Assembly (NCBI RefSeq): GCF_000145215.1
Contig: NC_014392.1
Coordinates: forward strand, 613,501-677,500
DNA length: 64,000 nt
Direction: 5' to 3'
DNA from: Caldicellulosiruptor obsidiansis OB47
GTDB taxonomy: Bacteria > Bacillota > Thermoanaerobacteria > Caldicellulosiruptorales > Caldicellulosiruptoraceae
The notes beneath the pieces were generated by a model. It did no database searches and was not told where the DNA came from. It was given only the letters and a program-made list of their open reading frames with translations. The position numbers and the translations under genes were made by a program. The first letter of the stretch is position 1; every line of letters starts with the position of its first letter. Of the stretch, positions 1 to 64,000 are shown in pieces.

Positions 1-683
1 TGAATGTGCTTATATTTGGCGGGTTTGATACAGAGAGTGGAAAACTTTATGTTATGAATGAGTACATAGAGGTACTTGTGATGCTAAACGCAAAACCCAT
101 AATTTTTCCTATAAGTATCTTGTCAACCGAGCTTTTAAAAGAGTACATACAGGTGTGTGAGTGTGTTCTTTTTTGCGGTGGTGAGGATGTTCACCCCAAA
201 TTTTACGGCAAAGAACCTCAGTGGGGAATAAGAAGAATCAATCTTTTAAGAGATAAAATAGAGCTTGAGGCAATGAAAATTTCATATGAGATGGACAGAA
301 GAGTTTTAGCAATCTGCAGAGGCGTGCAGGTTATGAATGTTGCGTTTGGTGGGACTTTGATACAGGACATAGAGAGAAAATCCTCCATCTCTCATTACCA
401 GAATCTTAATGGTATGTATGGATATCATACTGTTGAAGTTGTTGGAGGGTTGTTCACTTGCATCTTTGGTTCCCAAAAGATTTTGGTAAACTCTTTTCAC
501 CATCAGGCAATAGACCAGCTTGCACCTGGGTTTGAAATAGAGGCAGTGTCAACAGATGGTATTGTAGAGGCAATTTCAAAAAAAGATAGAAGTTTTTTTG
601 TAGGTGTGCAGTGGCATCCTGAGCTTATGGCAAAAGATGATATGTTTCAAAGGAGGCTTTTTGAAAGATTTTTGAAGGAGTGA
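1..683 (+). CDS. Peptidase C26 / glutamine amidotransferase-like hydrolase (5' end may be outside window)
   Basis: Class I glutamine amidotransferase fold of the gamma-glutamyl-GABA hydrolase (PuuD-like, C26) family, which cleaves gamma-glutamyl amides. Seen: the nucleophile elbow AICRGVQVMNVAFGGTL with the catalytic Cys about 100 residues in, an upstream CGGEDVHP segment, and the C-terminal VQWHPE that supplies the His and Glu of the triad. The frame stays open to the left edge; a GTG at position 6 could start it, but family members usually have a few more N-terminal residues, so the true start probably lies outside. It ends 6 bases before the MscS gene, so the two are likely co-transcribed. 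The substrate cannot be told from the sequence. Confidence 0.85.
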   Translation, partial: NVLIFGGFDTESGKLYVMNEYIEVLVMLNAKPIIFPISILSTELLKEYIQVCECVLFCGGEDVHPKFYGKEPQWGIRRINLLRDKIELEAMKISYEMDRRVLAICRGVQVMNVAFGGTLIQDIERKSSISHYQNLNGMYGYHTVEVVGGLFTCIFGSQKILVNSFHHQAIDQLAPGFEIEAVSTDGIVEAISKKDRSFFVGVQWHPELMAKDDMFQRRLFERFLKE

Positions 684-689
684 TGTATT

Positions 690-1472
690 TTGAGTATTGA
701 TAAAATATCTGAAATAATTTTAAAATACAGCGGAAAAATAATTTATTCATTAATAGTACTGATTGCAGGTTTTTTAATATTAAAATTCTCTAACAGAATG
801 CTGGAAAAATGGAAGAAAAAACAGAGAAGTTCTGTATTTCCAATTAATCAAAAGAGAATTGACACTCTTGCAGCACTTTTCAAAAGTATTATAAAATACT
901 CTATATACTTTTTAATTGTTGTACTCATTCTTGAAAACTTCAATGTTTCTATCAAGACAATCTTAGCTGTTGCCGGGATAGGCGGGCTTGCGATAGGTTT
1001 TGGTGCACAGAGTTTAATTAAAGATGTGATAGCTGGACTTTTTCTTATCATTGAAGACCAGCTATCTGTTGGCGATTATGTTACAATAGATGGAAGAAGT
1101 GGTACTGTTAAAGAAATGGGAATAAAAACAATTAAGATTCTTGACTATAACGGTTCAATTCACATTATACCAAACGGTTCCATAGGTGCAATTACAAACT
1201 GGTCGAGGCATAACTCAAAGGCGATTGTAGATGTTAAGCTCAATACAAAGATGAACTTTGATGAGGTATCTTTAAAGCTCCAAGAGGTGTTCAAAGAAAT
1301 TGAAGAAGAATTTAAAGAAGACATTGTCACACCACCACAGATTGTGGGTATAGTTGACACTAACTGGATAGAATATACACTCAGAATTGTGACAGAGACA
1401 AAACCTCTTCGCCACTGGGATTTAGAGAGGGCGATGAGAAAAAAGATAATTGAAAAGCTTTTTGTAAGCTAA
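690..1472 (+). CDS. MscS-family mechanosensitive channel
   Basis: Small-conductance mechanosensitive channel that releases solutes on osmotic downshock. Three membrane helices are visible (about residues 16-35, 67-86 and 91-121). The third is the pore helix with the glycine/alanine-rich GIGGLAIGFGAQSLIKD, followed by the family's beta-domain signature EDQLSVGDYVTIDG and the IPNGSIGAITNWSR segment. At 260 aa it is a short MscS, without extra N-terminal helices. The start is TTG at 690, preceded by AAGGAG at 675-680 inside the end of the upstream gene, which argues for translational coupling. Confidence 0.9.
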   Translation: MSIDKISEIILKYSGKIIYSLIVLIAGFLILKFSNRMLEKWKKKQRSSVFPINQKRIDTLAALFKSIIKYSIYFLIVVLILENFNVSIKTILAVAGIGGLAIGFGAQSLIKDVIAGLFLIIEDQLSVGDYVTIDGRSGTVKEMGIKTIKILDYNGSIHIIPNGSIGAITNWSRHNSKAIVDVKLNTKMNFDEVSLKLQEVFKEIEEEFKEDIVTPPQIVGIVDTNWIEYTLRIVTETKPLRHWDLERAMRKKIIEKLFVS

Positions 1473-1511
1473 AAAAACTAAAAACTTGGAAAGGGGTAGT
1501 AACTAAGGAAG

Positions 1512-3230
1512 ATGAAAGTTTCAGAGCTTTTCATGCCAACCTTGAAAGAAACACCTTCTGATGCAGAGATAGAATCACATAAACTTATGCTAAGATCTGG
1601 TTTTATGAGACAGCTCTCCTCTGGCATCTATGTGTATCTTCCTCTTGGCTACAGAGTTTTGCGAAAGATAGAGAATATTGTCAGAGAAGAGATGGATAGA
1701 AGCGGTGCTCAAGAGGTTCATATGTCTGCACTTATGCCAAAAGAACTGTGGGAAGAGTCAGGAAGATGGGCAATATTTGGACCAGAGATGTTTAGAATAA
1801 AAGATAGAAATGAAAGGGAGTACTGTTTGGGACCTACTCACGAAGAAGCATTTACTTATATAGTCAGGAATGAGATTTCATCTTACAGGGACCTTCCAAA
1901 AATTTTGTATCAAATTCAAACAAAGTTTCGCGATGAAAGAAGGCCGCGGTTTGGTGTTATGCGCTGCCGAGAATTTACAATGAAAGATGCTTATTCTTTT
2001 GACATTGATGAAAAAGGCTTGGACATATCATACCAAAAGATGTATGATGCCTATGTGAGGATCTTCAAAAGATGCGGGCTTGATGTAAAGATTGTAGAGG
2101 CAGACACAGGTGCGATGGGCGGGGCAAGTTCACACGAGTTCATGGTTCCATCTTCAGTTGGCGAGGCAGAGATTGCATATTGCAAAGCGTGCGGATATGC
2201 TGCTAACCTTGAAAAGGCAGAATGTTTGGACATACCAGTGGAAACCAATGAGGATCTAAAAGAAAAACAGGAAGTCTACACTCCAAATGTAAGAACAATT
2301 GAGGAGCTTGTAAATTTCCTGAGTATCGACAGCACGAAGTTTGTAAAGACAATGATTTACAAGGCAGATGATAAATTTGTTGCAGTACTGGTGAGGGGAG
2401 ATAGAGAGGTAAATGAGACAAAGCTAAAAAATCTTTTAGGAGCTACAGAGCTTGAGCTTGCATCGGCAGAGGATGTAGAGAGAATTACAGGTGCAAAGGT
2501 GGGATTTGCCGGACCAATTAGCCTTTCGATAGATGTGTATGCAGACAACGAGATAAAATACCTCAAAAACTTTGTGGTGGGCGCAAATAAAACAGATTAT
2601 CATATAAAAAATGTAAATCTTTCAGATTTTAAAGTAACAAGATTTGCAGACCTCAGAAATATAACCCAAGACGACCTTTGCCCTAAATGCCGCTCTCAAA
2701 AGGTGACAATTGAAAGAGGAATTGAAGTTGGTCATATATTTAAGCTTGGCACAAAGTATACAGAGGCTTTTGGCTGCGTATATACAGATGAAAAAGGTGA
2801 AAAGAAATTCATGATAATGGGATGTTATGGTATTGGTATCAACAGGACAGCTGCTGCCATCATTGAACAGATGCACGATGAAGACGGTATAATCTGGCCA
2901 ATAACAGTTGCACCGTATGAGGTAATTGTCGTGCCTGTGAATGTAAAGGATGAAAATCAGAGCAAGATTGCATTTGAGATTTATGAAAACCTTCAGAAAA
3001 ATGGAGTTGAGGTTTTGATTGATGACAGAGATGAAAGAGCTGGTGTTAAGTTCAAGGATGCAGATTTAATAGGAATTCCATTTAGAGTTACTGTTGGGAA
3101 GAAGGTATCGGAAGGAAAGATTGAAATTAGAAACAGAAGAACAAAAGAATCTTTTGAATTTGAAATTGACAATGCAGTAGAGTTTATAATAAATCTTATA
3201 AAGCAAGAAAAAGCAAAGTACCAGGTATAA
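1512..3230 (+). CDS. proS: Prolyl-tRNA synthetase, bacterial type with editing domain
   Basis: Class II aminoacyl-tRNA synthetase that charges tRNA(Pro). The 572 aa contain the class II catalytic core: motif 1 region about 45-75, GPTHEE at 107-112, motif 2 around 139-160 ([17 protein letters not shown]) and motif 3 near 437-446 (GCYGIGINR). A YbaK-like insertion domain lies between roughly 230 and 400, which in this family deacylates Ala-tRNA(Pro). The last 100 residues form the anticodon-binding domain ([30 protein letters not shown]). Length and domain order are those of a full ProRS. The ATG at 1512 follows an AAGGGG/AAGGAAG stretch. A strong terminator follows the gene. Confidence 0.97.
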
Positions 3231-3250
3231 TATTGAAATTGATTGTGAAT

Positions 3251-3280
3251 AAAAGGGGCTGCAGATAAAAGCCCCTTTTT
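3251..3280 (+). terminator. Rho-independent terminator after proS
   Basis: The stem AAAAGGGGCT / AGCCCCTTTTT around a short A-rich loop, ending in a T run, sits 20 bases after the proS stop. Confidence 0.85.
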
Positions 3281-3321
3281 GTTATTTTAAGAAAAATTTC
3301 AATTTCGGGGAGGTCTTGAAA

Positions 3322-3951
3322 ATGAGAATTATTGATGTTAGCATTCCAATTTCAAATGATATGGTTTATTTTCCTGGCGACCCCAAACCACAAATATCAA
3401 GAGTTTACAGCATGGAAAATAAAGATCCGGCAAATGTGAGTAAAATTATACTTTCATCTCATACAGGGACACATATTGATGCACCAGCCCACTTTATAAA
3501 AAATGGTAATACAATTGATAAGATTCCTTTAGAGAGGTTAATTGGAAAAGTCAGGGTATTAGATGTGGGTAAGGAAGATAGCATAACAAAGAAGTTTCTT
3601 GAAAGCAAGGATATTCAGTATAATGAGAGGATATTTTTTAAAACAAAAAATTCTTGGTATCTAAAAAGGGATACAAAGTTTTTTAAAAATTTTGTTTACT
3701 TGAGCGCCGATGCAGCTGAATATCTGGTAGAGAAAAAAGTTGAAGTTGTTGGGATTGACTATCTTTCAATAGAAGAATTTAATTCAAATAATTTTCCTGT
3801 GCACAGATTGCTTCTTTCAAATGATGTTGTTATTGTTGAAGGTTTATGTCTTTTAGATGTGAATGAGGGAAGATATAAATATGTAGCCCTGCCCCTTAAG
3901 ATAGAGGAATGTGACGGTGCCCCTGCAAGGGTTATAATAATTGAAGATTAG
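3322..3951 (+). CDS. Cyclase family / kynurenine formamidase-like metal hydrolase
   Basis: Member of the cyclase family (kynurenine formamidase, isatin hydrolase and relatives), which are metal-dependent amide or lactone hydrolases. Seen: the N-terminal IIDVSIPISNDMVYFPGDP and the metal-binding HTGTHIDAPAHF, with H47, H51, D53 and H57 counted from this ATG. The C-terminal part (VEGLCLLDVNEGRYKYVALPLKI) matches the end of the family fold. ATG 3322 is preferred over TTG 3316 because GGGGAGG at 3307-3313 is correctly spaced only for the ATG. It is a single gene between terminators; the substrate is not predictable. Confidence 0.85.
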   Translation: MRIIDVSIPISNDMVYFPGDPKPQISRVYSMENKDPANVSKIILSSHTGTHIDAPAHFIKNGNTIDKIPLERLIGKVRVLDVGKEDSITKKFLESKDIQYNERIFFKTKNSWYLKRDTKFFKNFVYLSADAAEYLVEKKVEVVGIDYLSIEEFNSNNFPVHRLLLSNDVVIVEGLCLLDVNEGRYKYVALPLKIEECDGAPARVIIIED

Positions 3952-4045
3952 TTTACAATATATTTCAATATAAACATATTGTTGGCAAATAAACATAATG
4001 TGTATTACAATATTATTCAAGAACAAAAAATATATGGTAGAATGA

Positions 4046-4468
4046 ATGATTGCATTGGATGAAAGAAAAAGGTTGGAGGAACTTGGACTTAAGATAGGAA
4101 TTTTGAGAGAAGAAAAAAGGATATCTCAAAAAGAATTGGCAAAAAGACTTGAAATTTCTCCTCAAGCCCTGGCAAATTACGAAAAAGGCAAAAGAATGCC
4201 CGGAATTAACATTCTTGTAAGACTTTCTGAAGAGCTTGATGTGAGTATTGATTTTCTGCTGGGGCTTACTGATATAAGAAAGCCAAGGAGTAGGATGGTA
4301 AAGGAACAATTGGAGATGCTTGAGAGTATTCAAGAAAAAGAAGAGATATTATCACTGATTGAAGAACTCTCCAATTGGGAACCTGAGGCTGTAAAGATTA
4401 TTGAAAGATTTTTGAAGAGAGTTAGAAAAAACATAGAGAGTAGAGATAAAGGCAGACATATTCAATAA
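4046..4468 (+). CDS. XRE-family helix-turn-helix regulator
   Basis: Cro/CI-type DNA-binding protein. The N-terminal half (about residues 15-70) is a clear HTH_3 domain: a conserved LREEKRISQKELAKRL, then ISPQALANYEKGKRMP, then ILVRLSEELDVSIDFLLGLTD. The remaining 70 residues are charged and helical with no recognised ligand domain, probably for dimerisation. The ribosome site is poor (only a weak AGAATGA context), so the start is uncertain; TTG 4055 and TTG 4073 are in-frame alternatives. Its targets are unknown. The palindrome at 4828-4843, downstream of this gene, is a possible operator, but nothing in the sequence proves it. Confidence 0.8.
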   Translation: MIALDERKRLEELGLKIGILREEKRISQKELAKRLEISPQALANYEKGKRMPGINILVRLSEELDVSIDFLLGLTDIRKPRSRMVKEQLEMLESIQEKEEILSLIEELSNWEPEAVKIIERFLKRVRKNIESRDKGRHIQ

Positions 4469-4822
<354 letters not shown>

Positions 4823-4827
4823 ACACA

Positions 4828-4853
4828 ACCACAAAATTGTGGTAATATATAAT
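4828..4853 (+). promoter_or_regulatory. Palindrome and -10 box upstream of the truncated chemoreceptor
   Basis: ACCACAA-AA-TTGTGGT (4828-4843) is a 7-bp inverted repeat typical of a small operator. It is followed at once by TATAAT (4848-4853). No good -35 box is visible at 17 bases, so either an activator or the A-tract may assist. The ribosome site AGGGGAGG before ATG 4878 is strong. Confidence 0.45.
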
Positions 4854-4877
4854 CAAAAATAAAGGGGAGGTAGTAAA

Positions 4878-5633
4878 ATGGAGCTTTCAAAGATTCAAAC
4901 ACCGAGAAATCCGTTAAAGAGCGGTGGTCAATCTGCTACCATTTCAAGTCCAGTTCAGGGAGGTGTCCAAGAACAGCCTTCAGCAGGAAGTATTTTTGAC
5001 TCTGTAAAGAAAAAAGAGAGAAGAGATGAACTCAAGAAAAACACAATAATCGAAAGGCTTGCTGCTGCCTCAGCTGAGACTCAGGCTGCTGTTGCTCAAG
5101 CAACGCGAAATGTCAATGAACTTCAGGTTGCAGTGCAGGAGATTGCAGCATCTGCTCAGGAAGCTTCAAAAGCTGCAAATGAATCATTAAAAGCTATTCA
5201 GGAGATCGAAAAGGTTGCAAAGGTGTCGGACGAAAAAGCAGCTGAACTTTCAAATTCTATTGCAAACCTTCAGACTCTTATTCAAGATATTTCAGATGAA
5301 ATTGAAGAAATGATACGTGGAATAGAACTTGCAGCACAGACCTCACTTGAGTCGGCAGAAAATGTTTTGCAGCTTGAAAGACAGGCAAACGAAATCAGAA
5401 GTACTGCTCAGGCTGTTATGGAGGTTGCTGACCAGACAAATCTGCTTGCACTCAATGCGGCAATTGAGGCTGCAAGAGCTGGCAAACATGGTCGTGGTTT
5501 TGCTGTTGTTGCAGATGAAGTAAGAAGCCTTGCAGAAATAACAAACAAAGCTGCTATTGAGATTCAAAACATAATAGAAGAAATTCAAAAGGATGTAAAC
5601 GTTGTAGCAGAGGATATACGAGCATTCCTGTAA
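4878..5633 (+). CDS. Soluble methyl-accepting chemotaxis protein, C-terminally truncated
   Basis: Cytoplasmic chemoreceptor with no membrane helix. Residues 1-45 are a loose, Ser/Pro/Gly-rich leader; from 58 onward it is a long coiled coil. The signalling hairpin tip is intact ([18 protein letters not shown], then [16 protein letters not shown]), which in this family contacts CheA and CheW. The returning helix stops after about 35 residues: the protein ends in EDIRAFL and a stop next to the insertion sequence at 5624. Full receptors need a return helix matching the outgoing one, so the gene is almost certainly broken. The codons at 5615-5623, read in another frame, continue into the receiver remnant at 7618, so the break may be a deletion joining two genes that preceded the insertion. 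Confidence 0.85.
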
Positions 5634-5681
5634 TGAACGAAAATGAGTGAAAATGACGAAAAATGAGATTTGAAAAGATAA

Positions 5682-5749
5682 GGTACCTCCTGGTAAAATA
5701 CAGAATGTAAGTTGTACAACTTACGACAAAACACAACAAAGGAGGTACC
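5682..5749 (+). promoter_or_regulatory. Inverted repeat masking the transposase ribosome site, plus an 18-bp palindrome
   Basis: GGTACCTCC (5682-5690) is the exact reverse complement of GGAGGTACC (5741-5749), which contains the transposase Shine-Dalgarno GGAGG. Between them lies a perfect palindrome, GTAAGTTGTACAACTTAC (5707-5724). A transcript entering from outside would fold and hide the ribosome site, while one starting inside the repeat would not. This is a known way for insertion sequences to limit impinging expression; here it is inferred from sequence only. Confidence 0.65.
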
Positions 5750-5753
5750 CTCT

Positions 5754-7040
5754 TTGAAGTATACACAAAATGAAAAGATATTACAAGTAACAGAAAAAAC
5801 TTTAGTTGTAGGAGTAGACATAGCGAAGGAAAGGCATGTTGGAAGAGCATTTGATTTTAGAGGAGTGGAGCTTGGCAAGAGAATAGAGTTTGAGAATAGA
5901 AAAGAAGGTATGGAAAAATTTTTGGATTGGGCAAATAAGATAATGAAAGCCAATGGCAAAGACAACATGATAGTTGGGATAGAACCTACAGGGCATTACT
6001 GGCTGTGCTTTGAGCAGTACTTAAGAGAGAATGGCATAAAAGTGGTTTTAGTGAATCCTTTTCACGTGAAGAGGAGCAAGGAGCTTGATGATAATACGCA
6101 AACAAAGAGCGATATAAAGGATCCGAAGACGATAGCGATGCTTGTGAAGGATGGAAGATACACAGAACCAAATATACCCGCGGGTATATATGCTGAGATG
6201 AGAGTAGCGATGAACATATATGAAAGGCTACAAAAGCGCTTGAGTGTTTTAAAAAATCAAATAATCAACTGGCTGGATATCTATTTTCCAGAGTTTTTAG
6301 AAGTATTTTCTGATTGGGAAGGCAAGGTAGCGCTACTGACTTTAAAAGAGATGCCATTGCCTTGTGATGTAGTAGAAAAGGGAGTGGAAGGGATTATAGA
6401 ATGTTGGCGTGACAAAGTAGACAAGCGAGCGATAAGTCGCAAAAGGGCTATGGAATTAGTGGAAGCTGCTAAAAGGAGTATAGGTAAGAAAGAAGGTAGG
6501 AAGCTGGCAAGGCAAGAGATGAGATATTTGCTTGAAGAATATGAGCTTTTAAGAAAGCAGCTGGAAGGAATAGAAGATGAAATGGCAAAACTTTTGAAAG
6601 ATGTTCCGAATGGAGAAAAGCTGCTTGAGATAAAAGGTGTTGGAGTAAAGACAGCAGTTGGTTTTATATCTGAGGTTGGGGATATAATGAGATATGAAGA
6701 TGCTAAGCAGATACAGAAATTAGCGGGACTGAATATAGTTGAGAATAGTTCTGGCAAGCATAAGGGACAGACGTGTATAAGCAAAAGAGGGCGTGGGAGG
6801 CTTCGAAGTAGTTTATTTAAGGCTATGATTACAATAGTAGCAAAGAATGAAGAATTTAAGAAGTTGCATATGTATTACACTATGCGGCAGAACAATCCAT
6901 TGAAGAAGAAGCAATCACTGATAGCGCTTTGCTGTAAGTTGATAAGGATATTTTACGCGATTTTAAAAAAAGGGATAAAATATGATGGGAACAAGATGTT
7001 GAGCGATATAAAGAGAGAGGCTTTAGCAACAACAGCGTAA
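5754..7040 (+). CDS. IS110/IS1111-family transposase (DEDD recombinase)
   Basis: RNA-guided serine/DEDD recombinase of the IS110 family. The N-terminal RuvC-like DEDD domain starts with VVGVDIAKERHVGRAFDF and includes VGIEPTGHYWLCFEQYL, then a K/D-rich segment (DDNTQTKSDIKDPKTIAMLVKDGRY). The middle is a coiled coil. The C-terminal Transposase_20 domain holds a helix-hairpin-helix (LLEIKGVGVKTAVGFISEVGD) and the motif AGLNIVENSSGKHKGQTCISKRGRGRLR, where the catalytic serine of this family lies. The start is TTG 5754, with GGAGG at 5741-5745; 428 aa is a normal length. No frameshift or internal stop is seen, so the gene looks intact. Confidence 0.92.
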   Translation: MKYTQNEKILQVTEKTLVVGVDIAKERHVGRAFDFRGVELGKRIEFENRKEGMEKFLDWANKIMKANGKDNMIVGIEPTGHYWLCFEQYLRENGIKVVLVNPFHVKRSKELDDNTQTKSDIKDPKTIAMLVKDGRYTEPNIPAGIYAEMRVAMNIYERLQKRLSVLKNQIINWLDIYFPEFLEVFSDWEGKVALLTLKEMPLPCDVVEKGVEGIIECWRDKVDKRAISRKRAMELVEAAKRSIGKKEGRKLARQEMRYLLEEYELLRKQLEGIEDEMAKLLKDVPNGEKLLEIKGVGVKTAVGFISEVGDIMRYEDAKQIQKLAGLNIVENSSGKHKGQTCISKRGRGRLRSSLFKAMITIVAKNEEFKKLHMYYTMRQNNPLKKKQSLIALCCKLIRIFYAILKKGIKYDGNKMLSDIKREALATTA

Positions 7041-7112
7041 AAGAAATAAAAAAATAAGTTAAGAAATTTTAGTTTAAAGTAGGAGCGAAAGATTAGCAGA
7101 ATACACATCTTG

Positions 7113-7180
7113 AGGGGGTAAAAGTTTCTTAGCTTTGCGAGAAGAGTTAAGACATGTCGAGTAGCAAAGCGCCCCTTTTA
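7113..7180 (+). other. Hairpin just after the transposase gene
   Basis: GGGGG (7113-7117) and CCCC flank an inner stem GCTTTGC / GCAAAGC spaced by about 25 bases, followed by TTTTATTA. It could terminate the transposase transcript and separate it from the downstream RNA. Confidence 0.5.
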
Positions 7181-7282
7181 TTAGGGATTCAAATCATAGA
7201 AAGTATGTTAAGGTTAAGAATAGAAGGGAAGAAGAATTAGATTAAATTAAATGAATTTTTATAGGACGATTGGAAAATGAGA

Positions 7283-7447
7283 GCGGGTTAGTCGGAGTAC
7301 AATCACCATAAGGGCGAAGACCCTGCATACGAGCATAACCGACATCCACGCCATGGTAGATGGGACGAGGGAATTGAGGGCAAGGTAAGAAAGACCCTGA
7401 GAGACATGAGAGGGTAAACACCATGGTTATTGTGGACGGATACCCGC
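7283..7447 (+). ncRNA. Candidate bridge RNA / seekRNA of the IS110-family element
   Basis: By eye the region folds into an outer stem GCGGGT (7283-7288) / ACCCGC (7442-7447) and two stem-internal-loop domains. Domain 1: stem GTCGG (7291-7295) / CCGAC (7339-7343), loop strands 7296-7310 and 7325-7338, cap AGGG / CCCT (7311-7324). Domain 2: TCCAC and CCATGGT (7345-7357) paired with ACCATGG and GTGGA (7420-7436), then AGGG (7377-7380) / CCCT (7395-7398). ATACGAGCAT at 7327-7336 in loop 1 is identical to the left target flank at 5616-5625. TGAGAGA at 7398-7404, bordering and entering loop 2, is identical to the element's right end at 7609-7615. Two loops, one matching target and one matching donor, is the plan of IS110 bridge RNAs. 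Promoter and exact ends are not established. Confidence 0.7.
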
Positions 7448-7617
7448 CGCAATATGGTATAATATCTAAATTAATACAAAAAGCAGGTTGAATCTAATCT
7501 TCATGTGGTAGAATAAAGCAATAATAGAAATAACAAGCACTAAATAAATTTTTATAACTACGAAATTTGAAGAAAACGAAAGATATTTTGAGAAAATCAA
7601 AGGTATATTGAGAGAGA

Positions 7618-7752
7618 ATTCCTGTTATTATGCTTACGACAAATCCTTCAGAAGAGCAAAAGGCATTAGAAGCAGGAGCAAATTTATATTTAAAAAAACC
7701 TGTAACAAGTGAGGAGCTAATATCACATGTCCAAAAATTTTTAGGATTGTAA
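7618..7752 (+). pseudogene. C-terminal remnant of a CheY-like receiver
   Basis: Reads IPVIMLTTNPSEEQKALEAGA, then NLYLKKPVTSEELISHVQKF to a stop at 7750-7752. This is the beta4-alpha5 half of a response regulator receiver, with the conserved KP lysine-proline. The phosphoacceptor half is missing; the insertion element lies directly upstream, and only Y-T-S of the preceding sequence survives at 5615-5623. It cannot work as a receiver. It probably was the cheY-like gene between the receptor gene and the HPt-CheW gene. Confidence 0.8.
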
Positions 7753-7778
7753 CAAGAAACTAAAAAGGTGGGATTACA

Positions 7779-8765
7779 ATGACAGACCAGCTGTTTAGTG
7801 CAGCAGAGTTGGAGGAGATAAAAAAAGAGTTTGTTGTTGAGACATACGAGCATCTTGAGAATGCTCAAGATGCTCTTTTGCAACTTGAAAGTGACCCGAA
7901 AAATTATGAAACATTGAATTTTATATTTCGCGAAATCCATTCTATAAAAGGCGGAGCAAACTTTCTTGGTTTGCAGGATATCATAAATGTGTCTCATGAG
8001 ATGGAAAGTTTGCTTGATAAGATGAGAAACTATGAGATAAATCCAACAAGTGAGGTTATAAATACCATTTTAGAAGGTATAGATATTATTCGAAGGTTAG
8101 CAGATATTATAAACAGTGGAAGTGGACAGGTTTTTGATTATTCGGCATATATAGAAAGATTAAAAGAAATAACAAATTCAAGTCAATCTTCCCAAGTAGT
8201 TTTGGACAAAGAATCAAATGATAAAAATCCAAACAGGTTTGAATTGGAAAGAAATTTTGACTATTCTCAAAATAGTAATGTATTAAAAACATTTGATTTA
8301 AATGAGATTGACGAAACCACTGATGAAGATTATTATAAAATAATTGTCTCTTTTGAGTATGGAAATGTAGTTTATGGGATTGAAGTGGAGTTTGTCCGAG
8401 AAATAGTAAAACCAGCTGATGTAACTCCTATTCCTTTTGCCCCTGAACATGTGATGGGACTTATGAATCTGCGCGGGGACGTTGTAACAATTGTTGATTT
8501 TGGCAAGTTGCTGGGGGTGGAAGGGAATGATGGTTGCAATCATAAGGTTTTAATAATCGGAGATGAAGCTATGACATTTGGACTTTTTGTTGATAATGTA
8601 AAAGAGGTTTTGAGCGTTCTTCCAGATGAGATAAAAGAAGCTAACATAGCATCTGTATCAACGGAAATTTTGAAAGGAATAGTAGAGAGGGATGGAGAAT
8701 TTGTACAGGTGATAGATATAAAGAAGATTATAGAAAGGACAAAAAATAGTGTGGAGTTGATTTAA
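7779..8765 (+). CDS. HPt-CheW fusion protein (CheA-like without kinase core)
   Basis: The N-terminal histidine phosphotransfer domain (about residues 8-115) resembles CheA P1: REIHSIKGGANFLGL with the phospho-accepting H54. A charged linker (about 125-180) leads to a CheW-like domain (about 185-325: YYKIIVSFEYGNVVYGIEVEFVREIV, then MGLMNLRGDVVTIVDFGKLLG). No dimerisation domain or HATPase kinase domain is present, so it cannot phosphorylate itself. It could take phosphate from a CheA elsewhere and pass it to the receivers encoded nearby, while its CheW domain docks it on a receptor array; that is inference. ATG 7779 follows AAAGGTGG. The stop is immediately followed by the next start (TAAATG). 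Confidence 0.85.
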   Translation: MTDQLFSAAELEEIKKEFVVETYEHLENAQDALLQLESDPKNYETLNFIFREIHSIKGGANFLGLQDIINVSHEMESLLDKMRNYEINPTSEVINTILEGIDIIRRLADIINSGSGQVFDYSAYIERLKEITNSSQSSQVVLDKESNDKNPNRFELERNFDYSQNSNVLKTFDLNEIDETTDEDYYKIIVSFEYGNVVYGIEVEFVREIVKPADVTPIPFAPEHVMGLMNLRGDVVTIVDFGKLLGVEGNDGCNHKVLIIGDEAMTFGLFVDNVKEVLSVLPDEIKEANIASVSTEILKGIVERDGEFVQVIDIKKIIERTKNSVELI

Positions 8766-9767
8766 ATGGCATGGTATATATATGCATTTTCCGTACTTAT
8801 GTTAATAGTTATAGTTGCTGAAGGGTTTTTGATTGTCAAAAAGTCTAAAGAAATACAGAATATCATTTATTTTATGGCTACAAGAGTGGATGAATCTAAG
8901 GTACCTAAGGAATTCATAAATTTGTACAAAAATAGAATACAAATGATAGAAAAACCATTAAAAGATGAGATATATAAACTTCGATCAGAAAATGAGAGTT
9001 TAAAAGATGAAATAGAAAAAAGCAATTTTGAAAGTTATAGAAATGAGATTTATCAAAGATTTAAAACCTTATTTATGTCACTTGGTGAGGTTACAGAAGC
9101 ATTTAAGATGGTATTGGATGAGATAAATGAAGCTTTGATAAAAAATTTAGATGATATGAATATTCGGTCAACTACAGTTGAAAGTGATTTGGTAAAAGGT
9201 AAAAATAAGATTTCCAAATCTGTTGAAGATATAAATCTTATTTTGAACCAGATGCGAGATTTATCAAAGGATGTTTTAAATCTTTCAAATCATATTGAGA
9301 AAATGGAAAGAGTTGCAGGAATTATTAACGATATTGTAAAAGAAATTTCATTTATTTCTTTGAATGCCCAGATTGAAGCTAACAAAATGAAAGATTCTTT
9401 AACATTCAGTTTACTGGCATCTGAGATGAGAAAACTTGCAGATGGTGGTAAACAAAATCTTAAGGAAATCAGCAAAGCAATGGCAAATGTTGTAGATGAT
9501 ATAAATGCAAACAATAAAAAGATTGAAAATTTTGTAAACAGGATTAAGGAGTTAGAAAACAGTACACGTGAGATAACAGATGAGATTGATTCTCTCAGTA
9601 ACCTCATAAGTTCGGTGCTAGGGTATCAAGAAGAGCTATATAATCAGATAAAACAGCATTTTGCTGGCATTCAAGAGATTGTTGGAGTGCTTGAAAATAT
9701 TCACACTGAAGCTGTTCAGATTGTAGAACAAGAATTTAAGGAAAATAAAGAGTTTGTAAAAGTTTAA
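8766..9767 (+). CDS. Membrane-anchored chemoreceptor-like coiled-coil protein with degenerate tip
   Basis: A single N-terminal membrane helix (about residues 5-24) with no extracellular sensor domain, then a long cytoplasmic coiled coil. The segment NDIVKEISFISLNAQIEANKMKD followed by LLASEMRKLADGGKQNL aligns by pattern with the canonical tip [18 protein letters not shown]...FAVVAEEVRKLAE, but the conserved Q-T-N and A-R-A-G residues are lost. It resembles methyl-accepting proteins built to scaffold rather than to sense outside ligands. It abuts the HPt-CheW gene with no gap and precedes a receiver gene, so it is probably a partner in one signalling complex. Confidence 0.75.
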   Translation: MAWYIYAFSVLMLIVIVAEGFLIVKKSKEIQNIIYFMATRVDESKVPKEFINLYKNRIQMIEKPLKDEIYKLRSENESLKDEIEKSNFESYRNEIYQRFKTLFMSLGEVTEAFKMVLDEINEALIKNLDDMNIRSTTVESDLVKGKNKISKSVEDINLILNQMRDLSKDVLNLSNHIEKMERVAGIINDIVKEISFISLNAQIEANKMKDSLTFSLLASEMRKLADGGKQNLKEISKAMANVVDDINANNKKIENFVNRIKELENSTREITDEIDSLSNLISSVLGYQEELYNQIKQHFAGIQEIVGVLENIHTEAVQIVEQEFKENKEFVKV

Positions 9768-9787
9768 AAAATGAGAGAGGTTATACT

Positions 9788-10231
9788 ATGGGAAGAATAA
9801 CCTTTCTGATTGTAGATGATTCACCGGTTTGGAGAAGAATTATAAGAAAATTTGTTGAAGAAAAACTCAAAGGGATAGTAGTAGCAGAAGCAAGTGACGG
9901 TCTTGAAGCTATAAACCTTTACAATAAACTAAAACCCAATGTGGTAACAATGGATATTGAAATGCCCGAATTAGACGGAATCAGAGCAATGGAAGAGATA
10001 TTAAGGTATGACAAAAATGCAAAAATAATTGTTATAAGTTCTAAAGGGGAAGAAGATACAGTGAGAAAAGCTCTTTTGAAAGGGGCAAAAGATTTTATTG
10101 TAAAAGATTTAGAAACTGAAAAATGGTTGAAAAGATTTGAGAATGTTATAAAAAATGATGAAACAAAAAATTCAAAAAATACATTTTTTGATAATATCAG
10201 ACGCTACATTGATAGATTTAAAAGACGATGA
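9788..10231 (+). CDS. CheY-like response regulator
   Basis: A single receiver domain (residues 4-122) with a basic, 25-residue tail. The acidic pocket D10/D11, the phosphoacceptor D56 in VVTMDIEMPELDG, the switch residue S84/S85 (VISSKGEE) and K106 (FIVKD) are all present, so it should accept phosphate. There is no output domain. By position it is the likely phosphate acceptor of the upstream HPt-CheW protein and may act on the EAL protein downstream or on the flagellar motor; the target is inference. Confidence 0.9.
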   Translation: MGRITFLIVDDSPVWRRIIRKFVEEKLKGIVVAEASDGLEAINLYNKLKPNVVTMDIEMPELDGIRAMEEILRYDKNAKIIVISSKGEEDTVRKALLKGAKDFIVKDLETEKWLKRFENVIKNDETKNSKNTFFDNIRRYIDRFKRR

Positions 10232-10258
10232 ATTTTTTTGCGCGGGGGTAATCTCTCC

Positions 10259-12097
10259 ATGAGCTTAAGAAAAGAGATATATGAGAAGATACAAGGTGGG
10301 AAGATAGAAGTATTTGTAGAAAACTTGAAAGGTTATTTTGGCAATATAAGCGATTATGTAATAGTTATCTGGACTGAAGATGGAACAATATTAGAGTTTA
10401 AAGAGAGCGGTGATAAGCTGCTTGGATATTTGCCTGAGCAAGTAGAGGGGAAAAAGTGGATTGATATTTTTATTGATGAAAAAGAAAAAGAAGAAATGAA
10501 TTGGGTTTATAAAAAATTAGTAAATAATGAGCAAATTAAATATTATGTAAATCCTGTAAAAGACGTGAATGGAATAAAAAAGACATTCTTATGGTGTAAC
10601 TCCAGAGTAGAGATTGCAGAAAGTAATAGAAAAGTTTTTCTTTCTATAGGTTTTAGTTTGGATGAGATAGAAAGATTGAATAAAAAGATTCAAAAATATG
10701 AAAGAGAGTTTAATAAGATAAATGAAGAAAGTGAGAGTTTAAAATTCAGATTATCGAAACAGGATATTGTTTTGAAACAAAAAGATGAAATAATAAAGGA
10801 TTATAAAAACAAGCTCGAGTTTTTGGCTTTTTTTGACGAACTTACTAAGTTACCAAATAAGAATTCACTTATAAGATGGTTGAATTTAAGAATTAGTAAT
10901 GTTGATAGAGACAATACTTATTTAATCTTTTTAGAGGTAAGAAATTTAGAAAAATTAAATGTTATGTATGGATATGACCTTGTAGATGAATTAATTGTTC
11001 AAATAAGTAAGAGAATTGAAGATATATTAAGCAAGGAAAGCAAAGTGTTCAAGATAGGTTTTGATCGATTTGCTATAATTTGCAAAGTTGAAAATGTTTC
11101 TGATCATATTGAAAATTTATTATCTCAATTGACTGTTATATATAATATCAATGGCAATTTAATAAGAGTAAATTACAATATAGGAGCGACTGTAATTGAC
11201 GATGCTAATGATTCTACAGCATCTATTTTAAGAAAATGTGATTTGGCTTTGATAAAGGCAAAAGAAAAAGGATTAAATGAATATGAAGTATTTAAACCTT
11301 CTCTGGAAATTCAAACGTTAAAAGAAGGAATAATTGAAAAGGAACTTCGAAATGGAATGGATTTGAATGAGTTTATTTTGTTTTATCAGCCAATAATAAA
11401 TCTGTACAATAGACAGATTTATGGACTTGAGGCTCTTTTAAGATGGCATTATCTGAAATCGGTATTTGTATCACCATTAGAGTTTATTCCAATTGCTGAA
11501 AAATGTGGCTTAATTGTGGATTTAGGAAAGATTGTATTGAAACAGTCTTTGGAATCAGCCAAAATATTTAGTAATTATTTCAATAGAGACTTTGTAATTT
11601 CAATAAATATATCACCACGACAATTTAGTGACAAAGAATTTATAAGTTCAATAATTCAAATAGTGGAAAATGAAAAAATTAAAAATCTAAAATTACAATT
11701 TGAAATTACAGAAAAAGTAGCAATTGAAAATATTAACTATGCCATTGAAGTGATAAATGAACTAAAAAAGTACAATATAACATTTGCTTTAGATGATTTT
11801 GGTGTAGACTATTCTTCTCTAAATTATTTAAGAAAATTACCTATTGAAGCAGTTAAAATAGATAAATCCTTTGTCCAGGAGATTGAGAATGAAGAAACAT
11901 ACTTTGTAGTGGAAACAATAATAAAACTTTGCAATAAATTGGGGTTAAAAGTTGTGGTAGAAGGTGTAGAAACAGAAAATCAGTATAAAATTTTAAAGGA
12001 ACTTGGATGTGACTATGTTCAGGGATACTTTATAAGCAAACCTTTGAATTTTGAAGAGATTGTAAAGTTTATTAAAGAAAATGAATTTGGAAAATAA
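10259..12097 (+). CDS. PAS-GGDEF-EAL protein, probable c-di-GMP phosphodiesterase
   Basis: Predicted cytoplasmic protein of 612 aa: PAS domain (about 15-115), coiled coil (about 140-185), GGDEF-type domain (about 190-345) and EAL domain (about 355-610). The GGDEF active-site motif reads GFDRF (267-271), so cyclase activity is unlikely; the domain may bind GTP as a regulator. The EAL domain keeps its catalytic set: E391 in GLEALLRW, NISPRQF, FEITEKVAIEN, LDDFGVDYSSL, VKIDKSFVQEI and VVEGVETENQ. It should therefore hydrolyse c-di-GMP to pGpG, lowering a signal that favours adhesion. ATG 10259 is preferred over TTG 10238 because GGGGG at 10244-10248 is spaced for it. Last gene before a terminator. 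Confidence 0.9.
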   Translation: MSLRKEIYEKIQGGKIEVFVENLKGYFGNISDYVIVIWTEDGTILEFKESGDKLLGYLPEQVEGKKWIDIFIDEKEKEEMNWVYKKLVNNEQIKYYVNPVKDVNGIKKTFLWCNSRVEIAESNRKVFLSIGFSLDEIERLNKKIQKYEREFNKINEESESLKFRLSKQDIVLKQKDEIIKDYKNKLEFLAFFDELTKLPNKNSLIRWLNLRISNVDRDNTYLIFLEVRNLEKLNVMYGYDLVDELIVQISKRIEDILSKESKVFKIGFDRFAIICKVENVSDHIENLLSQLTVIYNINGNLIRVNYNIGATVIDDANDSTASILRKCDLALIKAKEKGLNEYEVFKPSLEIQTLKEGIIEKELRNGMDLNEFILFYQPIINLYNRQIYGLEALLRWHYLKSVFVSPLEFIPIAEKCGLIVDLGKIVLKQSLESAKIFSNYFNRDFVISINISPRQFSDKEFISSIIQIVENEKIKNLKLQFEITEKVAIENINYAIEVINELKKYNITFALDDFGVDYSSLNYLRKLPIEAVKIDKSFVQEIENEETYFVVETIIKLCNKLGLKVVVEGVETENQYKILKELGCDYVQGYFISKPLNFEEIVKFIKENEFGK

Positions 12098-12108
12098 AAA
12101 ATTTACAG

Positions 12109-12151
12109 AGGCACCAATGTGGTAAAATAAATGATAAGGTGCCTTTTTGTT
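12109..12151 (+). terminator. Terminator closing the chemosensory operon
   Basis: The stem AGGCACC (12109-12115) / GGTGCCT (12138-12144) is followed by TTTTGTTTTTTTT. Confidence 0.8.
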
Positions 12152-12201
12152 TTTTTTCAATTAAAGTAGCAAGTTCTAAATAAAAGGAGAGGATTTTAAA
12201 T

Positions 12202-12828
12202 ATGATTTTTAAAGACAGGATTGACGCTGGGGAAAAGTTGGCCCAAAAATTAGAGGTTTTTAAAGAAAGACAAGATGCTGTGCTTTTTGCAGTTCCAAAA
12301 GGTGGTGTGGTTGTTTCAAAAGTAGTTGCAGATAGGCTTAAAATACCTTTCGATATTGTTATTGCTAAAAAAATAGGTGCTCCTTTTAATAAAGAATTTG
12401 CTATTGCTGCAGTGGATATAAACGGAGATGTGATTTTAAATAGTGAATATATAGAATATTTTTCTATAACTGAAGAGTATATAGAACACCAAAAGAAAAA
12501 AGTTTTGGAAAATATAAGGGAACAATTAATTAGCTATAGAGGTTCTGTTGAATATAAAAGCTTGGAAAACAAGGTGGCAATAATAGTAGATGATGGAATT
12601 GCAACAGGTGCAACAACAAAAGCATGCATAAGGTTTCTTTCAAAACTAAATCCTAAAAAAATATACGTTGCAACACCGGTAATTGCCCCTTCGACGTTAA
12701 AAGAGCTGGAAAAAGAATGTGATGGTATTTTTTATATTGTAAGCAGCGAGCCATTTTGGGCAGTTGGACAGTTTTACCTCGACTTTTCACAGGTCTCTAA
12801 AGAAGATATTAAAAAGATGCTTAGCTAA
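12202..12828 (+). CDS. Phosphoribosyltransferase-fold protein
   Basis: A 208-aa protein of the PRTase superfamily (ComF/Gcs1-like group of stand-alone transferases). The PRPP-binding loop is VAIIVDDGIATGATT at 125-139, with the paired acidic residues and TGATT; the AVPKGGVVV segment at 30-38 is the usual PPi loop region. The C-terminal SSEPFWAVGQFYLDFSQVSKEDI is typical of this subgroup. Its acceptor substrate is unknown. The RBS AGGAGAGG lies before ATG 12202. Flanked by an upstream terminator and a gap, it is probably monocistronic. Confidence 0.85.
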   Translation: MIFKDRIDAGEKLAQKLEVFKERQDAVLFAVPKGGVVVSKVVADRLKIPFDIVIAKKIGAPFNKEFAIAAVDINGDVILNSEYIEYFSITEEYIEHQKKKVLENIREQLISYRGSVEYKSLENKVAIIVDDGIATGATTKACIRFLSKLNPKKIYVATPVIAPSTLKELEKECDGIFYIVSSEPFWAVGQFYLDFSQVSKEDIKKMLS

Positions 12829-12921
12829 AACTTTTTTAAAAACTATGTGCACAAAAATGTTAACATAAAAAGGCTTTTGTGATAATATAAAATCAAACCA
12901 GCAGTTGAGTGTGATGAAGAG

Positions 12922-13446
12922 ATGGATTTTTATAGAGTTGGTGATAAGGTCATAAGTCTTCAAAAAATAGTGGATGAAGTCAAGAAGATATTGGACCTTC
13001 GTCAAAAAGGATTTTCGCAGATTGAGGTTGCCGAAAAGCTGAAAATAGATAGGTCTTTTATCTCAAAGCTTGAAGGGCTTGGAGAAGTACGCAAGGGCAA
13101 AAATATTGCTGCAATCGGATTTCCTGTAAAAAACAAGCATGAGGTAGAGCAGGTATTGAAGAGCTATGGAATAAATTACTATCTTTTAATGACAGAAGAA
13201 GAAAGAAATAGTTTTATAAACTCCCTTTCTGCTGCTCAGCTTTTGAATATCATGGGTGAATATATAAATAATTTTAAAATGTTTGACATTGTAATTGCCA
13301 TGGGTTCGGACTTTAGACTAAACTGGTTCAAAGCTTTTCTTGATTGTGAGGTCATTACAATACCTCTGGGAAAATCTCCGCTCAAATATGATGTTGAAGT
13401 TGATGTTGAAGAGCTGAAGAGAATTTTAGATTCTATTGTGGAGTAG
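12922..13446 (+). CDS. HTH-domain protein of unknown function
   Basis: A 174-aa protein. Residues 15-60 carry a helix-turn-helix (KILDLRQKGFSQIEVAEKLKIDRSFISKLEGLG), typical of an XRE- or Hin-like DNA-binding region. The rest (KNIAAIGFPVKNKHEVEQVLKSYGI, DIVIAMGSDFRLNWFKAFLD) looks like an alpha/beta domain of unknown role. It overlaps by position the untranslated leader of the next gene, pointing to co-transcription with the quinate-dehydrogenase-like gene. It may regulate that small operon. No close relative is recognised by me with a proven function. Confidence 0.7.
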   Translation: MDFYRVGDKVISLQKIVDEVKKILDLRQKGFSQIEVAEKLKIDRSFISKLEGLGEVRKGKNIAAIGFPVKNKHEVEQVLKSYGINYYLLMTEEERNSFINSLSAAQLLNIMGEYINNFKMFDIVIAMGSDFRLNWFKAFLDCEVITIPLGKSPLKYDVEVDVEELKRILDSIVE

Positions 13447-13471
13447 AAGAAAGAAAAGGAGATGTTTTTGC

Positions 13472-14383
13472 ATGAAAAGAGTAGTGAGTGTCAGTATTGG
13501 TTCGAGCAAGAGAAATCATAAAACAGTAGCTAAGATAATGGGTATTGACTTTGAGATTGAAAGAATAGGAACAGATGGAGATATAAAAAAGGCAATAGAG
13601 ATTATAAAGTCCTTAGATGGCAAGGTAGATGCCTTTGGTATGGGAGGAATCGACATTGTACTTTACGGTGGAGGTAAAAATTATGTCATAAGAGAGGCTA
13701 TTCCCATAAAAAATGCTGCTAAAAAGACGCCTCTTGTGGATGGCACAGGTGTTAAAAATACCTTTGAAAAGTGGGTTATAAAATATCTTCAAGACAACAG
13801 CATAATAGATTTCAAAGGAAAAACTGCACTTGTTGTATGCGCGCTTGATAGATACAAGCTTGCAGAGGGACTATATGAGGCTGGATGCAAGCTTTTGCTT
13901 GGTGATGCCCTGTTTGCCTTAGGAATTCCACTTATGATAAAGAGTCTCAGGGTGTTTTACTATCTTGCAGCTTTGCTTGTCCCATTGATAATAAAATTAC
14001 CATTTAGCATGTTGTATCCCAATGATGATAAAAAAGAAGAAAACCCCAAAAAGCTTAGAAAGTATTGGAAATATTTTGAAATAGCAGACATCATTGCGGG
14101 AGATTATAAATACATTCAAAAGTACATGCCAGATAATTTGGAAGGAAAGATAATCATCACAAATACCATTACAAAAGAGGATGTTGAAGAGCTTAAAAGA
14201 AGAAAGCTAAAGATGCTTGTTACTACAACACCTGAATTTGAGGGAAGATCTTTTGGGACAAATGTTGTTGAAGCTATTTTAGTTGCTCTGACAGGCAAAA
14301 AATTGGAAGACATGAGTCAAGAAGAGATAGAAAAGCTCATAAAAGAGATTGATTTTAAGCCCAGGATAGAAATATTCTATTAG
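13472..14383 (+). CDS. Quinate/shikimate dehydrogenase-like protein, function unproven
   Basis: A 303-aa soluble protein. It has SIGSSKRNHK near the N-terminus, a GMGGIDIVLYGGGKNYVIREA segment, DGTGVKNTFE, and a Rossmann-like stretch GKTALVVCALDRYKLAEGLYEAGCKLLLGD. Proteins like this in thermophilic Clostridia are often labelled quinate 5-dehydrogenase, but I see no complete aroE signature, so the enzyme name is uncertain. The central LYYLAALLVPLIIKLPFSMLYP is hydrophobic but not a clear membrane helix. ATG 13472 is preferred to an upstream start at 13436 because AAAGGAG at 13455-13461 is about ten bases before it. It follows the HTH gene closely. Confidence 0.65.
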   Translation: MKRVVSVSIGSSKRNHKTVAKIMGIDFEIERIGTDGDIKKAIEIIKSLDGKVDAFGMGGIDIVLYGGGKNYVIREAIPIKNAAKKTPLVDGTGVKNTFEKWVIKYLQDNSIIDFKGKTALVVCALDRYKLAEGLYEAGCKLLLGDALFALGIPLMIKSLRVFYYLAALLVPLIIKLPFSMLYPNDDKKEENPKKLRKYWKYFEIADIIAGDYKYIQKYMPDNLEGKIIITNTITKEDVEELKRRKLKMLVTTTPEFEGRSFGTNVVEAILVALTGKKLEDMSQEEIEKLIKEIDFKPRIEIFY

Positions 14384-14402
14384 TAGAAGATATTTTCTTG
14401 GG

Positions 14403-15272
14403 TTGATAAAAATTTATACTATTACTTTTGTGTTAGAAGGTGAAAGTAGAATTTTTCTTCCAGAATATGCAAAGTTTTTTCCTCTATTCCTAAGAAAATT
14501 TCTGGTTGTAAATTCACAACCTAAATTCGAAGAGTATATAAGGCTAATTAATGGAATAGAAATGAGATTGGAATTCTTTATATTTCCAAAAACAGTAAAT
14601 TTGTCAAAAAGATATAAAAAGATAAAATTGGCTATTGACCAACAAAGAAGAGGAAGAGTAATACACTTTGATTGGACATATGAAGAAAATGTTCACATTA
14701 ATTGTTTTATTGCATATTATATTGTAAGAGAAATATTAAAAAAGTACGGTCAACGTTTAAAAAATAGAAAAATAGGAATAATTGGGCTTGAAAAAGCTAA
14801 AAAAAATGGACTTTTATATGAGCTTGCAGAAAATACAGATATTCTTTATACTTCATTTGATTCATTTCAAGAGACAAAAATAGCTGATGAACTTTTGGGA
14901 GAGTTCGGAACAGTTATAATAAACTGCTGGGAAGAAGAGAAATTGTTTGAAAATGTGGATATAGTGTTTGTGTTCAGAGAGTTAGACAAGAAAGCTTATG
15001 GGTTGAAAAGAGGGATAGTATGCTATCCTGAAAAAGGTGTGGTAGAAGATTTTGAATTTTTGAAAAAGTCCTTTTTTCTTTCTGAGATTTGTGTTGATTT
15101 TCTTCCTCTGAAAGATATATGTATATATAACGTGACACCCTTTATCAATTTGCCTATTAACATGGTTGAAATCATTTGTGAAAAGCTTCTTTTTACAACC
15201 ATAAATAGTTTTTCAGATGCCAAAAAAGTCTTTACAAAAGACCTCTTTGATGTTAAAATAAAGCTCAAGTAA
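14403..15272 (+). CDS. Uncharacterised protein
   Basis: A 289-aa soluble protein with no domain I recognise. It contains a possible nucleotide-binding beta-alpha-beta unit (NRKIGIIGLEKAKKNGLLYELAENTDILYT, about residues 119-150) and several short hydrophobic strands followed by charged turns, as in a Rossmann-like fold. The start is TTG 14403 without a good ribosome site, so the start is doubtful. Only 19 bases separate it from the dehydrogenase-like gene, suggesting one operon with the two upstream genes. The three genes together may form a small pathway whose substrate cannot be read from the sequence. Confidence 0.55.
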   Translation: MIKIYTITFVLEGESRIFLPEYAKFFPLFLRKFLVVNSQPKFEEYIRLINGIEMRLEFFIFPKTVNLSKRYKKIKLAIDQQRRGRVIHFDWTYEENVHINCFIAYYIVREILKKYGQRLKNRKIGIIGLEKAKKNGLLYELAENTDILYTSFDSFQETKIADELLGEFGTVIINCWEEEKLFENVDIVFVFRELDKKAYGLKRGIVCYPEKGVVEDFEFLKKSFFLSEICVDFLPLKDICIYNVTPFINLPINMVEIICEKLLFTTINSFSDAKKVFTKDLFDVKIKLK

Positions 15273-15298
15273 TATAAAAAATTTAATATTTTCGAAGT

Positions 15299-15420
15299 GG
15301 TCAGAAAAGAGTGTTAAAAAGCTCTTTTCGGGCCTGGGAATTTTACCAGGCAGCAGGGATAAAAAAATCCTGCGGGACCCATGTTTTTACACAAAACATG
15401 AGTCTTGGCAGGATTTTTTT
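15299..15420 (+). promoter_or_regulatory. Riboswitch-attenuator upstream of CDF efflux gene (probable NiCo/czcD riboswitch)
   Basis: Four short stems meet in a junction: P1 GGTC (15299-15302) / GACC (15376-15379), P2 AAAAGAG / CTCTTTT (15305-15328), P3 CCTGG / CCAGG (15333-15350) and P4 GCAGGGAT / ATCCTGC (15353-15373). G-rich joints (CGGGC, GCAGGGA, TGCGGGAC) sit between them. Overlapping it is a terminator: AAAAAAATCCTGC (15361-15373) with GCAGGATTTTTTT (15408-15420), and an inner arm pairing CCATGTTTT with AAAACATG. The aptamer and terminator share the ATCCTGC strand, so ligand binding should turn the gene on. The ligand (Ni/Co) is inferred from the architecture and the efflux gene downstream. 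Confidence 0.7.
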
Positions 15421-15478
15421 ATTGTTTTAATAGTGTTGGCGAAGAAGCTTATGATGAAAGGGGTTTTAATGAAGAAAT

Positions 15479-16336
15479 ATGGAAAAGCAGGGTGCAGCAC
15501 TTTTATCGGTTTTTTCTAATACAGCCCTGGTTTTATTCAAACTTATTGCAGGTAGTATTATGGGGTCTGTATCTGTTATCTCTGAAGCAATTCACTCTGG
15601 TATTGACCTTTTGGCAAGTTTGGTTGCATATTTTTCCATAAAGCAGGCGAGAAAACCAGCAGATAGTGATCATCCTTTTGGTCATGGTAAGTTTGAAAAT
15701 GTTTCTGGTGCATTTGAGGCAATATTAATATTTTTAGCAGCAGCTATGATTATTTATGAAGCAGTGAAAAAATTTGTTAAAGGTGCAGAGATTGAAAAAA
15801 TAGAAGCAGGGCTTGTAGTAATGTTGATTTCAGGTGTTGTAAATCTTTTTATATCGACAAAACTTTTCAGGGTTGCTAAAAAAACAGATTCAGTAGCTTT
15901 AGAAGCAGATGCAATGCATCTTTTTACAGATGTGTTTACATCATTCGGAGTATTTTTAGGGCTTGTTGCAATAAAACTTACACATGTGTACATTATAGAC
16001 CCGATAATTGCTATCATTGTTGCTCTTATGATAATAAAAGCATCTGTTGATTTAACCAAAAAAGCTCTATGTGATCTTGTTGACAAGAGTCTTCCTCAAA
16101 ACGAGATTGAGATAATTGAGAATATAATAAAAAGATACTCCCAGGTTACAAGCTTTCACAAGCTCAGAACCAGGAAAAGTGGAGACAGGCGCGAGATTGA
16201 TGTTCACATTAGAATGGAAAATTCAACTACTTTAATCGACGCTCACAACCTCTGTAACCAGATAGAAAAGGATATAAAATCAGTTCTACCAAATTCGTAT
16301 ATTACAATCCACATTGAACCTGAAGATGAGAGATAG
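15479..16336 (+). CDS. Cation diffusion facilitator (CDF) metal efflux transporter
   Basis: CDF/ZntB-like exporter of divalent metals (Co, Zn, Fe, Ni family). Metal-binding residues are visible in the second helix (AIHSGIDLLASLVAY) and fifth helix (EADAMHLFTDVFTSFG), with DHPFGHGKFENVSG in the loop between. The C-terminal cytoplasmic domain, about 80 residues, is the ferredoxin-like CDF domain (DVHIRMENSTTLIDAHNLCNQIE, then ITIHIEPED). The 285-aa frame starts at ATG 15479, but the better-placed start and ribosome site (GAAAGGGG before ATG 15469) are one base out of frame: dropping one G of 15490-15492 gives MKKYGKAGAALLSVFSN. The start or a 1-base frameshift is unresolved. A DDE insertion sequence lies immediately downstream. 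Confidence 0.85.
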   Translation: MEKQGAALLSVFSNTALVLFKLIAGSIMGSVSVISEAIHSGIDLLASLVAYFSIKQARKPADSDHPFGHGKFENVSGAFEAILIFLAAAMIIYEAVKKFVKGAEIEKIEAGLVVMLISGVVNLFISTKLFRVAKKTDSVALEADAMHLFTDVFTSFGVFLGLVAIKLTHVYIIDPIIAIIVALMIIKASVDLTKKALCDLVDKSLPQNEIEIIENIIKRYSQVTSFHKLRTRKSGDRREIDVHIRMENSTTLIDAHNLCNQIEKDIKSVLPNSYITIHIEPEDER

Positions 16337-17448
16337 GAAAGTGTCACAAAAACTCGGCACGTGGTGAAGACATATTTACCACCTAATTTATTACAGAACA
16401 GAGAATAAAAAGTCCCCACTTTCTTTAATAAGTCTTCAAGAAGTAAAGTAGGAAATTGAAATACATGGGAGGAGACCAGAATTTTTGAATCTCTAAACTT
16501 TTCGAAAGGTGTCCTCCCATTCATTCCTTTACCATTGTGAGGTCTATAAAAATTCCACGTATCCTGCCATTTTTGAGCTCTTGTCATAAATTCGTCTTTT
16601 GTTATGCATCTTTCAGCATGAATCATCAAAAAATATTCATCATCTGCTCTATGTGAATTTTCAATTATACCCATCAAGTGTTTTGCTTTTGGTGGAATAG
16701 GATTTAGCTCTACTCCCAAAAATGACAACATCTCATTCCACTCCTTTAGCTTTTTTTCGCTCCCACCACAAAACTCTGCTCCATTATCTAATCTTATCCT
16801 TATTGGGTTTCTTACATTATGTGTCCTAAGCCATAAAACTACTAATGTTATGAACATAAAACCAAAAGTAGATGAAAGCTCATATGAATAAGCTGTAAAT
16901 CTTGTCCTTGTAGCAACATCTATCATGTTCCACTCATAACACGGTAGATTGTATTTTATCATGTGCTCATATACTTCTTTTGGGAGGCTTTCTTTGTCTA
17001 AAAGATGTTTCGTATCAAGCTGAAATTCAGAAAATGGGATGAGAGACTCATAATCGTAAAGACTTCTTTCTCCCTTTTTCGTCTTTCTTGTCTTTCTCGG
17101 CACACTATTTCTTTTGAGAATAGATTTTATCGTGTTTTCACTTATTTTAACGCCATATTTTCTGAATAAATAAAGAGAAAGACGTCTGTATCTGAATCCT
17201 GTTTTTTTAGCCTCTTGGATAATGAGATTTTCAAGCTCAGAAGAAAGTTTTTTAGGGCAAGTTTTAGGCTTTCTAGACTTATCCTCAACAGGACCATATA
17301 CTGCTCTTCTTACAGTGTGTCTTGATACACCTAATATTTTAGCAGTTTTTGATATGTTTTTGTTATTTGCCTCAAATACTTTTCGAATTAATTCTCTGGC
17401 CTTTTCAGGAGATATTTTTCTGAGTTCATGATATGGTATAATATTCAT
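16243..17448 (-). CDS. DDE (rve) transposase reading out of its element
   Basis: N-terminal HTH (AKILGVSRHTVRRAVYGPVEDKSRK), a second winged-helix region, then an integrase-core domain with D145 (LDTKHLLD), D221 (IRLDNGAEF) and E263 (GIIENSHRADDEYF), counted from ATG 17448. That start is preferred because GGGAGGG lies eight bases before it; an ATG at 17466 is in frame. The element has no stop codon before its end, so the frame crosses the terminal repeat and direct repeat and continues in antisense over the end of the CDF gene to 16243. The last 35 or so residues are therefore encoded by host DNA, and the core domain itself appears intact. Confidence 0.8.
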   Translation of the reverse strand: MNIIPYHELRKISPEKARELIRKVFEANNKNISKTAKILGVSRHTVRRAVYGPVEDKSRKPKTCPKKLSSELENLIIQEAKKTGFRYRRLSLYLFRKYGVKISENTIKSILKRNSVPRKTRKTKKGERSLYDYESLIPFSEFQLDTKHLLDKESLPKEVYEHMIKYNLPCYEWNMIDVATRTRFTAYSYELSSTFGFMFITLVVLWLRTHNVRNPIRIRLDNGAEFCGGSEKKLKEWNEMLSFLGVELNPIPPKAKHLMGIIENSHRADDEYFLMIHAERCITKDEFMTRAQKWQDTWNFYRPHNGKGMNGRTPFEKFRDSKILVSSHVFQFPTLLLEDLLKKVGTFYSLFCNKLGGKYVFTTCRVFVTLSYLSSSGSMWIVIYEFGRTDFISFSIWLQRL

Positions 17449-17635
17449 AGTAGGCTGCCCTCCCATCCTGGTAGTTTTTTGATGTTTCTTTTGAATGGAA
17501 TATTACACTTTTTTATTATATCAAACAGGAGGGAGGCAGCCACAATTCTTTTTATGGGCTTTTCATTATTGTTTTCGTACATTCTTTCGCTGTGGTAAAT
17601 ATCTTTACACCTATTCGAGAGTGTCACAAAAACTC
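16340..17635 (-). mobile_element. DDE insertion sequence flanked by 16-bp direct repeats (ISNCY/IS1202-like)
   Basis: The 16-bp sequence AGTGTCACAAAAACTC occurs in the same orientation at 16340-16355 and 17620-17635, as an unusually long target duplication. Just inside are imperfect terminal inverted repeats of about 20 bases: GTGGTGAAGACATATTTACC at 16361-16380 against GTGGTAAATATCTTTACACC at 17592-17611. One transposase gene fills the element on the minus strand. Family assignment rests on the rve/DDE protein type and the 16-bp duplication; IS481 is an alternative. It lies between the CDF gene and the fluoride-responsive crcB promoter. Confidence 0.75.
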
Positions 17636-17639
17636 TATA

Positions 17640-17668
17640 TTGAAATCAACTGTGTTCGATGATATAAT
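17640..17668 (+). promoter_or_regulatory. Sigma-70-type promoter of the fluoride riboswitch
   Basis: TTGAAA (17640-17645) and TATAAT (17663-17668) are 17 bases apart. The promoter lies five bases after the direct repeat of the insertion sequence and about 12 bases before the aptamer. Promoter and spacing are excellent. Confidence 0.8.
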
Positions 17669-17675
17669 ATTATTT

Positions 17676-17767
17676 ACAGACGGCGATGGAGTCCGCTGAA
17701 TAAATGCCAATGAGGGCTGATGACTCCTACAGATGCTGCAGCGGTGCAACATCTGTAGGAGTTTTTT
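17676..17767 (+). promoter_or_regulatory. Fluoride riboswitch with terminator
   Basis: The crcB-motif aptamer is recognisable by GGCGATGGAGTCCGC at 17682-17696, AATAAATGCCAATGAGGGC, and the closing CTGATGACTCCTAC at 17717-17730. The 3' aptamer strand is re-used in a terminator: CTCCTACAGATG (17724-17735) / CATCTGTAGGAG (17750-17761) plus TTTTTT. Fluoride binding should block the terminator and switch on the two downstream crcB genes. Confidence 0.9.
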
Positions 17768-17828
17768 GCGTTTTAATAATCTGTTTTTTGCCTAAATTTT
17801 ATATGGCAGAGGGGGTATTTTTAACAAA

Positions 17829-18227
17829 ATGAGAAACATTTTAGCAATTGCCATTGGTGCTTTTTTCGGAGCAGTCAGCCGGTTTTTTATATCCCAAATG
17901 AGTATTAGTCACTTTCCTTTTGCAACACTTTTTATAAACGTTGTTGGTAGTTTTGTTTTATGCTTTGTTGCAGAGATAACGGTAGAACACATAAAAATTT
18001 CAGCTGCCTTAAGACACATGATAACAACAGGTTTTATAAGCAGCTTTACAACATTTTCTACATTTGTACTTGAAATTGTGAAGTTTTTAATGAAAAGAGA
18101 GTTTACAATTGCTGTTATATATCCTCTTTTATCCATTGTACTTGGGCTTTTAGCTTCAATTTTTGGCTTTGAACTTGCAAGAGCTATTTCAGAAAGACAG
18201 CAAAAAGAGGAGTATGGGGTGGCATGA
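17829..18227 (+). CDS. crcB: Fluoride channel CrcB/Fluc, first subunit
   Basis: A 132-aa Fluc fluoride-export channel with four membrane helices. Family signatures are AIGAFFGAVSRFFIS at the start, LFINVVGSFVLCF in the second helix and TTGFISSFTTFSTF in the third, whose phenylalanine/threonine patch lines the fluoride path. It is followed by a second crcB gene overlapping by four bases. Such pairs assemble as heterodimers in several Gram-positive genomes. The leader contains a fluoride riboswitch. ATG 17829 is preceded by AGAGGGGG, a little far (12 bases). Confidence 0.93.
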   Translation: MRNILAIAIGAFFGAVSRFFISQMSISHFPFATLFINVVGSFVLCFVAEITVEHIKISAALRHMITTGFISSFTTFSTFVLEIVKFLMKREFTIAVIYPLLSIVLGLLASIFGFELARAISERQQKEEYGVA

Positions 18228-18580
18228 ACTATCTCATTGTTGGAGTTGGTGGAGTAATTGGAGCAATCTTGAGATATACAATTGGGAAAATATTTAGAGA
18301 AGTAATGGACAAAGACCATCCTGTATCTACATTGTTTATAAACGTGATTGGGAGTTTTTTAATAGGATATTTGTCAACAAAACATCTTTCGGGTGAATAC
18401 AAACTTTTTTTGATGACTGGTCTTCTTGGGGGATTTACAACATACTCTACATTTATGCTTGAAACATCAAGGTATATAAAGAGAGAAAAACACATGAAAG
18501 CCTTTATTTATGTACTTGTCTCTATCATTTTTGGAATAGTTGCAGCTGGTGTGGGAATTTGGTTAGCAAGCTTTGTCTAA
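18224..18580 (+). CDS. crcB: Fluoride channel CrcB/Fluc, second subunit
   Basis: A 118-aa paralogue of the preceding gene: GVGGVIGAILRYTIGK, LFINVIGSFLIGYLSTKH and MTGLLGGFTTYSTFMLE. The four-helix topology is complete. The ATGA overlap with the first gene implies translational coupling and equal expression. The two proteins keep different N-G-S and F-T-T-F/Y sequences, as expected if each takes one face of an antiparallel dimer. No terminator is seen immediately after it; the hisS promoter follows. Confidence 0.93.
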   Translation: MNYLIVGVGGVIGAILRYTIGKIFREVMDKDHPVSTLFINVIGSFLIGYLSTKHLSGEYKLFLMTGLLGGFTTYSTFMLETSRYIKREKHMKAFIYVLVSIIFGIVAAGVGIWLASFV

Positions 18581-18618
18581 GTATTACTATATTTTGATTA
18601 TTTTTTAGGTCTCATCAC

Positions 18619-18648
18619 TTGAAACCACAAATTGAATTAATATATAAT
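18619..18648 (+). promoter_or_regulatory. Promoter upstream of hisS
   Basis: TTGAAA (18619-18624) and TATAAT (18643-18648), spaced 18 bases, lie about 50 bases before ATG 18701. No T-box signature is seen in the short leader. Confidence 0.65.
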
Positions 18649-18700
18649 TTAAATATTGCAAATTCTAATCTTCTTAATTATTTTGAGGAGAGAGTAGGAA

Positions 18701-19966
18701 ATGAAAATCCAAGCACCAAAAGGAACAAAGGATGTGCTTCCGGAAGAAAGTTATATGTGGCAATATGTTGAGAATAAATTCAGAGAGATTTGCAAACTTT
18801 ATGGCTATCAAGAAGTTAGATTTCCCACATTTGAATACACAGAGCTTTTCCAAAGAGGAGTGGGTGAGACCACTGATATTGTCCAAAAAGAGATGTATAC
18901 CTTTTTGGACAAGGGTGGAAGAAGTATCACCTTAAGACCGGAAGGAACAGCGTCCACAGCAAGACTATTTATTGAGCATGGTTTTGCATCACGTCCGATG
19001 CCGCAGAGGTTTTACTACATTATTTCAGCTTTCAGGTATGAAAACACACAAGGTGGTAGGTTCAGAGAGTTTCACCAGTTTGGAATTGAGAATTTTGGTT
19101 CTTCTTCGCCTGTGACAGATGCTGAGGTAATTTCACTTGCTTACAATTTTTTTACAAGCATTGGGCTTGACAATATTACTGTGAATATCAACAGCATCGG
19201 GTGTCCTGTGTGCAGGAAGGAGTATGTGAAAAATTTAAAAGAGTATTTTTCAGCAAATTCTCAAAAGCTTTGTGCTACCTGCCATCAGAGGCTTGATAAA
19301 AACCCCATGAGAATTTTGGACTGCAAGGAAGAAAATTGCAAGCTGGTTGCAAAAGACGCACCAAAACCAATTGATTATCTTTGTGATGATTGTAAAAACC
19401 ATTTTGAAAAGGTAAAGACTTACTTGGATTCAGCTATGGTTGCTTACAAGGTTGACCCATTTATTGTTCGCGGCTTGGACTACTACACCAAAACGGTTTT
19501 TGAGGTTGTGGTTACAGTCTCCGATAAAGAGCTTGCAATCTGCGGTGGTGGAAGATATGACAATTTAATAGAACAAATAGGAGGACCGTCTATTGCTGGA
19601 ATTGGTTTTGCAATAGGTGTTGAGAGGCTTTTGATGCTGCTTGAACAAAATGGGCTTCTTCCGGTAAAACCACAAATTCCAGAAGTGTTTGTGGCAGTTG
19701 TAGGAGACAATAGTATCAGGAAGGCTTTTGAAATTGCAAATAAGCTCAGATTTGAAGGAATTTCAACTGTAATTGAAGAGATGTCAAGAAGTTTAAAATC
19801 CCAGATGAAATATGCTGATAAGCTTGGTTGCCAGTTTTCTATAATCATTGGAGACGACGAAATTGCAAAAGGTGTTTGCAAAATTAGAAATATGAGGACA
19901 TCTTCAGAGGAGATAGTTGAAATAAAAAATGCTTGCCACTATTTGAAAAAACAAGTTCAAAAATAA
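18701..19966 (+). CDS. hisS: Histidyl-tRNA synthetase
   Basis: Class II synthetase that charges tRNA(His). The 421 aa begin with the family pattern QAPKGTKDVLPEES. Motif 2 (FYYIISAFRYENTQGGRFREFHQFGIENFG), the histidine-specific loop IVRGLDYYTKTVFEVV and motif 3 (ERLLMLLEQ) are present. The C-terminal 95 residues are the anticodon-binding domain (PEVFVAVVGDNSIRKAFEIA). Cysteines in the insertion CPVCRKE...CATC...CDDC hint at a metal-binding site in the insertion domain, also known from other clostridial HisRS. The GAGGAGAG ribosome site before ATG 18701 is strong. aspS follows directly, as is common in Firmicutes. Confidence 0.97.
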   Translation: MKIQAPKGTKDVLPEESYMWQYVENKFREICKLYGYQEVRFPTFEYTELFQRGVGETTDIVQKEMYTFLDKGGRSITLRPEGTASTARLFIEHGFASRPMPQRFYYIISAFRYENTQGGRFREFHQFGIENFGSSSPVTDAEVISLAYNFFTSIGLDNITVNINSIGCPVCRKEYVKNLKEYFSANSQKLCATCHQRLDKNPMRILDCKEENCKLVAKDAPKPIDYLCDDCKNHFEKVKTYLDSAMVAYKVDPFIVRGLDYYTKTVFEVVVTVSDKELAICGGGRYDNLIEQIGGPSIAGIGFAIGVERLLMLLEQNGLLPVKPQIPEVFVAVVGDNSIRKAFEIANKLRFEGISTVIEEMSRSLKSQMKYADKLGCQFSIIIGDDEIAKGVCKIRNMRTSSEEIVEIKNACHYLKKQVQK

Positions 19967-20013
19967 CAAGGATGTTTTTGTAACTTTTAAAATTTTCAAA
20001 GAAGGTGATAGGT

Positions 20014-21798
20014 GTGGAAAGTATTAAGGACTTTAAAAGAACAAAATACTGTGGAGAAGTGTCGCTTGAGGATGTTGGAAAAGAGGTTGTGCTAACAGGT
20101 TGGGTTGATACAAGACGTGACCTTGGCGGCATAATATTTGTTGATTTGAGGGATAGGACTGGTATTGTACAGGTTGTCTTTGATGAGAAGATGGGGGAAG
20201 AACTTTTAGACAAAGCTGACTCATTAAGGTCCGAATACTGTATTGGTATTAGAGGTATTGTTGAAAAAAGACCACCTGAGACAATAAACCCTAAAATCAA
20301 AACTGGTGAGGTTGAGGTAAGGGCACAAGAACTCAGGATATTTAGCAAGTCCGAAACCCCGCCATTCCCAATTGAAGAGGGGATAAATGTAAATGAAGCT
20401 GTAAGGCTAAAGTATAGATATCTTGATCTTAGAAGACCTGATATGCAAAAAAACTTAATGTTTAGACACAAACTTTATCAAGTGGTTAGAAACTTTTTAT
20501 CCCAAAACGGTTTTATAGAGATAGAAACCCCCATGCTTACAAAATCCACTCCAGAAGGTGCAAGGGATTATTTAGTTCCGAGCAGAATATTTCCGGGAAA
20601 ATTTTTTGCACTGCCACAATCGCCGCAGCTTTTCAAACAGCTTTTAATGGTTGCAGGGTTTGATAGATATTTTCAGATTGTGAAATGTTTTAGAGACGAA
20701 GACTTGCGAGCAGACAGACAACCTGAGTTTACCCAGATAGACATTGAGATGTCATTTGTTGACGTAGATGATGTAATTGAAATAAATGAAAGATTACTAC
20801 AGACCATTTTTGGAGAGATGCTGGGGATAGACTTAAAACTTCCTTTACCACGACTTACTTACAAGGAAGCGATGGAAAGATTTGGTTCAGATAAACCAGA
20901 TACCCGTTTTGGAATGGAGCTTGTAAACCTCACTGATATTGCAAAAAATTGCGAGTTCAAAGTTTTTGCAGATGCGGCAAACAAGGGTGGTTCTGTCCGA
21001 GCTATCAATGCAAAGGGATGTGCGATTACATTTTCAAGGCGTGAGATAGATGCCTTGGTTGAGTATGCTAAGAATTTTGGAGCAAAAGGACTTGCCTGGA
21101 TAGCAGTTGAAAGTGATGGGTTAAAATCGCCAATTGTTAAGTTTTTAAAGGAAGAAGAGATAAATGAGATTCTAAAAAGACTTGGTGCAGAAGTTGGGGA
21201 CCTTCTTTTGTTCTCAGCAGACAAAGACGAGATTGTATTTGACGTTCTTGGAAATATCAGACTTGAGATTGCAAGGAAATTAAACCTTCTTGACAAGTCC
21301 AAATTCAATCTATTGTGGGTGACCGAATTTCCTCTATTTGAGTACTCAGAAGAAGAAGGAAGGTATGTAGCAAAGCACCATCCATTTACATCGCCTATGG
21401 ACGAGGACATAGAGTTTTTGGAGACAGACCCGGCAAAAGTCAGGTCCAAAGCGTATGACATTGTTCTAAATGGAACAGAGATTGGTGGTGGTTCTATCAG
21501 AATTCACTCAACAGAGTTACAAAAGAGGATGTTCAAGGCACTTGGCTTTACTGAAGAACGTGCACAAGACAGGTTTGGATTTTTGCTTGAGGCGTTCAAA
21601 TATGGAACACCGCCACATGGCGGAATTGCATATGGGTTTGATAGACTCTGTATGCTTCTTTTAGGACTTGATTCGATAAGAGATACAATCGCATTCCCAA
21701 AAGTAAAGGATTCTTCATGTCCGCTCACAGATGCGCCATCAGAGGTTGAACCCAAACAGCTTCGCGAACTTCACATCAAAGTTGATGTTGTAAAATAA
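20014..21798 (+). CDS. aspS: Aspartyl-tRNA synthetase, bacterial type
   Basis: Class IIb synthetase. The N-terminal OB-fold anticodon-binding domain (VVLTGWVDTRRDLGGIIFVDLRDRTGIVQVVF) is followed by the catalytic core with FLPQ-like substrate contact (FALPQSPQLFKQLLMVAGFDRYFQIVKCFRDEDLRADRQPEFTQIDIEMSF). The bacterial GAD insertion domain follows (about 300-400). Motif 3 is GIAYGFDRLCMLLLG. Family-normal length of about 595 aa. GTG 20014 is preferred to GTG 20005 because AAGGTG at 20002-20007 is spaced six bases before it. It lies 38 bases after hisS and shares its transcript. Confidence 0.97.
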   Translation: MESIKDFKRTKYCGEVSLEDVGKEVVLTGWVDTRRDLGGIIFVDLRDRTGIVQVVFDEKMGEELLDKADSLRSEYCIGIRGIVEKRPPETINPKIKTGEVEVRAQELRIFSKSETPPFPIEEGINVNEAVRLKYRYLDLRRPDMQKNLMFRHKLYQVVRNFLSQNGFIEIETPMLTKSTPEGARDYLVPSRIFPGKFFALPQSPQLFKQLLMVAGFDRYFQIVKCFRDEDLRADRQPEFTQIDIEMSFVDVDDVIEINERLLQTIFGEMLGIDLKLPLPRLTYKEAMERFGSDKPDTRFGMELVNLTDIAKNCEFKVFADAANKGGSVRAINAKGCAITFSRREIDALVEYAKNFGAKGLAWIAVESDGLKSPIVKFLKEEEINEILKRLGAEVGDLLLFSADKDEIVFDVLGNIRLEIARKLNLLDKSKFNLLWVTEFPLFEYSEEEGRYVAKHHPFTSPMDEDIEFLETDPAKVRSKAYDIVLNGTEIGGGSIRIHSTELQKRMFKALGFTEERAQDRFGFLLEAFKYGTPPHGGIAYGFDRLCMLLLGLDSIRDTIAFPKVKDSSCPLTDAPSEVEPKQLRELHIKVDVVK

Positions 21799-21812
21799 CA
21801 AGAATTTTTCAC

Positions 21813-21870
21813 GGCTCCATGTCCCTAAAAAAGCTGAAAATTTTTGGTGGGACAGGAGCCTTATTTTTTT
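21813..21870 (+). terminator. Terminator after aspS
   Basis: GGCTCC-TGTCCC (21813-21825) pairs with GGGACA-GGAGCC (21850-21860), followed by TTATTTTTTT. It closes the hisS-aspS operon. Confidence 0.85.
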
Positions 21871-22033
21871 GCAAAATTTTTACCATGTCTTAGAGCAAGA
21901 TGTTACAAATATCAGATCAAAAATTTAAAACAGATATGAAAGTTTTTTAGTTCACTATTTCCTATAGTATGGATTATATTATTTATACACTATATAACAA
22001 AATAGTAATGATTAAAGGGGAGGAAATACAATT

Positions 22034-23740
22034 ATGAAAAGAACTATTTTAAGATTTAGTAAATTCTTAAAAATAGTGATTTTAATTACTTTCACTTTGC
22101 AAATATTTACTGTGTTTGCTAAGAATACACCATATGAAAGTAGGAAATATCCACACCTTCTTGGTAACCAAGCGGTGAAAAAACCATCAGTTGCTGGCAG
22201 GCTCCGTATTATCGAAAAGAACGGTAAAAAGTATTTAGCTGACAAGAAAGGCGAAATAATTCAGCTTCGTGGCATGAGCACGCATGGACTCCAGTGGTAT
22301 GGTGACATTGTAAACAGAAATGCGTTTGCTGCTCTTTCAAAAGATTGGGGATGCAATGTTATAAGGCTTGCGATGTATGTGGGTGAAGGTGGTTATGCTT
22401 CAAATCCAGGCATTAAAGAAAAAGTTGTAAAGGGAATAAAACTTGCAATTGAAAATGACATGTATGTGATTGTTGACTGGCATGTGTTAAATCCAGGCGA
22501 CCCGAATGCCCAAATTTATAAAAGAGCAAAAGACTTTTTCAAAGAGATAGCTACAAGTTTTCCCAATGACTATCACATAATATATGAACTTTGTAATGAA
22601 CCGAATCCAAATGAGCCGGGAGTAGAAAATAGCTTGGATGGTTGGAAAAAGGTAAAGGCTTATGCGCAGTCCATCATAAAAATGCTCAGAAGTTTGGGGA
22701 ATCAGAACATTATAATTGTAGGTTCGCCCAATTGGAGTCAAAGACCCGACTTTGCAATTCAAGATCCTATAGACGATAAAAACGTTATGTATTCAGTACA
22801 TTTTTATTCTGGGTCTCATCCTGTAGGTGGGTATGTTTTTGAAAACATGAAAAAGGCATTTGAAAATGGTGTGCCAATTTTTGTGAGCGAATGGGGAACA
22901 AGTTTGGCAAGCGGTGATGGTGGACCATATCTTGATGAGGCGGATAAGTGGCTTGAGTATTTAAATGCAAACTATATTAGCTGGGTGAACTGGTCACTAT
23001 CAAACAAAAATGAAACATCAGCTGCTTTTGTCCCGTATGTTAGTGGCATGCATTATGCCACTTCACTTGATCCTGGCAATGATAAGAAGTGGGATATGAA
23101 AGAGCTTAGTATATCCGGAGAGTATGTGAGAGCACGGATAAAAGGGATTGCATATAACCCTATAAAGAGAGACAAAGGAATAAAATGTCCTTTTAAAGAT
23201 CTCAATGAAGATAATATTTTTTATGAACAAGTAGTAAAACTTTATTCAAAAGGAATTATAAAAGGTACTTTATCTTCTAAGTATTTGCCTGATAAAAACA
23301 TCACAAGGGCTGAACTTGCTGCACTATGTGTAAGATTATTGAATCTGAAAATTGAAAAATATGACGGCAGGTTTTCTGATGTAAAAAGTAGTGACTGGTA
23401 CGCAGATGTGGTTTATACAGCATATAAAAATGGTTTGTTTAAACAAGAAGAAGAAAAGAAATTTTTCCCTGAAAGAATCACTAAAAGAGAAGAAGTAGCT
23501 ACTTTGGCAATCGAAGTATACAAAAGATTGATAGGTAAATTAGAGGTTAACGTGGATGATATTCAAGTTGTCGACGAAGACCTTATAAAGCCTCAATATA
23601 GAGAGTGTGTGAAATTAGCAGTTTATCTTGGTATTATTGACTTGGATTCAGACGGAACCTTTGCACCAAGTAAGAGCGTTTCGAGAGGGGAGGCAGCAAC
23701 AATTTTTTATAATGTTTTGAACTTAGCAGGCAAGCTATGA
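22034..23740 (+). CDS. GH5 endoglucanase with C-terminal SLH repeats
   Basis: Secreted, S-layer-anchored glycoside hydrolase family 5, by pattern a GH5_2-like endo-beta-1,4-glucanase. Residues 1-30 are a signal peptide. The TIM barrel (about 53-360) has the acid/base E189 in ELCNEPNP and the nucleophile E286 in FVSEWGTS, with HFYSGSH and the STHGLQWYG loop. Residues about 385-565 hold three SLH repeats (CPFKDLNEDNIFYEQVV, FSDVKSSDWYADVVYTAY and QVVDEDLIKPQYRECV), which fasten the enzyme to the cell wall polymer. The substrate could include glucomannan. GGGGAGG lies ten bases before ATG 22034. It is a single gene before a hairpin terminator. Confidence 0.92.
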   Translation: MKRTILRFSKFLKIVILITFTLQIFTVFAKNTPYESRKYPHLLGNQAVKKPSVAGRLRIIEKNGKKYLADKKGEIIQLRGMSTHGLQWYGDIVNRNAFAALSKDWGCNVIRLAMYVGEGGYASNPGIKEKVVKGIKLAIENDMYVIVDWHVLNPGDPNAQIYKRAKDFFKEIATSFPNDYHIIYELCNEPNPNEPGVENSLDGWKKVKAYAQSIIKMLRSLGNQNIIIVGSPNWSQRPDFAIQDPIDDKNVMYSVHFYSGSHPVGGYVFENMKKAFENGVPIFVSEWGTSLASGDGGPYLDEADKWLEYLNANYISWVNWSLSNKNETSAAFVPYVSGMHYATSLDPGNDKKWDMKELSISGEYVRARIKGIAYNPIKRDKGIKCPFKDLNEDNIFYEQVVKLYSKGIIKGTLSSKYLPDKNITRAELAALCVRLLNLKIEKYDGRFSDVKSSDWYADVVYTAYKNGLFKQEEEKKFFPERITKREEVATLAIEVYKRLIGKLEVNVDDIQVVDEDLIKPQYRECVKLAVYLGIIDLDSDGTFAPSKSVSRGEAATIFYNVLNLAGKL

Positions 23741-23774
23741 TACATGAAATTGAAAAAATTTTTTAACAAAAAGT

Positions 23775-23802
23775 TGCCGGCTAAATGCTGGCAGCTATTT
23801 TT
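23775..23802 (+). terminator. Terminator after the GH5-SLH gene
   Basis: The short stem TGCCGGC / GCTGGCA with a five-base loop is followed by GCTATTTTTATATT. Confidence 0.6.
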
Positions 23803-23986
23803 ATATTATTTTGACCCTTCAATATGACAAAATATTGCACATCATAATATCAATAATTCACAAAAAGACTGCAATTTTGTCAATTCATTTTGAGAAAAAC
23901 AGGATGTAAACTATAATCGAAAACCTCAAGAAAAACCAAGTCAAAAGTTTCAATAAAAAAACTCGAGAAAGGAGACGGCATCAAAA

Positions 23987-24928
23987 ATGGCAAACGGTCA
24001 GCGCACATATCGAAGCGGGTTTTTGAGAGAACTTAACAAGAACTTTCCGCTGTTTTTAATGGCACTGCCAGGAGTCTTACTTTTGATAGCATTTTCTTAC
24101 TTACCTCTGTTTGGGCTTATCATTGCATTCAAAGATGTGCACTATGATTTGGGTATACTCAAAAGTCCGTGGGTGGGTCTGAAGAATTTTGAGTTTCTTT
24201 TCAAAACACCTGATGCTTTTATTATTACAAGAAACACCCTTCTTTATAACTTTGCATTTATAGTCTTTGGGAACTTGGCGGCAATAGCAACAGCTATTGC
24301 ACTGAGCGAAATGAGAGCAAGATTTATGGCGAAGTTCTACCAGTCAGTGATGTTTTTACCATACTTTTTGTCGTGGGTTGTTGTTGCATATATGGCATTT
24401 GCATTTTTAAGTATAGACTTGGGAATTCTCAACACAATGATTCTTCCAAAATTGGGCTTGCAGCCAATTGCTTGGTACTTTGAAACAAAACCGTGGCCTG
24501 TGATATTGATACTTGCAAACCTGTGGAAATATACAGGTTACAATGCAGTCATATATTTAGCAGCAATTACAGGAATTGACCCTGAATATTATGAAGCGGC
24601 TTTGATTGATGGTGCATCAAAATGGCAGCAGATAAGACACATTACAATTCCGCTTTTGTCACCGCTTGTTGTTGTACTTGTTCTGCTCGGAATAGGCAGA
24701 ATCTTTTATGCAGACTTTGGACTTTTTTATCAGCTTCCAATGAACAGCGGTGCTCTTTTTGATGTCACAAATGTTATTGACACTTATGTTTATAGGACTC
24801 TCATGGGCATGAACGATATAGGAATGGCATCTGCCGCAAGTTTTTATCAGTCAATAATGGGATTTATTCTGGTGCTCACATCCAATCTCATCGTTCGCAG
24901 ACTTGACCCAGAAAAAGCACTGTTTTAA
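23987..24928 (+). CDS. Sugar ABC transporter permease, LplB-like (CUT1)
   Basis: Membrane subunit of a CUT1-family oligosaccharide importer. Six predicted helices; the cytoplasmic EAA loop is EYYEAALIDGASKWQQIRHITIPLLSP, which couples to an ATPase not encoded here, presumably a shared MsmK-type protein. The N-terminal segment (LLIAFSYLPLFGLIIAFKDVHY) and C-terminal SNLIVRRLDPEKALF are typical of the LplB/YteP branch that carries pectin- or hemicellulose-derived oligosaccharides. The RBS AAAGGAG lies before ATG 23987. First gene of a permease-permease-binding protein cluster followed by its own two-component system. Confidence 0.92.
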   Translation: MANGQRTYRSGFLRELNKNFPLFLMALPGVLLLIAFSYLPLFGLIIAFKDVHYDLGILKSPWVGLKNFEFLFKTPDAFIITRNTLLYNFAFIVFGNLAAIATAIALSEMRARFMAKFYQSVMFLPYFLSWVVVAYMAFAFLSIDLGILNTMILPKLGLQPIAWYFETKPWPVILILANLWKYTGYNAVIYLAAITGIDPEYYEAALIDGASKWQQIRHITIPLLSPLVVVLVLLGIGRIFYADFGLFYQLPMNSGALFDVTNVIDTYVYRTLMGMNDIGMASAASFYQSIMGFILVLTSNLIVRRLDPEKALF

Positions 24929-24979
24929 GGAAAAGACTTTTGTGGGCAAACAAACAGCATGGAAAGGTGATGATAAAGT

Positions 24980-25885
24980 ATGCACACAAAGAGCAGATTT
25001 TTACAAATATCTATGTTTTCAGAAGTGATTCTGCACATCTTTTTCGGAATTGTAACACTTGCGTGTCTGGTTCCACTATGGGCTGTTATAGCGATTTCTC
25101 TGAGCGATGACAACAAAATCAGACAAAGTGGATATAGATTGTGGCCAGTTGGTCTTAGTACAAAGTCGTATGAGTTTGTGGTATCTCAAGGTAAAGCAAT
25201 TTGGCATGCATATGGCATTACTATATTTGTAACTTTAGTTGGAACAGTGTTGTGTGTACTGGTTGTTTCAATGTACGCTTATATCCTGTTCAGAAAAGAT
25301 TTTAAATACAGAAAATTTTTCACATTCCTTGGTTTTTTTACAATGCTAATCAATGCTGGGCTTGTTCCTTGGTATATAGTTTGTGTAAATGTTCTTCACT
25401 TAAAAGACACAATATATGCGCTAATTTTACCTTATGTAATGAATATGTGGTATGTACTGATTTTTAGAACATATCTTTCGATGTCTTTGCCTGATTCTAT
25501 CATAGAGTCAGCTAAGATTGACGGTGCAGGTGAGTTTACAACATTTTTCAGGATTGTTATACCACTTGTAAAGCCAGGTCTTGCTACAATTGCACTGTTT
25601 GCAGCTATCACATACTGGAATGATTGGTGGCTTCCATTTATGTTAGTAGAAACAGAAAAACTTTATAATCTTCAATATATGATGTACAGAGTTCAACAAA
25701 AAATCCAGTATTTGGCAGAAATTGCAGCTAAACTTGGAGCATCAGGTATAGTTCCTACTGACTTGCCGACAGAGTCAGCACGAATGGCAATGGCTGTTTT
25801 AGGGATGGGACCTATAGTTTTAGCTTACCCGTTTTTCCAACGTTATTTTGTACAAGGTCTTACAATTGGTGCTATCAAAGGTTAG
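24980..25885 (+). CDS. Sugar ABC transporter permease, LplC/YtcP-like (CUT1)
   Basis: Second permease of the same importer, with six helices. The EAA loop is SIIESAKIDGAGEFTTFFRIVIPLVKP; the N-terminal SDDNKIRQSGYRLWPVGLSTKSYEFV and the C-terminal PFFQRYFVQGLTIGAIKG are conserved in the LplC/YtcP subgroup. GGAAAGGTGATG precedes the ATG. It lies 51 bases after the LplB-like gene. A hairpin (25906-25952) separates it from the binding-protein gene, probably to allow unequal amounts of the products. Confidence 0.92.
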   Translation: MHTKSRFLQISMFSEVILHIFFGIVTLACLVPLWAVIAISLSDDNKIRQSGYRLWPVGLSTKSYEFVVSQGKAIWHAYGITIFVTLVGTVLCVLVVSMYAYILFRKDFKYRKFFTFLGFFTMLINAGLVPWYIVCVNVLHLKDTIYALILPYVMNMWYVLIFRTYLSMSLPDSIIESAKIDGAGEFTTFFRIVIPLVKPGLATIALFAAITYWNDWWLPFMLVETEKLYNLQYMMYRVQQKIQYLAEIAAKLGASGIVPTDLPTESARMAMAVLGMGPIVLAYPFFQRYFVQGLTIGAIKG

Positions 25886-25905
25886 AGTGATAAGTTAAAA
25901 TGGGG

Positions 25906-25952
25906 TATAAGCTTCAGAGTTGACGATTTAAGTCAACATTCTGAAGCTTATA
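25906..25952 (+). terminator. Intergenic hairpin before the binding-protein gene
   Basis: TATAAGCTTCAGA (25906-25918) / TCTGAAGCTTATA (25940-25952) with an inner GTTGAC / GTCAAC stem; no strong U-run follows. It could be an attenuator or an RNase-protection stem that favours the binding-protein message. Confidence 0.6.
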
Positions 25953-25986
25953 TACAAAAAAATCAAATTGTAGGAGGTTGGTTTTT

Positions 25987-27489
25987 GTGAAACTCAAAAA
26001 GTTTTTTGTAATGATGCTTGTTGTTGCTTTTGTGCTCACAAGCGTAGTTGGTGTTGTCACTGGGCTTGGTGCATCTTCTTCAAAGCTTCCTTATGTTAAG
26101 CTTACTTGGTACGTTATTGGAACTCCACAAAAAGACTGGGATTTAATCAACCAAAAAGTTAATGAGTACATCAAACCAAAGCTCAATGCTGAAATCAAAA
26201 TGACAATGTTTGACTGGGGCGAGTACAATGATAAGCTCCAGACAAAAATTGCAGCTGGTGAGCCATTTGACATTTGTTTTACAGCTATCTGGACAAACAA
26301 CTACAGAACGAACGTAGCAAAAGGAGCATTCTTGCCACTCAACAAACCAGGAAATGACCTTCTTTCAAAGTATGCTCCAAAAACTAAAAAACTTCTTGGT
26401 GATGATTTTATTAAGGGTGCTTCCATTAACGGAATTTTGTATGCAATTCCTGCAAACAAAGAAAAAGCTCACAACTGGGGTTTCATTGTAAGAATGGACT
26501 TGGTAAAGAAGTATAAATTAGATGATATGTTCAAAAAGGTTAAAAAGTTAGAAGATTTAGAGCCATACCTTAAGATAATCAAACAAAAAGAGCCAGGTGT
26601 ATATCCGCTTGGAGCATATGCTGGTGAGTCGCCAAGATTCCTTTTGGATTGGGACAAAGTTGTAGATGATGACGTTCCTGTTTCGCTCTATCCAAACAAT
26701 AAGAGTACAAAGATTGTGAATGAGCTTGAACAGCCAAATACAAAGGCTCTCTTTAAGACAGTTAGAAAATATTACTTGGCTGGTTACATCAGAAAAGATG
26801 CAGCAAGCGTAACAGACTGGATGTCTGATTTGAAAGCAGGTAAAGTTTTTGTAATGCCACAATCGCTAAAACCTGGCAAAGATGCTGAAATGTCAATTTC
26901 AACAGGCTATCAATGGAAACAGATAGATATAACACCACCTGTTATGTCAACAAGAGAATGTATTGGTTCAATGCAGGCAATCAATGCAAAGTCCAAGAAT
27001 CCAGAAAGAGCTTTGATGTTCCTTGAACTTTTCAATACAGACAAATATCTTAACAACCTTGTAAACTTTGGTATTGAAGGTCAACACTATGTATTTAAAG
27101 ACAAAGCAAAAGGCATCATTGCTCCTGGACCAAAAGCAAAAGACTACAGCCCTGGTCTTGGTTGGATGTTTGGAAATCAGTTTATAAACTACATCTATGA
27201 AAATGAAGACCCGAACAAGTGGAAGAACTTTGAAGAGTATAACAAAAAAGCATTGCCACTTCTGAGCCTTGGATTCAACTTTGATGACTCAAAAGTAAAA
27301 ACACAGGTTGCAGCATGCAAAAACGTATGGAAGCAGTATATTCCAATGCTTGAGACCGGCAGCGTTGACCCAGACAGATACATTCCAGCGGCTATTGACA
27401 AGTTCAAACGAGCAGGTGTTGACATTATTATAAATGAAGCACAGAAACAGTATGATGAGTTTCTGAAGAAAACAGGAAGAAAGAAATAA
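25987..27489 (+). CDS. Extracellular solute-binding protein of the LplA-type importer
   Basis: Binding protein of about 500 aa that captures oligosaccharides for the two permeases just upstream. It begins with a hydrophobic signal (KLKKFFVMMLVVAFVLTSVVGVVTGLG), but I see no lipobox cysteine, so attachment is unclear. The mature part shows the LplA/YtcQ pattern: YVKLTWYVIGTPQKDW, GEPFDICFTAIWTNNYRTNVAKGAFLPLN and NEDPNKWKNFEEYNKKALPLL. The GTG 25987 start has AGGAGG nine bases upstream; TTG 25978 is in frame but too close. A hairpin flanks the gene on each side. Confidence 0.9.
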   Translation: MKLKKFFVMMLVVAFVLTSVVGVVTGLGASSSKLPYVKLTWYVIGTPQKDWDLINQKVNEYIKPKLNAEIKMTMFDWGEYNDKLQTKIAAGEPFDICFTAIWTNNYRTNVAKGAFLPLNKPGNDLLSKYAPKTKKLLGDDFIKGASINGILYAIPANKEKAHNWGFIVRMDLVKKYKLDDMFKKVKKLEDLEPYLKIIKQKEPGVYPLGAYAGESPRFLLDWDKVVDDDVPVSLYPNNKSTKIVNELEQPNTKALFKTVRKYYLAGYIRKDAASVTDWMSDLKAGKVFVMPQSLKPGKDAEMSISTGYQWKQIDITPPVMSTRECIGSMQAINAKSKNPERALMFLELFNTDKYLNNLVNFGIEGQHYVFKDKAKGIIAPGPKAKDYSPGLGWMFGNQFINYIYENEDPNKWKNFEEYNKKALPLLSLGFNFDDSKVKTQVAACKNVWKQYIPMLETGSVDPDRYIPAAIDKFKRAGVDIIINEAQKQYDEFLKKTGRKK

Positions 27490-27507
27490 TTAAAAGAAAA
27501 ATTACAG

Positions 27508-27549
27508 ACGGGATACTGGTGCAAGAATGTAGCACTGGTATCCCGTTTG
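27508..27549 (+). terminator. Hairpin after the LplA-type gene
   Basis: ACGGGATACTGGTGC (27508-27522) pairs with GCACTGGTATCCCGT (27532-27546), with a TTTGTTG tail. It should partly or fully stop transcripts before the YesM/YesN-linked genes. Confidence 0.65.
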
Positions 27550-27650
27550 TTGCTAATATTTGAAAAGAAATAGATTGTGATTTTATCTCAATATAAGATA
27601 AAATAAAAGTGAAAATATTTATACTTAAAGAATTCAGGGTTGTGATTTTT

Positions 27651-28991
27651 ATGAAAGATTCTTTTAATAAAAGACATATACTATCAATAGGTTTTTTAGT
27701 ACCTCTTATAAGTACTCTTGCGCTTATAATTATACTTATTTTGAATACTCAGAAAACAGTAGAAGAAAGTGTAACTATTGAAAATGAGGAGTTTGAGGTT
27801 AGCAAAAAAATAAGATTTTTAAGTTCATGGGGTGGGAACGACCCTTATGCCGACACACTCTCATTTGTGCTTCAGAAGTTTCAAGAAGAAAATGCCGGCA
27901 TAACCATCATCAATGAATCTCTGTTTGGTGATGATTTTTTGATAAAACTTCAGACAGATTTTGCATCTGGCAACCCTCCAGATGTCTTTGGCCTTTTTCC
28001 GGGTTCTGTTCGAGACATCCTAATTCAAAGATACCAAATAGCTGATTTAACAGATGTGCTCAAAAAAGATGTAAAATGGTATCAAAGTTTTTATCCTAAC
28101 ATGTGGAGATATGTGACTTTCAATGGAAGGATTTATGGTGTTCCACTTGAAACAATAGTTGAGTGCCTTTTTGTTAACAAGGATATATTTGAAAGGTACA
28201 GTCTAAAAGTTCCTCAGACATTTGATGAGCTGATAAATGTCTCAAAAATACTGAAGAGCAAAGGAATTATTCCAATTGCTTTTAATGCCCAGCCAGAGGG
28301 GACATACATATACCAGAACATTATTGTTTCGATAGGAACAAAGCATGATGTAGAAAATCCGCTCAAGAGCGGCAAATTTTCATCACCCTACGTAAAAGCA
28401 CTTGACTATTTAAAAATACTTTACAAAGCAGGAGCATTTCCAGATAATTACTATTCACTTACAAGCAAACAACGAAATGATTTGTTTTTGACAAAGAAGG
28501 CAGCAATGATTGTCCAGGGTTCGTGGTTCATTCCAAAATGTGACCCAAAGACGGTTGATATATATTTTTTCCCCCAGATAAGTAATACTGGGAAAAAACA
28601 TTTGATTTATGGTCTTGGTGGTGGAACATTTTATATTAGCAGTCAAGCTTGGCAAGATGAAACAAAAAGAAGCTGGGCGATAAAACTTTTAAAATTCTTA
28701 ACTTCTGAAAAGATTGCACGAATATTTGTTGAAAGAACAGGGTTGATTTCAAATATAAAAATTATAAATCCTCCAAATGTTAATAATCCTCTGCGTTCAA
28801 AAGCGGAAGGTTTTATAAAAGAAGCCGATGTGCTTGTTGCACCGCCTGACCATTTTGTTGACAGAATGGTTTGGGAAGAGGTTATAACCAAAAATATTCC
28901 TTATTATCTACAGGGTACAATTTCTTCAAAGTTATTTTGGGAAAAAGCAATCAAAGCGTGGGAAGAGAATATGGAAAAATTGGGTGAATGA
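27651..28991 (+). CDS. Second extracellular solute-binding protein, membrane-anchored
   Basis: Family 1 sugar-binding protein of about 446 aa whose single N-terminal helix (HILSIGFLVPLISTLALIIILIL) looks like a non-cleaved anchor with no lipobox. The body has the MalE/CUT1 pattern: RFLSSWGGNDPYADTL, GNPPDVFGLFPGSVRD, GVPLETIVECLFVNKDIFERY, and AAMIVQGSWFIP. It overlaps the histidine kinase start by ATGA. That coupling suggests it senses sugar for the kinase, or is a BxlE-like sensor, rather than feeding the permeases. The start is uncertain: GTG 27609 is in frame but has no ribosome site; ATG 27651 is preferred. Confidence 0.8.
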   Translation: MKDSFNKRHILSIGFLVPLISTLALIIILILNTQKTVEESVTIENEEFEVSKKIRFLSSWGGNDPYADTLSFVLQKFQEENAGITIINESLFGDDFLIKLQTDFASGNPPDVFGLFPGSVRDILIQRYQIADLTDVLKKDVKWYQSFYPNMWRYVTFNGRIYGVPLETIVECLFVNKDIFERYSLKVPQTFDELINVSKILKSKGIIPIAFNAQPEGTYIYQNIIVSIGTKHDVENPLKSGKFSSPYVKALDYLKILYKAGAFPDNYYSLTSKQRNDLFLTKKAAMIVQGSWFIPKCDPKTVDIYFFPQISNTGKKHLIYGLGGGTFYISSQAWQDETKRSWAIKLLKFLTSEKIARIFVERTGLISNIKIINPPNVNNPLRSKAEGFIKEADVLVAPPDHFVDRMVWEEVITKNIPYYLQGTISSKLFWEKAIKAWEENMEKLGE

Positions 28992-30859
28992 GAATGTTTA
29001 AAATAAAGATGATTTTTAGAAACTTAATAAAATATTATCGTACCATTTCCATAGACAAAAAATTTTTAGCAGTTTCATACATTCAAATATTTATTCCAAT
29101 AATACTCATTGGGGTTTTGAGCTTTAGAATTTCGTCAGATTTGATATTCAAAAAATATGTAGGCTATACCTCTGATGTTATAAAAACAGCAAGACTGAGA
29201 ATTGTTGACAAAATAAATGAGCTCAATAGTATAACTCAGGATATTTTATATCAAACAGAACTTTATAATGTTTTGGACAAATCAATGAAAAATGTGGATT
29301 ATTACGATGAAGTTGCTTCACTTACAAACAAGTTTCGAAAAATAATCTTAGGGCATCTTGATGTGCAATCAATAGGGGTATTCACAAAAGAGAAAAAGCT
29401 GTGTATAGTTGATAACACTTCAAAAAAAGTAGGACTTGACGAGATAATACCATCTCAAATTTCTTTTGAAAAAGTGTATGACATTGCTGCAAAAGGAAAT
29501 GGAAAACCTGTTTGGTATGTGGCTTCGCTGAAAAAAGACAAAGAAAGCAAAGTGGTAATCTTGGTTTTCAGAAGCATAAATAATCCACAGACGTTAAAGT
29601 TTGAAGGAATTTTAGCTGTTATGATAAACACAGAGCTCTTTGACAAAACATTCTCTGAACTTGTTGCAGAAAAAAGCCAAGCAATTGCGGTAGTGGGTGA
29701 TGATATATTTATTTCTACAAAAGGCGAGATGAATGAGAAAAAAATCTTGAAGTTTATGTCTGGTGTGAAAAATGAAAACGGGGTTGTTACATATACCTCC
29801 AATGAATATATTGTCAATGTTCTGCCAATAAAACAGGTAAACTGGTACATAGTTACTTCTATTCCAGTCAAAATATTATTTGAAGATATAGACAAGCTTA
29901 GGATGTGGCTTATAATTTTGTGTTTTTTGTCATTTGTAATAACGTCAGCGATGTCGCTGATGCTTTCTATGGACTTTTTAAAACCAATTAATGCTATTGT
30001 GGAAGCAACAAAAAGAATTAGAAAAGGAGAATACAAGACAATAGAAAATCTTGACAGAAAGGATGAGCTTGGTATCCTAATTGATAACTTTAACAATATG
30101 GTGATAAAAATAAATCATCTGATAAATTCAATTTACAAGGAACAGATAACACGAAAAGAGGCAGAACTAAAAGTTTTGCAAACCCAGCTCAATCCACATT
30201 TTTTGTTTAACATTTTAGAATCTATTAATTGGCTTGCACAGCTAAATGGTGTATCCCAAATAAGCGATGTTGTCATTGCACTTTCAAAGCTTTTAGAGGT
30301 GAATCTAAAAGAAGAGAAGTTTTTAACCTTAGAAGAAGAGATAAAATATATAACCTCATATGTTTCAATTTTGAAGATAAATTTCGGTGAAGAGAATTTA
30401 AAACTTGAAGTGGATGTGGATAGAAAAGCTTTAAAACTTAGAATTCCTAAACTGCTAATACAGCCTCTTGTAGAAAATTCTATCTTTCACGGCATACGCC
30501 CAAAAGGTTTTGGCAAGATATTTTTGGGTGGTTATATTTGGAATGATAAGCTTACCATAATTGTAAAAGATGATGGTGTTGGGATAACACCTGAAAAGTT
30601 AAAAGGGATACGTCAAGATTTAGAGGAGGACAATGAGGTCTTCCTTGAACAGGAGGGAAGATCCTATACAAGAATAGGACTTTTAAATGTGGTAAAAAGA
30701 CTTAAGCTCATCTATGGAAAAGATGCAAGCTTTTCAATTGAAAGCCTACCACAAAGAGGCACTACTATAAAGATTGAGATTTTTATGGACGCGCTTTCCA
30801 AAGCGGTAGAAGAAAGCTTACAGGAATTTTCTGACGAAGGGGAAGAGGAAGATGTATAA
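28988..30859 (+). CDS. YesM-type sensor histidine kinase
   Basis: Membrane sensor kinase of 623 aa. TM1 is about residues 25-45; an extracellular dCACHE-like region (45-300) is followed by TM2 (about 303-325), HAMP (PINAIVEATKRIRKGEYKTI), the His_kinase domain with H404 in LNPHFLFNILESINWL, and an ATPase domain with N-box PLVENSIFHGI and DDGVGI. This is the LytS/YesM family. It phosphorylates the next gene's AraC-type regulator, whose start overlaps by eight bases. Position suggests it reports extracellular sugar bound by the preceding protein. Confidence 0.93.
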   Translation: MRMFKIKMIFRNLIKYYRTISIDKKFLAVSYIQIFIPIILIGVLSFRISSDLIFKKYVGYTSDVIKTARLRIVDKINELNSITQDILYQTELYNVLDKSMKNVDYYDEVASLTNKFRKIILGHLDVQSIGVFTKEKKLCIVDNTSKKVGLDEIIPSQISFEKVYDIAAKGNGKPVWYVASLKKDKESKVVILVFRSINNPQTLKFEGILAVMINTELFDKTFSELVAEKSQAIAVVGDDIFISTKGEMNEKKILKFMSGVKNENGVVTYTSNEYIVNVLPIKQVNWYIVTSIPVKILFEDIDKLRMWLIILCFLSFVITSAMSLMLSMDFLKPINAIVEATKRIRKGEYKTIENLDRKDELGILIDNFNNMVIKINHLINSIYKEQITRKEAELKVLQTQLNPHFLFNILESINWLAQLNGVSQISDVVIALSKLLEVNLKEEKFLTLEEEIKYITSYVSILKINFGEENLKLEVDVDRKALKLRIPKLLIQPLVENSIFHGIRPKGFGKIFLGGYIWNDKLTIIVKDDGVGITPEKLKGIRQDLEEDNEVFLEQEGRSYTRIGLLNVVKRLKLIYGKDASFSIESLPQRGTTIKIEIFMDALSKAVEESLQEFSDEGEEEDV

Positions 30860-32489
30860 AATTGTAATAGTTGACGATGACATGCTTATTCGGAAAGGAA
30901 TAAGAAATGTTATAAGATGGAAAGATTTAGAATGTGAAATTTGCGCTGAAGCTTCAAGTGGGGATGAAGCTTTGAAAGTGATTGAAGAGGTAAAACCTGA
31001 TATTATTATTACTGATATAAAAATGCCCAATATGGATGGAATAGAGCTAATTGATAAGATTAAAAATATTATTCCCCGATGCAAAATTGTCATTTTGACA
31101 GCTTACAGGGAGTTTGAATATGCCCAAAAAGCTATAAAAAGTGGGGCTTTTGATTTTCTTCTAAAACCAACGAAGGTAGAAGATATAATAAATGTGGTGC
31201 AAAAAGCCATAAACGAGATAAAGAAAGAAAAGACAATAGTTGAGGAGCTGGAAAAGATAAATAGCATTTTGAAAGAAAAACTTCCCATCTTAAGAGAGAA
31301 TTTCTTGTTCAATGTCATATTTGAAATGATTTCAAATGAAGATGAAGTTCTTCAAATGGCTTCGTTCTATGAAATTGAGATTGGCAGTTTCTTGATGATT
31401 TTAGCTGAGTGCAGTACTAAAGAAAAGGGGAAGCATAACACTCATTTATATCTTTTAGGGATATCAAATATGCTAAATGATTTTTTTGGTCAAGATTTTA
31501 CTATCTATACTATTTATTTAAATAACTCACAAGCAGTATATATTGTAAGTTCAAAAAGAGAACTAGAAAAAAGTGAAGAAAGGAAGTTTTTTGAACTTTT
31601 AAGCCAATTAAAGAGAGCAGCGGTGGGGTGTTTTAATATTGATTTGACACTTGCAGTAAGTACATGGGGCAGAGGCATTATACAACTTCCAGACAAATAT
31701 AAAGAGTGCATAGATGCTATAAATTATAAATTTTATTTTAATGAAGAAGATATCATATATTATAAAGACCTTTCTCACTTTTTCATGTATGTAGATGATA
31801 AGAGACTGAAAAATCTAAAAAATGAAATTTTAATGAGTGTCAGATATGGCAATTATTCAAATGTAAATAATCTTTTGATTGAACTTGAAGAGACTTTAAA
31901 AAAATCAAAAGCAGATAAACAGTACATTTTTAATTTTTATTATCTTTTGCTAATTGAAATAGATATGATAAAAGCTCAGCTTTCTTCAACCATAAATAAA
32001 CATGATAATCAAGAGATGTTTGAAAGTATTGATTATTTTAATGAGATTATAAAATGCAAAAGTTTGTCAGAACTCAGCAACATCTTGCGAGTATCTATCC
32101 AGCGTACAATTGAAGAAATCCAAAAGCACAACCTAAACAAAATGGGCAGTTTGATAAAAAAAGTGGTAGATTACATAAAAGAAAACTACCACTCAGGCGA
32201 GATTTCCCTCAGCGATATTTCAGAAAAATTTTTTGTAAGTCCTTCTTATTTGAGCAGGCTATTTAAAAAAGAGACAGGAAAAAACCTTTCCGACTTTATA
32301 AATGAGTATAGAATAGAAAAAGCAAAGCAGCTTTTGATTACAACCGACCTTAAAACATATGAGGTTGCGGACAGGGTTGGTATTCCAGACCCGCATTACT
32401 TTTCAAGGCTTTTTAAACGCTACACTGGCTACAGCCCTTCTGAGTACAAAGAAGGTGCAAAACAAAAAGGAGAAAAAGTAAGCGAATAA
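30852..32489 (+). CDS. YesN-type response regulator with AraC DNA-binding domain
   Basis: A 545-aa regulator with a receiver domain (residues 3-120; phosphoacceptor D55 in IIITDIKMPNMDG; lysine in FDFLLKPTKVE), a long middle region, and a C-terminal AraC/XylS HTH (about 440-540: VVDYIKENYHSGEISLSDISEKFFVSPSYLSRLFKKETGKNLSDFINEYRIEKAKQLL). Its likely target is the transporter cluster beginning at 23987; no operator can be defined by eye. It overlaps the kinase gene by eight bases. Confidence 0.93.
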   Translation: MYKIVIVDDDMLIRKGIRNVIRWKDLECEICAEASSGDEALKVIEEVKPDIIITDIKMPNMDGIELIDKIKNIIPRCKIVILTAYREFEYAQKAIKSGAFDFLLKPTKVEDIINVVQKAINEIKKEKTIVEELEKINSILKEKLPILRENFLFNVIFEMISNEDEVLQMASFYEIEIGSFLMILAECSTKEKGKHNTHLYLLGISNMLNDFFGQDFTIYTIYLNNSQAVYIVSSKRELEKSEERKFFELLSQLKRAAVGCFNIDLTLAVSTWGRGIIQLPDKYKECIDAINYKFYFNEEDIIYYKDLSHFFMYVDDKRLKNLKNEILMSVRYGNYSNVNNLLIELEETLKKSKADKQYIFNFYYLLLIEIDMIKAQLSSTINKHDNQEMFESIDYFNEIIKCKSLSELSNILRVSIQRTIEEIQKHNLNKMGSLIKKVVDYIKENYHSGEISLSDISEKFFVSPSYLSRLFKKETGKNLSDFINEYRIEKAKQLLITTDLKTYEVADRVGIPDPHYFSRLFKRYTGYSPSEYKEGAKQKGEKVSE

Positions 32490-32495
32490 AAAATT

Positions 32496-32527
32496 GGGGC
32501 ATGGATAAATAGCCCCTTTCATTTTTT
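32496..32527 (+). terminator. Terminator after the YesN gene
   Basis: The stem GGGGC (32496-32500) / GCCCC (32512-32516) is followed by TTTCATTTTTT. Confidence 0.75.
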
Positions 32528-32529
32528 GT

Positions 32530-32776
32530 GTTTTAGTTATCTGATTTCATGTTCAAAACCTTATCAGTAACCAGAGTCTTCTCAACTCACTTTTTAAAAT
32601 TTAATTAAGTGTTTTTGTAAAGGTTTTCAAAAATATAGGAGCTTCTTCAAAGTTCAAAACTTTTCCATTAATATCACCTTATATTATATTCAAATAATTC
32701 AGTTATATTACAAAGAAGGTACTTTCATACAAGTTAAATTAATAGTCTGCTACTTTTGCAAAACATTCTTTGTTTT
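32530..32776. other. AT-rich leader with no gene
   Basis: About 250 bases of A/T-rich DNA after the terminator. I see no coding frame, RNA hairpin or repeat that stands up in it. The recognisable control elements start at 32777. Confidence 0.5.
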
Positions 32777-32847
32777 AAAGAAGGATTTTTTGAAAAAATG
32801 AAGAATATATAATATAATAATATTAGTTTGTTTAATAAACAAACTAA
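32777..32847 (+). promoter_or_regulatory. xylA promoter with XylR-type operator
   Basis: TTGAAA (32790-32795) and TATAAT (32813-32818) are 17 bases apart. Beginning 4 bases after the -10 box is a 25-bp palindrome (32823-32847) with 12-bp arms, TTAGTTTGTTTA and TAAACAAACTAA, around a single A. This matches the Bacillus XylR operator type (TTAGTTTGTTT...ACAAACTAA) and would block transcription start. AAAGAAGGATTTTT at 32777-32790 also occurs upstream of the second XylR operator near 60458. Confidence 0.85.
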
Positions 32848-32924
32848 GTATGTTTACAAACATTTTTAAAAAAGTGGGTTTACGTTAAGAAATTATTTAT
32901 TATAGAAGGAGAGTGAGTTATAAA

Positions 32925-34241
32925 ATGAAGTACTTCAAAGACATTCCAGAAGTAAAATATGAAGGACCAAAGTCAGACAATCCATTTGCTTTCAAGTACT
33001 ACAATCCTGACGAAATTATTGACGGCAAGCCTTTGAAAGACCACCTTCGTTTTGCAGTTGCTTACTGGCATACATTCTGTGCAACAGGAAGCGACCCGTT
33101 TGGACAACCTACAATTACCCGTCCATGGGACAGGTTCTCAAACCCAATGGACAACGCAAAGGCAAGAGTTGAAGCCGCATTTGAGTTTTTTGAAAAGCTA
33201 AATGTTCCATTTTTCTGTTTTCATGACAGAGACATTGCACCTGAAGGAGAAAATTTAAGAGAAACAAACAAGAACTTGGATGAGATAGTTTCTATGATCA
33301 AAGAATACTTAAACACAAGCAAAACAAAAGTTTTGTGGGGAACAGCAAACCTATTTTCACATCCGCGATATGTTCATGGTGCTGCAACATCCTGCAATGC
33401 CGATGTTTTTGCATATGCAGCAGCGCAGGTGAAAAAGGCGTTAGAGGTAACAAAAGAGCTTGGCGGCGAAAACTATGTGTTCTGGGGCGGAAGAGAAGGT
33501 TATGAGACGCTTTTGAACACCGACATGGAGCTTGAGCTTGACAACTTGGCAAGATTTTTGCGCATGGCAGTTGACTATGCAAAAGAGATAGGGTTTGACG
33601 GTCAGTTTTTGATTGAACCAAAGCCAAAAGAACCAACTAAGCATCAGTACGATTTTGATGCTGCTCATGTATATGGATTTTTGAAAAAGTATGATCTTGA
33701 TAAGTACTTCAAGCTCAACATAGAAGTAAACCATGCAACCTTGGCAGGACATGATTTTCACCATGAGTTGAGATTTGCACGAATAAACAACATGCTTGGT
33801 TCAATTGATGCTAACATGGGCGATTTGCTTTTGGGTTGGGATACAGATCAGTTCCCAACAGATGTAAGGCTTACCACGCTTGCTATGTATGAGGTTATAA
33901 AGATGGGTGGTTTTGACAAAGGTGGGCTCAACTTTGATGCAAAGGTAAGAAGAAGCTCTTTTGAACTTGAAGACCTGGTTATTGGTCACATTGCGGGGAT
34001 GGATGCTTTTGCAAAAGGATTTAAGATAGCATATAAGCTTGTTAAAGATGGGGTATTTGATAAGTTTATCGAAGAGAGATACAGAAGCTACAAAGAAGGA
34101 ATTGGAGCTAAGATTGTAAGTGGTCAGGCAGATTTTAAGACGTTAGAAGAGTATGCTCTAAATCTTTCTCAAATAGAAAACAAATCTGGCAAACAAGAGC
34201 TTCTTGAGATGATTTTGAACAAATATATGTTCAGTCAATGA
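32925..34241 (+). CDS. xylA: Xylose isomerase
   Basis: Metal-dependent isomerase converting D-xylose to D-xylulose (and glucose to fructose). The 438 aa carry the signature residues: H100/D103 in [27 protein letters not shown] for metal ligands, [18 protein letters not shown], and [20 protein letters not shown]. This is the class II type found in Clostridia. The start is ATG 32925 by homology to [18 protein letters not shown] 32913 is only one base from the AAGGAG site, while the ATG is 13 bases away, so the ribosome spacing is unusual. No xylulokinase is next to it in this window. Confidence 0.96.
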
Positions 34242-34256
34242 GGTTAATATTCTATG

Positions 34257-34286
34257 AAAGCTGGAAGGAAACCTTCCAGCTTTTTT
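34257..34286. terminator. Bidirectional terminator between xylA and the minus-strand gene
   Basis: A near-perfect stem AAAGCTGGAAGG / CCTTCCAGCTTTTTT with three loop bases; A and T runs flank it on both sides, so it can stop both convergent transcripts. Confidence 0.85.
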
Positions 34287-34993
34287 CATGCAACAATACT
34301 TTGAGATTTTTCTGTGAGCAGTAGAAGGAGTTTTAAATTTATATCTTCGCTTTTTTTGTGTTCAGGTGAGAAATACTGCGCAGGTGGTTCACCACAAATA
34401 TCTGCTCCAACTATTTCAAAAGCTGATGAGAAATGTGAAACTATTTCGATTAAGGTTTTTGGCTTGCAGTGTCCTTGGTCCCAGGTTGTGTTTATTGAAG
34501 ACTTTGTTAAGATATCTTTGTCAATGCTTATGTAAACCGGTAGGTTAGGTTTTATCTTTTTATAATCAAGTGGTGATAAAATTTTAATTTTGCTGCTGCT
34601 CACATTTTTTTTATCTTCTGAGAGGACAAAGATTTCAGCAATTTGATTTAATCCTGCGGCATCTTTTAACCATGAACCGCATGTTATAAATCCCGGATAA
34701 CTATTTGAATAATCAACATGTTTATCAATAACTATTAAAGAAAAAGTTTTATTTATCTTTTTCAAAAGCATATATGTGAAGTGATGATATTCGCCAGCAC
34801 CAAGAAAGAACAAGGAATTTTCAACTTTTTTTATCTTTTCTGAGATTGAGTCAAGCACCTTTTTTGAGCACATGTACTTGGTTGAAGACAGACTTTTAAG
34901 ATCAATGCAAGTGCACATCTCTTTGAGTCTTGGCTGAAAAGAATAATACTCATCAAACATCAAAATATATGAAGAAGATAACAAGCGTTTCAT
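34286..34993 (-). CDS. Arginase/ureohydrolase-fold protein
   Basis: A protein of the arginase-deacetylase fold. Candidate metal ligands are visible in three places: GAGEYHHFTYML (H), VIDKHVDYSN (D-x-H-x-D) and YISIDKDIL (D-x-D); GADICGEPPAQYF near the end matches the last family motif. The spacing agrees with arginase/agmatinase, but the motifs are divergent, so the substrate is unknown. ATG 34993 is preferred because AAGGAG at 35003-35008 (minus strand) lies nine bases before it; ATG 35002 and 34999 are in frame but too close. It is convergent with xylA. Confidence 0.7.
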   Translation of the reverse strand: MKRLLSSSYILMFDEYYSFQPRLKEMCTCIDLKSLSSTKYMCSKKVLDSISEKIKKVENSLFFLGAGEYHHFTYMLLKKINKTFSLIVIDKHVDYSNSYPGFITCGSWLKDAAGLNQIAEIFVLSEDKKNVSSSKIKILSPLDYKKIKPNLPVYISIDKDILTKSSINTTWDQGHCKPKTLIEIVSHFSSAFEIVGADICGEPPAQYFSPEHKKSEDINLKLLLLLTEKSQSIVA

Positions 34994-35139
34994 GCTCATC
35001 ATCTCCTTCTTTCGCAGTTTACATATATAATTATATCACCATATGAAAATGTTGTTATAAAGAAGCAAAACGGTGGTATAAAAGTGTATTGAAAGCAAAA
35101 GATACTGTAAGGAATTTATATAGAAAGGAGATGACTTTT

Positions 35140-35316
35140 ATGAGCGCAAAAGATATGGTCTTAGAGGCTTTGAAGAGTTCTCCAGAGCCGATGAAAATTC
35201 AGGATATTGTTCAAAAGACAGGGCTTGACAAAAAAGAGGTTGAAAAAGCTATCAAGGAACTAAAAAGTGAAGGGCTGATAGAGTCGCCAAAACGCTGCTT
35301 TTACAAAGCAAAATAA
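35140..35316 (+). CDS. Small winged-helix protein
   Basis: A 58-aa protein of one winged-helix domain: MSAKDMVLEALKSSPEPMKIQDIVQKTGLDKKEVEKAIKELKSEGLIESPKRCFYKAK. The final positive wing (PKRCFYKAK) suits DNA contact. A longer frame from 35089 exists, but AAAGGAG at 35124-35130 is ten bases before this ATG and points to the shorter protein. A terminator follows. Its role is unknown; similar small MarR/HTH proteins often serve as regulators. Confidence 0.75.
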   Translation: MSAKDMVLEALKSSPEPMKIQDIVQKTGLDKKEVEKAIKELKSEGLIESPKRCFYKAK

Positions 35317-35334
35317 GCCCTTAAAAAACTTGTT

Positions 35335-35380
35335 GCCTGTCCACTTTATAAGGTGCTAAAGAAGATGGACAGGCTTTTTT
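35335..35380 (+). terminator. Terminator after the small winged-helix gene
   Basis: GCCTGTCCA (35335-35343) / TGGACAGGC (35366-35374), then a long T run. Confidence 0.85.
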
Positions 35381-35493
35381 TATTTTTTTTAGCTACTTAA
35401 AGAGTTCACATGGTGTATAATATTCAAGTAGAAGGACTACAAAAAGTTGTGCAAGTTTAACCTTTTTTCTCTGTTGGGAGGAAAGCTAATAAA

Positions 35494-37056
35494 ATGTTTA
35501 AGCTTTTGATTGTAGAAGATGAGAAAATAACCCGAGAAAGTCTTGAAACATTGATACCATGGAATGAGCTTGGAATTGGAGAAATTAAGAGTGCTAAAAA
35601 TGGTCAGGAAGCATTGGAGACTGTAAAAAATTATATTCCCGATATTTTACTGTGCGATGTAAGAATGCCACGGATGGATGGTATTGAATTTTCAAAGAGG
35701 TTAAAAAATATTTTTCCAAAATGTAAAATAGTCTTTATAAGTGGCTATGCAGAAAAGGAGTATCTTTTGTCAGCTATACGTTTGAATGCAATTGACTACA
35801 TCGAAAAGCCTCTCGATATAGAAAAGATTAAGAGCACAATGAAAAAAGTTGTGGAGATTATAGAGTTTGAGAGAAAAGAAGAGGAAGAAAAAGAAAGGCT
35901 GAAAGAACATTACAATGAGAGTATATATTACGCTGCTACACAGCTTGTTCAGCAGCTGCTAAAAGACCACACAGATTATAGCGTTTTCCAAAAGTATGCT
36001 GCCGAAGATTTTTTAACCTCAACATTAGATGTTATTGTAGGGTTTGTAGACTGGAAGGCTGAAGAGGACCATCTGGATGAAATGGTATCAAAAGAAATAT
36101 ATAACCAAGTTTTGGGTCAAGACCTTACATCAAGAATTGCTGTGTTATTTTCGTTTTTATCACAGAACAGTTTTGTTCTTATTTGCAGCGAAAAAAGTGA
36201 GATTGACATAAACAAGGCAGCGAATATACTAAAAGAGGTTTTTTTACAAAAAGGAGAGATTTGCCTGATGGTTGCTACCTCGATAAAGGCAAGTCAAGTA
36301 AAAGAGAGCATTGAAAACATGCTCAAGATACTCAAGAAAAATGTATTTTATAATGGTTTTGGCAATTCGTATACATATGAAGGTTTTGTAGACAAAAGAG
36401 AACAGGAAATTAGTTTTGACTTTGAAAAATTTGAGGAATATCTAAAAAGGGATGATATAAAGAGGGCCAAGGAGGAGATAGAAAAGCTGTATTTTTGGCT
36501 TAAGTCAAATCAAGGCATTGAGATTGAGAAGGTAAAAAATATATTTTTTGAGATGCTCTTGATTGCATACCAAATAGGGAGGCAAAGAAAAATAACACAG
36601 TTTTTAGATGAAGCTGGAAGAGCAAAAAAATGGAGCGAAATAGAACAAAAGCTTACTTTAAACCAGCTAAAAGAGGTTATTTATGAGACGCTTGATGGGA
36701 TATTTGAGTTATTTACAACACGTGGCAATTTAAATCGAAAGGTGTATCAGATAATAAGGTTTATTGAAGAAAACTTCTATGACAAGCATCTGAGTGTTCA
36801 AAAGATAGCTAACCATTTTTATTTCAGTCCAAATTATTTGTGCAGTATGTTCAAAAAAGCAACTGGTAAGACAATCAACGATTACATAACTGAGGTCAGA
36901 ATTGAAAAAGCCAAGCAGCTTCTAAAAGATAATAGCATCAAGCTATATGAGATTGCAGAGAAAGTTGGATTTGGAGACCCGAATTATTTTTCAGCCTTGT
37001 TCAAAAAGAAAGTTGGGATGACTCCATCTGAGTTTAGAGAGAGGTATTATGTATGA
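35494..37056 (+). CDS. YesN-type response regulator with AraC domain (second copy)
   Basis: A 520-aa regulator with a receiver domain (residues 3-120; D55 in ILLCDVRMPRMDG; lysine in IDYIEKPLD), a middle coiled region, and an AraC-type HTH at about 415-515 (IIRFIEENFYDKHLSVQKIANHFYFSPNYLCSMFKKATGKTINDYITEVRIEKAKQLLKDN). It overlaps the following kinase by four bases. The order regulator-kinase is the reverse of the first cluster. Likely controls the permease and binding-protein genes downstream. Confidence 0.93.
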   Translation: MFKLLIVEDEKITRESLETLIPWNELGIGEIKSAKNGQEALETVKNYIPDILLCDVRMPRMDGIEFSKRLKNIFPKCKIVFISGYAEKEYLLSAIRLNAIDYIEKPLDIEKIKSTMKKVVEIIEFERKEEEEKERLKEHYNESIYYAATQLVQQLLKDHTDYSVFQKYAAEDFLTSTLDVIVGFVDWKAEEDHLDEMVSKEIYNQVLGQDLTSRIAVLFSFLSQNSFVLICSEKSEIDINKAANILKEVFLQKGEICLMVATSIKASQVKESIENMLKILKKNVFYNGFGNSYTYEGFVDKREQEISFDFEKFEEYLKRDDIKRAKEEIEKLYFWLKSNQGIEIEKVKNIFFEMLLIAYQIGRQRKITQFLDEAGRAKKWSEIEQKLTLNQLKEVIYETLDGIFELFTTRGNLNRKVYQIIRFIEENFYDKHLSVQKIANHFYFSPNYLCSMFKKATGKTINDYITEVRIEKAKQLLKDNSIKLYEIAEKVGFGDPNYFSALFKKKVGMTPSEFRERYYV

Positions 37057-38837
37057 AAAGAGTTGCAAATATTTTTTCGAATATGAGTATAAAATACAAA
37101 TTGTTTGCATCATATATGTTTGTGATTTTGATATCATTTGGCATATTTTCTTTTATGAACTACGTTATTGTTGGAAGGGATGTCGAAAAACAGGCTATTT
37201 ATTCTTCTGGCAAGATTGTGGACCAGACAGCTTCTTTCTTAGAAAACAGGGTGTCATCAGTTAAAAATGTACTGAACATTTTAGCTCTTGATTCAACCGT
37301 GCAAGAACTTGTAAACAGGCCGGATGACTACTACTACGAAAATATCGGTAACTGGCTTGTAGACTCTCAGAGATTTACAAAACTTTTTTACAGCACATGC
37401 CAGAATTTTGACATACTCAGCATCTCAATTTATATGACACAGGGATTGGCAAGACTTAGCGAAACAGATAGCTATTTTCTCTTTGAGCGGATTGAAAAGC
37501 TTCCATGGTATCAGCAGATGGTTTTAAAAGGAGAGCTTTTTGCTTGGGTTACTCCCAAAATGCTAAATGTTGCGCGAAAAGATGTTGTGTCTTTGATAAG
37601 ACTGATTCCAGACCCTAAGAATATTAGTGAATACAAAGCTGCACTCAGAGCTGATATTTCAATTGCTGAAATTGAAAGAATTCTAAATCAGGCTTTGTTT
37701 ACAAGTAGAACACTTGCTTTTATTGTCAATTCAAATGGTGAAGTGGTTGCACGTTCTTTAAATAAGACAAACTTATCCCTTGGAGAGATAATAAAAGGGA
37801 TAGAAAAGAATATATCATCTCAAGAGGCAAATGTTGTTGAGATGGAGGTAGGGGGAGAGAAACTTCTTGTTCGAACAAGGAATATTAGCGATACAGATTG
37901 GTATCTTGTACTGGTTACACCTTATAAAGAGATTCATGAGCTTAATATAAAGACTATTAAACAGGTCTTTTTCATGATATTCTTGATTGCACCTTTTACA
38001 TTGATATTTGCTTTCTGGGCGGCAACATCAAGCACATCAAGAATAAAAAGGCTTACTCATAATATGAAAAAGGTTATTGAAAAAGGTGATTTCAATATAG
38101 AATTGGATACCCACTCTCAAGATGAGGTGGGTCAGCTCATATATACCTTCAACTATATGCTAAAGAAGATAAAAGAACTTTTGCATGAGCAGTACCAGCT
38201 TGGCAAGGAGAAGAAAAATTTGGAACTCAAAGCTCTTCAGTCACAGATAAATCCTCATTTTCTGTACAACACCCTTGACCTTATAAACTGGATTGCAATT
38301 AAGAACAAAAATGAAGATATTTCAAGGCTTGTAACCTCTCTTTCTCAGTTTTATAAATTAAGTCTTAGCAAGGGTGAGGATGTTGTAACAGTGGAAAATG
38401 AGATAGAACATGTGAAGGCGTATGTGATGATTCAAAATTACAGGTTTGACAACTGCATTGACCTTAAGATAGATGTTCCACAAAAACTTCTACAAGCGCG
38501 GATACCAAAACTGACACTTCAGCCGCTTGTTGAAAATTCTATTCACCACGGAATTTTGGAAAAAGAGGATCAGAAAGGTACTATAATCATAAAAGGTGAA
38601 ATTATAGATGGCAAGATGGCTGCAATATATGTAATTGATGATGGTGTTGGAATTTGTGAAGAGGTCCTTGAAAAAATAAAAAAGGGAGAAGTTGAGACTA
38701 CAAGAGGACATGGTTTTGGTATAAAGAATATAAACGAGAGATTGAAAATCTATTTTGGAAATGAAGCTGGACTGTTTTACGAGAGCAAAATCAACGAGAA
38801 AACAGTTGCAAAAGTCCTGTTTCCTGTGGAAGAATAG
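37053..38837 (+). CDS. YesM-type sensor histidine kinase (second copy)
   Basis: A 594-aa membrane kinase with TM1 about residues 14-34, an extracellular sensor region of about 240 residues, TM2 about 305-325 (VFFMIFLIAPFTLIFAFWA), and HAMP. Its His_kinase domain has H402 in INPHFLYNTLDLINWIA, with N-box PLVENSIHHGI and DDGVGICEEV in the ATPase domain. The same LytS/YesM architecture as the copy at 28988, but with little identity outside the catalytic core, so it probably sees a different sugar. It should phosphorylate the preceding regulator. Confidence 0.93.
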   Translation: MKRVANIFSNMSIKYKLFASYMFVILISFGIFSFMNYVIVGRDVEKQAIYSSGKIVDQTASFLENRVSSVKNVLNILALDSTVQELVNRPDDYYYENIGNWLVDSQRFTKLFYSTCQNFDILSISIYMTQGLARLSETDSYFLFERIEKLPWYQQMVLKGELFAWVTPKMLNVARKDVVSLIRLIPDPKNISEYKAALRADISIAEIERILNQALFTSRTLAFIVNSNGEVVARSLNKTNLSLGEIIKGIEKNISSQEANVVEMEVGGEKLLVRTRNISDTDWYLVLVTPYKEIHELNIKTIKQVFFMIFLIAPFTLIFAFWAATSSTSRIKRLTHNMKKVIEKGDFNIELDTHSQDEVGQLIYTFNYMLKKIKELLHEQYQLGKEKKNLELKALQSQINPHFLYNTLDLINWIAIKNKNEDISRLVTSLSQFYKLSLSKGEDVVTVENEIEHVKAYVMIQNYRFDNCIDLKIDVPQKLLQARIPKLTLQPLVENSIHHGILEKEDQKGTIIIKGEIIDGKMAAIYVIDDGVGICEEVLEKIKKGEVETTRGHGFGIKNINERLKIYFGNEAGLFYESKINEKTVAKVLFPVEE

Positions 38838-38884
38838 CCACAGCAGCTTTATAATTTTTTCCTTGCAATGCTTAAAAAGATAGG

Positions 38885-38919
38885 GGAGCTGGTTTTGAAA
38901 GGCCAGCTTCTATTTTTTT
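38885..38919 (+). terminator. Terminator after the second YesM gene
   Basis: GAGCTGG / CCAGCTTC with a loop, followed by TATTTTTTT. Confidence 0.75.
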
Positions 38920-39056
38920 GCAATTTTTATCATCTTAATTTTACAAAGAAAATATTAATTTTGTCTAATATGAATTTTTAACTGACCTTTTATAATAAGA
39001 AATAGAAGAAGCGAGAATAAATGATTTGTTCAATCACTACAAAAGGAGTGGCTGAA

Positions 39057-39977
39057 TTGAAAAAGAATGGTTTTTGGTATGAAATAAAAAAGAACAAGAT
39101 ACTTTATGCCATGTTCTTACCAGTAGCAATTTACTACATTCTGTTTGCCTATATACCAATGGGTGGAATTGTTCTTGCTTTTAAAGAGTTTAACTATCGA
39201 GATGGAATACTTTTCAGTCCATGGAACGGCTTCAAAAACTTTGAGTATTTCTTTGCTTCGGGCAGAGCTTGGCTTGTCACAAAAAACACTATTCTTTACA
39301 ACTTAGCCTTTTTGGCTGCATACACAGTATTTTCGGTCGCATGTTCAATTTTTATAGCCGAGCTTGCAGGTAAGATATTTAAAAAGTTCATCCAGTCTGT
39401 TATGTTTTTACCGTATTTTGTATCATGGGTTGTTGTGGCAGCTATGATGTATAACTTTTTCAACTATGATTATGGTCTTATTAACACCTTGATAAAAAAC
39501 CTTGGTGGTGAGCCAATAGATATCTACTCAAATCCTACTTACTGGTATTTCCTTTTGCCAATGTTATATGTATGGAAATGGGTAGGTTACGGAAGCGTTT
39601 TATATCTTGCAGCTATAATGGGATTTGACGAAGAGTGTTATGAGGCAGCAATAATTGATGGCGCAAATATCTTCCAAAGAATCTTTTATATTACAATCCC
39701 GATGTTAAAACCGACAATGATAATATTGATTTTGCTTGCACTTGGAAGAATTTTGCGTGGCGAGTTTGATATGTTTTATCAGATAATAGGTAATAACGGT
39801 CTTCTTCTTGACTATACAGATATTATCGATACCCTTGTGTTCAGAAGCCTTATGCAGGTTCAGGATATTGGGATGGCGTCAGCAGCAGGTGCTTACCAGT
39901 CTGTGCTGTGCTTTGTAATTATAATGCTTGTCAACTGGCTTGTTAGAAGATATGACAAAGACTATGCACTGTTTTAA
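39057..39977 (+). CDS. Sugar ABC transporter permease, LplB-like (second cluster)
   Basis: A CUT1 permease with six helices; EAA loop ECYEAAIIDGANIFQRIFYITIPMLKP. The start is best taken as TTG 39057, because AAAAGGAG at 39040-39047 fits it; an ATG at 39021 is in frame but lacks a site. The protein resembles the permease at 23987 (same NYRDGILFSPWNGFKNFEYFF region), a clear paralogue. The cluster ends with a binding protein and is followed by a GH53 galactanase, so galacto-oligosaccharides are a plausible cargo, which is inference. Confidence 0.9.
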   Translation: MKKNGFWYEIKKNKILYAMFLPVAIYYILFAYIPMGGIVLAFKEFNYRDGILFSPWNGFKNFEYFFASGRAWLVTKNTILYNLAFLAAYTVFSVACSIFIAELAGKIFKKFIQSVMFLPYFVSWVVVAAMMYNFFNYDYGLINTLIKNLGGEPIDIYSNPTYWYFLLPMLYVWKWVGYGSVLYLAAIMGFDEECYEAAIIDGANIFQRIFYITIPMLKPTMIILILLALGRILRGEFDMFYQIIGNNGLLLDYTDIIDTLVFRSLMQVQDIGMASAAGAYQSVLCFVIIMLVNWLVRRYDKDYALF

Positions 39978-40003
39978 ATATTGACTTAAAAGGGGAGAGA
40001 ACA

Positions 40004-40882
40004 TTGAGAAAGGGTAAGGATTACATTCTGTTTAATATTATCGGATATATATTTATAACAATAATTGGACTTTTTACCTTCATACCTTTTGTTGTGCTTG
40101 TGGTAAGCTCATTTGCTTCAGAAAACTATATTATAAACCACGGTTACACTTTGATTCCAAAAGAATTTTCACTCAGTGCATATAAGCTCATTTTCCAAAA
40201 CCCTCAAAGAATTTTCAGGGCTTACTTGGTAACCATTGTGGTAACAAGCGTTGGTACGAGTTTGTCGTTATTTCTTTCCACAATGGCTGCGTATGTTATG
40301 TACAGAAAAGATGTAAAATATAGGAATGCATTGGCTTTCTTCCTGTACTTCACAACACTTTTTAACGGTGGTCTTGCTCCGTACTATATAATCTTGGCAA
40401 ACTACTATCATTTGAAAAACAACGTGCTTGTTCTGATACTTGTGCCACTTTTCAATGTGTTTTACATTTTAATCTTGCGCAACTTTATTAGAGGTTCTAT
40501 TCCAGACTCTTTGATAGAGTCAGCAAAGATTGACGGCGCAGGAGATTTTACAATATTCTTGAAAATTATTTTGCCACTTTCAAAACCAGCTTTAGCATCT
40601 ATTGGACTTTTCATAGCTCTCAATTACTGGAATGACTGGTGGACTCCAATGATGTTCATCGAAAAACAGACCTTGTATCCTCTGCAATATACCTTGTATT
40701 TAATCCTGTCAAGCGTCAATGTTGCTGCTAATATTCTGCAAAATGTTGTACGAATAGATATGCCAAAAGAAACTTTAAAGCTTGCAATGACAGTTGTTGC
40801 AACAGGTCCAATAATTTTCTTGTACCCGTTTGTTCAAAGGTATTTTGTCAGAGGCATTACACTTGGTGCTGTAAAAGGTTAA
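40004..40882 (+). CDS. Sugar ABC transporter permease, LplC/YtcP-like (second cluster)
   Basis: A CUT1 permease with six helices; EAA loop SLIESAKIDGAGDFTIFLKIILPLSKP and the C-terminus PFVQRYFVRGITLGAVKG. TTG 40004 is the start, preceded by AGGGGAGAG. It pairs with the LplB-like permease 26 bases upstream. A hairpin (40886-40925) separates it from the binding-protein gene. Confidence 0.9.
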   Translation: MRKGKDYILFNIIGYIFITIIGLFTFIPFVVLVVSSFASENYIINHGYTLIPKEFSLSAYKLIFQNPQRIFRAYLVTIVVTSVGTSLSLFLSTMAAYVMYRKDVKYRNALAFFLYFTTLFNGGLAPYYIILANYYHLKNNVLVLILVPLFNVFYILILRNFIRGSIPDSLIESAKIDGAGDFTIFLKIILPLSKPALASIGLFIALNYWNDWWTPMMFIEKQTLYPLQYTLYLILSSVNVAANILQNVVRIDMPKETLKLAMTVVATGPIIFLYPFVQRYFVRGITLGAVKG

Positions 40883-40885
40883 AAA

Positions 40886-40925
40886 TGGTATCAACAGGTG
40901 CTTTTTGTAATGCCTGTTGGTATAG
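40886..40925 (+). terminator. Intergenic hairpin before the second binding-protein gene
   Basis: GGTATCAACAGG (40887-40898) pairs with CCTGTTGGTATA (40913-40924), without a U tract; this is the same position relative to the permease and binding-protein genes as the hairpin at 25906. Confidence 0.55.
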
Positions 40926-40953
40926 ATTAAAATGAATCAGGGAGGTTGATTGT

Positions 40954-42537
40954 GTGATGAAAAAGAACTTCAGGCTTTTAGCGCTCATCTTGACAGTATG
41001 TTTTGTATTTTCAACCATTTTAGTTTCAATGTTTGTGGTTGGCTTTGGTGCGCAATCAAAAAGAACTGCACCCGGTTTTGACCCGAGCATTGATGTGTCA
41101 AAACCTGTCAAGATTGTTGGTTATCTTTTGGGTGATGCACCGGCTGAATTTCCAAACGTTATGAAAGAGCTTAACAAAAAGCTTCAAAAAGACATCAACG
41201 CAACAATGGAGATTAACTACATTGGATGGGGAGATTTGAACTACAAATATCCACTTATTCTGGCATCAGGAGAGAATGTTGATTGGATGTATGCAGCAAA
41301 CTGGTGCTTCTACTTCCAGGAAGCTGCAAAAGGTGGATTTAAGGAACTTACAATGGATATGATCAAAAAATACATGCCAAGACACTACAAAGCAACACCT
41401 TCTGTTGCATGGCAGGAAGCAAAGGTAAAAGGGAAAATCTACATGATTCCGACTGCAACACCTGACAGAAAAGCTGATGTTGTAATTATAAGAGGGGATT
41501 TGAGAGAAAAGTATAAGGTTCCCCCAATCAAAAAATACAATGATATTGAACCGTTCCTTGCAGCAATAAAGAAAAATGAGAAAAGCATGATGCCAATGAA
41601 TTTGGACAACCAGTACGACTTGAACTCAGTTATGTGGAGACTTTTGGTTGAAAAAACAGATTACTTAGAAGATGTTGCAAGAGTATCAACAGGCGGTACA
41701 GGACTTTTCACAACTATATATGACACCAAACCCAAAGTTTACTATATAATGGACAAAGAAATACTTCCTGCTTTCAAAGATGCAGCGAAAAAGGTAAAGT
41801 CATGGTATGACAAAGGATACATCAACAGAAACGCTTATGCTAACAAAGTAAGAAGTAAAGACGCATTCGATCAAGGCAAGTCTGCAGTTGCATTTGGAAA
41901 TAGCCAAGATATACAATCTAACCTTGCAAATGCAAAAACGAAGGGCTGGAAAGTTGAAATTATTCCAATCTTTGATAAGAGAGGACACAGGCCAGCAGAC
42001 CCATATATAAACAATGGTGTTGCTCTTGTTGCGAAGACAAAGAATGCAGAAAGAACACTTATGGCACTTGACTTGATTATGGAAGAAAAGTCTTACAACT
42101 ATCTTGTTTACTTTGGAATTCAGGGCAAGAACTATATAATCAAGGATAACAAGATTGATTTGCCAAAAGGTGTTACAGCAGATAACAACACATATCCACC
42201 AGATGCTGCAGGGTTCTGGTTCACGAATAAAGACCAGTTCTTACCACTTGCAAGCTGGGATGACAATTACATTGCTCTTAGGAACACAATCAAGAAAGCA
42301 CTTGTGAGCTCACTACTTTCTTCATTCTCACTTGACCAAACAAAGGTAAAAACAGAGATTGCAAACCTCAACAGTGTTATGACACAGTATTACAATCCAA
42401 TATGTTTGGGAATGGTAAAGAACGTGGATGAAGCTTTTGCAACACTTGACAAGAAGCTCAAAGCAGCAGGTGTTGAGAAGGTTAAAGCTGAAGCACTCAG
42501 ACAGCTTGAACAGTACTTCAGAGAGAGAAATCAGTAG
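40954..42537 (+). CDS. Extracellular solute-binding protein, LplA-type (second cluster)
   Basis: A 528-aa binding protein for the two preceding permeases. A signal of about 35 residues (LLALILTVCFVFSTILVSMFVVGFG) has one cysteine inside the hydrophobic core, not a lipobox at the cleavage point. Body pattern: VGYLLGDAPAEFPNVMKELNKKLQKDINATMEINYIGWGDLNYKYPL, GYINRNAYANKVRSKDAFDQGKSAVAFGN. GTG 40954 follows GGGAGG by eight bases; ATG 40957 is next in frame. Located just before the galactanase gene, it may bind galacto-oligosaccharides. Confidence 0.9.
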   Translation: MMKKNFRLLALILTVCFVFSTILVSMFVVGFGAQSKRTAPGFDPSIDVSKPVKIVGYLLGDAPAEFPNVMKELNKKLQKDINATMEINYIGWGDLNYKYPLILASGENVDWMYAANWCFYFQEAAKGGFKELTMDMIKKYMPRHYKATPSVAWQEAKVKGKIYMIPTATPDRKADVVIIRGDLREKYKVPPIKKYNDIEPFLAAIKKNEKSMMPMNLDNQYDLNSVMWRLLVEKTDYLEDVARVSTGGTGLFTTIYDTKPKVYYIMDKEILPAFKDAAKKVKSWYDKGYINRNAYANKVRSKDAFDQGKSAVAFGNSQDIQSNLANAKTKGWKVEIIPIFDKRGHRPADPYINNGVALVAKTKNAERTLMALDLIMEEKSYNYLVYFGIQGKNYIIKDNKIDLPKGVTADNNTYPPDAAGFWFTNKDQFLPLASWDDNYIALRNTIKKALVSSLLSSFSLDQTKVKTEIANLNSVMTQYYNPICLGMVKNVDEAFATLDKKLKAAGVEKVKAEALRQLEQYFRERNQ

Positions 42538-42565
42538 GTTTATAGAATAATTTTTTGAAAAAGAA

Positions 42566-42613
42566 AGAGGCTACCAGTGCTCGGGAAAGTGTGGTGTTTT
42601 GCTGGTAGCCTCT
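42566..42613 (+). terminator. Hairpin after the second binding-protein gene
   Basis: A 12-bp stem AGAGGCTACCAG (42566-42577) / CTGGTAGCCTCT (42602-42613), but no T run follows, so it is more likely an RNA-stabilising stem than a classical terminator. Confidence 0.55.
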
Positions 42614-42747
42614 GAACTAATTTAGTTAGAAAATAGAGCATAAAGGAGTTTTATAAATTAAATTATAGAGTAGCTTATTGTGAAATGCAAATTTTTGAGG
42701 CAAGTTCTTGCCTGCTTTTAAACAACAATAAAGGGGTGGAACAAAAA

Positions 42748-45700
42748 ATGAAAAGAGTGTTTGCCATTTTTATATTGCTCATTTTTGTCATTTCTTTTGC
42801 TTTTCCTTTGTTGTCAACCAAGGTCTTTGCACAGAATTCAGCTCAGGTAAAGAAGCAAATTGGGATAAAAGTTGACCCAATTGGTCCTAATATAGCTGTA
42901 GGCAAAAATATTTTTTCTGACAGTGAAGCTACAACAAATCCGGCAACCCTTGCAAATGACGGTGATGAGACTACTTTTTGGAGTGCACAGGATGCAGGCA
43001 TTCATTGGCTGAAGATTGATTTGGGAGATGTTTATGCAAATCTCTTTGCAACCGAAATAGTTTTTAATGGTAATGGGAGCTATCAGTATAAAATTGAATA
43101 TTCAATAGATGACAATAGGTGGACAGTATTAGTAGACAAATCAAATAATATTGACACTTCACAAACGCAGTATGACAAGTTCATACCACCTGCCTCAGGG
43201 ATAAGATATATCCGTGTCACAATCACCTCAACACCAAACAATCAGCCAGCTTCAATAAAGGAGTTCAAGGTATACAAAATGGTTGATGATACTTTCATAA
43301 AGGGCGCAGATGTATCAATGCTAAAACAAATAGAAGATTGTGGCGGTAAGTTCTATTTGAACGGAGTCCAGATGGATGCACTTGAGATTTTGAAATATTT
43401 TGGAGTTAACTGGATAAGGCTTAGAATATGGAACCACCCATATTATACCGAAGATAAAAGTCAGCCGATGGGTGGAGGAAACTGTGATGCTGAAAACATG
43501 CTGGTGATTGCAAAAAGAGCAAAAGGTTTAGGAATGAAACTTTTGCTTGATTTTCATTACAGTGACTTTTGGGCAGATCCAGGAAAACAAGACAAGCCAA
43601 GAGCATGGGCAAATCTTTCATTTGACCAGCTAAAACAGGCAGTTTACCAGTATACTTATGACGTCATAAAAATGTACAAAGATCAAGGTGCACTTCCTGA
43701 CATGGTTCAGGTTGGAAATGAGGTTAATGGCGGTATGCTCTGGCCGGACGGGAAAACATGGGGCGAAGATGCTGGAGGATATGACAATTTTGCAGAGCTT
43801 CTAAAGGCAGGGATTAGAGGTGTAAGGGATGCAGCTGGTCCTGATAATCAGGTGAAGATTATGATTCACCTTGCTAACGGAGGGGACAATGAACTATACA
43901 GAAGAGTATTTGACAATTTGACGCAGCGTGGTGTTGAGTTTGATGTAATTGGACTTTCATATTACCCATACTGGCATGGAAAACTTAGTGATTTAATCTA
44001 CAATATGAATGATATTAGCAAAAGATATAACAAAGAGGTAGTTATTGCAGAAACAGCGTATGCATACACTTTAGAAAATGGAGATGGACTGAATAATATC
44101 TTTGGCACAAGGGAAGCTGCAACAGCTGGGTATGAGCCATCAGTCCAAAATCAAGCACTGGTTATTAGAAACATTGCAAATGCTGTAGCACAAGTTCCAG
44201 GTGGCAAAGGACTTGGCATATTCTATTGGGAGCCAGATTGGATACCTGTTGAAGGTGCTGGCTGGAAGACAGGCGAAGGAAATGGATGGGATAACCAAGC
44301 TATGTTTGATTTTAATGGAAATGCTTTGGATTCTCTGTATGTGTTCAAGATGCTCAATAACATCATGATTGTAGATTATAAACCAGTTGTTGTTGGAACA
44401 GCTCCAGGTGAAATGCCAAAACTTCCTGTTAAAATCACAGCTGTTTTGAGCAATGGTCTTACAAAAGAGGTTGATGTCACATGGGACAGTATTGACCCGT
44501 CAGAATATGCCCAAACTGGTAGCTTTGAAGTTTGTGGGCATGTTGAAGGTAGCGAGGTTACACCTGTTGCAAAAGTAAAAGTAGCAAATCTTATACAAAA
44601 TTCTGGCTTTGAAGATGATTTGAATGGATGGAATGTAGAGGGGCAGACTGGAGCAGCAAATGCAAATAGTAGTGCACCTGTCCGTTCTGGAAACAAGAAA
44701 TTAAATATTTGGTATGGATCGCCATACAATCTTGTAATATCTCAAACAATTACAGGCTTAGGGCAAGGCAAGTATACATTTAAAGCATGGTTTGTTAACA
44801 CTGGTAGTGCTCAAAAACGTGATATTGTAATAAAAGATTATGGTGGGCAGGAAATAAAAATACAAATTCCACAATCAGCTGCATGGGATGCTTGGACACC
44901 TGCTGAAATAAATGATATTAATGTGACAACAGGAAAGTGCACAATTTCATTTGAAATTGCTGCTGATTCAGGTTTTTGGTGTGCAATAGACGATGTTCTA
45001 TTCTATCGCCAGGACCCAGATATCGAAAAGAATATAGTGAGTGTTCAAAGATTAGATATTACAACAGAGGTAGGGCAAAAGCCTCAGCTTCCGCCAACTG
45101 TCATGGTGGTTTATGATGATGATACATCCTCTGAGGCAAATGTTACATGGGAAGCTATTGATGAGAGTAAATACTCAGCGATTGGTGAATTTACTGTTAC
45201 AGGTGTTGTAGAAGGCACAACTCTAAAAGCATATGCCAAAGTAAAGGTTATCAATAGCAAAAATCTTGTAAAAAATTATAGTTTTGAAGAGGGACTAAAG
45301 TATTGGATAAGCGAAGGAAATACTAATGCTGTCAAAACTGAAAGTGGAGGGCATTCTGGAGGAACGCAGCTTACTCACTGGAGTGACAAACCTTACAAGG
45401 CGGTCACATATCAAACAATCGAAAATATACCAAATGGTATATACATCTTCAGAGCCTTTGCAAATGGAGGCGGCGGCCAGAATGCTAACTACCTGTTTGT
45501 AAAAGACTATGGTGGAGAAGAACTGAGAATAAATATGCCGACCAAATGGGTCGCAGAGTGGCACAAAATGGTGATTGCAAACATTAAAGTTACCACTGGA
45601 CGTGTTACAATAGGGCTTTATTCAGATTCAGAGAATGCAGGAGGTACATGGTGCAACCTTGATGATGTTGAATTTTTCAAAGTTGCTGACAGGGAATTTG

Positions 45701-46002
45701 AAATTTCAAATGCAAGTCTGCAAAAAGATAAAGGACTTATTGCAAGTGTTACGGTAAAACAATCAGAAGGTATTCAGCATGATGGCAAAGAAGTTGTAGT
45801 GTTTGAACTATTAAAAGGGACAACTCCTATTTCAATTGTTGCTGTTGAAAAGGATATAGTAGGAGTTGAAGACTTTAAGGCTTACTTTAATGTAAATGAT
45901 TATCTGAGCACTGACTACAGGGTAAAAGTATTTGTATTTGACAAATTTGACACAAGCCTTACTACTCCAAATAGTCTTGCTGAGCCTATTGAGCTTCGAT
46001 GA
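42748..46002 (+). CDS. Arabinogalactan endo-beta-1,4-galactanase (GH53) with carbohydrate-binding modules
   Basis: Secreted multidomain enzyme of 1084 aa that cuts the beta-1,4-galactan side chains of pectin. The order is: signal peptide 1-30; F5/8-type CBM about 45-175; GH53 catalytic domain about 180-540 with E325 (GNEVNGG) as acid/base and E435 (IAETAYAYT) as nucleophile; Ig-like about 541-611; CBM61-like about 612-755; second Ig-like; second CBM61-like about 836-980; and a beta-rich tail. No SLH, so it is released. A possible start at 42685 is in frame, but AAAGGGGTGG fits ATG 42748 and the signal peptide. It sits in line with the LplABC genes before it. Confidence 0.93.
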   Translation: MKRVFAIFILLIFVISFAFPLLSTKVFAQNSAQVKKQIGIKVDPIGPNIAVGKNIFSDSEATTNPATLANDGDETTFWSAQDAGIHWLKIDLGDVYANLFATEIVFNGNGSYQYKIEYSIDDNRWTVLVDKSNNIDTSQTQYDKFIPPASGIRYIRVTITSTPNNQPASIKEFKVYKMVDDTFIKGADVSMLKQIEDCGGKFYLNGVQMDALEILKYFGVNWIRLRIWNHPYYTEDKSQPMGGGNCDAENMLVIAKRAKGLGMKLLLDFHYSDFWADPGKQDKPRAWANLSFDQLKQAVYQYTYDVIKMYKDQGALPDMVQVGNEVNGGMLWPDGKTWGEDAGGYDNFAELLKAGIRGVRDAAGPDNQVKIMIHLANGGDNELYRRVFDNLTQRGVEFDVIGLSYYPYWHGKLSDLIYNMNDISKRYNKEVVIAETAYAYTLENGDGLNNIFGTREAATAGYEPSVQNQALVIRNIANAVAQVPGGKGLGIFYWEPDWIPVEGAGWKTGEGNGWDNQAMFDFNGNALDSLYVFKMLNNIMIVDYKPVVVGTAPGEMPKLPVKITAVLSNGLTKEVDVTWDSIDPSEYAQTGSFEVCGHVEGSEVTPVAKVKVANLIQNSGFEDDLNGWNVEGQTGAANANSSAPVRSGNKKLNIWYGSPYNLVISQTITGLGQGKYTFKAWFVNTGSAQKRDIVIKDYGGQEIKIQIPQSAAWDAWTPAEINDINVTTGKCTISFEIAADSGFWCAIDDVLFYRQDPDIEKNIVSVQRLDITTEVGQKPQLPPTVMVVYDDDTSSEANVTWEAIDESKYSAIGEFTVTGVVEGTTLKAYAKVKVINSKNLVKNYSFEEGLKYWISEGNTNAVKTESGGHSGGTQLTHWSDKPYKAVTYQTIENIPNGIYIFRAFANGGGGQNANYLFVKDYGGEELRINMPTKWVAEWHKMVIANIKVTTGRVTIGLYSDSENAGGTWCNLDDVEFFKVADREFEISNASLQKDKGLIASVTVKQSEGIQHDGKEVVVFELLKGTTPISIVAVEKDIVGVEDFKAYFNVNDYLSTDYRVKVFVFDKFDTSLTTPNSLAEPIELR

Positions 46003-46013
46003 GGTTATTAACC

Positions 46014-46044
46014 GCCCGGCAACTGTTTTTTGTGGTTGCCGGGC
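46014..46044 (+). terminator. Hairpin after the GH53 gene
   Basis: GCCCGGCAAC (46014-46023) / GTTGCCGGGC (46035-46044), followed by AGATTTTA; the stem is strong, the T run is weak. Confidence 0.65.
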
Positions 46045-46094
46045 AGATTTTAAAGGTTTTATAAGGCTATAAACCCAAAAGGAGGATTTTAATA

Positions 46095-47738
46095 ATGAAA
46101 AAAGGAACAAGGATAGCTTCAGGTATTTTGCTTGTTTTTGTGTTTTTATTCTCCTTATTATCTGTAGGATTTTCTGCCCAGGAAGTTATTTTAAATTCCA
46201 TACCTGATAAAAGTCCAGGTGAAGATGTTGTAATTTCTGGGCAAACAGTGTTTGATGAGATTGTTGTCAAAGTATTGAGACCAAATTCTACCATGCTTTA
46301 TATAAATACAGTGAAGGGGAAAAATTTCAGTGACAAATTTACTTTACCAGCAGACTCGCCAGAGGGTACTTATACGGTTGTGGCTGGTAAAGGTTCTGTT
46401 GTGGATATAAAAACTTTCAATGTAGTAAAAAAACAATCATCTTTACCCTCTTCCTCCTCTGAGGTTTTAATACCTAATATCAAAGAAGCTGAAAAGCAGG
46501 TAGGTGCGCAATCATCTCAAAAGGAAGATATTAAACAAACTGATAAGACTGCTTTGCCTGAAATTACAATTGATAATAGTGGGATAATTAGACCCAAAAT
46601 ATCTCAGCTATCAGAGGAAAGGTTAGATGTTAAATTAGATGAGTCTTCAGTAACAAAAGCACTGCAGATGCAAGTGTCAAAGAAAAAAATTTTAACGTTA
46701 GATTTGAAAATAAGTAAACCTTTAGTGCAGTACAATATTGCGCTTCCATCGAGAGTATTTACAGCTTCTTTTGATATACAGGAAGTTTTAGTTAATACAG
46801 ATGAATTAAGCTTGAAACTTCCAGCTGACTTATTAAAGGAAAAGAACATAGACAATAACAAGCAAATTGAGATATTGATAAAAAAAGTGGAAAATTCTAA
46901 TATACCTTCAGAGATTCGCACGGCAGTTGGAAAAAGACCAATATATGAAATTGGGTTTTATCAAGATTTGAAAAAGTTGAATGTTGAAAGACCTACAAAT
47001 TCTATAAAAATATCTATTGCTTATACTCCTGGAGTAGAAGAGCTGAGCGGTATTGAAAACTTGGTAATGCTGCATATAAATGATGATGGGAAAGCAGAGG
47101 TTGTATCAAATAGCAAATATGTTGCTAATTCTAAACGTATGGTTGCGAATGTAAACAGTTTTAGCAAGTTTGCAGTGGGATATATTAGCAAAAAATTTGA
47201 CGATTTGAAGAATTATTCGTGGGCTGAAAAAGCTGTGTCTTCCCTGGCCACGAGAAATATAATAAGTGGTGCTGACCAAAATAGTTTTAGGCCTCAAGAA
47301 TATATAAAGCGTGGAGAGTTTGTCAAGTGGCTGGTAAATGCTCTTGGTCTTGATGCTCAGTATTCTTCAAACTTTGAAGATGTTAAAAAAGATAGTATCT
47401 ACTGGCGTGAAGTTGCAATTGCAAAAGCACTTGGCATTGCAAAGGGTTATGCGAATAAGTTTAAACCAGAAGATTATATAACAAGGGAAGATATGATGGT
47501 TCTTGTAGTAAGAGCGTTGGAGGTTGCAAACAAACCAATGGTAAAAACAAAAAGTAGCCTTGCAACTAAATTTTATGATTCATCTGATATATCTTCGTAT
47601 GCTCAAGATAGTATTTCTGTTTTGGTTGCAAATGATTTAATAAAAGGAAATAGCAAAAATCAAATACTGCCTCGAAAGTTTGCAACTCGTGCGGAAGCAG
47701 CTCAGCTTTTGTTCAGGATATTTTTCAAATGGGAATAA
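46095..47738 (+). CDS. SLH-domain surface protein of unknown function
   Basis: A 547-aa exported protein. Residues 1-30 are a signal peptide (GIASGILLVFVFLFSLLSVGFSA). The region about 30-110 looks Ig/CARDB-like (PGEDVVISGQTVFDEIVVKVLRP). A low-complexity linker follows (QSSLPSSSSEV; KEDIKQTDK). The middle (150-365) is beta-rich, with VNSFSKFAVGYISK as seen in S-layer associated proteins with an SGNH-like or beta-sandwich region. The C-terminus has three SLH repeats (about 370-547). Its proximity to glycosidases suggests an adhesin or cell-surface anchor. No catalytic residues are recognised. AAAGGAGG precedes ATG 46095. Confidence 0.85.
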   Translation: MKKGTRIASGILLVFVFLFSLLSVGFSAQEVILNSIPDKSPGEDVVISGQTVFDEIVVKVLRPNSTMLYINTVKGKNFSDKFTLPADSPEGTYTVVAGKGSVVDIKTFNVVKKQSSLPSSSSEVLIPNIKEAEKQVGAQSSQKEDIKQTDKTALPEITIDNSGIIRPKISQLSEERLDVKLDESSVTKALQMQVSKKKILTLDLKISKPLVQYNIALPSRVFTASFDIQEVLVNTDELSLKLPADLLKEKNIDNNKQIEILIKKVENSNIPSEIRTAVGKRPIYEIGFYQDLKKLNVERPTNSIKISIAYTPGVEELSGIENLVMLHINDDGKAEVVSNSKYVANSKRMVANVNSFSKFAVGYISKKFDDLKNYSWAEKAVSSLATRNIISGADQNSFRPQEYIKRGEFVKWLVNALGLDAQYSSNFEDVKKDSIYWREVAIAKALGIAKGYANKFKPEDYITREDMMVLVVRALEVANKPMVKTKSSLATKFYDSSDISSYAQDSISVLVANDLIKGNSKNQILPRKFATRAEAAQLLFRIFFKWE

Positions 47739-47767
47739 AAAAATAAACTTTACAACTTTTCTATACG

Positions 47768-47801
47768 GCAGTCTTCACAGTGTGTGGAGGCTGCTATTTT
47801 T
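47768..47801 (+). terminator. Terminator after the SLH surface protein gene
   Basis: A 12-bp stem GCAGTCTTCACA (47768-47779) / TGTGGAGGCTGC (47783-47794) with three loop bases, then TATTTTTATTT. Confidence 0.8.
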
Positions 47802-47992
47802 ATTTACTTTTCATAAATTCAAGTCTTTAATTTATTCAAATTGCAGCATATTGACAATTTTAATAAAAAGATATATAATCATTACAAAGTTTAAGCAAAC
47901 CTTTGCATTCACAAAAGACATTTTGGAGTTTCGGGTTTATTATTTGTTGCGTTGTTTCAAAAACTGATTAAATTAGCTAGGAGGTAAGAAAG

Positions 47993-50900
47993 ATGGTGAA
48001 AAAATTCGAGAGCAAACGTTTTATAAGTCTTTTGATGGTGGCCCTATTTATTGCTACTCTTATTTTCCCAATTTCTATTCTAGGGGCAGGTGAAAAAACA
48101 ACTCTCATCATTCACTACTACAGGTACAATGAAGACTATCAAGGTTGGAATTTGTGGATATGGCCTGTTGAGCCAGTTGGTGCAGAAGGCAAAGCTTATG
48201 AGTTTACTTCCAAGGATGACTTTGGAGTAAAAGCAGTAGTTGAACTTCCTGGGAAGGTAACAAAAGTAGGTATTATAGTTAGAAAAGGTAACTGGGAAGC
48301 AAAAGATGTTGCCGTTGACAGGTTCATCTCAGGAATCAGCGGTTCAAAAGAGGTTTGGCTGATAGAAGGTGAAGAGCAAATCTATACATCTCAGCCTCAG
48401 AAAACTCCGAAAATGACAGCATTTGTTGATGGCCTTAATACAATTGTTGTAAAGCTTGCAAAGAAAGCAGACATTCTTTCGAATAATAAAACTCAAGGTT
48501 TTAAAGTGACAGCTTTTTATGATGAAGTTCCTATCAAAAATGTTGAACCAGTTTTGCCGAAGATAAACAAAAATTTTAAGCCAGAAGAGGCAGGGTATGA
48601 GTTAATTGATGGCGGCACAAAAGTGAGATTTATATTAAAACCTGGTGCAGGTGATTTTAAATTTACAGACACATCTGGCAAGCTTGAGGTATATGTCTCT
48701 GGAACTATGAACGACTGGGGCGGAACGGCTTCTTCTGAAGGAAAGTACAAACCACTTCCTGCATGGAAAATGACATGGAATGCACAGAAAGGTTACTATG
48801 AACTTGTAAAAGAGCTTGGCAAAGATGGTGTTGTAATTGGTGCTAAGTTCAAGTTCACCTCATGGGATGGAACATCTGCAAAGTGGTATCCAGATGGAAT
48901 GGGAAATGACAAGGTTATTGAAGAGCTTTACACAGGTAATGAGAAGATCACAAAGGTTGATACGTTTAGAATCACAACTGTGGATGAATTAGAACCCCAG
49001 GTTCCTTATCTAATTTCAAAAGAAGGTTTTAAGCCAACGATTGCGCAGCCAAGAAATATATTAGATAATCCAAAGTATTATTATAAAGGCAATGACTTAG
49101 GATGCACATATACAAAAGCTTATTCAGCGTTCAGACTTTGGGCTCCAACAGCAATTGGAGTTGTAATGAGACTTTATGATGACTATAAGACTACAAAATA
49201 CAAAGAGTATGAGATGGAGCAGTCTGTTAATGGAACATGGTATCTTAAGATAAATGGAGATTTGAAAGGTAAATACTATCAGTATGAAGTTTGGCATGCT
49301 TCTAACTCTATAACCGACGATACAATCAGAAAATATGTTGTGCCAGACCCGTATTCAAGAGCAACATCTGCAAATTCTGAAAGGACTTTAATCTTTGACC
49401 CCAAAGATACAAACCCTGTTGGTTGGGAAAAAGATACTTTTGTGACACTGAAAAACCAAGAAGATGCTATAATTTATGAAACACATGTGAGAGATTTTAC
49501 AATAGATGATTCGAGCGGAATAAGACCGGAGTACAGGGGGAAATATTTAGGTTTTACTCAAACAGGAACAAAAGGACCAAATAGTGTAAAAACAGGTATT
49601 GATCATTTGAAAGAACTTGGTATAACTCATGTTCATTTACTCCCAACATATGATTTTGGTTCAGTGGACGAAACAAATCCAAATAAAACTTATAACTGGG
49701 GATATGATCCAGTTTTATATCAAAACGTTGAAGGTTCATATGCAACTAATCCAAATACAATTGCGAGGATTAAAGAGTACAAACAGATGGTTATGGCTCT
49801 GCACAAAGCAGGAATAGGTGTTATTCAAGATGTTGTATTTAACCACACATTCCAGATAGGAGATGCTAAGTTTTCAATATTTGACAAGGTAGTCCCTGGG
49901 TACTTTTACAGGAAAGACAAAGATGGTAACTACTCAAATGCCTCTGGTTGTGGCAACGAAATTGCAACAGAAAAGCCGATGGTGAGAAAGTTCATAATTG
50001 ATACATTGACATACCTTACAAAAGAATATCACATAGATGGTTTTAGATTTGACCTGATGGCAGCAATAGATAGAGTTACAATGGCAAAGGTACAAGAAGA
50101 AGTGAGGAAGATAAATCCGTCGGCAGTTATCTATGGTGAGGGATGGCTTGCAGGTGCAACACCGCTTGATAGCTCACTTAGAATGGAGATAGGCTCATTT
50201 AATCAAGCTGGACTTCATATAGGGTTCTTTAATGACAGAATTAGAGAGGCAATCAGAGGCAATCTTGACAATGAATCTAAAGGATTTATGCAAGGTAACT
50301 ATTCATATAGGTTAGATGATCTCAAGAGAGGAATTCAGGGTGGACTGGGTGATTTTGCTACAGACCCGGATGAATGCATAAACTATGTTTCGGCACATGA
50401 CAACTTAACTCTTTGGGATAAACTTCAAAAGAGTGTGCCAAATGAACCAGATTATATCAAGGATAAAATGGGCAGACTGGCAAATGCAATTGTTTTGACA
50501 GCACAGGGTGTTCCATTCTTACATGGAGGAGTTGAGTTCAACAGGACAAAGTTTATGAACAGCAACTCATACAATGCAGGTGACAGGATAAACAAGTATG
50601 ACTGGAACTTGAAAGTAAAGTGGTACAATACTTTCAAGTACTATCAAGGTTTAATTGCACTAAGAAAAGCTCATCCAGCCTTCAGAATGACAACTGCAGA
50701 AGACATACAGAAATATCTTACATTTATCCCAACACCGAAAGGAACATTAGGATTTAGACTCACATATCCAAAAGATACATGGAATGATATAATTGTTGTT
50801 TATAACTCAACAAAGAAGGTACAAGAGATAACATTACCAGTAGGGAACTGGGTAGTTGTTGCAAATGGAGATGAAGTTGGCACAACACCAATTAAGAAGC

Positions 50901-51403
50901 TTACAAACTATGTTGCTGGCAAAGCATTGGTTGCACCAATTTCCATGTTTGTTGCATACAAGAGCGATGAATTCCCACAGGGTTTTGTGAAGGTTGTTAG
51001 TAAAGACCCAGTTTCACTTGAAACAGCAACAACCATTTTAACACCAAAAGTCTATGGAACAGGTAATGTGGCTGTTACATTTAACGTAAAAGTTCCAGCT
51101 GGCACAGATGATGATGTTATATACTTGGCGGGTTCGTTCGGGAAAGCTGGGCTTTCTGACTGGAATCCAGGCGACAAAGATGGTGCAATTGAACTTGTGA
51201 AAACACAAGATGGAACATACACTGTTACTCTAAGACTCAATAGTGGTGATACTTTTGAGTACAAGTACACAAGAGGTAGCTGGTCAACGGTTGAAAAAGG
51301 TGCAAACAAAGAAGAGATAGAAAACAGGAAATTTACAGTAAAAGATGATGGTAGTGGAAAGATGACTATAAATGATATTGTTCTAAATTGGGCTGATAAA
51401 TAA
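47993..51403 (+). CDS. Type I pullulanase (GH13) with C-terminal starch-binding module
   Basis: Secreted 1136-aa debranching enzyme for alpha-1,6 links of starch, glycogen or pullulan. Signal peptide 1-31; N-terminal CBM41-like module about 33-135 ([18 protein letters not shown]); further beta modules to about 365; CBM48-like region about 370-470; catalytic barrel about 490-880, with the type I signature YNWGYDP at 567-573, nucleophile D687 (FRFDLM), acid/base E716 (IYGEGW) and D803 (SAHDN). The C-terminal CBM20-like module (about 1010-1136) shares [15 protein letters not shown] with two modules of the next protein. AGGAGG precedes ATG 47993. Confidence 0.95.
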
Positions 51404-51416
51404 AAATTCATGCTTT

Positions 51417-51463
51417 TTCCACCTTGCACTATTAATCAGAACAAAATTTGTGCAAGGTGGGAA
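51417..51463 (+). terminator. Hairpin between pullulanase and SLH starch-binding gene
   Basis: CCACCTTGCAC (51419-51429) / GTGCAAGGTGG (51450-51460), with only a weak following A/T run; it may be partly read through. Confidence 0.65.
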
Positions 51464-51499
51464 TTACATAAATCTAAATAAAATGGAGGTGGAGAAAAT

Positions 51500-54400
51500 A
51501 TGAAAAAGAATTTAGAAAGGTTTCTTGCTTTGTTGGTAAGTTTTGCATTTGTCTTTTCATTAGTTTTAAACATTCTACCTCAACAGGCAAGAGCAGCAGA
51601 TACCATAAAGATTGTAGGTAACTGGCCAGATGCAGGTAATTGGAATTTTGATGCATCCACAATTGTTCTGAATGAGACATCAACTCCGGGACTTTATTAT
51701 GGAGAATATACATTCCTAAATGCAGGAAATTATGAATTTAAGGTTGCAGAGAACGGTGTAAATTGGTTTGCAACAGCAACGACTGTAGGATACAGTGGTG
51801 AAAATATAAAATATACAGCTCAAGTTAACGATGTGATAAAATTTTGGTATTTTAAAAATTCTCATCTACTTTTGTTAAGTCCAGATTTTCCAAATGGACC
51901 TTCTGACATAGGTGTAACTCATAGTCTAAAAATGTTTGGAGTTAATGATGATTGGAATGATGCCAATGATAACTACATTTTGCAATCGGTAAACGGTGCA
52001 ACTTATACCTATGTTTTTGATGCAACAAATCAAGATTTGTCATTACCATGGGGTTTCAAAGTTGCTTTTAACAAAATGAATGGAAATTGGTGGAAATGGT
52101 CAGCTACAGGTGACAATGGCAAGATTACATTTAGAGACAATGGTGGCGATAATATTAATATAAGTGAACTAAAAGACAACGGTAACCTTTTAAAAACTAA
52201 GTACTATGTTGACCTAATAAACGGTTGGCTCTTTACAGAGAAAGACTTGACAAATATTCAACCACGTGACTTTGCAAATAACAGCTCTGTAATAGGTGGA
52301 AGTTCCATTCATCTTGCATGGGATCCATATACACCAAATGCAAATCCACTTTCAGCCAAGCTTTACTATAAAATAGTTGATGTGAGCAACAACAGTGAAT
52401 TGGTTAGCCTCACTGATTACAGCACAAGCAACAGGATAGATATCCCAAGAGAGTGGATAGGGAAGACAATTAAAATTGTTGCAAATACACAAATAGGCGA
52501 AATAACAGGACCTAATGTTGAATTTACTTTGAATGTAGTGGATTTACCACAAGATCAAATAGTTGCAGCAGCAAATTATATCACTTATAACTGCATCGAT
52601 GAAACCTTTTTAAAATTGGCAGAAGGTGATAGTTTCCAGAGTATAACTTCAAATTTCTCAGTTGTTACATCATACGTTTATGAGGTTGCGTATGAAGGAA
52701 ATAACTATCCTTTGACATTTGCAATTGATTGGGAAAGCAACAATTCGGATATATTAGCAATTAATGGAACTACGGTCACAGTTACAAGGCCCACACTGGG
52801 TGATCTTCAGGTTGATTTGAAGGCAAAAGCGAGATTTGGTTCTGTTGTGGCAGATGGGCAAAAAACCTTCACTCTTACGGTAAAGAAATTTTTATTAGGA
52901 GTAGACGGTGGTGTACCTGTAACATTCAATGTGACCGTACCTGATTACACTCCGGCTGGAGATAACCTATACATTGCAGGAGATTTCAAAACAAATAAAC
53001 TACCGTACTGGGACCCGGCAGGAATTAAGCTTATGAAAACTGGGGATAAAACCTATAGTATCACATTATATCTTCCACAAGGAGCTGTGATTGAGTATAA
53101 ATATACACGAGGAAATTGGTCGAAAGTTGAAAAGAATGCTTACGGCCAAGAAATTCCGAACAGGGTGCTAATTGTCACAGGACCAAGTATGACAAAGAGT
53201 GATGTAATTGAAGCATTTGCTGACCTTGGACCGACAAAGCAAGGAGGGCTTCCGTCAATTAATTTAGTTATTAATCTTCCCCAACAGACTGTAATTGATA
53301 CAGGTGATGGTGGAAAAGTAATAAAAGCGGAAGGCGGTGCTATTTCAGTTGCAAATAGTAAGAATGCTGTTTTGATAGACAGTCGTAGTGTATTAAATGC
53401 TATTATAAAAGGTGAAAATTATTCTATAGCCGTGAAAAGTTCTCAACAAGTTTATCCAGTAGTAAATATTGAAAGAGAAGCGGTGGAAACTTTAAAAGAA
53501 AAGGGAGTAAAAAGGATAGAGATAAAATATCCTGACACATCAGTTTTTGTTGATATATATAAGTCAGTGACGAGTGACATTCAAGTTCAAGCATTTCAGT
53601 CTTCCAAAGAAGAAAATAAAACAGCTGAATCACTGCTCTTAAAAAATGTTGATGATTATACAACTGTAAAAGTCATAGGTATGAAAGAGTTTAAAATAAT
53701 AAGAGGAGAAGAGCTTGATACTTCGTCAAATACTATCTATGTATTTAAGTTCAATTCTCCTGTGGAAGAAGGAGTTGTACCATGCATAATAAATAATGAT
53801 AATATAACACCAGTGAAAGATTATTACACAGAAGATAGCTACTTAGTTGTTAAAGCTAAAGGTAGTCAAAAAATCGCTTTTGCAAAGGTAGAGAAAAAAT
53901 TTGATGATAGTGACTCGCTCAGCCACGAGGTTGCTACACTAGTAAGCCTCGGTCTTGTTACAGGGGACAATACAAACAGGATTAATCTGGACAGACATAT
54001 TTCTCGAGCTGAGTTAGCAGCACTTATTGGAAAGGCTTTTGACTTGTATCAAAGATACTACAGAAATTACTTTGCAGATGTATCAAAATATGAGTGGTAT
54101 GCTCCATATGCAGAAGCCCTCAAGGAGAAGGGTATCCTAGATGGATATAACAACAAGTTCAATCCTAAAGGTCTTGTAACAAGAGAACAATTAGCTAAAA
54201 TTGCTGTAAATATAGCTGAGCAATATATAAGCAAAGAACAACAGCCAAAAACAATTGCAGATTTTGATAAAATTTCTTTATGGGCAAAGGAATATGTCCA
54301 AAAAGCATTAGCATATGAAATCATGAGTGTAGATGATCAGGGAAATTTCAGACCACAGGACTATGCTACAAGAGAAGAGGTATTTAATACAATTTATAAT

Positions 54401-54793
54401 CTAATAGTTGTGAAAAACAAAAATCTAAAGGATTATATAACTGCTGATTTAAAACCATATGGTGTTGAGGTAACATTCAAAGTTAAAGTTCCACAAAATA
54501 CACCGGATGATAACATTCATATTGCTGGAACATTTAGTGCAGTAGGTTATAGTGATTGGAATCCTTCTGATAACAATTTGAAGCTTTCAAAGAATGCAGA
54601 TGGTACTTATTCAATCACAATGTATATTCCTGAAGGAACAACCATTGAGTACAAATATGTCAGAGGCGAGTGGAGTAAGGTGGAAAAAGGACCAAATGGT
54701 GAGGAATTATCAAATAGAAGTGTAACAATCAAAAAAGGAGCAGATAACAAAATGTTCATTGAAGATACTGTTTCTAAGTGGGCAGATAAATAG
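51500..54793 (+). CDS. SLH-anchored surface protein with starch-binding-like modules, no catalytic domain
   Basis: A 1097-aa exported protein. Signal peptide 1-33. Two N-terminal beta modules (about 34-130, WPDAGNWNFDASTIVLNET; about 134-250) resemble CBM or SusE/F-like glycan binders. Then an FN3-like and an Ig-like stretch, CBM20-like module about 468-560 (EYKYTRGNWSKVEKN), a long beta region, SLH repeats about 800-985 (ADVSKYEWYAPYAEALKEKGIL) and a second CBM20-like module at 990-1097 (EYKYVRGEWSKVEKG). SLH repeats lie inside, not at the end. No GH catalytic motif is found. It may capture starch or amylopectin at the cell surface for the pullulanase. The RBS GGAGGTGGAG precedes ATG 51500. 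Confidence 0.88.
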   Translation: MKKNLERFLALLVSFAFVFSLVLNILPQQARAADTIKIVGNWPDAGNWNFDASTIVLNETSTPGLYYGEYTFLNAGNYEFKVAENGVNWFATATTVGYSGENIKYTAQVNDVIKFWYFKNSHLLLLSPDFPNGPSDIGVTHSLKMFGVNDDWNDANDNYILQSVNGATYTYVFDATNQDLSLPWGFKVAFNKMNGNWWKWSATGDNGKITFRDNGGDNINISELKDNGNLLKTKYYVDLINGWLFTEKDLTNIQPRDFANNSSVIGGSSIHLAWDPYTPNANPLSAKLYYKIVDVSNNSELVSLTDYSTSNRIDIPREWIGKTIKIVANTQIGEITGPNVEFTLNVVDLPQDQIVAAANYITYNCIDETFLKLAEGDSFQSITSNFSVVTSYVYEVAYEGNNYPLTFAIDWESNNSDILAINGTTVTVTRPTLGDLQVDLKAKARFGSVVADGQKTFTLTVKKFLLGVDGGVPVTFNVTVPDYTPAGDNLYIAGDFKTNKLPYWDPAGIKLMKTGDKTYSITLYLPQGAVIEYKYTRGNWSKVEKNAYGQEIPNRVLIVTGPSMTKSDVIEAFADLGPTKQGGLPSINLVINLPQQTVIDTGDGGKVIKAEGGAISVANSKNAVLIDSRSVLNAIIKGENYSIAVKSSQQVYPVVNIEREAVETLKEKGVKRIEIKYPDTSVFVDIYKSVTSDIQVQAFQSSKEENKTAESLLLKNVDDYTTVKVIGMKEFKIIRGEELDTSSNTIYVFKFNSPVEEGVVPCIINNDNITPVKDYYTEDSYLVVKAKGSQKIAFAKVEKKFDDSDSLSHEVATLVSLGLVTGDNTNRINLDRHISRAELAALIGKAFDLYQRYYRNYFADVSKYEWYAPYAEALKEKGILDGYNNKFNPKGLVTREQLAKIAVNIAEQYISKEQQPKTIADFDKISLWAKEYVQKALAYEIMSVDDQGNFRPQDYATREEVFNTIYNLIVVKNKNLKDYITADLKPYGVEVTFKVKVPQNTPDDNIHIAGTFSAVGYSDWNPSDNNLKLSKNADGTYSITMYIPEGTTIEYKYVRGEWSKVEKGPNGEELSNRSVTIKKGADNKMFIEDTVSKWADK

Positions 54794-54816
54794 GGCAATA
54801 TTTTGTGATTTTGAGG

Positions 54817-54848
54817 GATAGGATTGAGAGGTACCTCTCAATCCTATC
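54817..54848 (+). terminator. Perfect 32-base palindrome after the SLH starch-binding gene
   Basis: GATAGGATTGAGAGGT (54817-54832) followed directly by its exact reverse complement (54833-54848), with no loop; AT-rich flanks but no clear T run. It can be a strong RNA stem or, as DNA, a large cruciform. Confidence 0.65.
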
Positions 54849-54924
54849 TTGCTATTTAAAAAGTGATTAAACTAATTTCTAAAGACTTCTACACAATATA
54901 TAAAAGTGAAGGTGTGAATGCCAT

Positions 54925-56880
54925 ATGAAGTTTTTCAAAAGTATATCTAAGAGATTAAAAGAGTACATGAAAAACAAATTAAATTTTGCAAAAGTAATAA
55001 GTTTCTTGCTTATTGTTTTGTTTGCATGTTTAATAGTATTTTCTACATATTCTGTGGCTAAAAACATAGCTGTTTCAGCGGAATTGAAATCAGCAAAAAA
55101 CATTGTAGCGTCTGTTAACAAGTATTTGGAGTACAAACTTAACTTAGTTGAAGTTCAGGCTGATTCGTTTGCTAGCAATCCGCAGGTGGTAAAATTAGTA
55201 ACACAATACGACAGTCTTGATGATTATGAAAAATACGCAATTGATAATGCAATTCAGCAATATCTTAATGCTATTTCAGATACTGCAAAAGTTATTTCAT
55301 TTATCTTATATATTCCAAAGCATCCTAATATAACTCCCCAATTGAGAGGGCAAAGTCCTTACAATGTGAATTATATAGGGCAAAATAGGAATTTAATAAG
55401 TCAATTAAAAGAGGAAGGCTGGGGAAATCTTCCGTCTGATTTAGAAATTAAATTTGGAGCTGATAAAGATACAGTAAATCAATCCATTTGTTATTTTAAG
55501 TGGATTGGAGATAAAAACAAAAAAGAGGGAATAGTAATATTTGGAGTTAGCTTTGAATTGCTTAACGAATTGTTGGATGAAGCTTATGGTAGCAGTGCTG
55601 ATAAATTTTTGCTTGTTTCTAATCAAAAAGTTGTTTATAGCAAGACAAAAATGAGCTTGAATGCGGTAAAGCATATTGGGTTAGATGAATTTATTGTAAA
55701 AGATAAGAAGTTAATTTATCGCTATAGAGTGGCAAATTTTCCGTTGGATATATATGTGGTAAAACAAGTTGAATTCAAAGGTTTAACATATATTCCTTTT
55801 ATAATATTTTTATTTATAGCATTATTGGCATGGAGAATTCTATCTATGATAATGAAAAACATAAAGAAAGAACTAACAGCAATTGAAACATATATGAATA
55901 CATTGCAACCGACAAACGAAATAAAGTTATTAAATGAGTTTTACAATTCTGCTCAAGAATTGATTGAAACTAAGGAAGAAATTTCAAGGATGAATGTTGA
56001 CATAACCAAAAAGTTTAGCGTATATTTGGAAAATGCATTAAAAAGTGTTAATATAATGATCGAAGAAATTCATGGTATTGAAGACAATCTGGAAAGTATA
56101 AATGGGATATGGTATAAAATGAAAGAATTATTTTTAAGCATCTCAGATAATATAAATAAAATAATGGTAACAGAAGATAAATTTTCTAAACGTTTTATTG
56201 AAGATAATCAAAAAATTCAGGAAGAAGCACAGAAATTGAGAGATATTATTAGTGATTATAAACATAAGATAAAGGATATAATAAATAAGAAAAAGGTAGC
56301 ATTGACTAAGATAGATCAAATTTCCACGCAACTTGAAAAGCTAAAGGAATTAGAGAATTTCAATAGACAGAGTATAAATTCAGTTGAACAATTGGACATA
56401 ATATCGCTAAATTCTATAATAAAAACAGCGAAAGAAGAATCAAACAGAACATTAAATATGATTAGTCAGCAGTTGATTTATCAAACAAAATTATTAAAGT
56501 CGGATTTAGTAAACATTACAAAAATAATTCAAAACATAATAAAAAGTACGCCTTCTATATCAAAATATAACAACATTATGAATAACATGGATTTATACAC
56601 AAGTTATGACATGCATTTTGATGAAATAAAAAGAGTATTACATGAAATGTCAGAAAATGTTATAGAAGTTAACGATAAGACTAAACAACAGAAAGATGTT
56701 TTAAGAAAGATGATAGACAACTATAATATAGCGTTTGATGAGATTACAAACATGAAAGATTATTTTTATGAGCTTACAAGTAGTTTAAGAGCATATAGAA
56801 CGTCTGTAGATAGTTTGAAAAACCAGTTGCAAGAAATAGTAGAGATAATAACAAAGTTAAAAAAGCATTGGAGTGAATAA
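54925..56880 (+). CDS. Receptor-like membrane protein with long coiled coil (degenerate chemoreceptor)
   Basis: A 651-aa membrane protein: TM1 about residues 22-45, an extracellular dCACHE-like domain to about 285, TM2 about 288-306, then about 340 residues of coiled coil in the cytoplasm. Near residue 490, LDIISLNSIIKTAKEESNRTLNMISQQL sits where a chemoreceptor has [27 protein letters not shown], so I read it as a chemoreceptor hairpin whose tip has decayed. CheA/CheW binding is then doubtful. It is followed two bases later by a related gene. No ribosome site stronger than GAAGGTG precedes ATG 54925. Confidence 0.7.
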   Translation: MKFFKSISKRLKEYMKNKLNFAKVISFLLIVLFACLIVFSTYSVAKNIAVSAELKSAKNIVASVNKYLEYKLNLVEVQADSFASNPQVVKLVTQYDSLDDYEKYAIDNAIQQYLNAISDTAKVISFILYIPKHPNITPQLRGQSPYNVNYIGQNRNLISQLKEEGWGNLPSDLEIKFGADKDTVNQSICYFKWIGDKNKKEGIVIFGVSFELLNELLDEAYGSSADKFLLVSNQKVVYSKTKMSLNAVKHIGLDEFIVKDKKLIYRYRVANFPLDIYVVKQVEFKGLTYIPFIIFLFIALLAWRILSMIMKNIKKELTAIETYMNTLQPTNEIKLLNEFYNSAQELIETKEEISRMNVDITKKFSVYLENALKSVNIMIEEIHGIEDNLESINGIWYKMKELFLSISDNINKIMVTEDKFSKRFIEDNQKIQEEAQKLRDIISDYKHKIKDIINKKKVALTKIDQISTQLEKLKELENFNRQSINSVEQLDIISLNSIIKTAKEESNRTLNMISQQLIYQTKLLKSDLVNITKIIQNIIKSTPSISKYNNIMNNMDLYTSYDMHFDEIKRVLHEMSENVIEVNDKTKQQKDVLRKMIDNYNIAFDEITNMKDYFYELTSSLRAYRTSVDSLKNQLQEIVEIITKLKKHWSE

Positions 56881-56882
56881 GA

Positions 56883-58787
56883 ATGGTAGGCACGTCAAGA
56901 CTTTTAAGAAGACAAGTATCAGGATTTTTGTTTTTTTTATATACAATTTTGTTGATTGTTTCGATATTAACAAATTATGCTGTTCCCAAAAGGACTTTAG
57001 AAAAAGAGCTTAAAAAAAGCTTTGAAGGTGATGCTAAGGCAATATCTGAGCAATTTGAAAGTTATTTCAAGTTTGTGAATGACATGCTTTTGTCGTTTTC
57101 ATTAAATAGAGAGGTTTCAAGAATTCTTACTTTGTCTCAGGAAGATGCTAAAAGTAAAGATAATATAGCGTCGTATGAAATAATACTTTCAAGCTTAAAA
57201 GATGCAGCTCAGCGATTGGGTGGAGACTTGTATCTTCATGTTAAAGACACTTATTTGTTTGCAAATCTTAAAGGAGAAATTGGGAATGCTAAATTTGAAG
57301 AACTTGCTATGTTAGAAAAAGTTGCATCTATAGAAGCAGATATTCCACTTACTGTATATTCTGACAAGGATAAATTAGTGTTTGAAATGCCAGTTTTGAA
57401 TTTTATGACTTTTAATAAGATTGGAGAAATATATCTTGTAGTGAATAAAGCAAGTATATTGCAAAATGTACTCAAAACCTATGAACACTATCAGTTTGTT
57501 GTAAAAACAAAAGACGGGGAAGTGTTAATAAGTAAGGGAAAAGCAGGCAGAGAGCAATTTGTATATTCACAAAATGTAGTTGGTGGCAATTTTAACTTGT
57601 CTGTAGGTGGTGCTAAAGACTATATATTCAGACAAATAAGCTTTGTTCGTTGGTTATTTTTGATACTAACTTTTATATCAATGATCTTTATTATTGTACT
57701 ATCATTGTTTATTTCCAACGTTGTAGTTAATCCTTTAAAAGGATTGGAACAATTATTCAAAAAAATAAAGGAGAAAGATTTGAGTGTTGAGAAAAAGATA
57801 AGTCAAATAAATGATGAAATAGACAAAATTTATAATTCCTTCTTTAGAATTCTGCAATCCCTAAAAAAGCCGATAATGTATTTTAATGAAATAATAAATA
57901 ATCCAAATATATCTAAAAGTAAATTTGAAAATGTGATTCAACAGAGTGAAGATATAAACAAAGAGATTAATGAAAAATCAATAAAATTTTTAAATTCATT
58001 GGAAAGGCAGAGAGATTGTTTGAAAGTTTTAAGTGAAAGCATGGACATGTATATGCATAACCTGGAAGATATCAAAGTATATTTACTGAATCAAGGTAAT
58101 AGATTAAAGACATTAGATAGTTTATGCAGTTCATTTAAGTTAGAGGTAAGAAAAGTAGAAAATTATACTGATGAGATCGAAGAAATATTGTCTCACTATA
58201 GCAGTATTGTTAGCGATTTAAGCAATAAGATAAAAGAATTAATAAAGTTATCCGACAATTCTGGAAGATTAGCAAGAGGATTAAAAATGGTGCAAATTTC
58301 AGTTAAGATAGAGTTGATGAACAACAAAATTGCAAATTTTATAGACGTTTCAGCACTTGAAAAACTAATAAGTGGTATAGAACAACTAATTACAAGATTT
58401 TATGATGTGTTAAAGAATATTGATGATACGAATCAAGATGTTATAAGGGAAATTTGGAATCTACACAGTGATTTAAAAAGAGACGAAGATTTACAAGAAC
58501 AATTTTTGTCGGTACTAAACAAGATGGAAAGCAACATTTTGGGAGTGTACCAAAAAATTAATGATGTGACTAATGAAATTGATATATTGAAGTCAAAGAT
58601 TCAAGAAGTTAACAATGAGATTGCTATTGACATTGCAAAACTAAATAATACCAAAAATAATGTTCAGCAAGTGCTGACTGATTGTTTTTCAATAAAAGAA
58701 AATATAGAACACATGATGAATGAAATTGCAAAGGTTGAACAACTTGCAAAAGAAATAAAAAAATATGCATCTGCTTATAAGCTTTAA
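56883..58787 (+). CDS. Second receptor-like membrane protein with HAMP and coiled coil
   Basis: A 634-aa membrane protein with TM1 about 15-33, an extracellular sensor region to about 255, TM2 about 257-280 (WLFLILTFISMIFIIVLSLFI), then HAMP (VVVNPLKGLEQLFKKIKEKDLS) and a long coiled coil. A weak remnant of a chemoreceptor tip may be GLKMVQISVKIELMNNKIANFIDVSALEKL, but the canonical residues are missing. The gene starts two bases after the preceding one stops and probably forms a pair with it. The function is unknown; they could act as a scaffold or as a sensor feeding an unknown output. Confidence 0.7.
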   Translation: MVGTSRLLRRQVSGFLFFLYTILLIVSILTNYAVPKRTLEKELKKSFEGDAKAISEQFESYFKFVNDMLLSFSLNREVSRILTLSQEDAKSKDNIASYEIILSSLKDAAQRLGGDLYLHVKDTYLFANLKGEIGNAKFEELAMLEKVASIEADIPLTVYSDKDKLVFEMPVLNFMTFNKIGEIYLVVNKASILQNVLKTYEHYQFVVKTKDGEVLISKGKAGREQFVYSQNVVGGNFNLSVGGAKDYIFRQISFVRWLFLILTFISMIFIIVLSLFISNVVVNPLKGLEQLFKKIKEKDLSVEKKISQINDEIDKIYNSFFRILQSLKKPIMYFNEIINNPNISKSKFENVIQQSEDINKEINEKSIKFLNSLERQRDCLKVLSESMDMYMHNLEDIKVYLLNQGNRLKTLDSLCSSFKLEVRKVENYTDEIEEILSHYSSIVSDLSNKIKELIKLSDNSGRLARGLKMVQISVKIELMNNKIANFIDVSALEKLISGIEQLITRFYDVLKNIDDTNQDVIREIWNLHSDLKRDEDLQEQFLSVLNKMESNILGVYQKINDVTNEIDILKSKIQEVNNEIAIDIAKLNNTKNNVQQVLTDCFSIKENIEHMMNEIAKVEQLAKEIKKYASAYKL

Positions 58788-58794
58788 AGAGAAA

Positions 58795-58833
58795 AGAAGG
58801 CTGTCCAACTCATTATTGGACAGCCTTCTATTT
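58795..58833. terminator. Bidirectional terminator
   Basis: AGAAGGCTGTCCAA (58795-58808) / TTGGACAGCCTTCT (58816-58829) with a seven-base loop between the converging coiled-coil and nuclease genes; A and T runs flank it. Confidence 0.85.
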
Positions 58834-58835
58834 AA

Positions 58836-59540
58836 TTAATTTTCATCAAAATAATTACAAATTAATCTTAAACAGCATTTGTTACAAATTGGCTTTTTGC
58901 TTTTACAAATTTCTTTGCAATGCTTTACAATAAGTGCATGAAACTCATTAAAAAACTTGGTTTGAGGAGTCAGTTTGGCCATAATAATTGCTTGTAAATC
59001 ACTATATGATATTTTTTCACTTTCTATTAAACCCAGCCTATAAAAAAGTCTTTTTGTATAACTGTCTACCACAAAGATGGGTTTTTCAGCACCGTACAAA
59101 ATTATGCTATCAGCTGTTTCAAATCCTATACCTTTTTGAGAAAGCAAAATCTTTCTCAAACTTAAGATATCAAGAGCAAACAATTTTTCTAAGTCAGAGT
59201 TAAATTCTCTTTTCAAAAAGTTGCAAAATTCTTTTAACCTTTTAGCTTTTTGGTTATAATAACCTGCTGGTTTGATTAATTCAGCCAGCTTCTCATCAGG
59301 AGTTTGCAATATTCCTTCAACTGAGAGGATATTTGCTCTTTTCAGATTGCAAATAGCCTTTTCAGCAGAGTTCCAAGAAATATTTTGAGCTAAGATTGCG
59401 CCTATGACCATCTCAAATTTAGTTTCAGCAGGCCACCAGTTCTGTGGTCCCCAAAATTCGTAAAGCTTGTTATAAATATTGTAAAGAAATTGCGAAATGT
59501 CAGTAGGAAGAGCTAATTTTTTAATATCTTCTTGTTTCAT
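58836..59540 (-). CDS. Endonuclease III-like HhH-GPD DNA glycosylase
   Basis: A 234-aa DNA-repair protein of the HhH-GPD superfamily. The helix-hairpin-helix is LLSQKGIGFETADSIILYG, with the catalytic Asp in PIFVVDSYTKRLFYRLGL. The lysine that gives endonuclease III its lyase activity (GVGRKTA) is replaced (GIGFETA), so it may be a glycosylase without AP-lyase action. The C-terminal iron-sulfur motif is complete: C-x6-C-x2-C-x5-C within CKSKKPICNKCCLRLIC. It is a minus-strand gene converging on the receptor-like genes. Confidence 0.85.
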   Translation of the reverse strand: MKQEDIKKLALPTDISQFLYNIYNKLYEFWGPQNWWPAETKFEMVIGAILAQNISWNSAEKAICNLKRANILSVEGILQTPDEKLAELIKPAGYYNQKAKRLKEFCNFLKREFNSDLEKLFALDILSLRKILLSQKGIGFETADSIILYGAEKPIFVVDSYTKRLFYRLGLIESEKISYSDLQAIIMAKLTPQTKFFNEFHALIVKHCKEICKSKKPICNKCCLRLICNYFDEN

Positions 59541-59549
59541 AGCGTTTTT

Positions 59550-60242
59550 CTAATCCTCTTCTCCTTTCTTTATCACAGTGAATTTATAAACTGACTTTAA
59601 AAATACATTGAAAAAGTCATTTGGACTATGGTCTTTTATCACAGATAAGAGCGAATATTCTTCTGGCTTTTTGTTTCTGTCAACAAAGATTGTGATGACA
59701 ATCATATTACCCTCAATCAGAGAATTTTTGCTACTATCAATCTTTTCTAAAGGATAATACATTACAGCTGCGTTTATGTACTTTGATTTAAGGTCAATCT
59801 TTTCAATATATACATCATAAATTCCTTTTTCGAATACACTGGACATCAAAATTTGTGACTTGATAAAAGTTATAACGGGATTGTAATATTTCATTTCAGA
59901 TTTAGACACCTTATTTTTATAATAAATTTTTTGAGTTGTTTTTCCATCCGAGTTTTTACTACTCACAATATATATTGAGTCTGAAACCTTTTGAGTATAA
60001 ACAGCGTCTGAAATGGTGACATTTTCAGTTTGCTGCGGATTTTCGTACATCTTAGAGTAAACAGCAGCCGGAAGCTGTGTGTTTTTATCAGAGGTTTTCG
60101 GAGCGGTTATATAATATTGACGGTTTGAAGAGGTTTGAACCTCATCCTTCAGTTTAACGTTGTTTACAATGGCAGTTATGATATACATAGGCACAAGCAG
60201 AAACGCGAGAATTGTGAAGATTTTTACAATTGACTTATTCAT
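59550..60242 (-). CDS. Membrane-anchored protein of unknown function
   Basis: A 230-aa protein with one N-terminal membrane helix (IVKIFTILAFLLVPMYIITAIV). The remainder, outside the membrane, is beta-rich and has no family I recognise: YYITAPKTSDKNTQLPAAVY, SDSIYIVSSKNSDGKTTQKIYYKNKVSKSE, NMIVITIFVDRNKKPEEYSLLSVIKDHSPNDFF. ATG 60242 is preferred to ATG 60260 because GGGGAG lies about ten bases before it on this strand. Only 9 bases separate it from the nuclease gene, so the two are probably one operon. Confidence 0.65.
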   Translation of the reverse strand: MNKSIVKIFTILAFLLVPMYIITAIVNNVKLKDEVQTSSNRQYYITAPKTSDKNTQLPAAVYSKMYENPQQTENVTISDAVYTQKVSDSIYIVSSKNSDGKTTQKIYYKNKVSKSEMKYYNPVITFIKSQILMSSVFEKGIYDVYIEKIDLKSKYINAAVMYYPLEKIDSSKNSLIEGNMIVITIFVDRNKKPEEYSLLSVIKDHSPNDFFNVFLKSVYKFTVIKKGEED

Positions 60243-60260
60243 AATATATAATCTCCCCAA

Positions 60261-60457
60261 TTTATAAATTATGATTTACTAACTAAATTATAAAGCATTT
60301 CAATTAAAAAATCAGCTGAGAAAAGCTTAAATCAAATTATAGATATTTAACAAAACAAATAGTTAATATTCAGCGAGAACCACAACAAATAATATACTAA
60401 TAATATTAATTTGGTAAGGTTATTATTATTACAAGATAACTAAAACATTAAAAAATC
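60261..60457. other. AT-rich intergenic stretch
   Basis: About 200 bases of A/T-rich DNA between divergent genes. It holds the promoters of the minus-strand operon, which I cannot place. Control elements of the sugar operon begin at 60458. Confidence 0.5.
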
Positions 60458-60519
60458 AAAGAAGGATTTTTAAAAATTATAGCGAAATATATAAATAGTT
60501 TGTTTAATAAATAAACTAA
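60458..60519 (+). promoter_or_regulatory. Second XylR-type operator and upstream element
   Basis: A 25-bp palindrome at 60495-60519 (arms TAGTTTGTTTA / TAAATAAACTA around an A) matches the xylA operator with one mismatched pair. AAAGAAGGATTTTT at 60458-60471 repeats the element at 32777-32790. A clear -35/-10 pair is not evident. The RBS AAAGGAG is about nine bases before GTG 60535. Confidence 0.8.
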
Positions 60520-60534
60520 AAGGAGTGATGTTGT

Positions 60535-61842
60535 GTGAAGAGGTTAGTAAAGATTATTGCATGGGTGACAGCGGTTGTTTTTATGCTAAGTTTAGTTTTG
60601 GTTTTTTATCCATCTGAAAAGGCTTTCAGCTCAGCAGGTAGCACGAAGAAGATTGTATTTTGGCACATCACCACTGACGATAATGGTAAAAAAATGATTC
60701 AGGGGCAAGTAGACCGCTTTGTAAAAGCACACCCGGATTTTAAGGTTGAAGTGGTACCACTTCAAAATGATTCGTTCAAGACAAAATTGAAAATTGCTAT
60801 GGGTTCAAATCAGGCACCAGACGTATTTGTCACATGGGGCGGCGGTCCATTCTTTGAATATGTACGAGCTGGCAAAGTTAAGGATATTACAGCTTACATG
60901 AATGAAAACAATTATAAGAGCAGATTTGTTGAAGCTGCATTTGGACCAATCACTTATAACAATAAGATTTGGGCAGTTCCAGTTGAAGGAGCAGGTGTTG
61001 CGCTTGTATGGTACAATAAGGAAATATTTAAGAAATATAATTTAAAGGTTCCAACAACTTATGATGAATTTTTAAACATTGTAAAAACATTAAAAGCTAA
61101 AGGAATAATTCCTATTACACTTGCAAATAAAACAAAATGGCCAGGATGTTTCTGGTATTGGAATTTTGTCAATAAATTAGGTGGAGCTTCAGCTTTTGAA
61201 AAAGCAGCAGAAAGAACGGGCGGAAGTTTTGCTGATCAACCGTTTATAAAAGCTGGCGAAATGCTTCAAGAGTTAGTTAAAATAGGTGCATTTCCAAAAG
61301 GATTTAATGGTCTTGATTGGGATACAGGACAGTCAAGAATGCTTTTATACTCTGGTAAAGCTGCAATGGAATTAATGGGAACATGGCAGATTCCTATTGT
61401 TAAGGCTGAAAACAAGAAGTTCTACGACAATAACCTTGACTTCTTCCCATTCCCATCAATTAAAGGTGGGAAAGGCGATCCGACAAGTTTAGTTGGAATG
61501 GCATCTTCAAACTATTATGCTGTGACAACTACATGCAAATATCCAAAAGAAGCATTTAATATGATTCAATATTTAATTGACGATCAGGCAGTCAAAGAAA
61601 GAATTAATTATGGTCAAATACCTCCAGTAAAGGGCTTAAAGTTCTCAGATCCAATGCTTCAAAAGGTTTATAACATAGTTGCAAAAGCAAAGAGTATTCA
61701 GCTTTGGTGGGATCAATATTTACCGCCTCAACTTGCAGAAACTCATAAGGATATTGTTCAATCTCTCTTTGGTTTGACACTTACACCAAAAGCTGCGGCA
61801 GAAAAGATGGAGAAAGCGGCAAAAGATTATTTCAAGAAGTAA
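60535..61842 (+). CDS. Sugar ABC transporter solute-binding protein, XylR-controlled
   Basis: A 435-aa family 1 binding protein. The N-terminus is a signal peptide without a lipobox cysteine (AWVTAVVFMLSLVLVFYP). Body pattern: KKIVFWHITTDDNGKKMIQGQVDRFVKAHPDFKVEVVPL, GSNQAPDVFVTWGGGPFFEYV, NNKIWAVPVEGAGVALVWYNKEIFKKY, and PTSLVGMASSNYYAVTTTCKYPKEAFNM. The GTG start follows AAGGAG. The XylR-type operator immediately upstream and the adjacent XylR-like gene point to xylose or xylo-oligosaccharides, an inference from context. Confidence 0.9.
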   Translation: MKRLVKIIAWVTAVVFMLSLVLVFYPSEKAFSSAGSTKKIVFWHITTDDNGKKMIQGQVDRFVKAHPDFKVEVVPLQNDSFKTKLKIAMGSNQAPDVFVTWGGGPFFEYVRAGKVKDITAYMNENNYKSRFVEAAFGPITYNNKIWAVPVEGAGVALVWYNKEIFKKYNLKVPTTYDEFLNIVKTLKAKGIIPITLANKTKWPGCFWYWNFVNKLGGASAFEKAAERTGGSFADQPFIKAGEMLQELVKIGAFPKGFNGLDWDTGQSRMLLYSGKAAMELMGTWQIPIVKAENKKFYDNNLDFFPFPSIKGGKGDPTSLVGMASSNYYAVTTTCKYPKEAFNMIQYLIDDQAVKERINYGQIPPVKGLKFSDPMLQKVYNIVAKAKSIQLWWDQYLPPQLAETHKDIVQSLFGLTLTPKAAAEKMEKAAKDYFKK

Positions 61843-61863
61843 AAATATTGTGCCTTTCTTAGG

Positions 61864-61905
61864 AATTGGTATTAGCTGTAGGATAACCTGCAGCTAATAC
61901 CAATT
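61864..61905 (+). terminator. Hairpin after the binding-protein gene
   Basis: AATTGGTATTAGCTG (61864-61878) pairs with CAGCTAATACCAATT (61891-61905), with an inner AGG / CCT and a four-base loop; no T run. It probably separates the abundant binding-protein message from the permease part. Confidence 0.65.
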
Positions 61906-61953
61906 CACTTTTCTATTTACTAAAAATTTGTTTAAATGGGAGGAAGTTAAAAA

Positions 61954-62844
61954 TTGCAGAGAGATAGAACCTCTAAATTAGCTCAAAACATAGGAATTTT
62001 CCTTTTCTTAGCTCCTGCTTTAATTTTAATTGGTATATATATAATTTGGCCAATAATTATGTCATTTAATCTTAGTATGTTTGAGTGGGATGGTGTTTCA
62101 CCACAAAAGATATATATTGGGTTAAAAAATTGGAAAGATTTGTTACATGATTCTATATTTTGGCATGCATTGGGAAATAATATAAAGTTTATATTTTTAT
62201 CAATAATTATTGAAATGCCGATTGCGATTTTAATTGCTGTTTTACTTGACAGAGGTGGTAAAAAGTTTGACCTCTTCAAGTCACTATTCTATCTTCCGAT
62301 GCTTATGTCATCTGTTGCTATAGGTGTATTGTTCAAATATATATACGACCCATCGTTTGGACTTTTAAGTGGGATATTGAGTTTTCTGCATCTTGATTTT
62401 TTGAATCAGGATTGGTTAGGTGACCCTAATGTAGCTTTTTACTCTGTTGTAGCTGTTATATGTTGGCAATATATACCATTTTATATGATATTCTTTATAG
62501 CAGCTCTTTCAAATATTCCTCATGAATTATATGAGGCTGCAAAGATAGATGGAGCAACGCAAGGTCAGTATTTCTGGAAGATAGAGCTTCCTCTTTTGTC
62601 ACCATCAATAAAAACAGCTTGTATCCTGTCTTTGATAGGTTCTCTTAAATATTTTGATTTAATTTACGTCATGACAGAAGGTGGACCGTCTAATGCGACT
62701 GAACTTATGGCAACTTATATGTATAAAAATGCTTTTGCCTCATTTAAAATGGGATACGGAAGTACAATTGCTTCAGCTATGTTTATAATAATAACAACAG
62801 CAGGCGTTTTGGCATATTTTGCAACCAAAAAAAATGAAGGTTAA
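61954..62844 (+). CDS. Sugar ABC transporter permease, MalF/UgpA-like
   Basis: A 296-aa CUT1 permease. Six helices. The EAA loop is HELYEAAKIDGATQGQYFWKIELPLLSP. The N-terminus (NIGIFLFLAPALILIGIYIIWPIIMSFNLSMFEWDG) is the UgpA/MalF type, different from the LplB permeases of the other clusters. TTG 61954 is the start, with GGGAGG upstream. It lies in one operon with the binding protein and the MalG-like permease. Confidence 0.92.
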   Translation: MQRDRTSKLAQNIGIFLFLAPALILIGIYIIWPIIMSFNLSMFEWDGVSPQKIYIGLKNWKDLLHDSIFWHALGNNIKFIFLSIIIEMPIAILIAVLLDRGGKKFDLFKSLFYLPMLMSSVAIGVLFKYIYDPSFGLLSGILSFLHLDFLNQDWLGDPNVAFYSVVAVICWQYIPFYMIFFIAALSNIPHELYEAAKIDGATQGQYFWKIELPLLSPSIKTACILSLIGSLKYFDLIYVMTEGGPSNATELMATYMYKNAFASFKMGYGSTIASAMFIIITTAGVLAYFATKKNEG

Positions 62845-62883
62845 TTTAGTGATTTGACTTTATTGAGGAGGGAAGAAAGAACA

Positions 62884-63711
62884 ATGGGTTCAATAAAAGA
62901 AACAAAAAAATGGTATTTTATATTTTTAGCTATATGGACTTTAATTGCTGATATTCCTTTTTTATTTATGTTTTTTACATCTATTAAAACACAAACAGAA
63001 CTTTTGATGGGTAATACATGGCAGGTACCAAAACAGCCTACAATAGGAAACTATTCGACAGTAATTCAAGGTAGTTTTTTTACTTACCTTAAAAACAGTG
63101 TTATTGCTGTTTCGATATCTGTTATCTTAATTTTAATTGTATCTTCAATGGCAGCATATGTATTTGCCAGAATGAAATTTGCTTTAAATAATTTATTGTA
63201 TTCGATTATAATAGCCGGAATGGCAATACCTATTCATGTTACTCTAATACCTATATATGTACTTACAAACAAGATAAAGTTATATGATACAATATTTGCT
63301 TTGATTGGACCATATGTTGCCCTAAGTTTGCCAATGTCAATATTTATTCTTACGGAATTTATGCGAGAAATACCTATTGAGCTTGAAGAAGCAGCCAAAA
63401 TAGATGGTTGTTCCATGTTTAGACTGTATTCTGACATTCTTCTTCCACTTTCAAGACCTGCTTTAATTACAGTTGGGATATACAATGGGACATATCTTTG
63501 GAACGAGTTTGTTTTTGCTTTGGTATTAACAAGTTCACCACAAAAGAGAACTCTTCCACTTGGTATTTGGGATTTTCAAGCAAGATATGGTTCGGATATT
63601 CCAGCAATTATGGCATTCTTGACATTATCTCTTTTGCCAATGCTGATTGCATATATTTTGGGACAGGATAAAATCATAAAAGGTATGATGGCAGGTGCTG
63701 TAAAAGGATAA
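62884..63711 (+). CDS. Sugar ABC transporter permease, MalG/UgpE-like
   Basis: A 275-aa CUT1 permease of six helices; EAA loop IELEEAAKIDGCSMFRLYSDILLPLSRP and the typical C-terminus LAYILGQDKIIKGMMAGAVKG. The start is ATG 62884 because GAGGAGGGA fits it; an upstream start at 62854 is in frame but less likely. It ends the XylR-controlled operon. No ATPase gene is present, so the importer must share one. Confidence 0.92.
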   Translation: MGSIKETKKWYFIFLAIWTLIADIPFLFMFFTSIKTQTELLMGNTWQVPKQPTIGNYSTVIQGSFFTYLKNSVIAVSISVILILIVSSMAAYVFARMKFALNNLLYSIIIAGMAIPIHVTLIPIYVLTNKIKLYDTIFALIGPYVALSLPMSIFILTEFMREIPIELEEAAKIDGCSMFRLYSDILLPLSRPALITVGIYNGTYLWNEFVFALVLTSSPQKRTLPLGIWDFQARYGSDIPAIMAFLTLSLLPMLIAYILGQDKIIKGMMAGAVKG

Positions 63712-63761
63712 AATGATGTTTTTTGCTCCTTAAAAACATTTTCCCACAGCTTTTTTTGTTG

Positions 63762-63767
63762 TATAAT
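63762..63767 (+). promoter_or_regulatory. Possible -10 box of the ROK-family repressor gene
   Basis: TATAAT at 63762-63767 lies 38 bases before the gene start. The -35 box is poor (TTTTCC-like at 63739), so the promoter is weak or needs help. Confidence 0.4.
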
Positions 63768-63805
63768 AATTTGCAAAGTCTAAATAAGCAGAGGAAAATG
63801 ACAGG

Positions 63806-64000
63806 ATGGGAAATCATGCGTTATTAAAACAAATAAATAAGCTTTTAATTTTGAAAACAATTTTAGATAATAAGATGATATCGCGCGCAAAAATTTCAAG
63901 GCTTGTAGATTTAAATAAAGCAACAGTGTCAAACCTAACCGATGAGCTTATAAAAGAAGGATATATAGTTGAAAAGGGATATGGCAAGTCAAAAGGTGGA
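63806..64000 (+). CDS. xylR: ROK-family transcriptional repressor, probably XylR (3' end outside window)
   Basis: The first 65 residues are a winged-helix HTH typical of ROK repressors: NHALLKQINKLLILKTILDNKMISRAKISRLVDLNKATVSNLTDELIKEGYIVEKGYGKSKGG. This is the N-terminal form of XylR/NagC-like proteins, whose C-terminal sugar-binding ROK domain lies outside the window. XylR identity is supported by the XylR-type operators before xylA and the transporter operon immediately upstream. The start is ATG 63806, preceded by GAGGAAAATGACAGG. Confidence 0.85.
   Translation, partial: MGNHALLKQINKLLILKTILDNKMISRAKISRLVDLNKATVSNLTDELIKEGYIVEKGYGKSKGG

Follow-up and report, generated by a model that had tools for sequence, protein, structure and literature searches.

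The gene directly downstream of the pullulanase gene of Caldicellulosiruptor obsidiansis OB47 raises the question of what role a large SLH protein without a recognizable catalytic domain could play beside a starch-debranching enzyme. In the 64,000-nucleotide stretch of DNA that was analyzed (the window), an earlier note had described an ORF next to a pullulanase and had proposed it to be a non-catalytic surface protein for starch capture, comparable to a simple starch utilization (Sus) system. Both ORFs were recovered, the first as a protein of 1097 aa (gene 1) and the second as a pullulanase matched by TIGR02104 with 697 bits (cut-off 504.5).

Module composition of gene 1

The features of the two neighboring genes are as follows.

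47993-51403, + strand: type I pullulanase with PUD, CBM48, GH13 and C-terminal CBM20, without SLH (Pfam, NCBIfam)
51500-54793, + strand: gene 1, non-catalytic protein carrying SLH repeats, X25 and CBM20 modules (ORF; Pfam)
51500-51598, + strand: predicted signal peptide, residues 1-33 (sequence read by eye)
51599-51889, + strand: X25 module a, residues 34-130, with W48 and W89 (Pfam X25_BaPul_like, 29.5 bits, cut-off 27)
51710-52219, + strand: block of residues 71-240, replaced in C. obsidiansis relative to all relatives (dS, identity by module)
51890-52264, + strand: X25 module b, residues 131-255, with W152 and W198 (Pfam X25, 14.1 bits, below cut-off)
52265-52888, + strand: Ig-like stretch and aBig_2 module, residues 256-463 (aBig_2 E 3.8e-8, fragment)
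52907-53227, + strand: CBM20-1, residues 470-576 (Pfam CBM_20, E 3.2e-10)
53228-53899, + strand: pre-SLH stretch, residues 577-800 (no Pfam family)
53900-54439, + strand: three SLH repeats, residues 801-980 (Pfam SLH, E 4e-29 as fragment, three stretches)
54452-54790, + strand: CBM20-2, residues 985-1097 (Pfam CBM_20, E 8.6e-11)

The motif EYKY.RG.W..VEK, which the earlier note had reported once in the pullulanase and twice in gene 1, was indeed found at exactly three sites when the window was translated in all six frames (at 51257-51298 in the pullulanase and at 53093-53134 and 54647-54688 in gene 1), and all three modules belong to CBM20 according to Pfam. The CBM_20 fragments of gene 1 score 40.1 and 41.9 bits (curated Pfam cut-off 23.3), the CBM20 of the pullulanase is matched with E 1.6e-9, and CBM20-1 shares 49% identity with CBM20-2 and 48% with the pullulanase module. 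In the CBM20 of glucoamylase, the position after VE is presumably occupied by a Trp of the main binding site. Since this residue is Lys in six out of six aligned CBM20 modules and a conserved Trp lies four residues upstream, the site geometry of these modules is unsure; one Trp of the main-site pair could be aligned in each gene 1 module (W504 and W1020). The SLH repeats were also correctly placed in the earlier note, as they lie between CBM20-1 and CBM20-2, and the genome encodes CsaB, the S-layer pyruvyl-transferase (TIGR03609, 269.5 bits, cut-off 213.1). The X25 pair, for which the whole protein gives a Pfam match of 45 bits, the aBig_2/Ig-like stretch and the linked downstream genes had been absent from that note.

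In line with the proposed non-catalytic nature of the protein, no glycoside hydrolase family was matched in the whole protein or in eight fragments of it (Pfam, E up to 1), including the GH13 catalytic domain of the Alpha-amylase family, and no catalytic family was matched in NCBIfam at 0.01. Likewise, neither dockerin nor cohesin gave a Pfam match at E up to 1. Residues 256-349 contain no Pfam family above cut-off in the fragment scan. Other SLH ORFs of the genus gave matches that span residues 609-800. Outside the X25 block, comparison with the nearest relative (G009) gave a dN/dS of 0.15. Across two genera the binding modules are the best-conserved parts of the protein (60-77% identity for X25a, 50-62% for X25b and 57-60% for CBM20) and the linkers are only 21-34% identical; the least-conserved stretches relative to genome G012 are residues 256-349 (27-30%) and 577-800 (26-28%).

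The X25 pair and its replacement

A structure model of the X25 pair gave as best Foldseek match the second X25 module of Ruminococcus bromii Sca5 (7rpy, X25-2; E 2e-4), followed by SusF (4fe9; E 1.9e-3), while the third match was already at E 0.16. The confidence of this model is modest, with a mean pLDDT of 58.8 and values below 50 for residues 161-193. Module a matches the folds of 2wan (Z 9.1) and 7rpy (Z 8.7). Module b, a part of the model with low confidence, matches SusF with Z 7.2, and because of this match it is named X25-like here although its Pfam score is below the cut-off. A PDB sequence search with the profile of the pair returned 11 matches up to E 10, among which Sca5 and SusF were not found; the top ones, interferon gamma chains (E 0.0026 and weaker), were read as chance.

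Two Trp residues per module are invariant in all 11 aligned X25 pairs, and W48, W89, W152 and W198 are present in five out of five full-length gene 1 proteins. In Sca5 and Sas20, four Trp across the two X25 lobes serve as a starch platform (PMC9112005). A contig scan with the X25 pair of an amylopullulanase as query yielded 11 loci; locus L097 was excluded because of a frame break, and L101 was kept in the 11-row alignment and left out of the fold prediction as a near-copy of L100. A first contig scan with the full-length gene 1 alignment revealed no relative among 194 pattern matches, though several genomes of the order carry the gene, and records close to the C. obsidiansis genome may be missing from the scanned collection. 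Between C. obsidiansis (G000) and G009, dS is 2.29 in the X25 block and 0.109 elsewhere in gene 1. By this measure of divergence, the X25 pair of C. obsidiansis gene 1 has been replaced, and the four platform Trp survive the replacement.

Promoter region and linked downstream genes

The regions on both sides contain the following features.

47851-47879, + strand: perfect TTGACA-17-TATAAT (promoter scan)
47895-47906, + strand: MalR-like box GCAAACCTTTGC (sequence comparison)
51419-51460, + strand: inverted repeat between pullulanase and gene 1 (seven genomes compared by eye; bases vary, form kept)
54817-54848, + strand: inverted repeat between genes 1 and 2 (five genomes compared)
54925-56880, + strand: gene 2, 651 aa, coiled-coil membrane protein and possible degenerate chemoreceptor (residues 480-517 tip-like)
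56883-58787, + strand: gene 3, 634 aa, coiled-coil membrane protein and probable degenerate chemoreceptor (weak HAMP; profile comparison)
58795-58829, + strand: terminator-like hairpin after gene 3 (hairpin scan)

The MalR-like box is exact in 12 out of 13 genomes of the order, and 265,512 nt of sequence contain no second exact copy. Taken over the whole region, Sigma-70-type matches are as frequent as in shuffled sequence (57 versus 56.0), and only the perfect one beside the box was used. The conservation of the box at the pullulanase promoter makes control of the pullulanase by maltodextrin likely, and the MalR regulon of C. bescii includes pulA-amyX (PMC8579813). Eight out of the 13 genomes lack an intact copy of gene 1, which is thus dispensable for having the pullulanase.

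Together with the two membrane coiled-coil genes that follow it (54925-58787), gene 1 forms a three-gene cassette. All three genes were found in six of the 13 genomes (in one of them decayed) and none in five, while the remaining two contain only a gene 1 stump that ends near a mutator-type transposase. The six genomes with a full or decayed gene 1 are precisely those that have genes 2 and 3, and by gene content the cassette is either there or missing as a whole. In G009, gene 1 is kept and gene 2 carries a one-base deletion in an A-run, a frameshift or a sequence error; in G012, the cassette is directly followed by a gene for an alpha-amylase that looks secreted. The pullulanase tree is almost a star (nine out of ten inner branches open), and cassette losses are therefore not countable. 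The hairpin between genes 1 and 2 suggests that these genes may not be co-transcribed.

Similar to methyl-accepting chemotaxis proteins, the products of genes 2 and 3 have membrane segments, an outer domain and a long coiled coil; unlike these proteins, they have no MCPsignal match and their tip is degenerate or unrecognizable. MCPsignal was matched neither in genes 2 and 3 (Pfam, E up to 1) nor in five relatives of each at 0.01. The five outside matches examined for these genes are all chemoreceptors, four of them above the MCPsignal cut-off and the fifth (L058) just below it (33.7 versus 34.6). When compared by hhalign with a profile of the receptors from the same genome, gene 3 reached a probability of 91 (E 9e-7; reversed control 7, E 5e-3), and gene 2 a probability of only 32 (reversed control 5). 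This profile comprised 11 of 15 own-genome matches, after removal of L110, L114, L116 and L107, the last of which had no tip under the pattern used. A scan for the receptor tip, from which duplicates among the 11 receptor tips had been removed, was weak for gene 2, where 18 to 54 of 500 heptad-kept shuffles scored as high in five rows, and for gene 3 placed the best site away from the hairpin middle in four of five rows. A receptor test with single-sequence HMMs was discarded because its control failed, with reversed gene 2 on top at 22.5 bits and above real gene 2, and a single-sequence structure model of gene 3 was set aside (mean pLDDT 45.1, pTM 0.31). Taken together, these comparisons provide moderate evidence that genes 2 and 3 resemble degenerate chemoreceptors.

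A predicted S-layer starch holder and its relation to known systems

The best explanation for gene 1, and one that we regard as probable, is a secreted non-catalytic S-layer protein that would hold alpha-glucan beside the pullulanase. Its SLH repeats would fix the protein to the cell wall, as suggested by their family and by the presence of CsaB in the genome. The X25 pair, whose fold is supported by the model, would act as a two-lobed alpha-glucan clamp as in R. bromii Sca5 and Sas20, and the two CBM20 modules, assigned by family, may supply extra alpha-glucan sites. Starch or glycogen would thus be kept close to the wall, where the secreted neighboring pullulanase could debranch it and maltodextrin transporters could import the products. 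In module order, gene 1 is an SLH amylopullulanase in which Ig-like spacers take the place of the catalytic core and CBM20 is present a second time. The SLH amylopullulanases of Thermoanaerobacterium and Thermoanaerobacter (L084, L091-L098) share the order X25-X25-...-CBM20-...-SLH x3, as in the Thermoanaerobacterium-type enzyme L084 with two X25 modules, GH13, CBM20 and three SLH repeats, whereas gene 1 lacks their GH13 and has its second CBM20 after the SLH repeats. Since gene 1 has no catalytic core and the pullulanase no SLH repeats, catalysis and anchoring would be split between neighboring genes. The earlier view of a surface starch-capture protein is supported in part, by the anatomy (starch-binding families, SLH repeats, CsaB in the genome and no catalytic domain by sequence), with binding predicted; as a unit of this protein and the pullulanase it is incomplete, because the two membrane genes come and go together with gene 1.

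SusE and SusF of Bacteroides thetaiotaomicron likewise bind starch at the surface with X25-type modules, SusF being the second Foldseek match, and lack the SLH repeats and CBM20 modules of gene 1. They are outer-membrane lipoproteins of a Gram-negative cell, and SusC/SusD and other Sus partners are not expected in a Gram-positive one. The fold that the X25 modules share with SusF/SusE makes the Sus comparison deeper than the earlier note had it, yet Sas20 and Sca5 are the closer working comparison. Like gene 1, these proteins have two X25 modules in tandem, each with two Trp, and they are non-catalytic, as predicted here for gene 1 (PMC9112005). In contrast, Sas20 is attached via a dockerin and Sca5 has cohesins and a sortase signal (PMC9112005), while gene 1 is presumably anchored by SLH repeats and has two CBM20 modules added. 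Within Caldicellulosiruptor, for which a section of PMC7142884 gives 10-19 S-layer proteins per species, gene 1 is similar to other SLH proteins and enzymes in its predicted S-layer type and its carbohydrate-binding modules, but those named in that section attach to cellulose, pectin or xylan. In the titles, abstracts and passages of openly licensed PMC papers we found no catalysis-free SLH starch-binding protein of this genus, although its SLH inventories may list it.

A shortened relative, probably that of C. bescii, bears on other readings of gene 1. In genome G007, the ORF downstream of the pullulanase encodes 637 aa that are 68% identical to residues 1-635 of gene 1; it lacks the SLH repeats and CBM20-2, and a mutator-family transposase adjoins the break. 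This stump is probably C. bescii Athe_0610, the AmyX of the pulA-amyX operon, which has been called a glycoside hydrolase in print. That designation would favor gene 1 being an enzyme with a catalytic domain hidden in residues 256-463 or 577-800, as would the naming of AmyX among extracellular hydrolases in a passage of PMC8579813, AmyX being equated with Athe_0610 from the operon. We consider a hidden enzyme highly improbable and rejected it on sequence grounds, as searches of Pfam (whole protein and fragments) and NCBIfam revealed no hydrolase family, the family-less stretches are the least conserved, and residues 609-800 resemble other SLH ORFs. The stump is also tied to switchgrass and xylan by C. 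bescii proteomics (PMC5865380), which would fit an adhesin that targets something other than starch, such as xylan or a glycan of the cell wall, and that has its modules only through descent. Against this improbable reading stand the four binding modules, all of starch-binding families, the alpha-glucan proteins as fold neighbors of the X25 pair, the adjoining pullulanase gene and the platform Trp that outlast the block replacement. Speaking against the preferred reading is the excerpt of PMC8579813 in which pulA-amyX operon RNA is up on cellulose, cellobiose and glucose, an excerpt that does not cover growth on starch. The low Pfam score and poor model of X25b, the unsure site geometry of the CBM20 modules and the eight genomes without an intact gene 1 also count against it.

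Gene 1 might also be part of a capture-and-sense unit, in which it concentrates alpha-glucan and genes 2 and 3, as degenerate chemoreceptors, sense the released maltodextrins and signal, or cluster other receptors. The co-occurrence of the three genes in the same six genomes, the five outside matches, all of them chemoreceptors, and the hhalign result for gene 3 are consistent with this idea; however, the lack of an MCPsignal match, the low probability for gene 2, the failed HMM control, the weak tip scans, the gene 1 of G009 beside a gene 2 with a one-base deletion and the hairpin that possibly prevents co-transcription of genes 1 and 2 make it rather unlikely. Equally doubtful is the wider proposal of a single surface module made up of all three genes, where a catalysis-free S-layer starch clamp and a dedicated pair of degenerate chemoreceptors would couple the capture of insoluble polymer to sensing in a Gram-positive thermophile, kept or lost as a unit and with the X25 clamp block-exchanged between lineages. 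The linked receptor-like pair makes such a coupling testable.

The preferred reading, an S-layer protein that would hold alpha-glucan, would have consequences beyond this locus. The evidence suggests that Athe_0610 is a transposon-cut stump rather than an enzyme, in which case its annotation and the reading of the proteomics would need revision. Gut amylosomes are a known case of non-catalytic starch holders in Gram-positive bacteria, and an S-layer starch holder in an extreme thermophile, if true, would split capture from catalysis with another kind of anchor. Its modules would then be a source of heat-stable parts for starch display.

A putative starch-holding protein of the S-layer

The open reading frame beside the pullulanase (gene 1) encodes 1097 amino acids at 51500-54793 on the forward strand with no internal stop, and, as the earlier note had claimed, its neighbour is a pullulanase, here assigned to type I (47993-51403). 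The claim of three shared EYKY.RG.W..VEK modules also held, since a six-frame translation of the whole window gave exactly three matches, at the sites noted, and all three modules, two in gene 1 and one in the pullulanase, are CBM20. SLH repeats had been reported between modules, and three are indeed flanked by the two CBM20 modules of gene 1. No catalytic family was matched in gene 1 by sequence family searches. Module borders in the following list were placed by eye in part.

Modules of the gene 1 product (residues)
N-terminus: signal peptide, by eye
34-130: X25a, by Pfam
131-255: X25b, by Pfam, weakly
256-463: Ig-like stretch and aBig_2 module
470-576: CBM20-1
577-800: stretch before the SLH repeats, no family matched
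801-980: three SLH repeats
985-1097: CBM20-2

In the best reading, the gene 1 product is probably an S-layer protein that holds starch. Its mode of work would resemble that of Sas20/Sca5 of Ruminococcus bromii and of SusE/SusF of Bacteroides thetaiotaomicron; it is assigned to neither system, and a family scan found no dockerin or cohesin in gene 1. Among 398 phylum genomes searched, 6 from outside the order Caldicellulosiruptorales matched the X25-pair profile, and a GH13-type protein stood at all four loci opened in four of these (L084, L085, L086, L087), the loci of the remaining two genomes being viewed in part only. The 11 named loci with an X25 pair include Thermoanaerobacterium, Thermoanaerobacter and Caldanaerobacter, and three loci (L099-L101) hold GH13-type proteins by eye. 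By Pfam, the amylopullulanase at L084 has the order X25-X25-GH13-CBM20-SLH, and gene 1 shows the same order minus the GH13 catalytic core.

The X25 pair and its replacement

X25a scored 29.5 bits against the Pfam cut-off of 27, while X25b, at 14.1 bits, was weakly supported, and a PDB sequence search did not recover the X25 fold of gene 1. A model of residues 31-262, built on an alignment of the window's pair and nine X25 pairs from amylopullulanase-type proteins, was of modest confidence (pLDDT 58.8, pTM 0.64). Its best Foldseek match among 350,542 chains was 7rpy, the Sca5 X25-2 domain from R. bromii (E 2e-4), followed by SusF (4fe9, E 1.9e-3) and a third match already at E 0.16. In VIA-align, the X25a model superposed at Z 9.1 on the pullulanase X25 of B. 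acidopullulyticus and at Z 8.7 on Sca5, and the X25b model on SusF at Z 7.2, a range in which common folds score too. Two Trp per module were invariant in 11/11 aligned pairs. According to one study, Sca5/Sas20 grip starch with four Trp in a single cleft between two X25 modules, and single modules of the pair are described there as not binding alone (PMC9112005). By analogy, the gene 1 pair likely shares this working principle.

Gene 1 of the window's genome (G000) and that of G009 are 95-97% identical outside the X25 modules, compared with 59% in X25a and 48% in X25b. Synonymous divergence between them is 2.29 in residues 71-240 (51710-52219) and 0.109 elsewhere, where dN/dS is 0.15. Since the G009 pair resembles those of other genomes, the other genus included, it is the copy in the window that deviates. 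The simplest reading is that the X25 block of the window's genome was replaced; the platform Trp are still in place, and no donor turned up among the 61 relatives searched. CBM20-2 likewise has a separate history within gene 1, its synonymous divergence to G002 being 0.26 versus 0.98 for gene 1 minus the X25 block.

Putative promoter and neighbourhood

Sites around the pullulanase and gene 1
47851-47879: perfect TTGACA-17-TATAAT
47895-47906: MalR-like box
51419-51460: inverted repeat, spacer between pullulanase and gene 1
54817-54848: inverted repeat, spacer between gene 1 and gene 2

Twelve of the 13 genomes of the order compared carry an exact box, G012 (another genus) being the one that lacks it, and all 265,512 nt compared likewise hold 12 exact copies. 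It is a candidate MalR site, by its likeness to sites of that kind and by the regulon reported for C. bescii. That report assigns pulA-amyX to the MalR regulon (PMC8579813). By eye, both inverted repeats retain their form with bases differing between species, and G012 has dissimilar hairpins at the same two places; the repeats may halt or trim the transcript.

Upstream of the pullulanase, 46095-47738 encodes a 547-aa SLH protein with no known binding module. Seven of the 12 other genomes have a relative likewise upstream of the pullulanase, and G004 has a 142-aa piece. The SLH protein is itself preceded by a GH53 protein that carries F5/8 type C as well as Big_4 modules (42685-46002).

The cassette across the order

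The pullulanase was found in 13/13 genomes. Gene 1 is full length in five (G000, G009, G002, G001 and, at ~45% identity, G012), broken in G011, shortened to 637 aa in G007 and 215 aa in G003, and absent from G004, G005, G006, G008 and G010; the pullulanase tree is too flat for counting losses. Pieces of a mutator-family transposase (PF00872; L041:8673-9898 and L043:8508-9734) separate the stump from the gene that follows it in both G007 and G003, and the right-hand border is identical in the two. We take G007 to be C. bescii; Athe_0610 would therefore be its gene 1 stump, and the reading of Athe_0610 probably changes. In two papers it is called a glycoside hydrolase that has a starch-binding domain (PMC5865380; PMC12096829).

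True relatives of genes 2 (54925-56880) and 3 (56883-58787), both on the forward strand, occur among the 13 genomes exactly in the five with full-length gene 1 and in G011, where gene 3 is broken; genes 1 to 3 thus form a cassette that is retained or lost together. In G009, gene 2 is out of frame through a one-base deletion within an A-run (L038:9780-9830), which may be a real frameshift, a switchable run or a sequencing error. In G012, the cassette is followed by a gene that Pfam assigns to alpha-amylase (L088:5399-6817).

In both proteins, by eye, an outer domain of ~230 residues lies between an N-terminal and a second membrane segment, and a long coiled coil follows. The likeness between the two is remote (hhalign E 4.6e-4 across 70 columns, probability 33), and neither reached the cut-off of any Pfam family. 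The five outside matches opened were chemoreceptors (L058, L107, L122, L123, L125), four passing the MCPsignal cut-off and L058 falling slightly below. A plain HMM receptor test failed its reversed control, and a receptor tip scan was suggestive at best. Against receptors, the gene 3 profile gave probability 91 (reversed control 7) and that of gene 2, aligned at the receptor tip, 32 (reversed control 5). This profile comparison argues for receptor ancestry of gene 3 and, weakly, of gene 2. On balance, both genes would seem to descend from receptors, with a putative receptor function. What is new is the build of gene 1, the probable re-reading of Athe_0610 and the linked pair of membrane genes.
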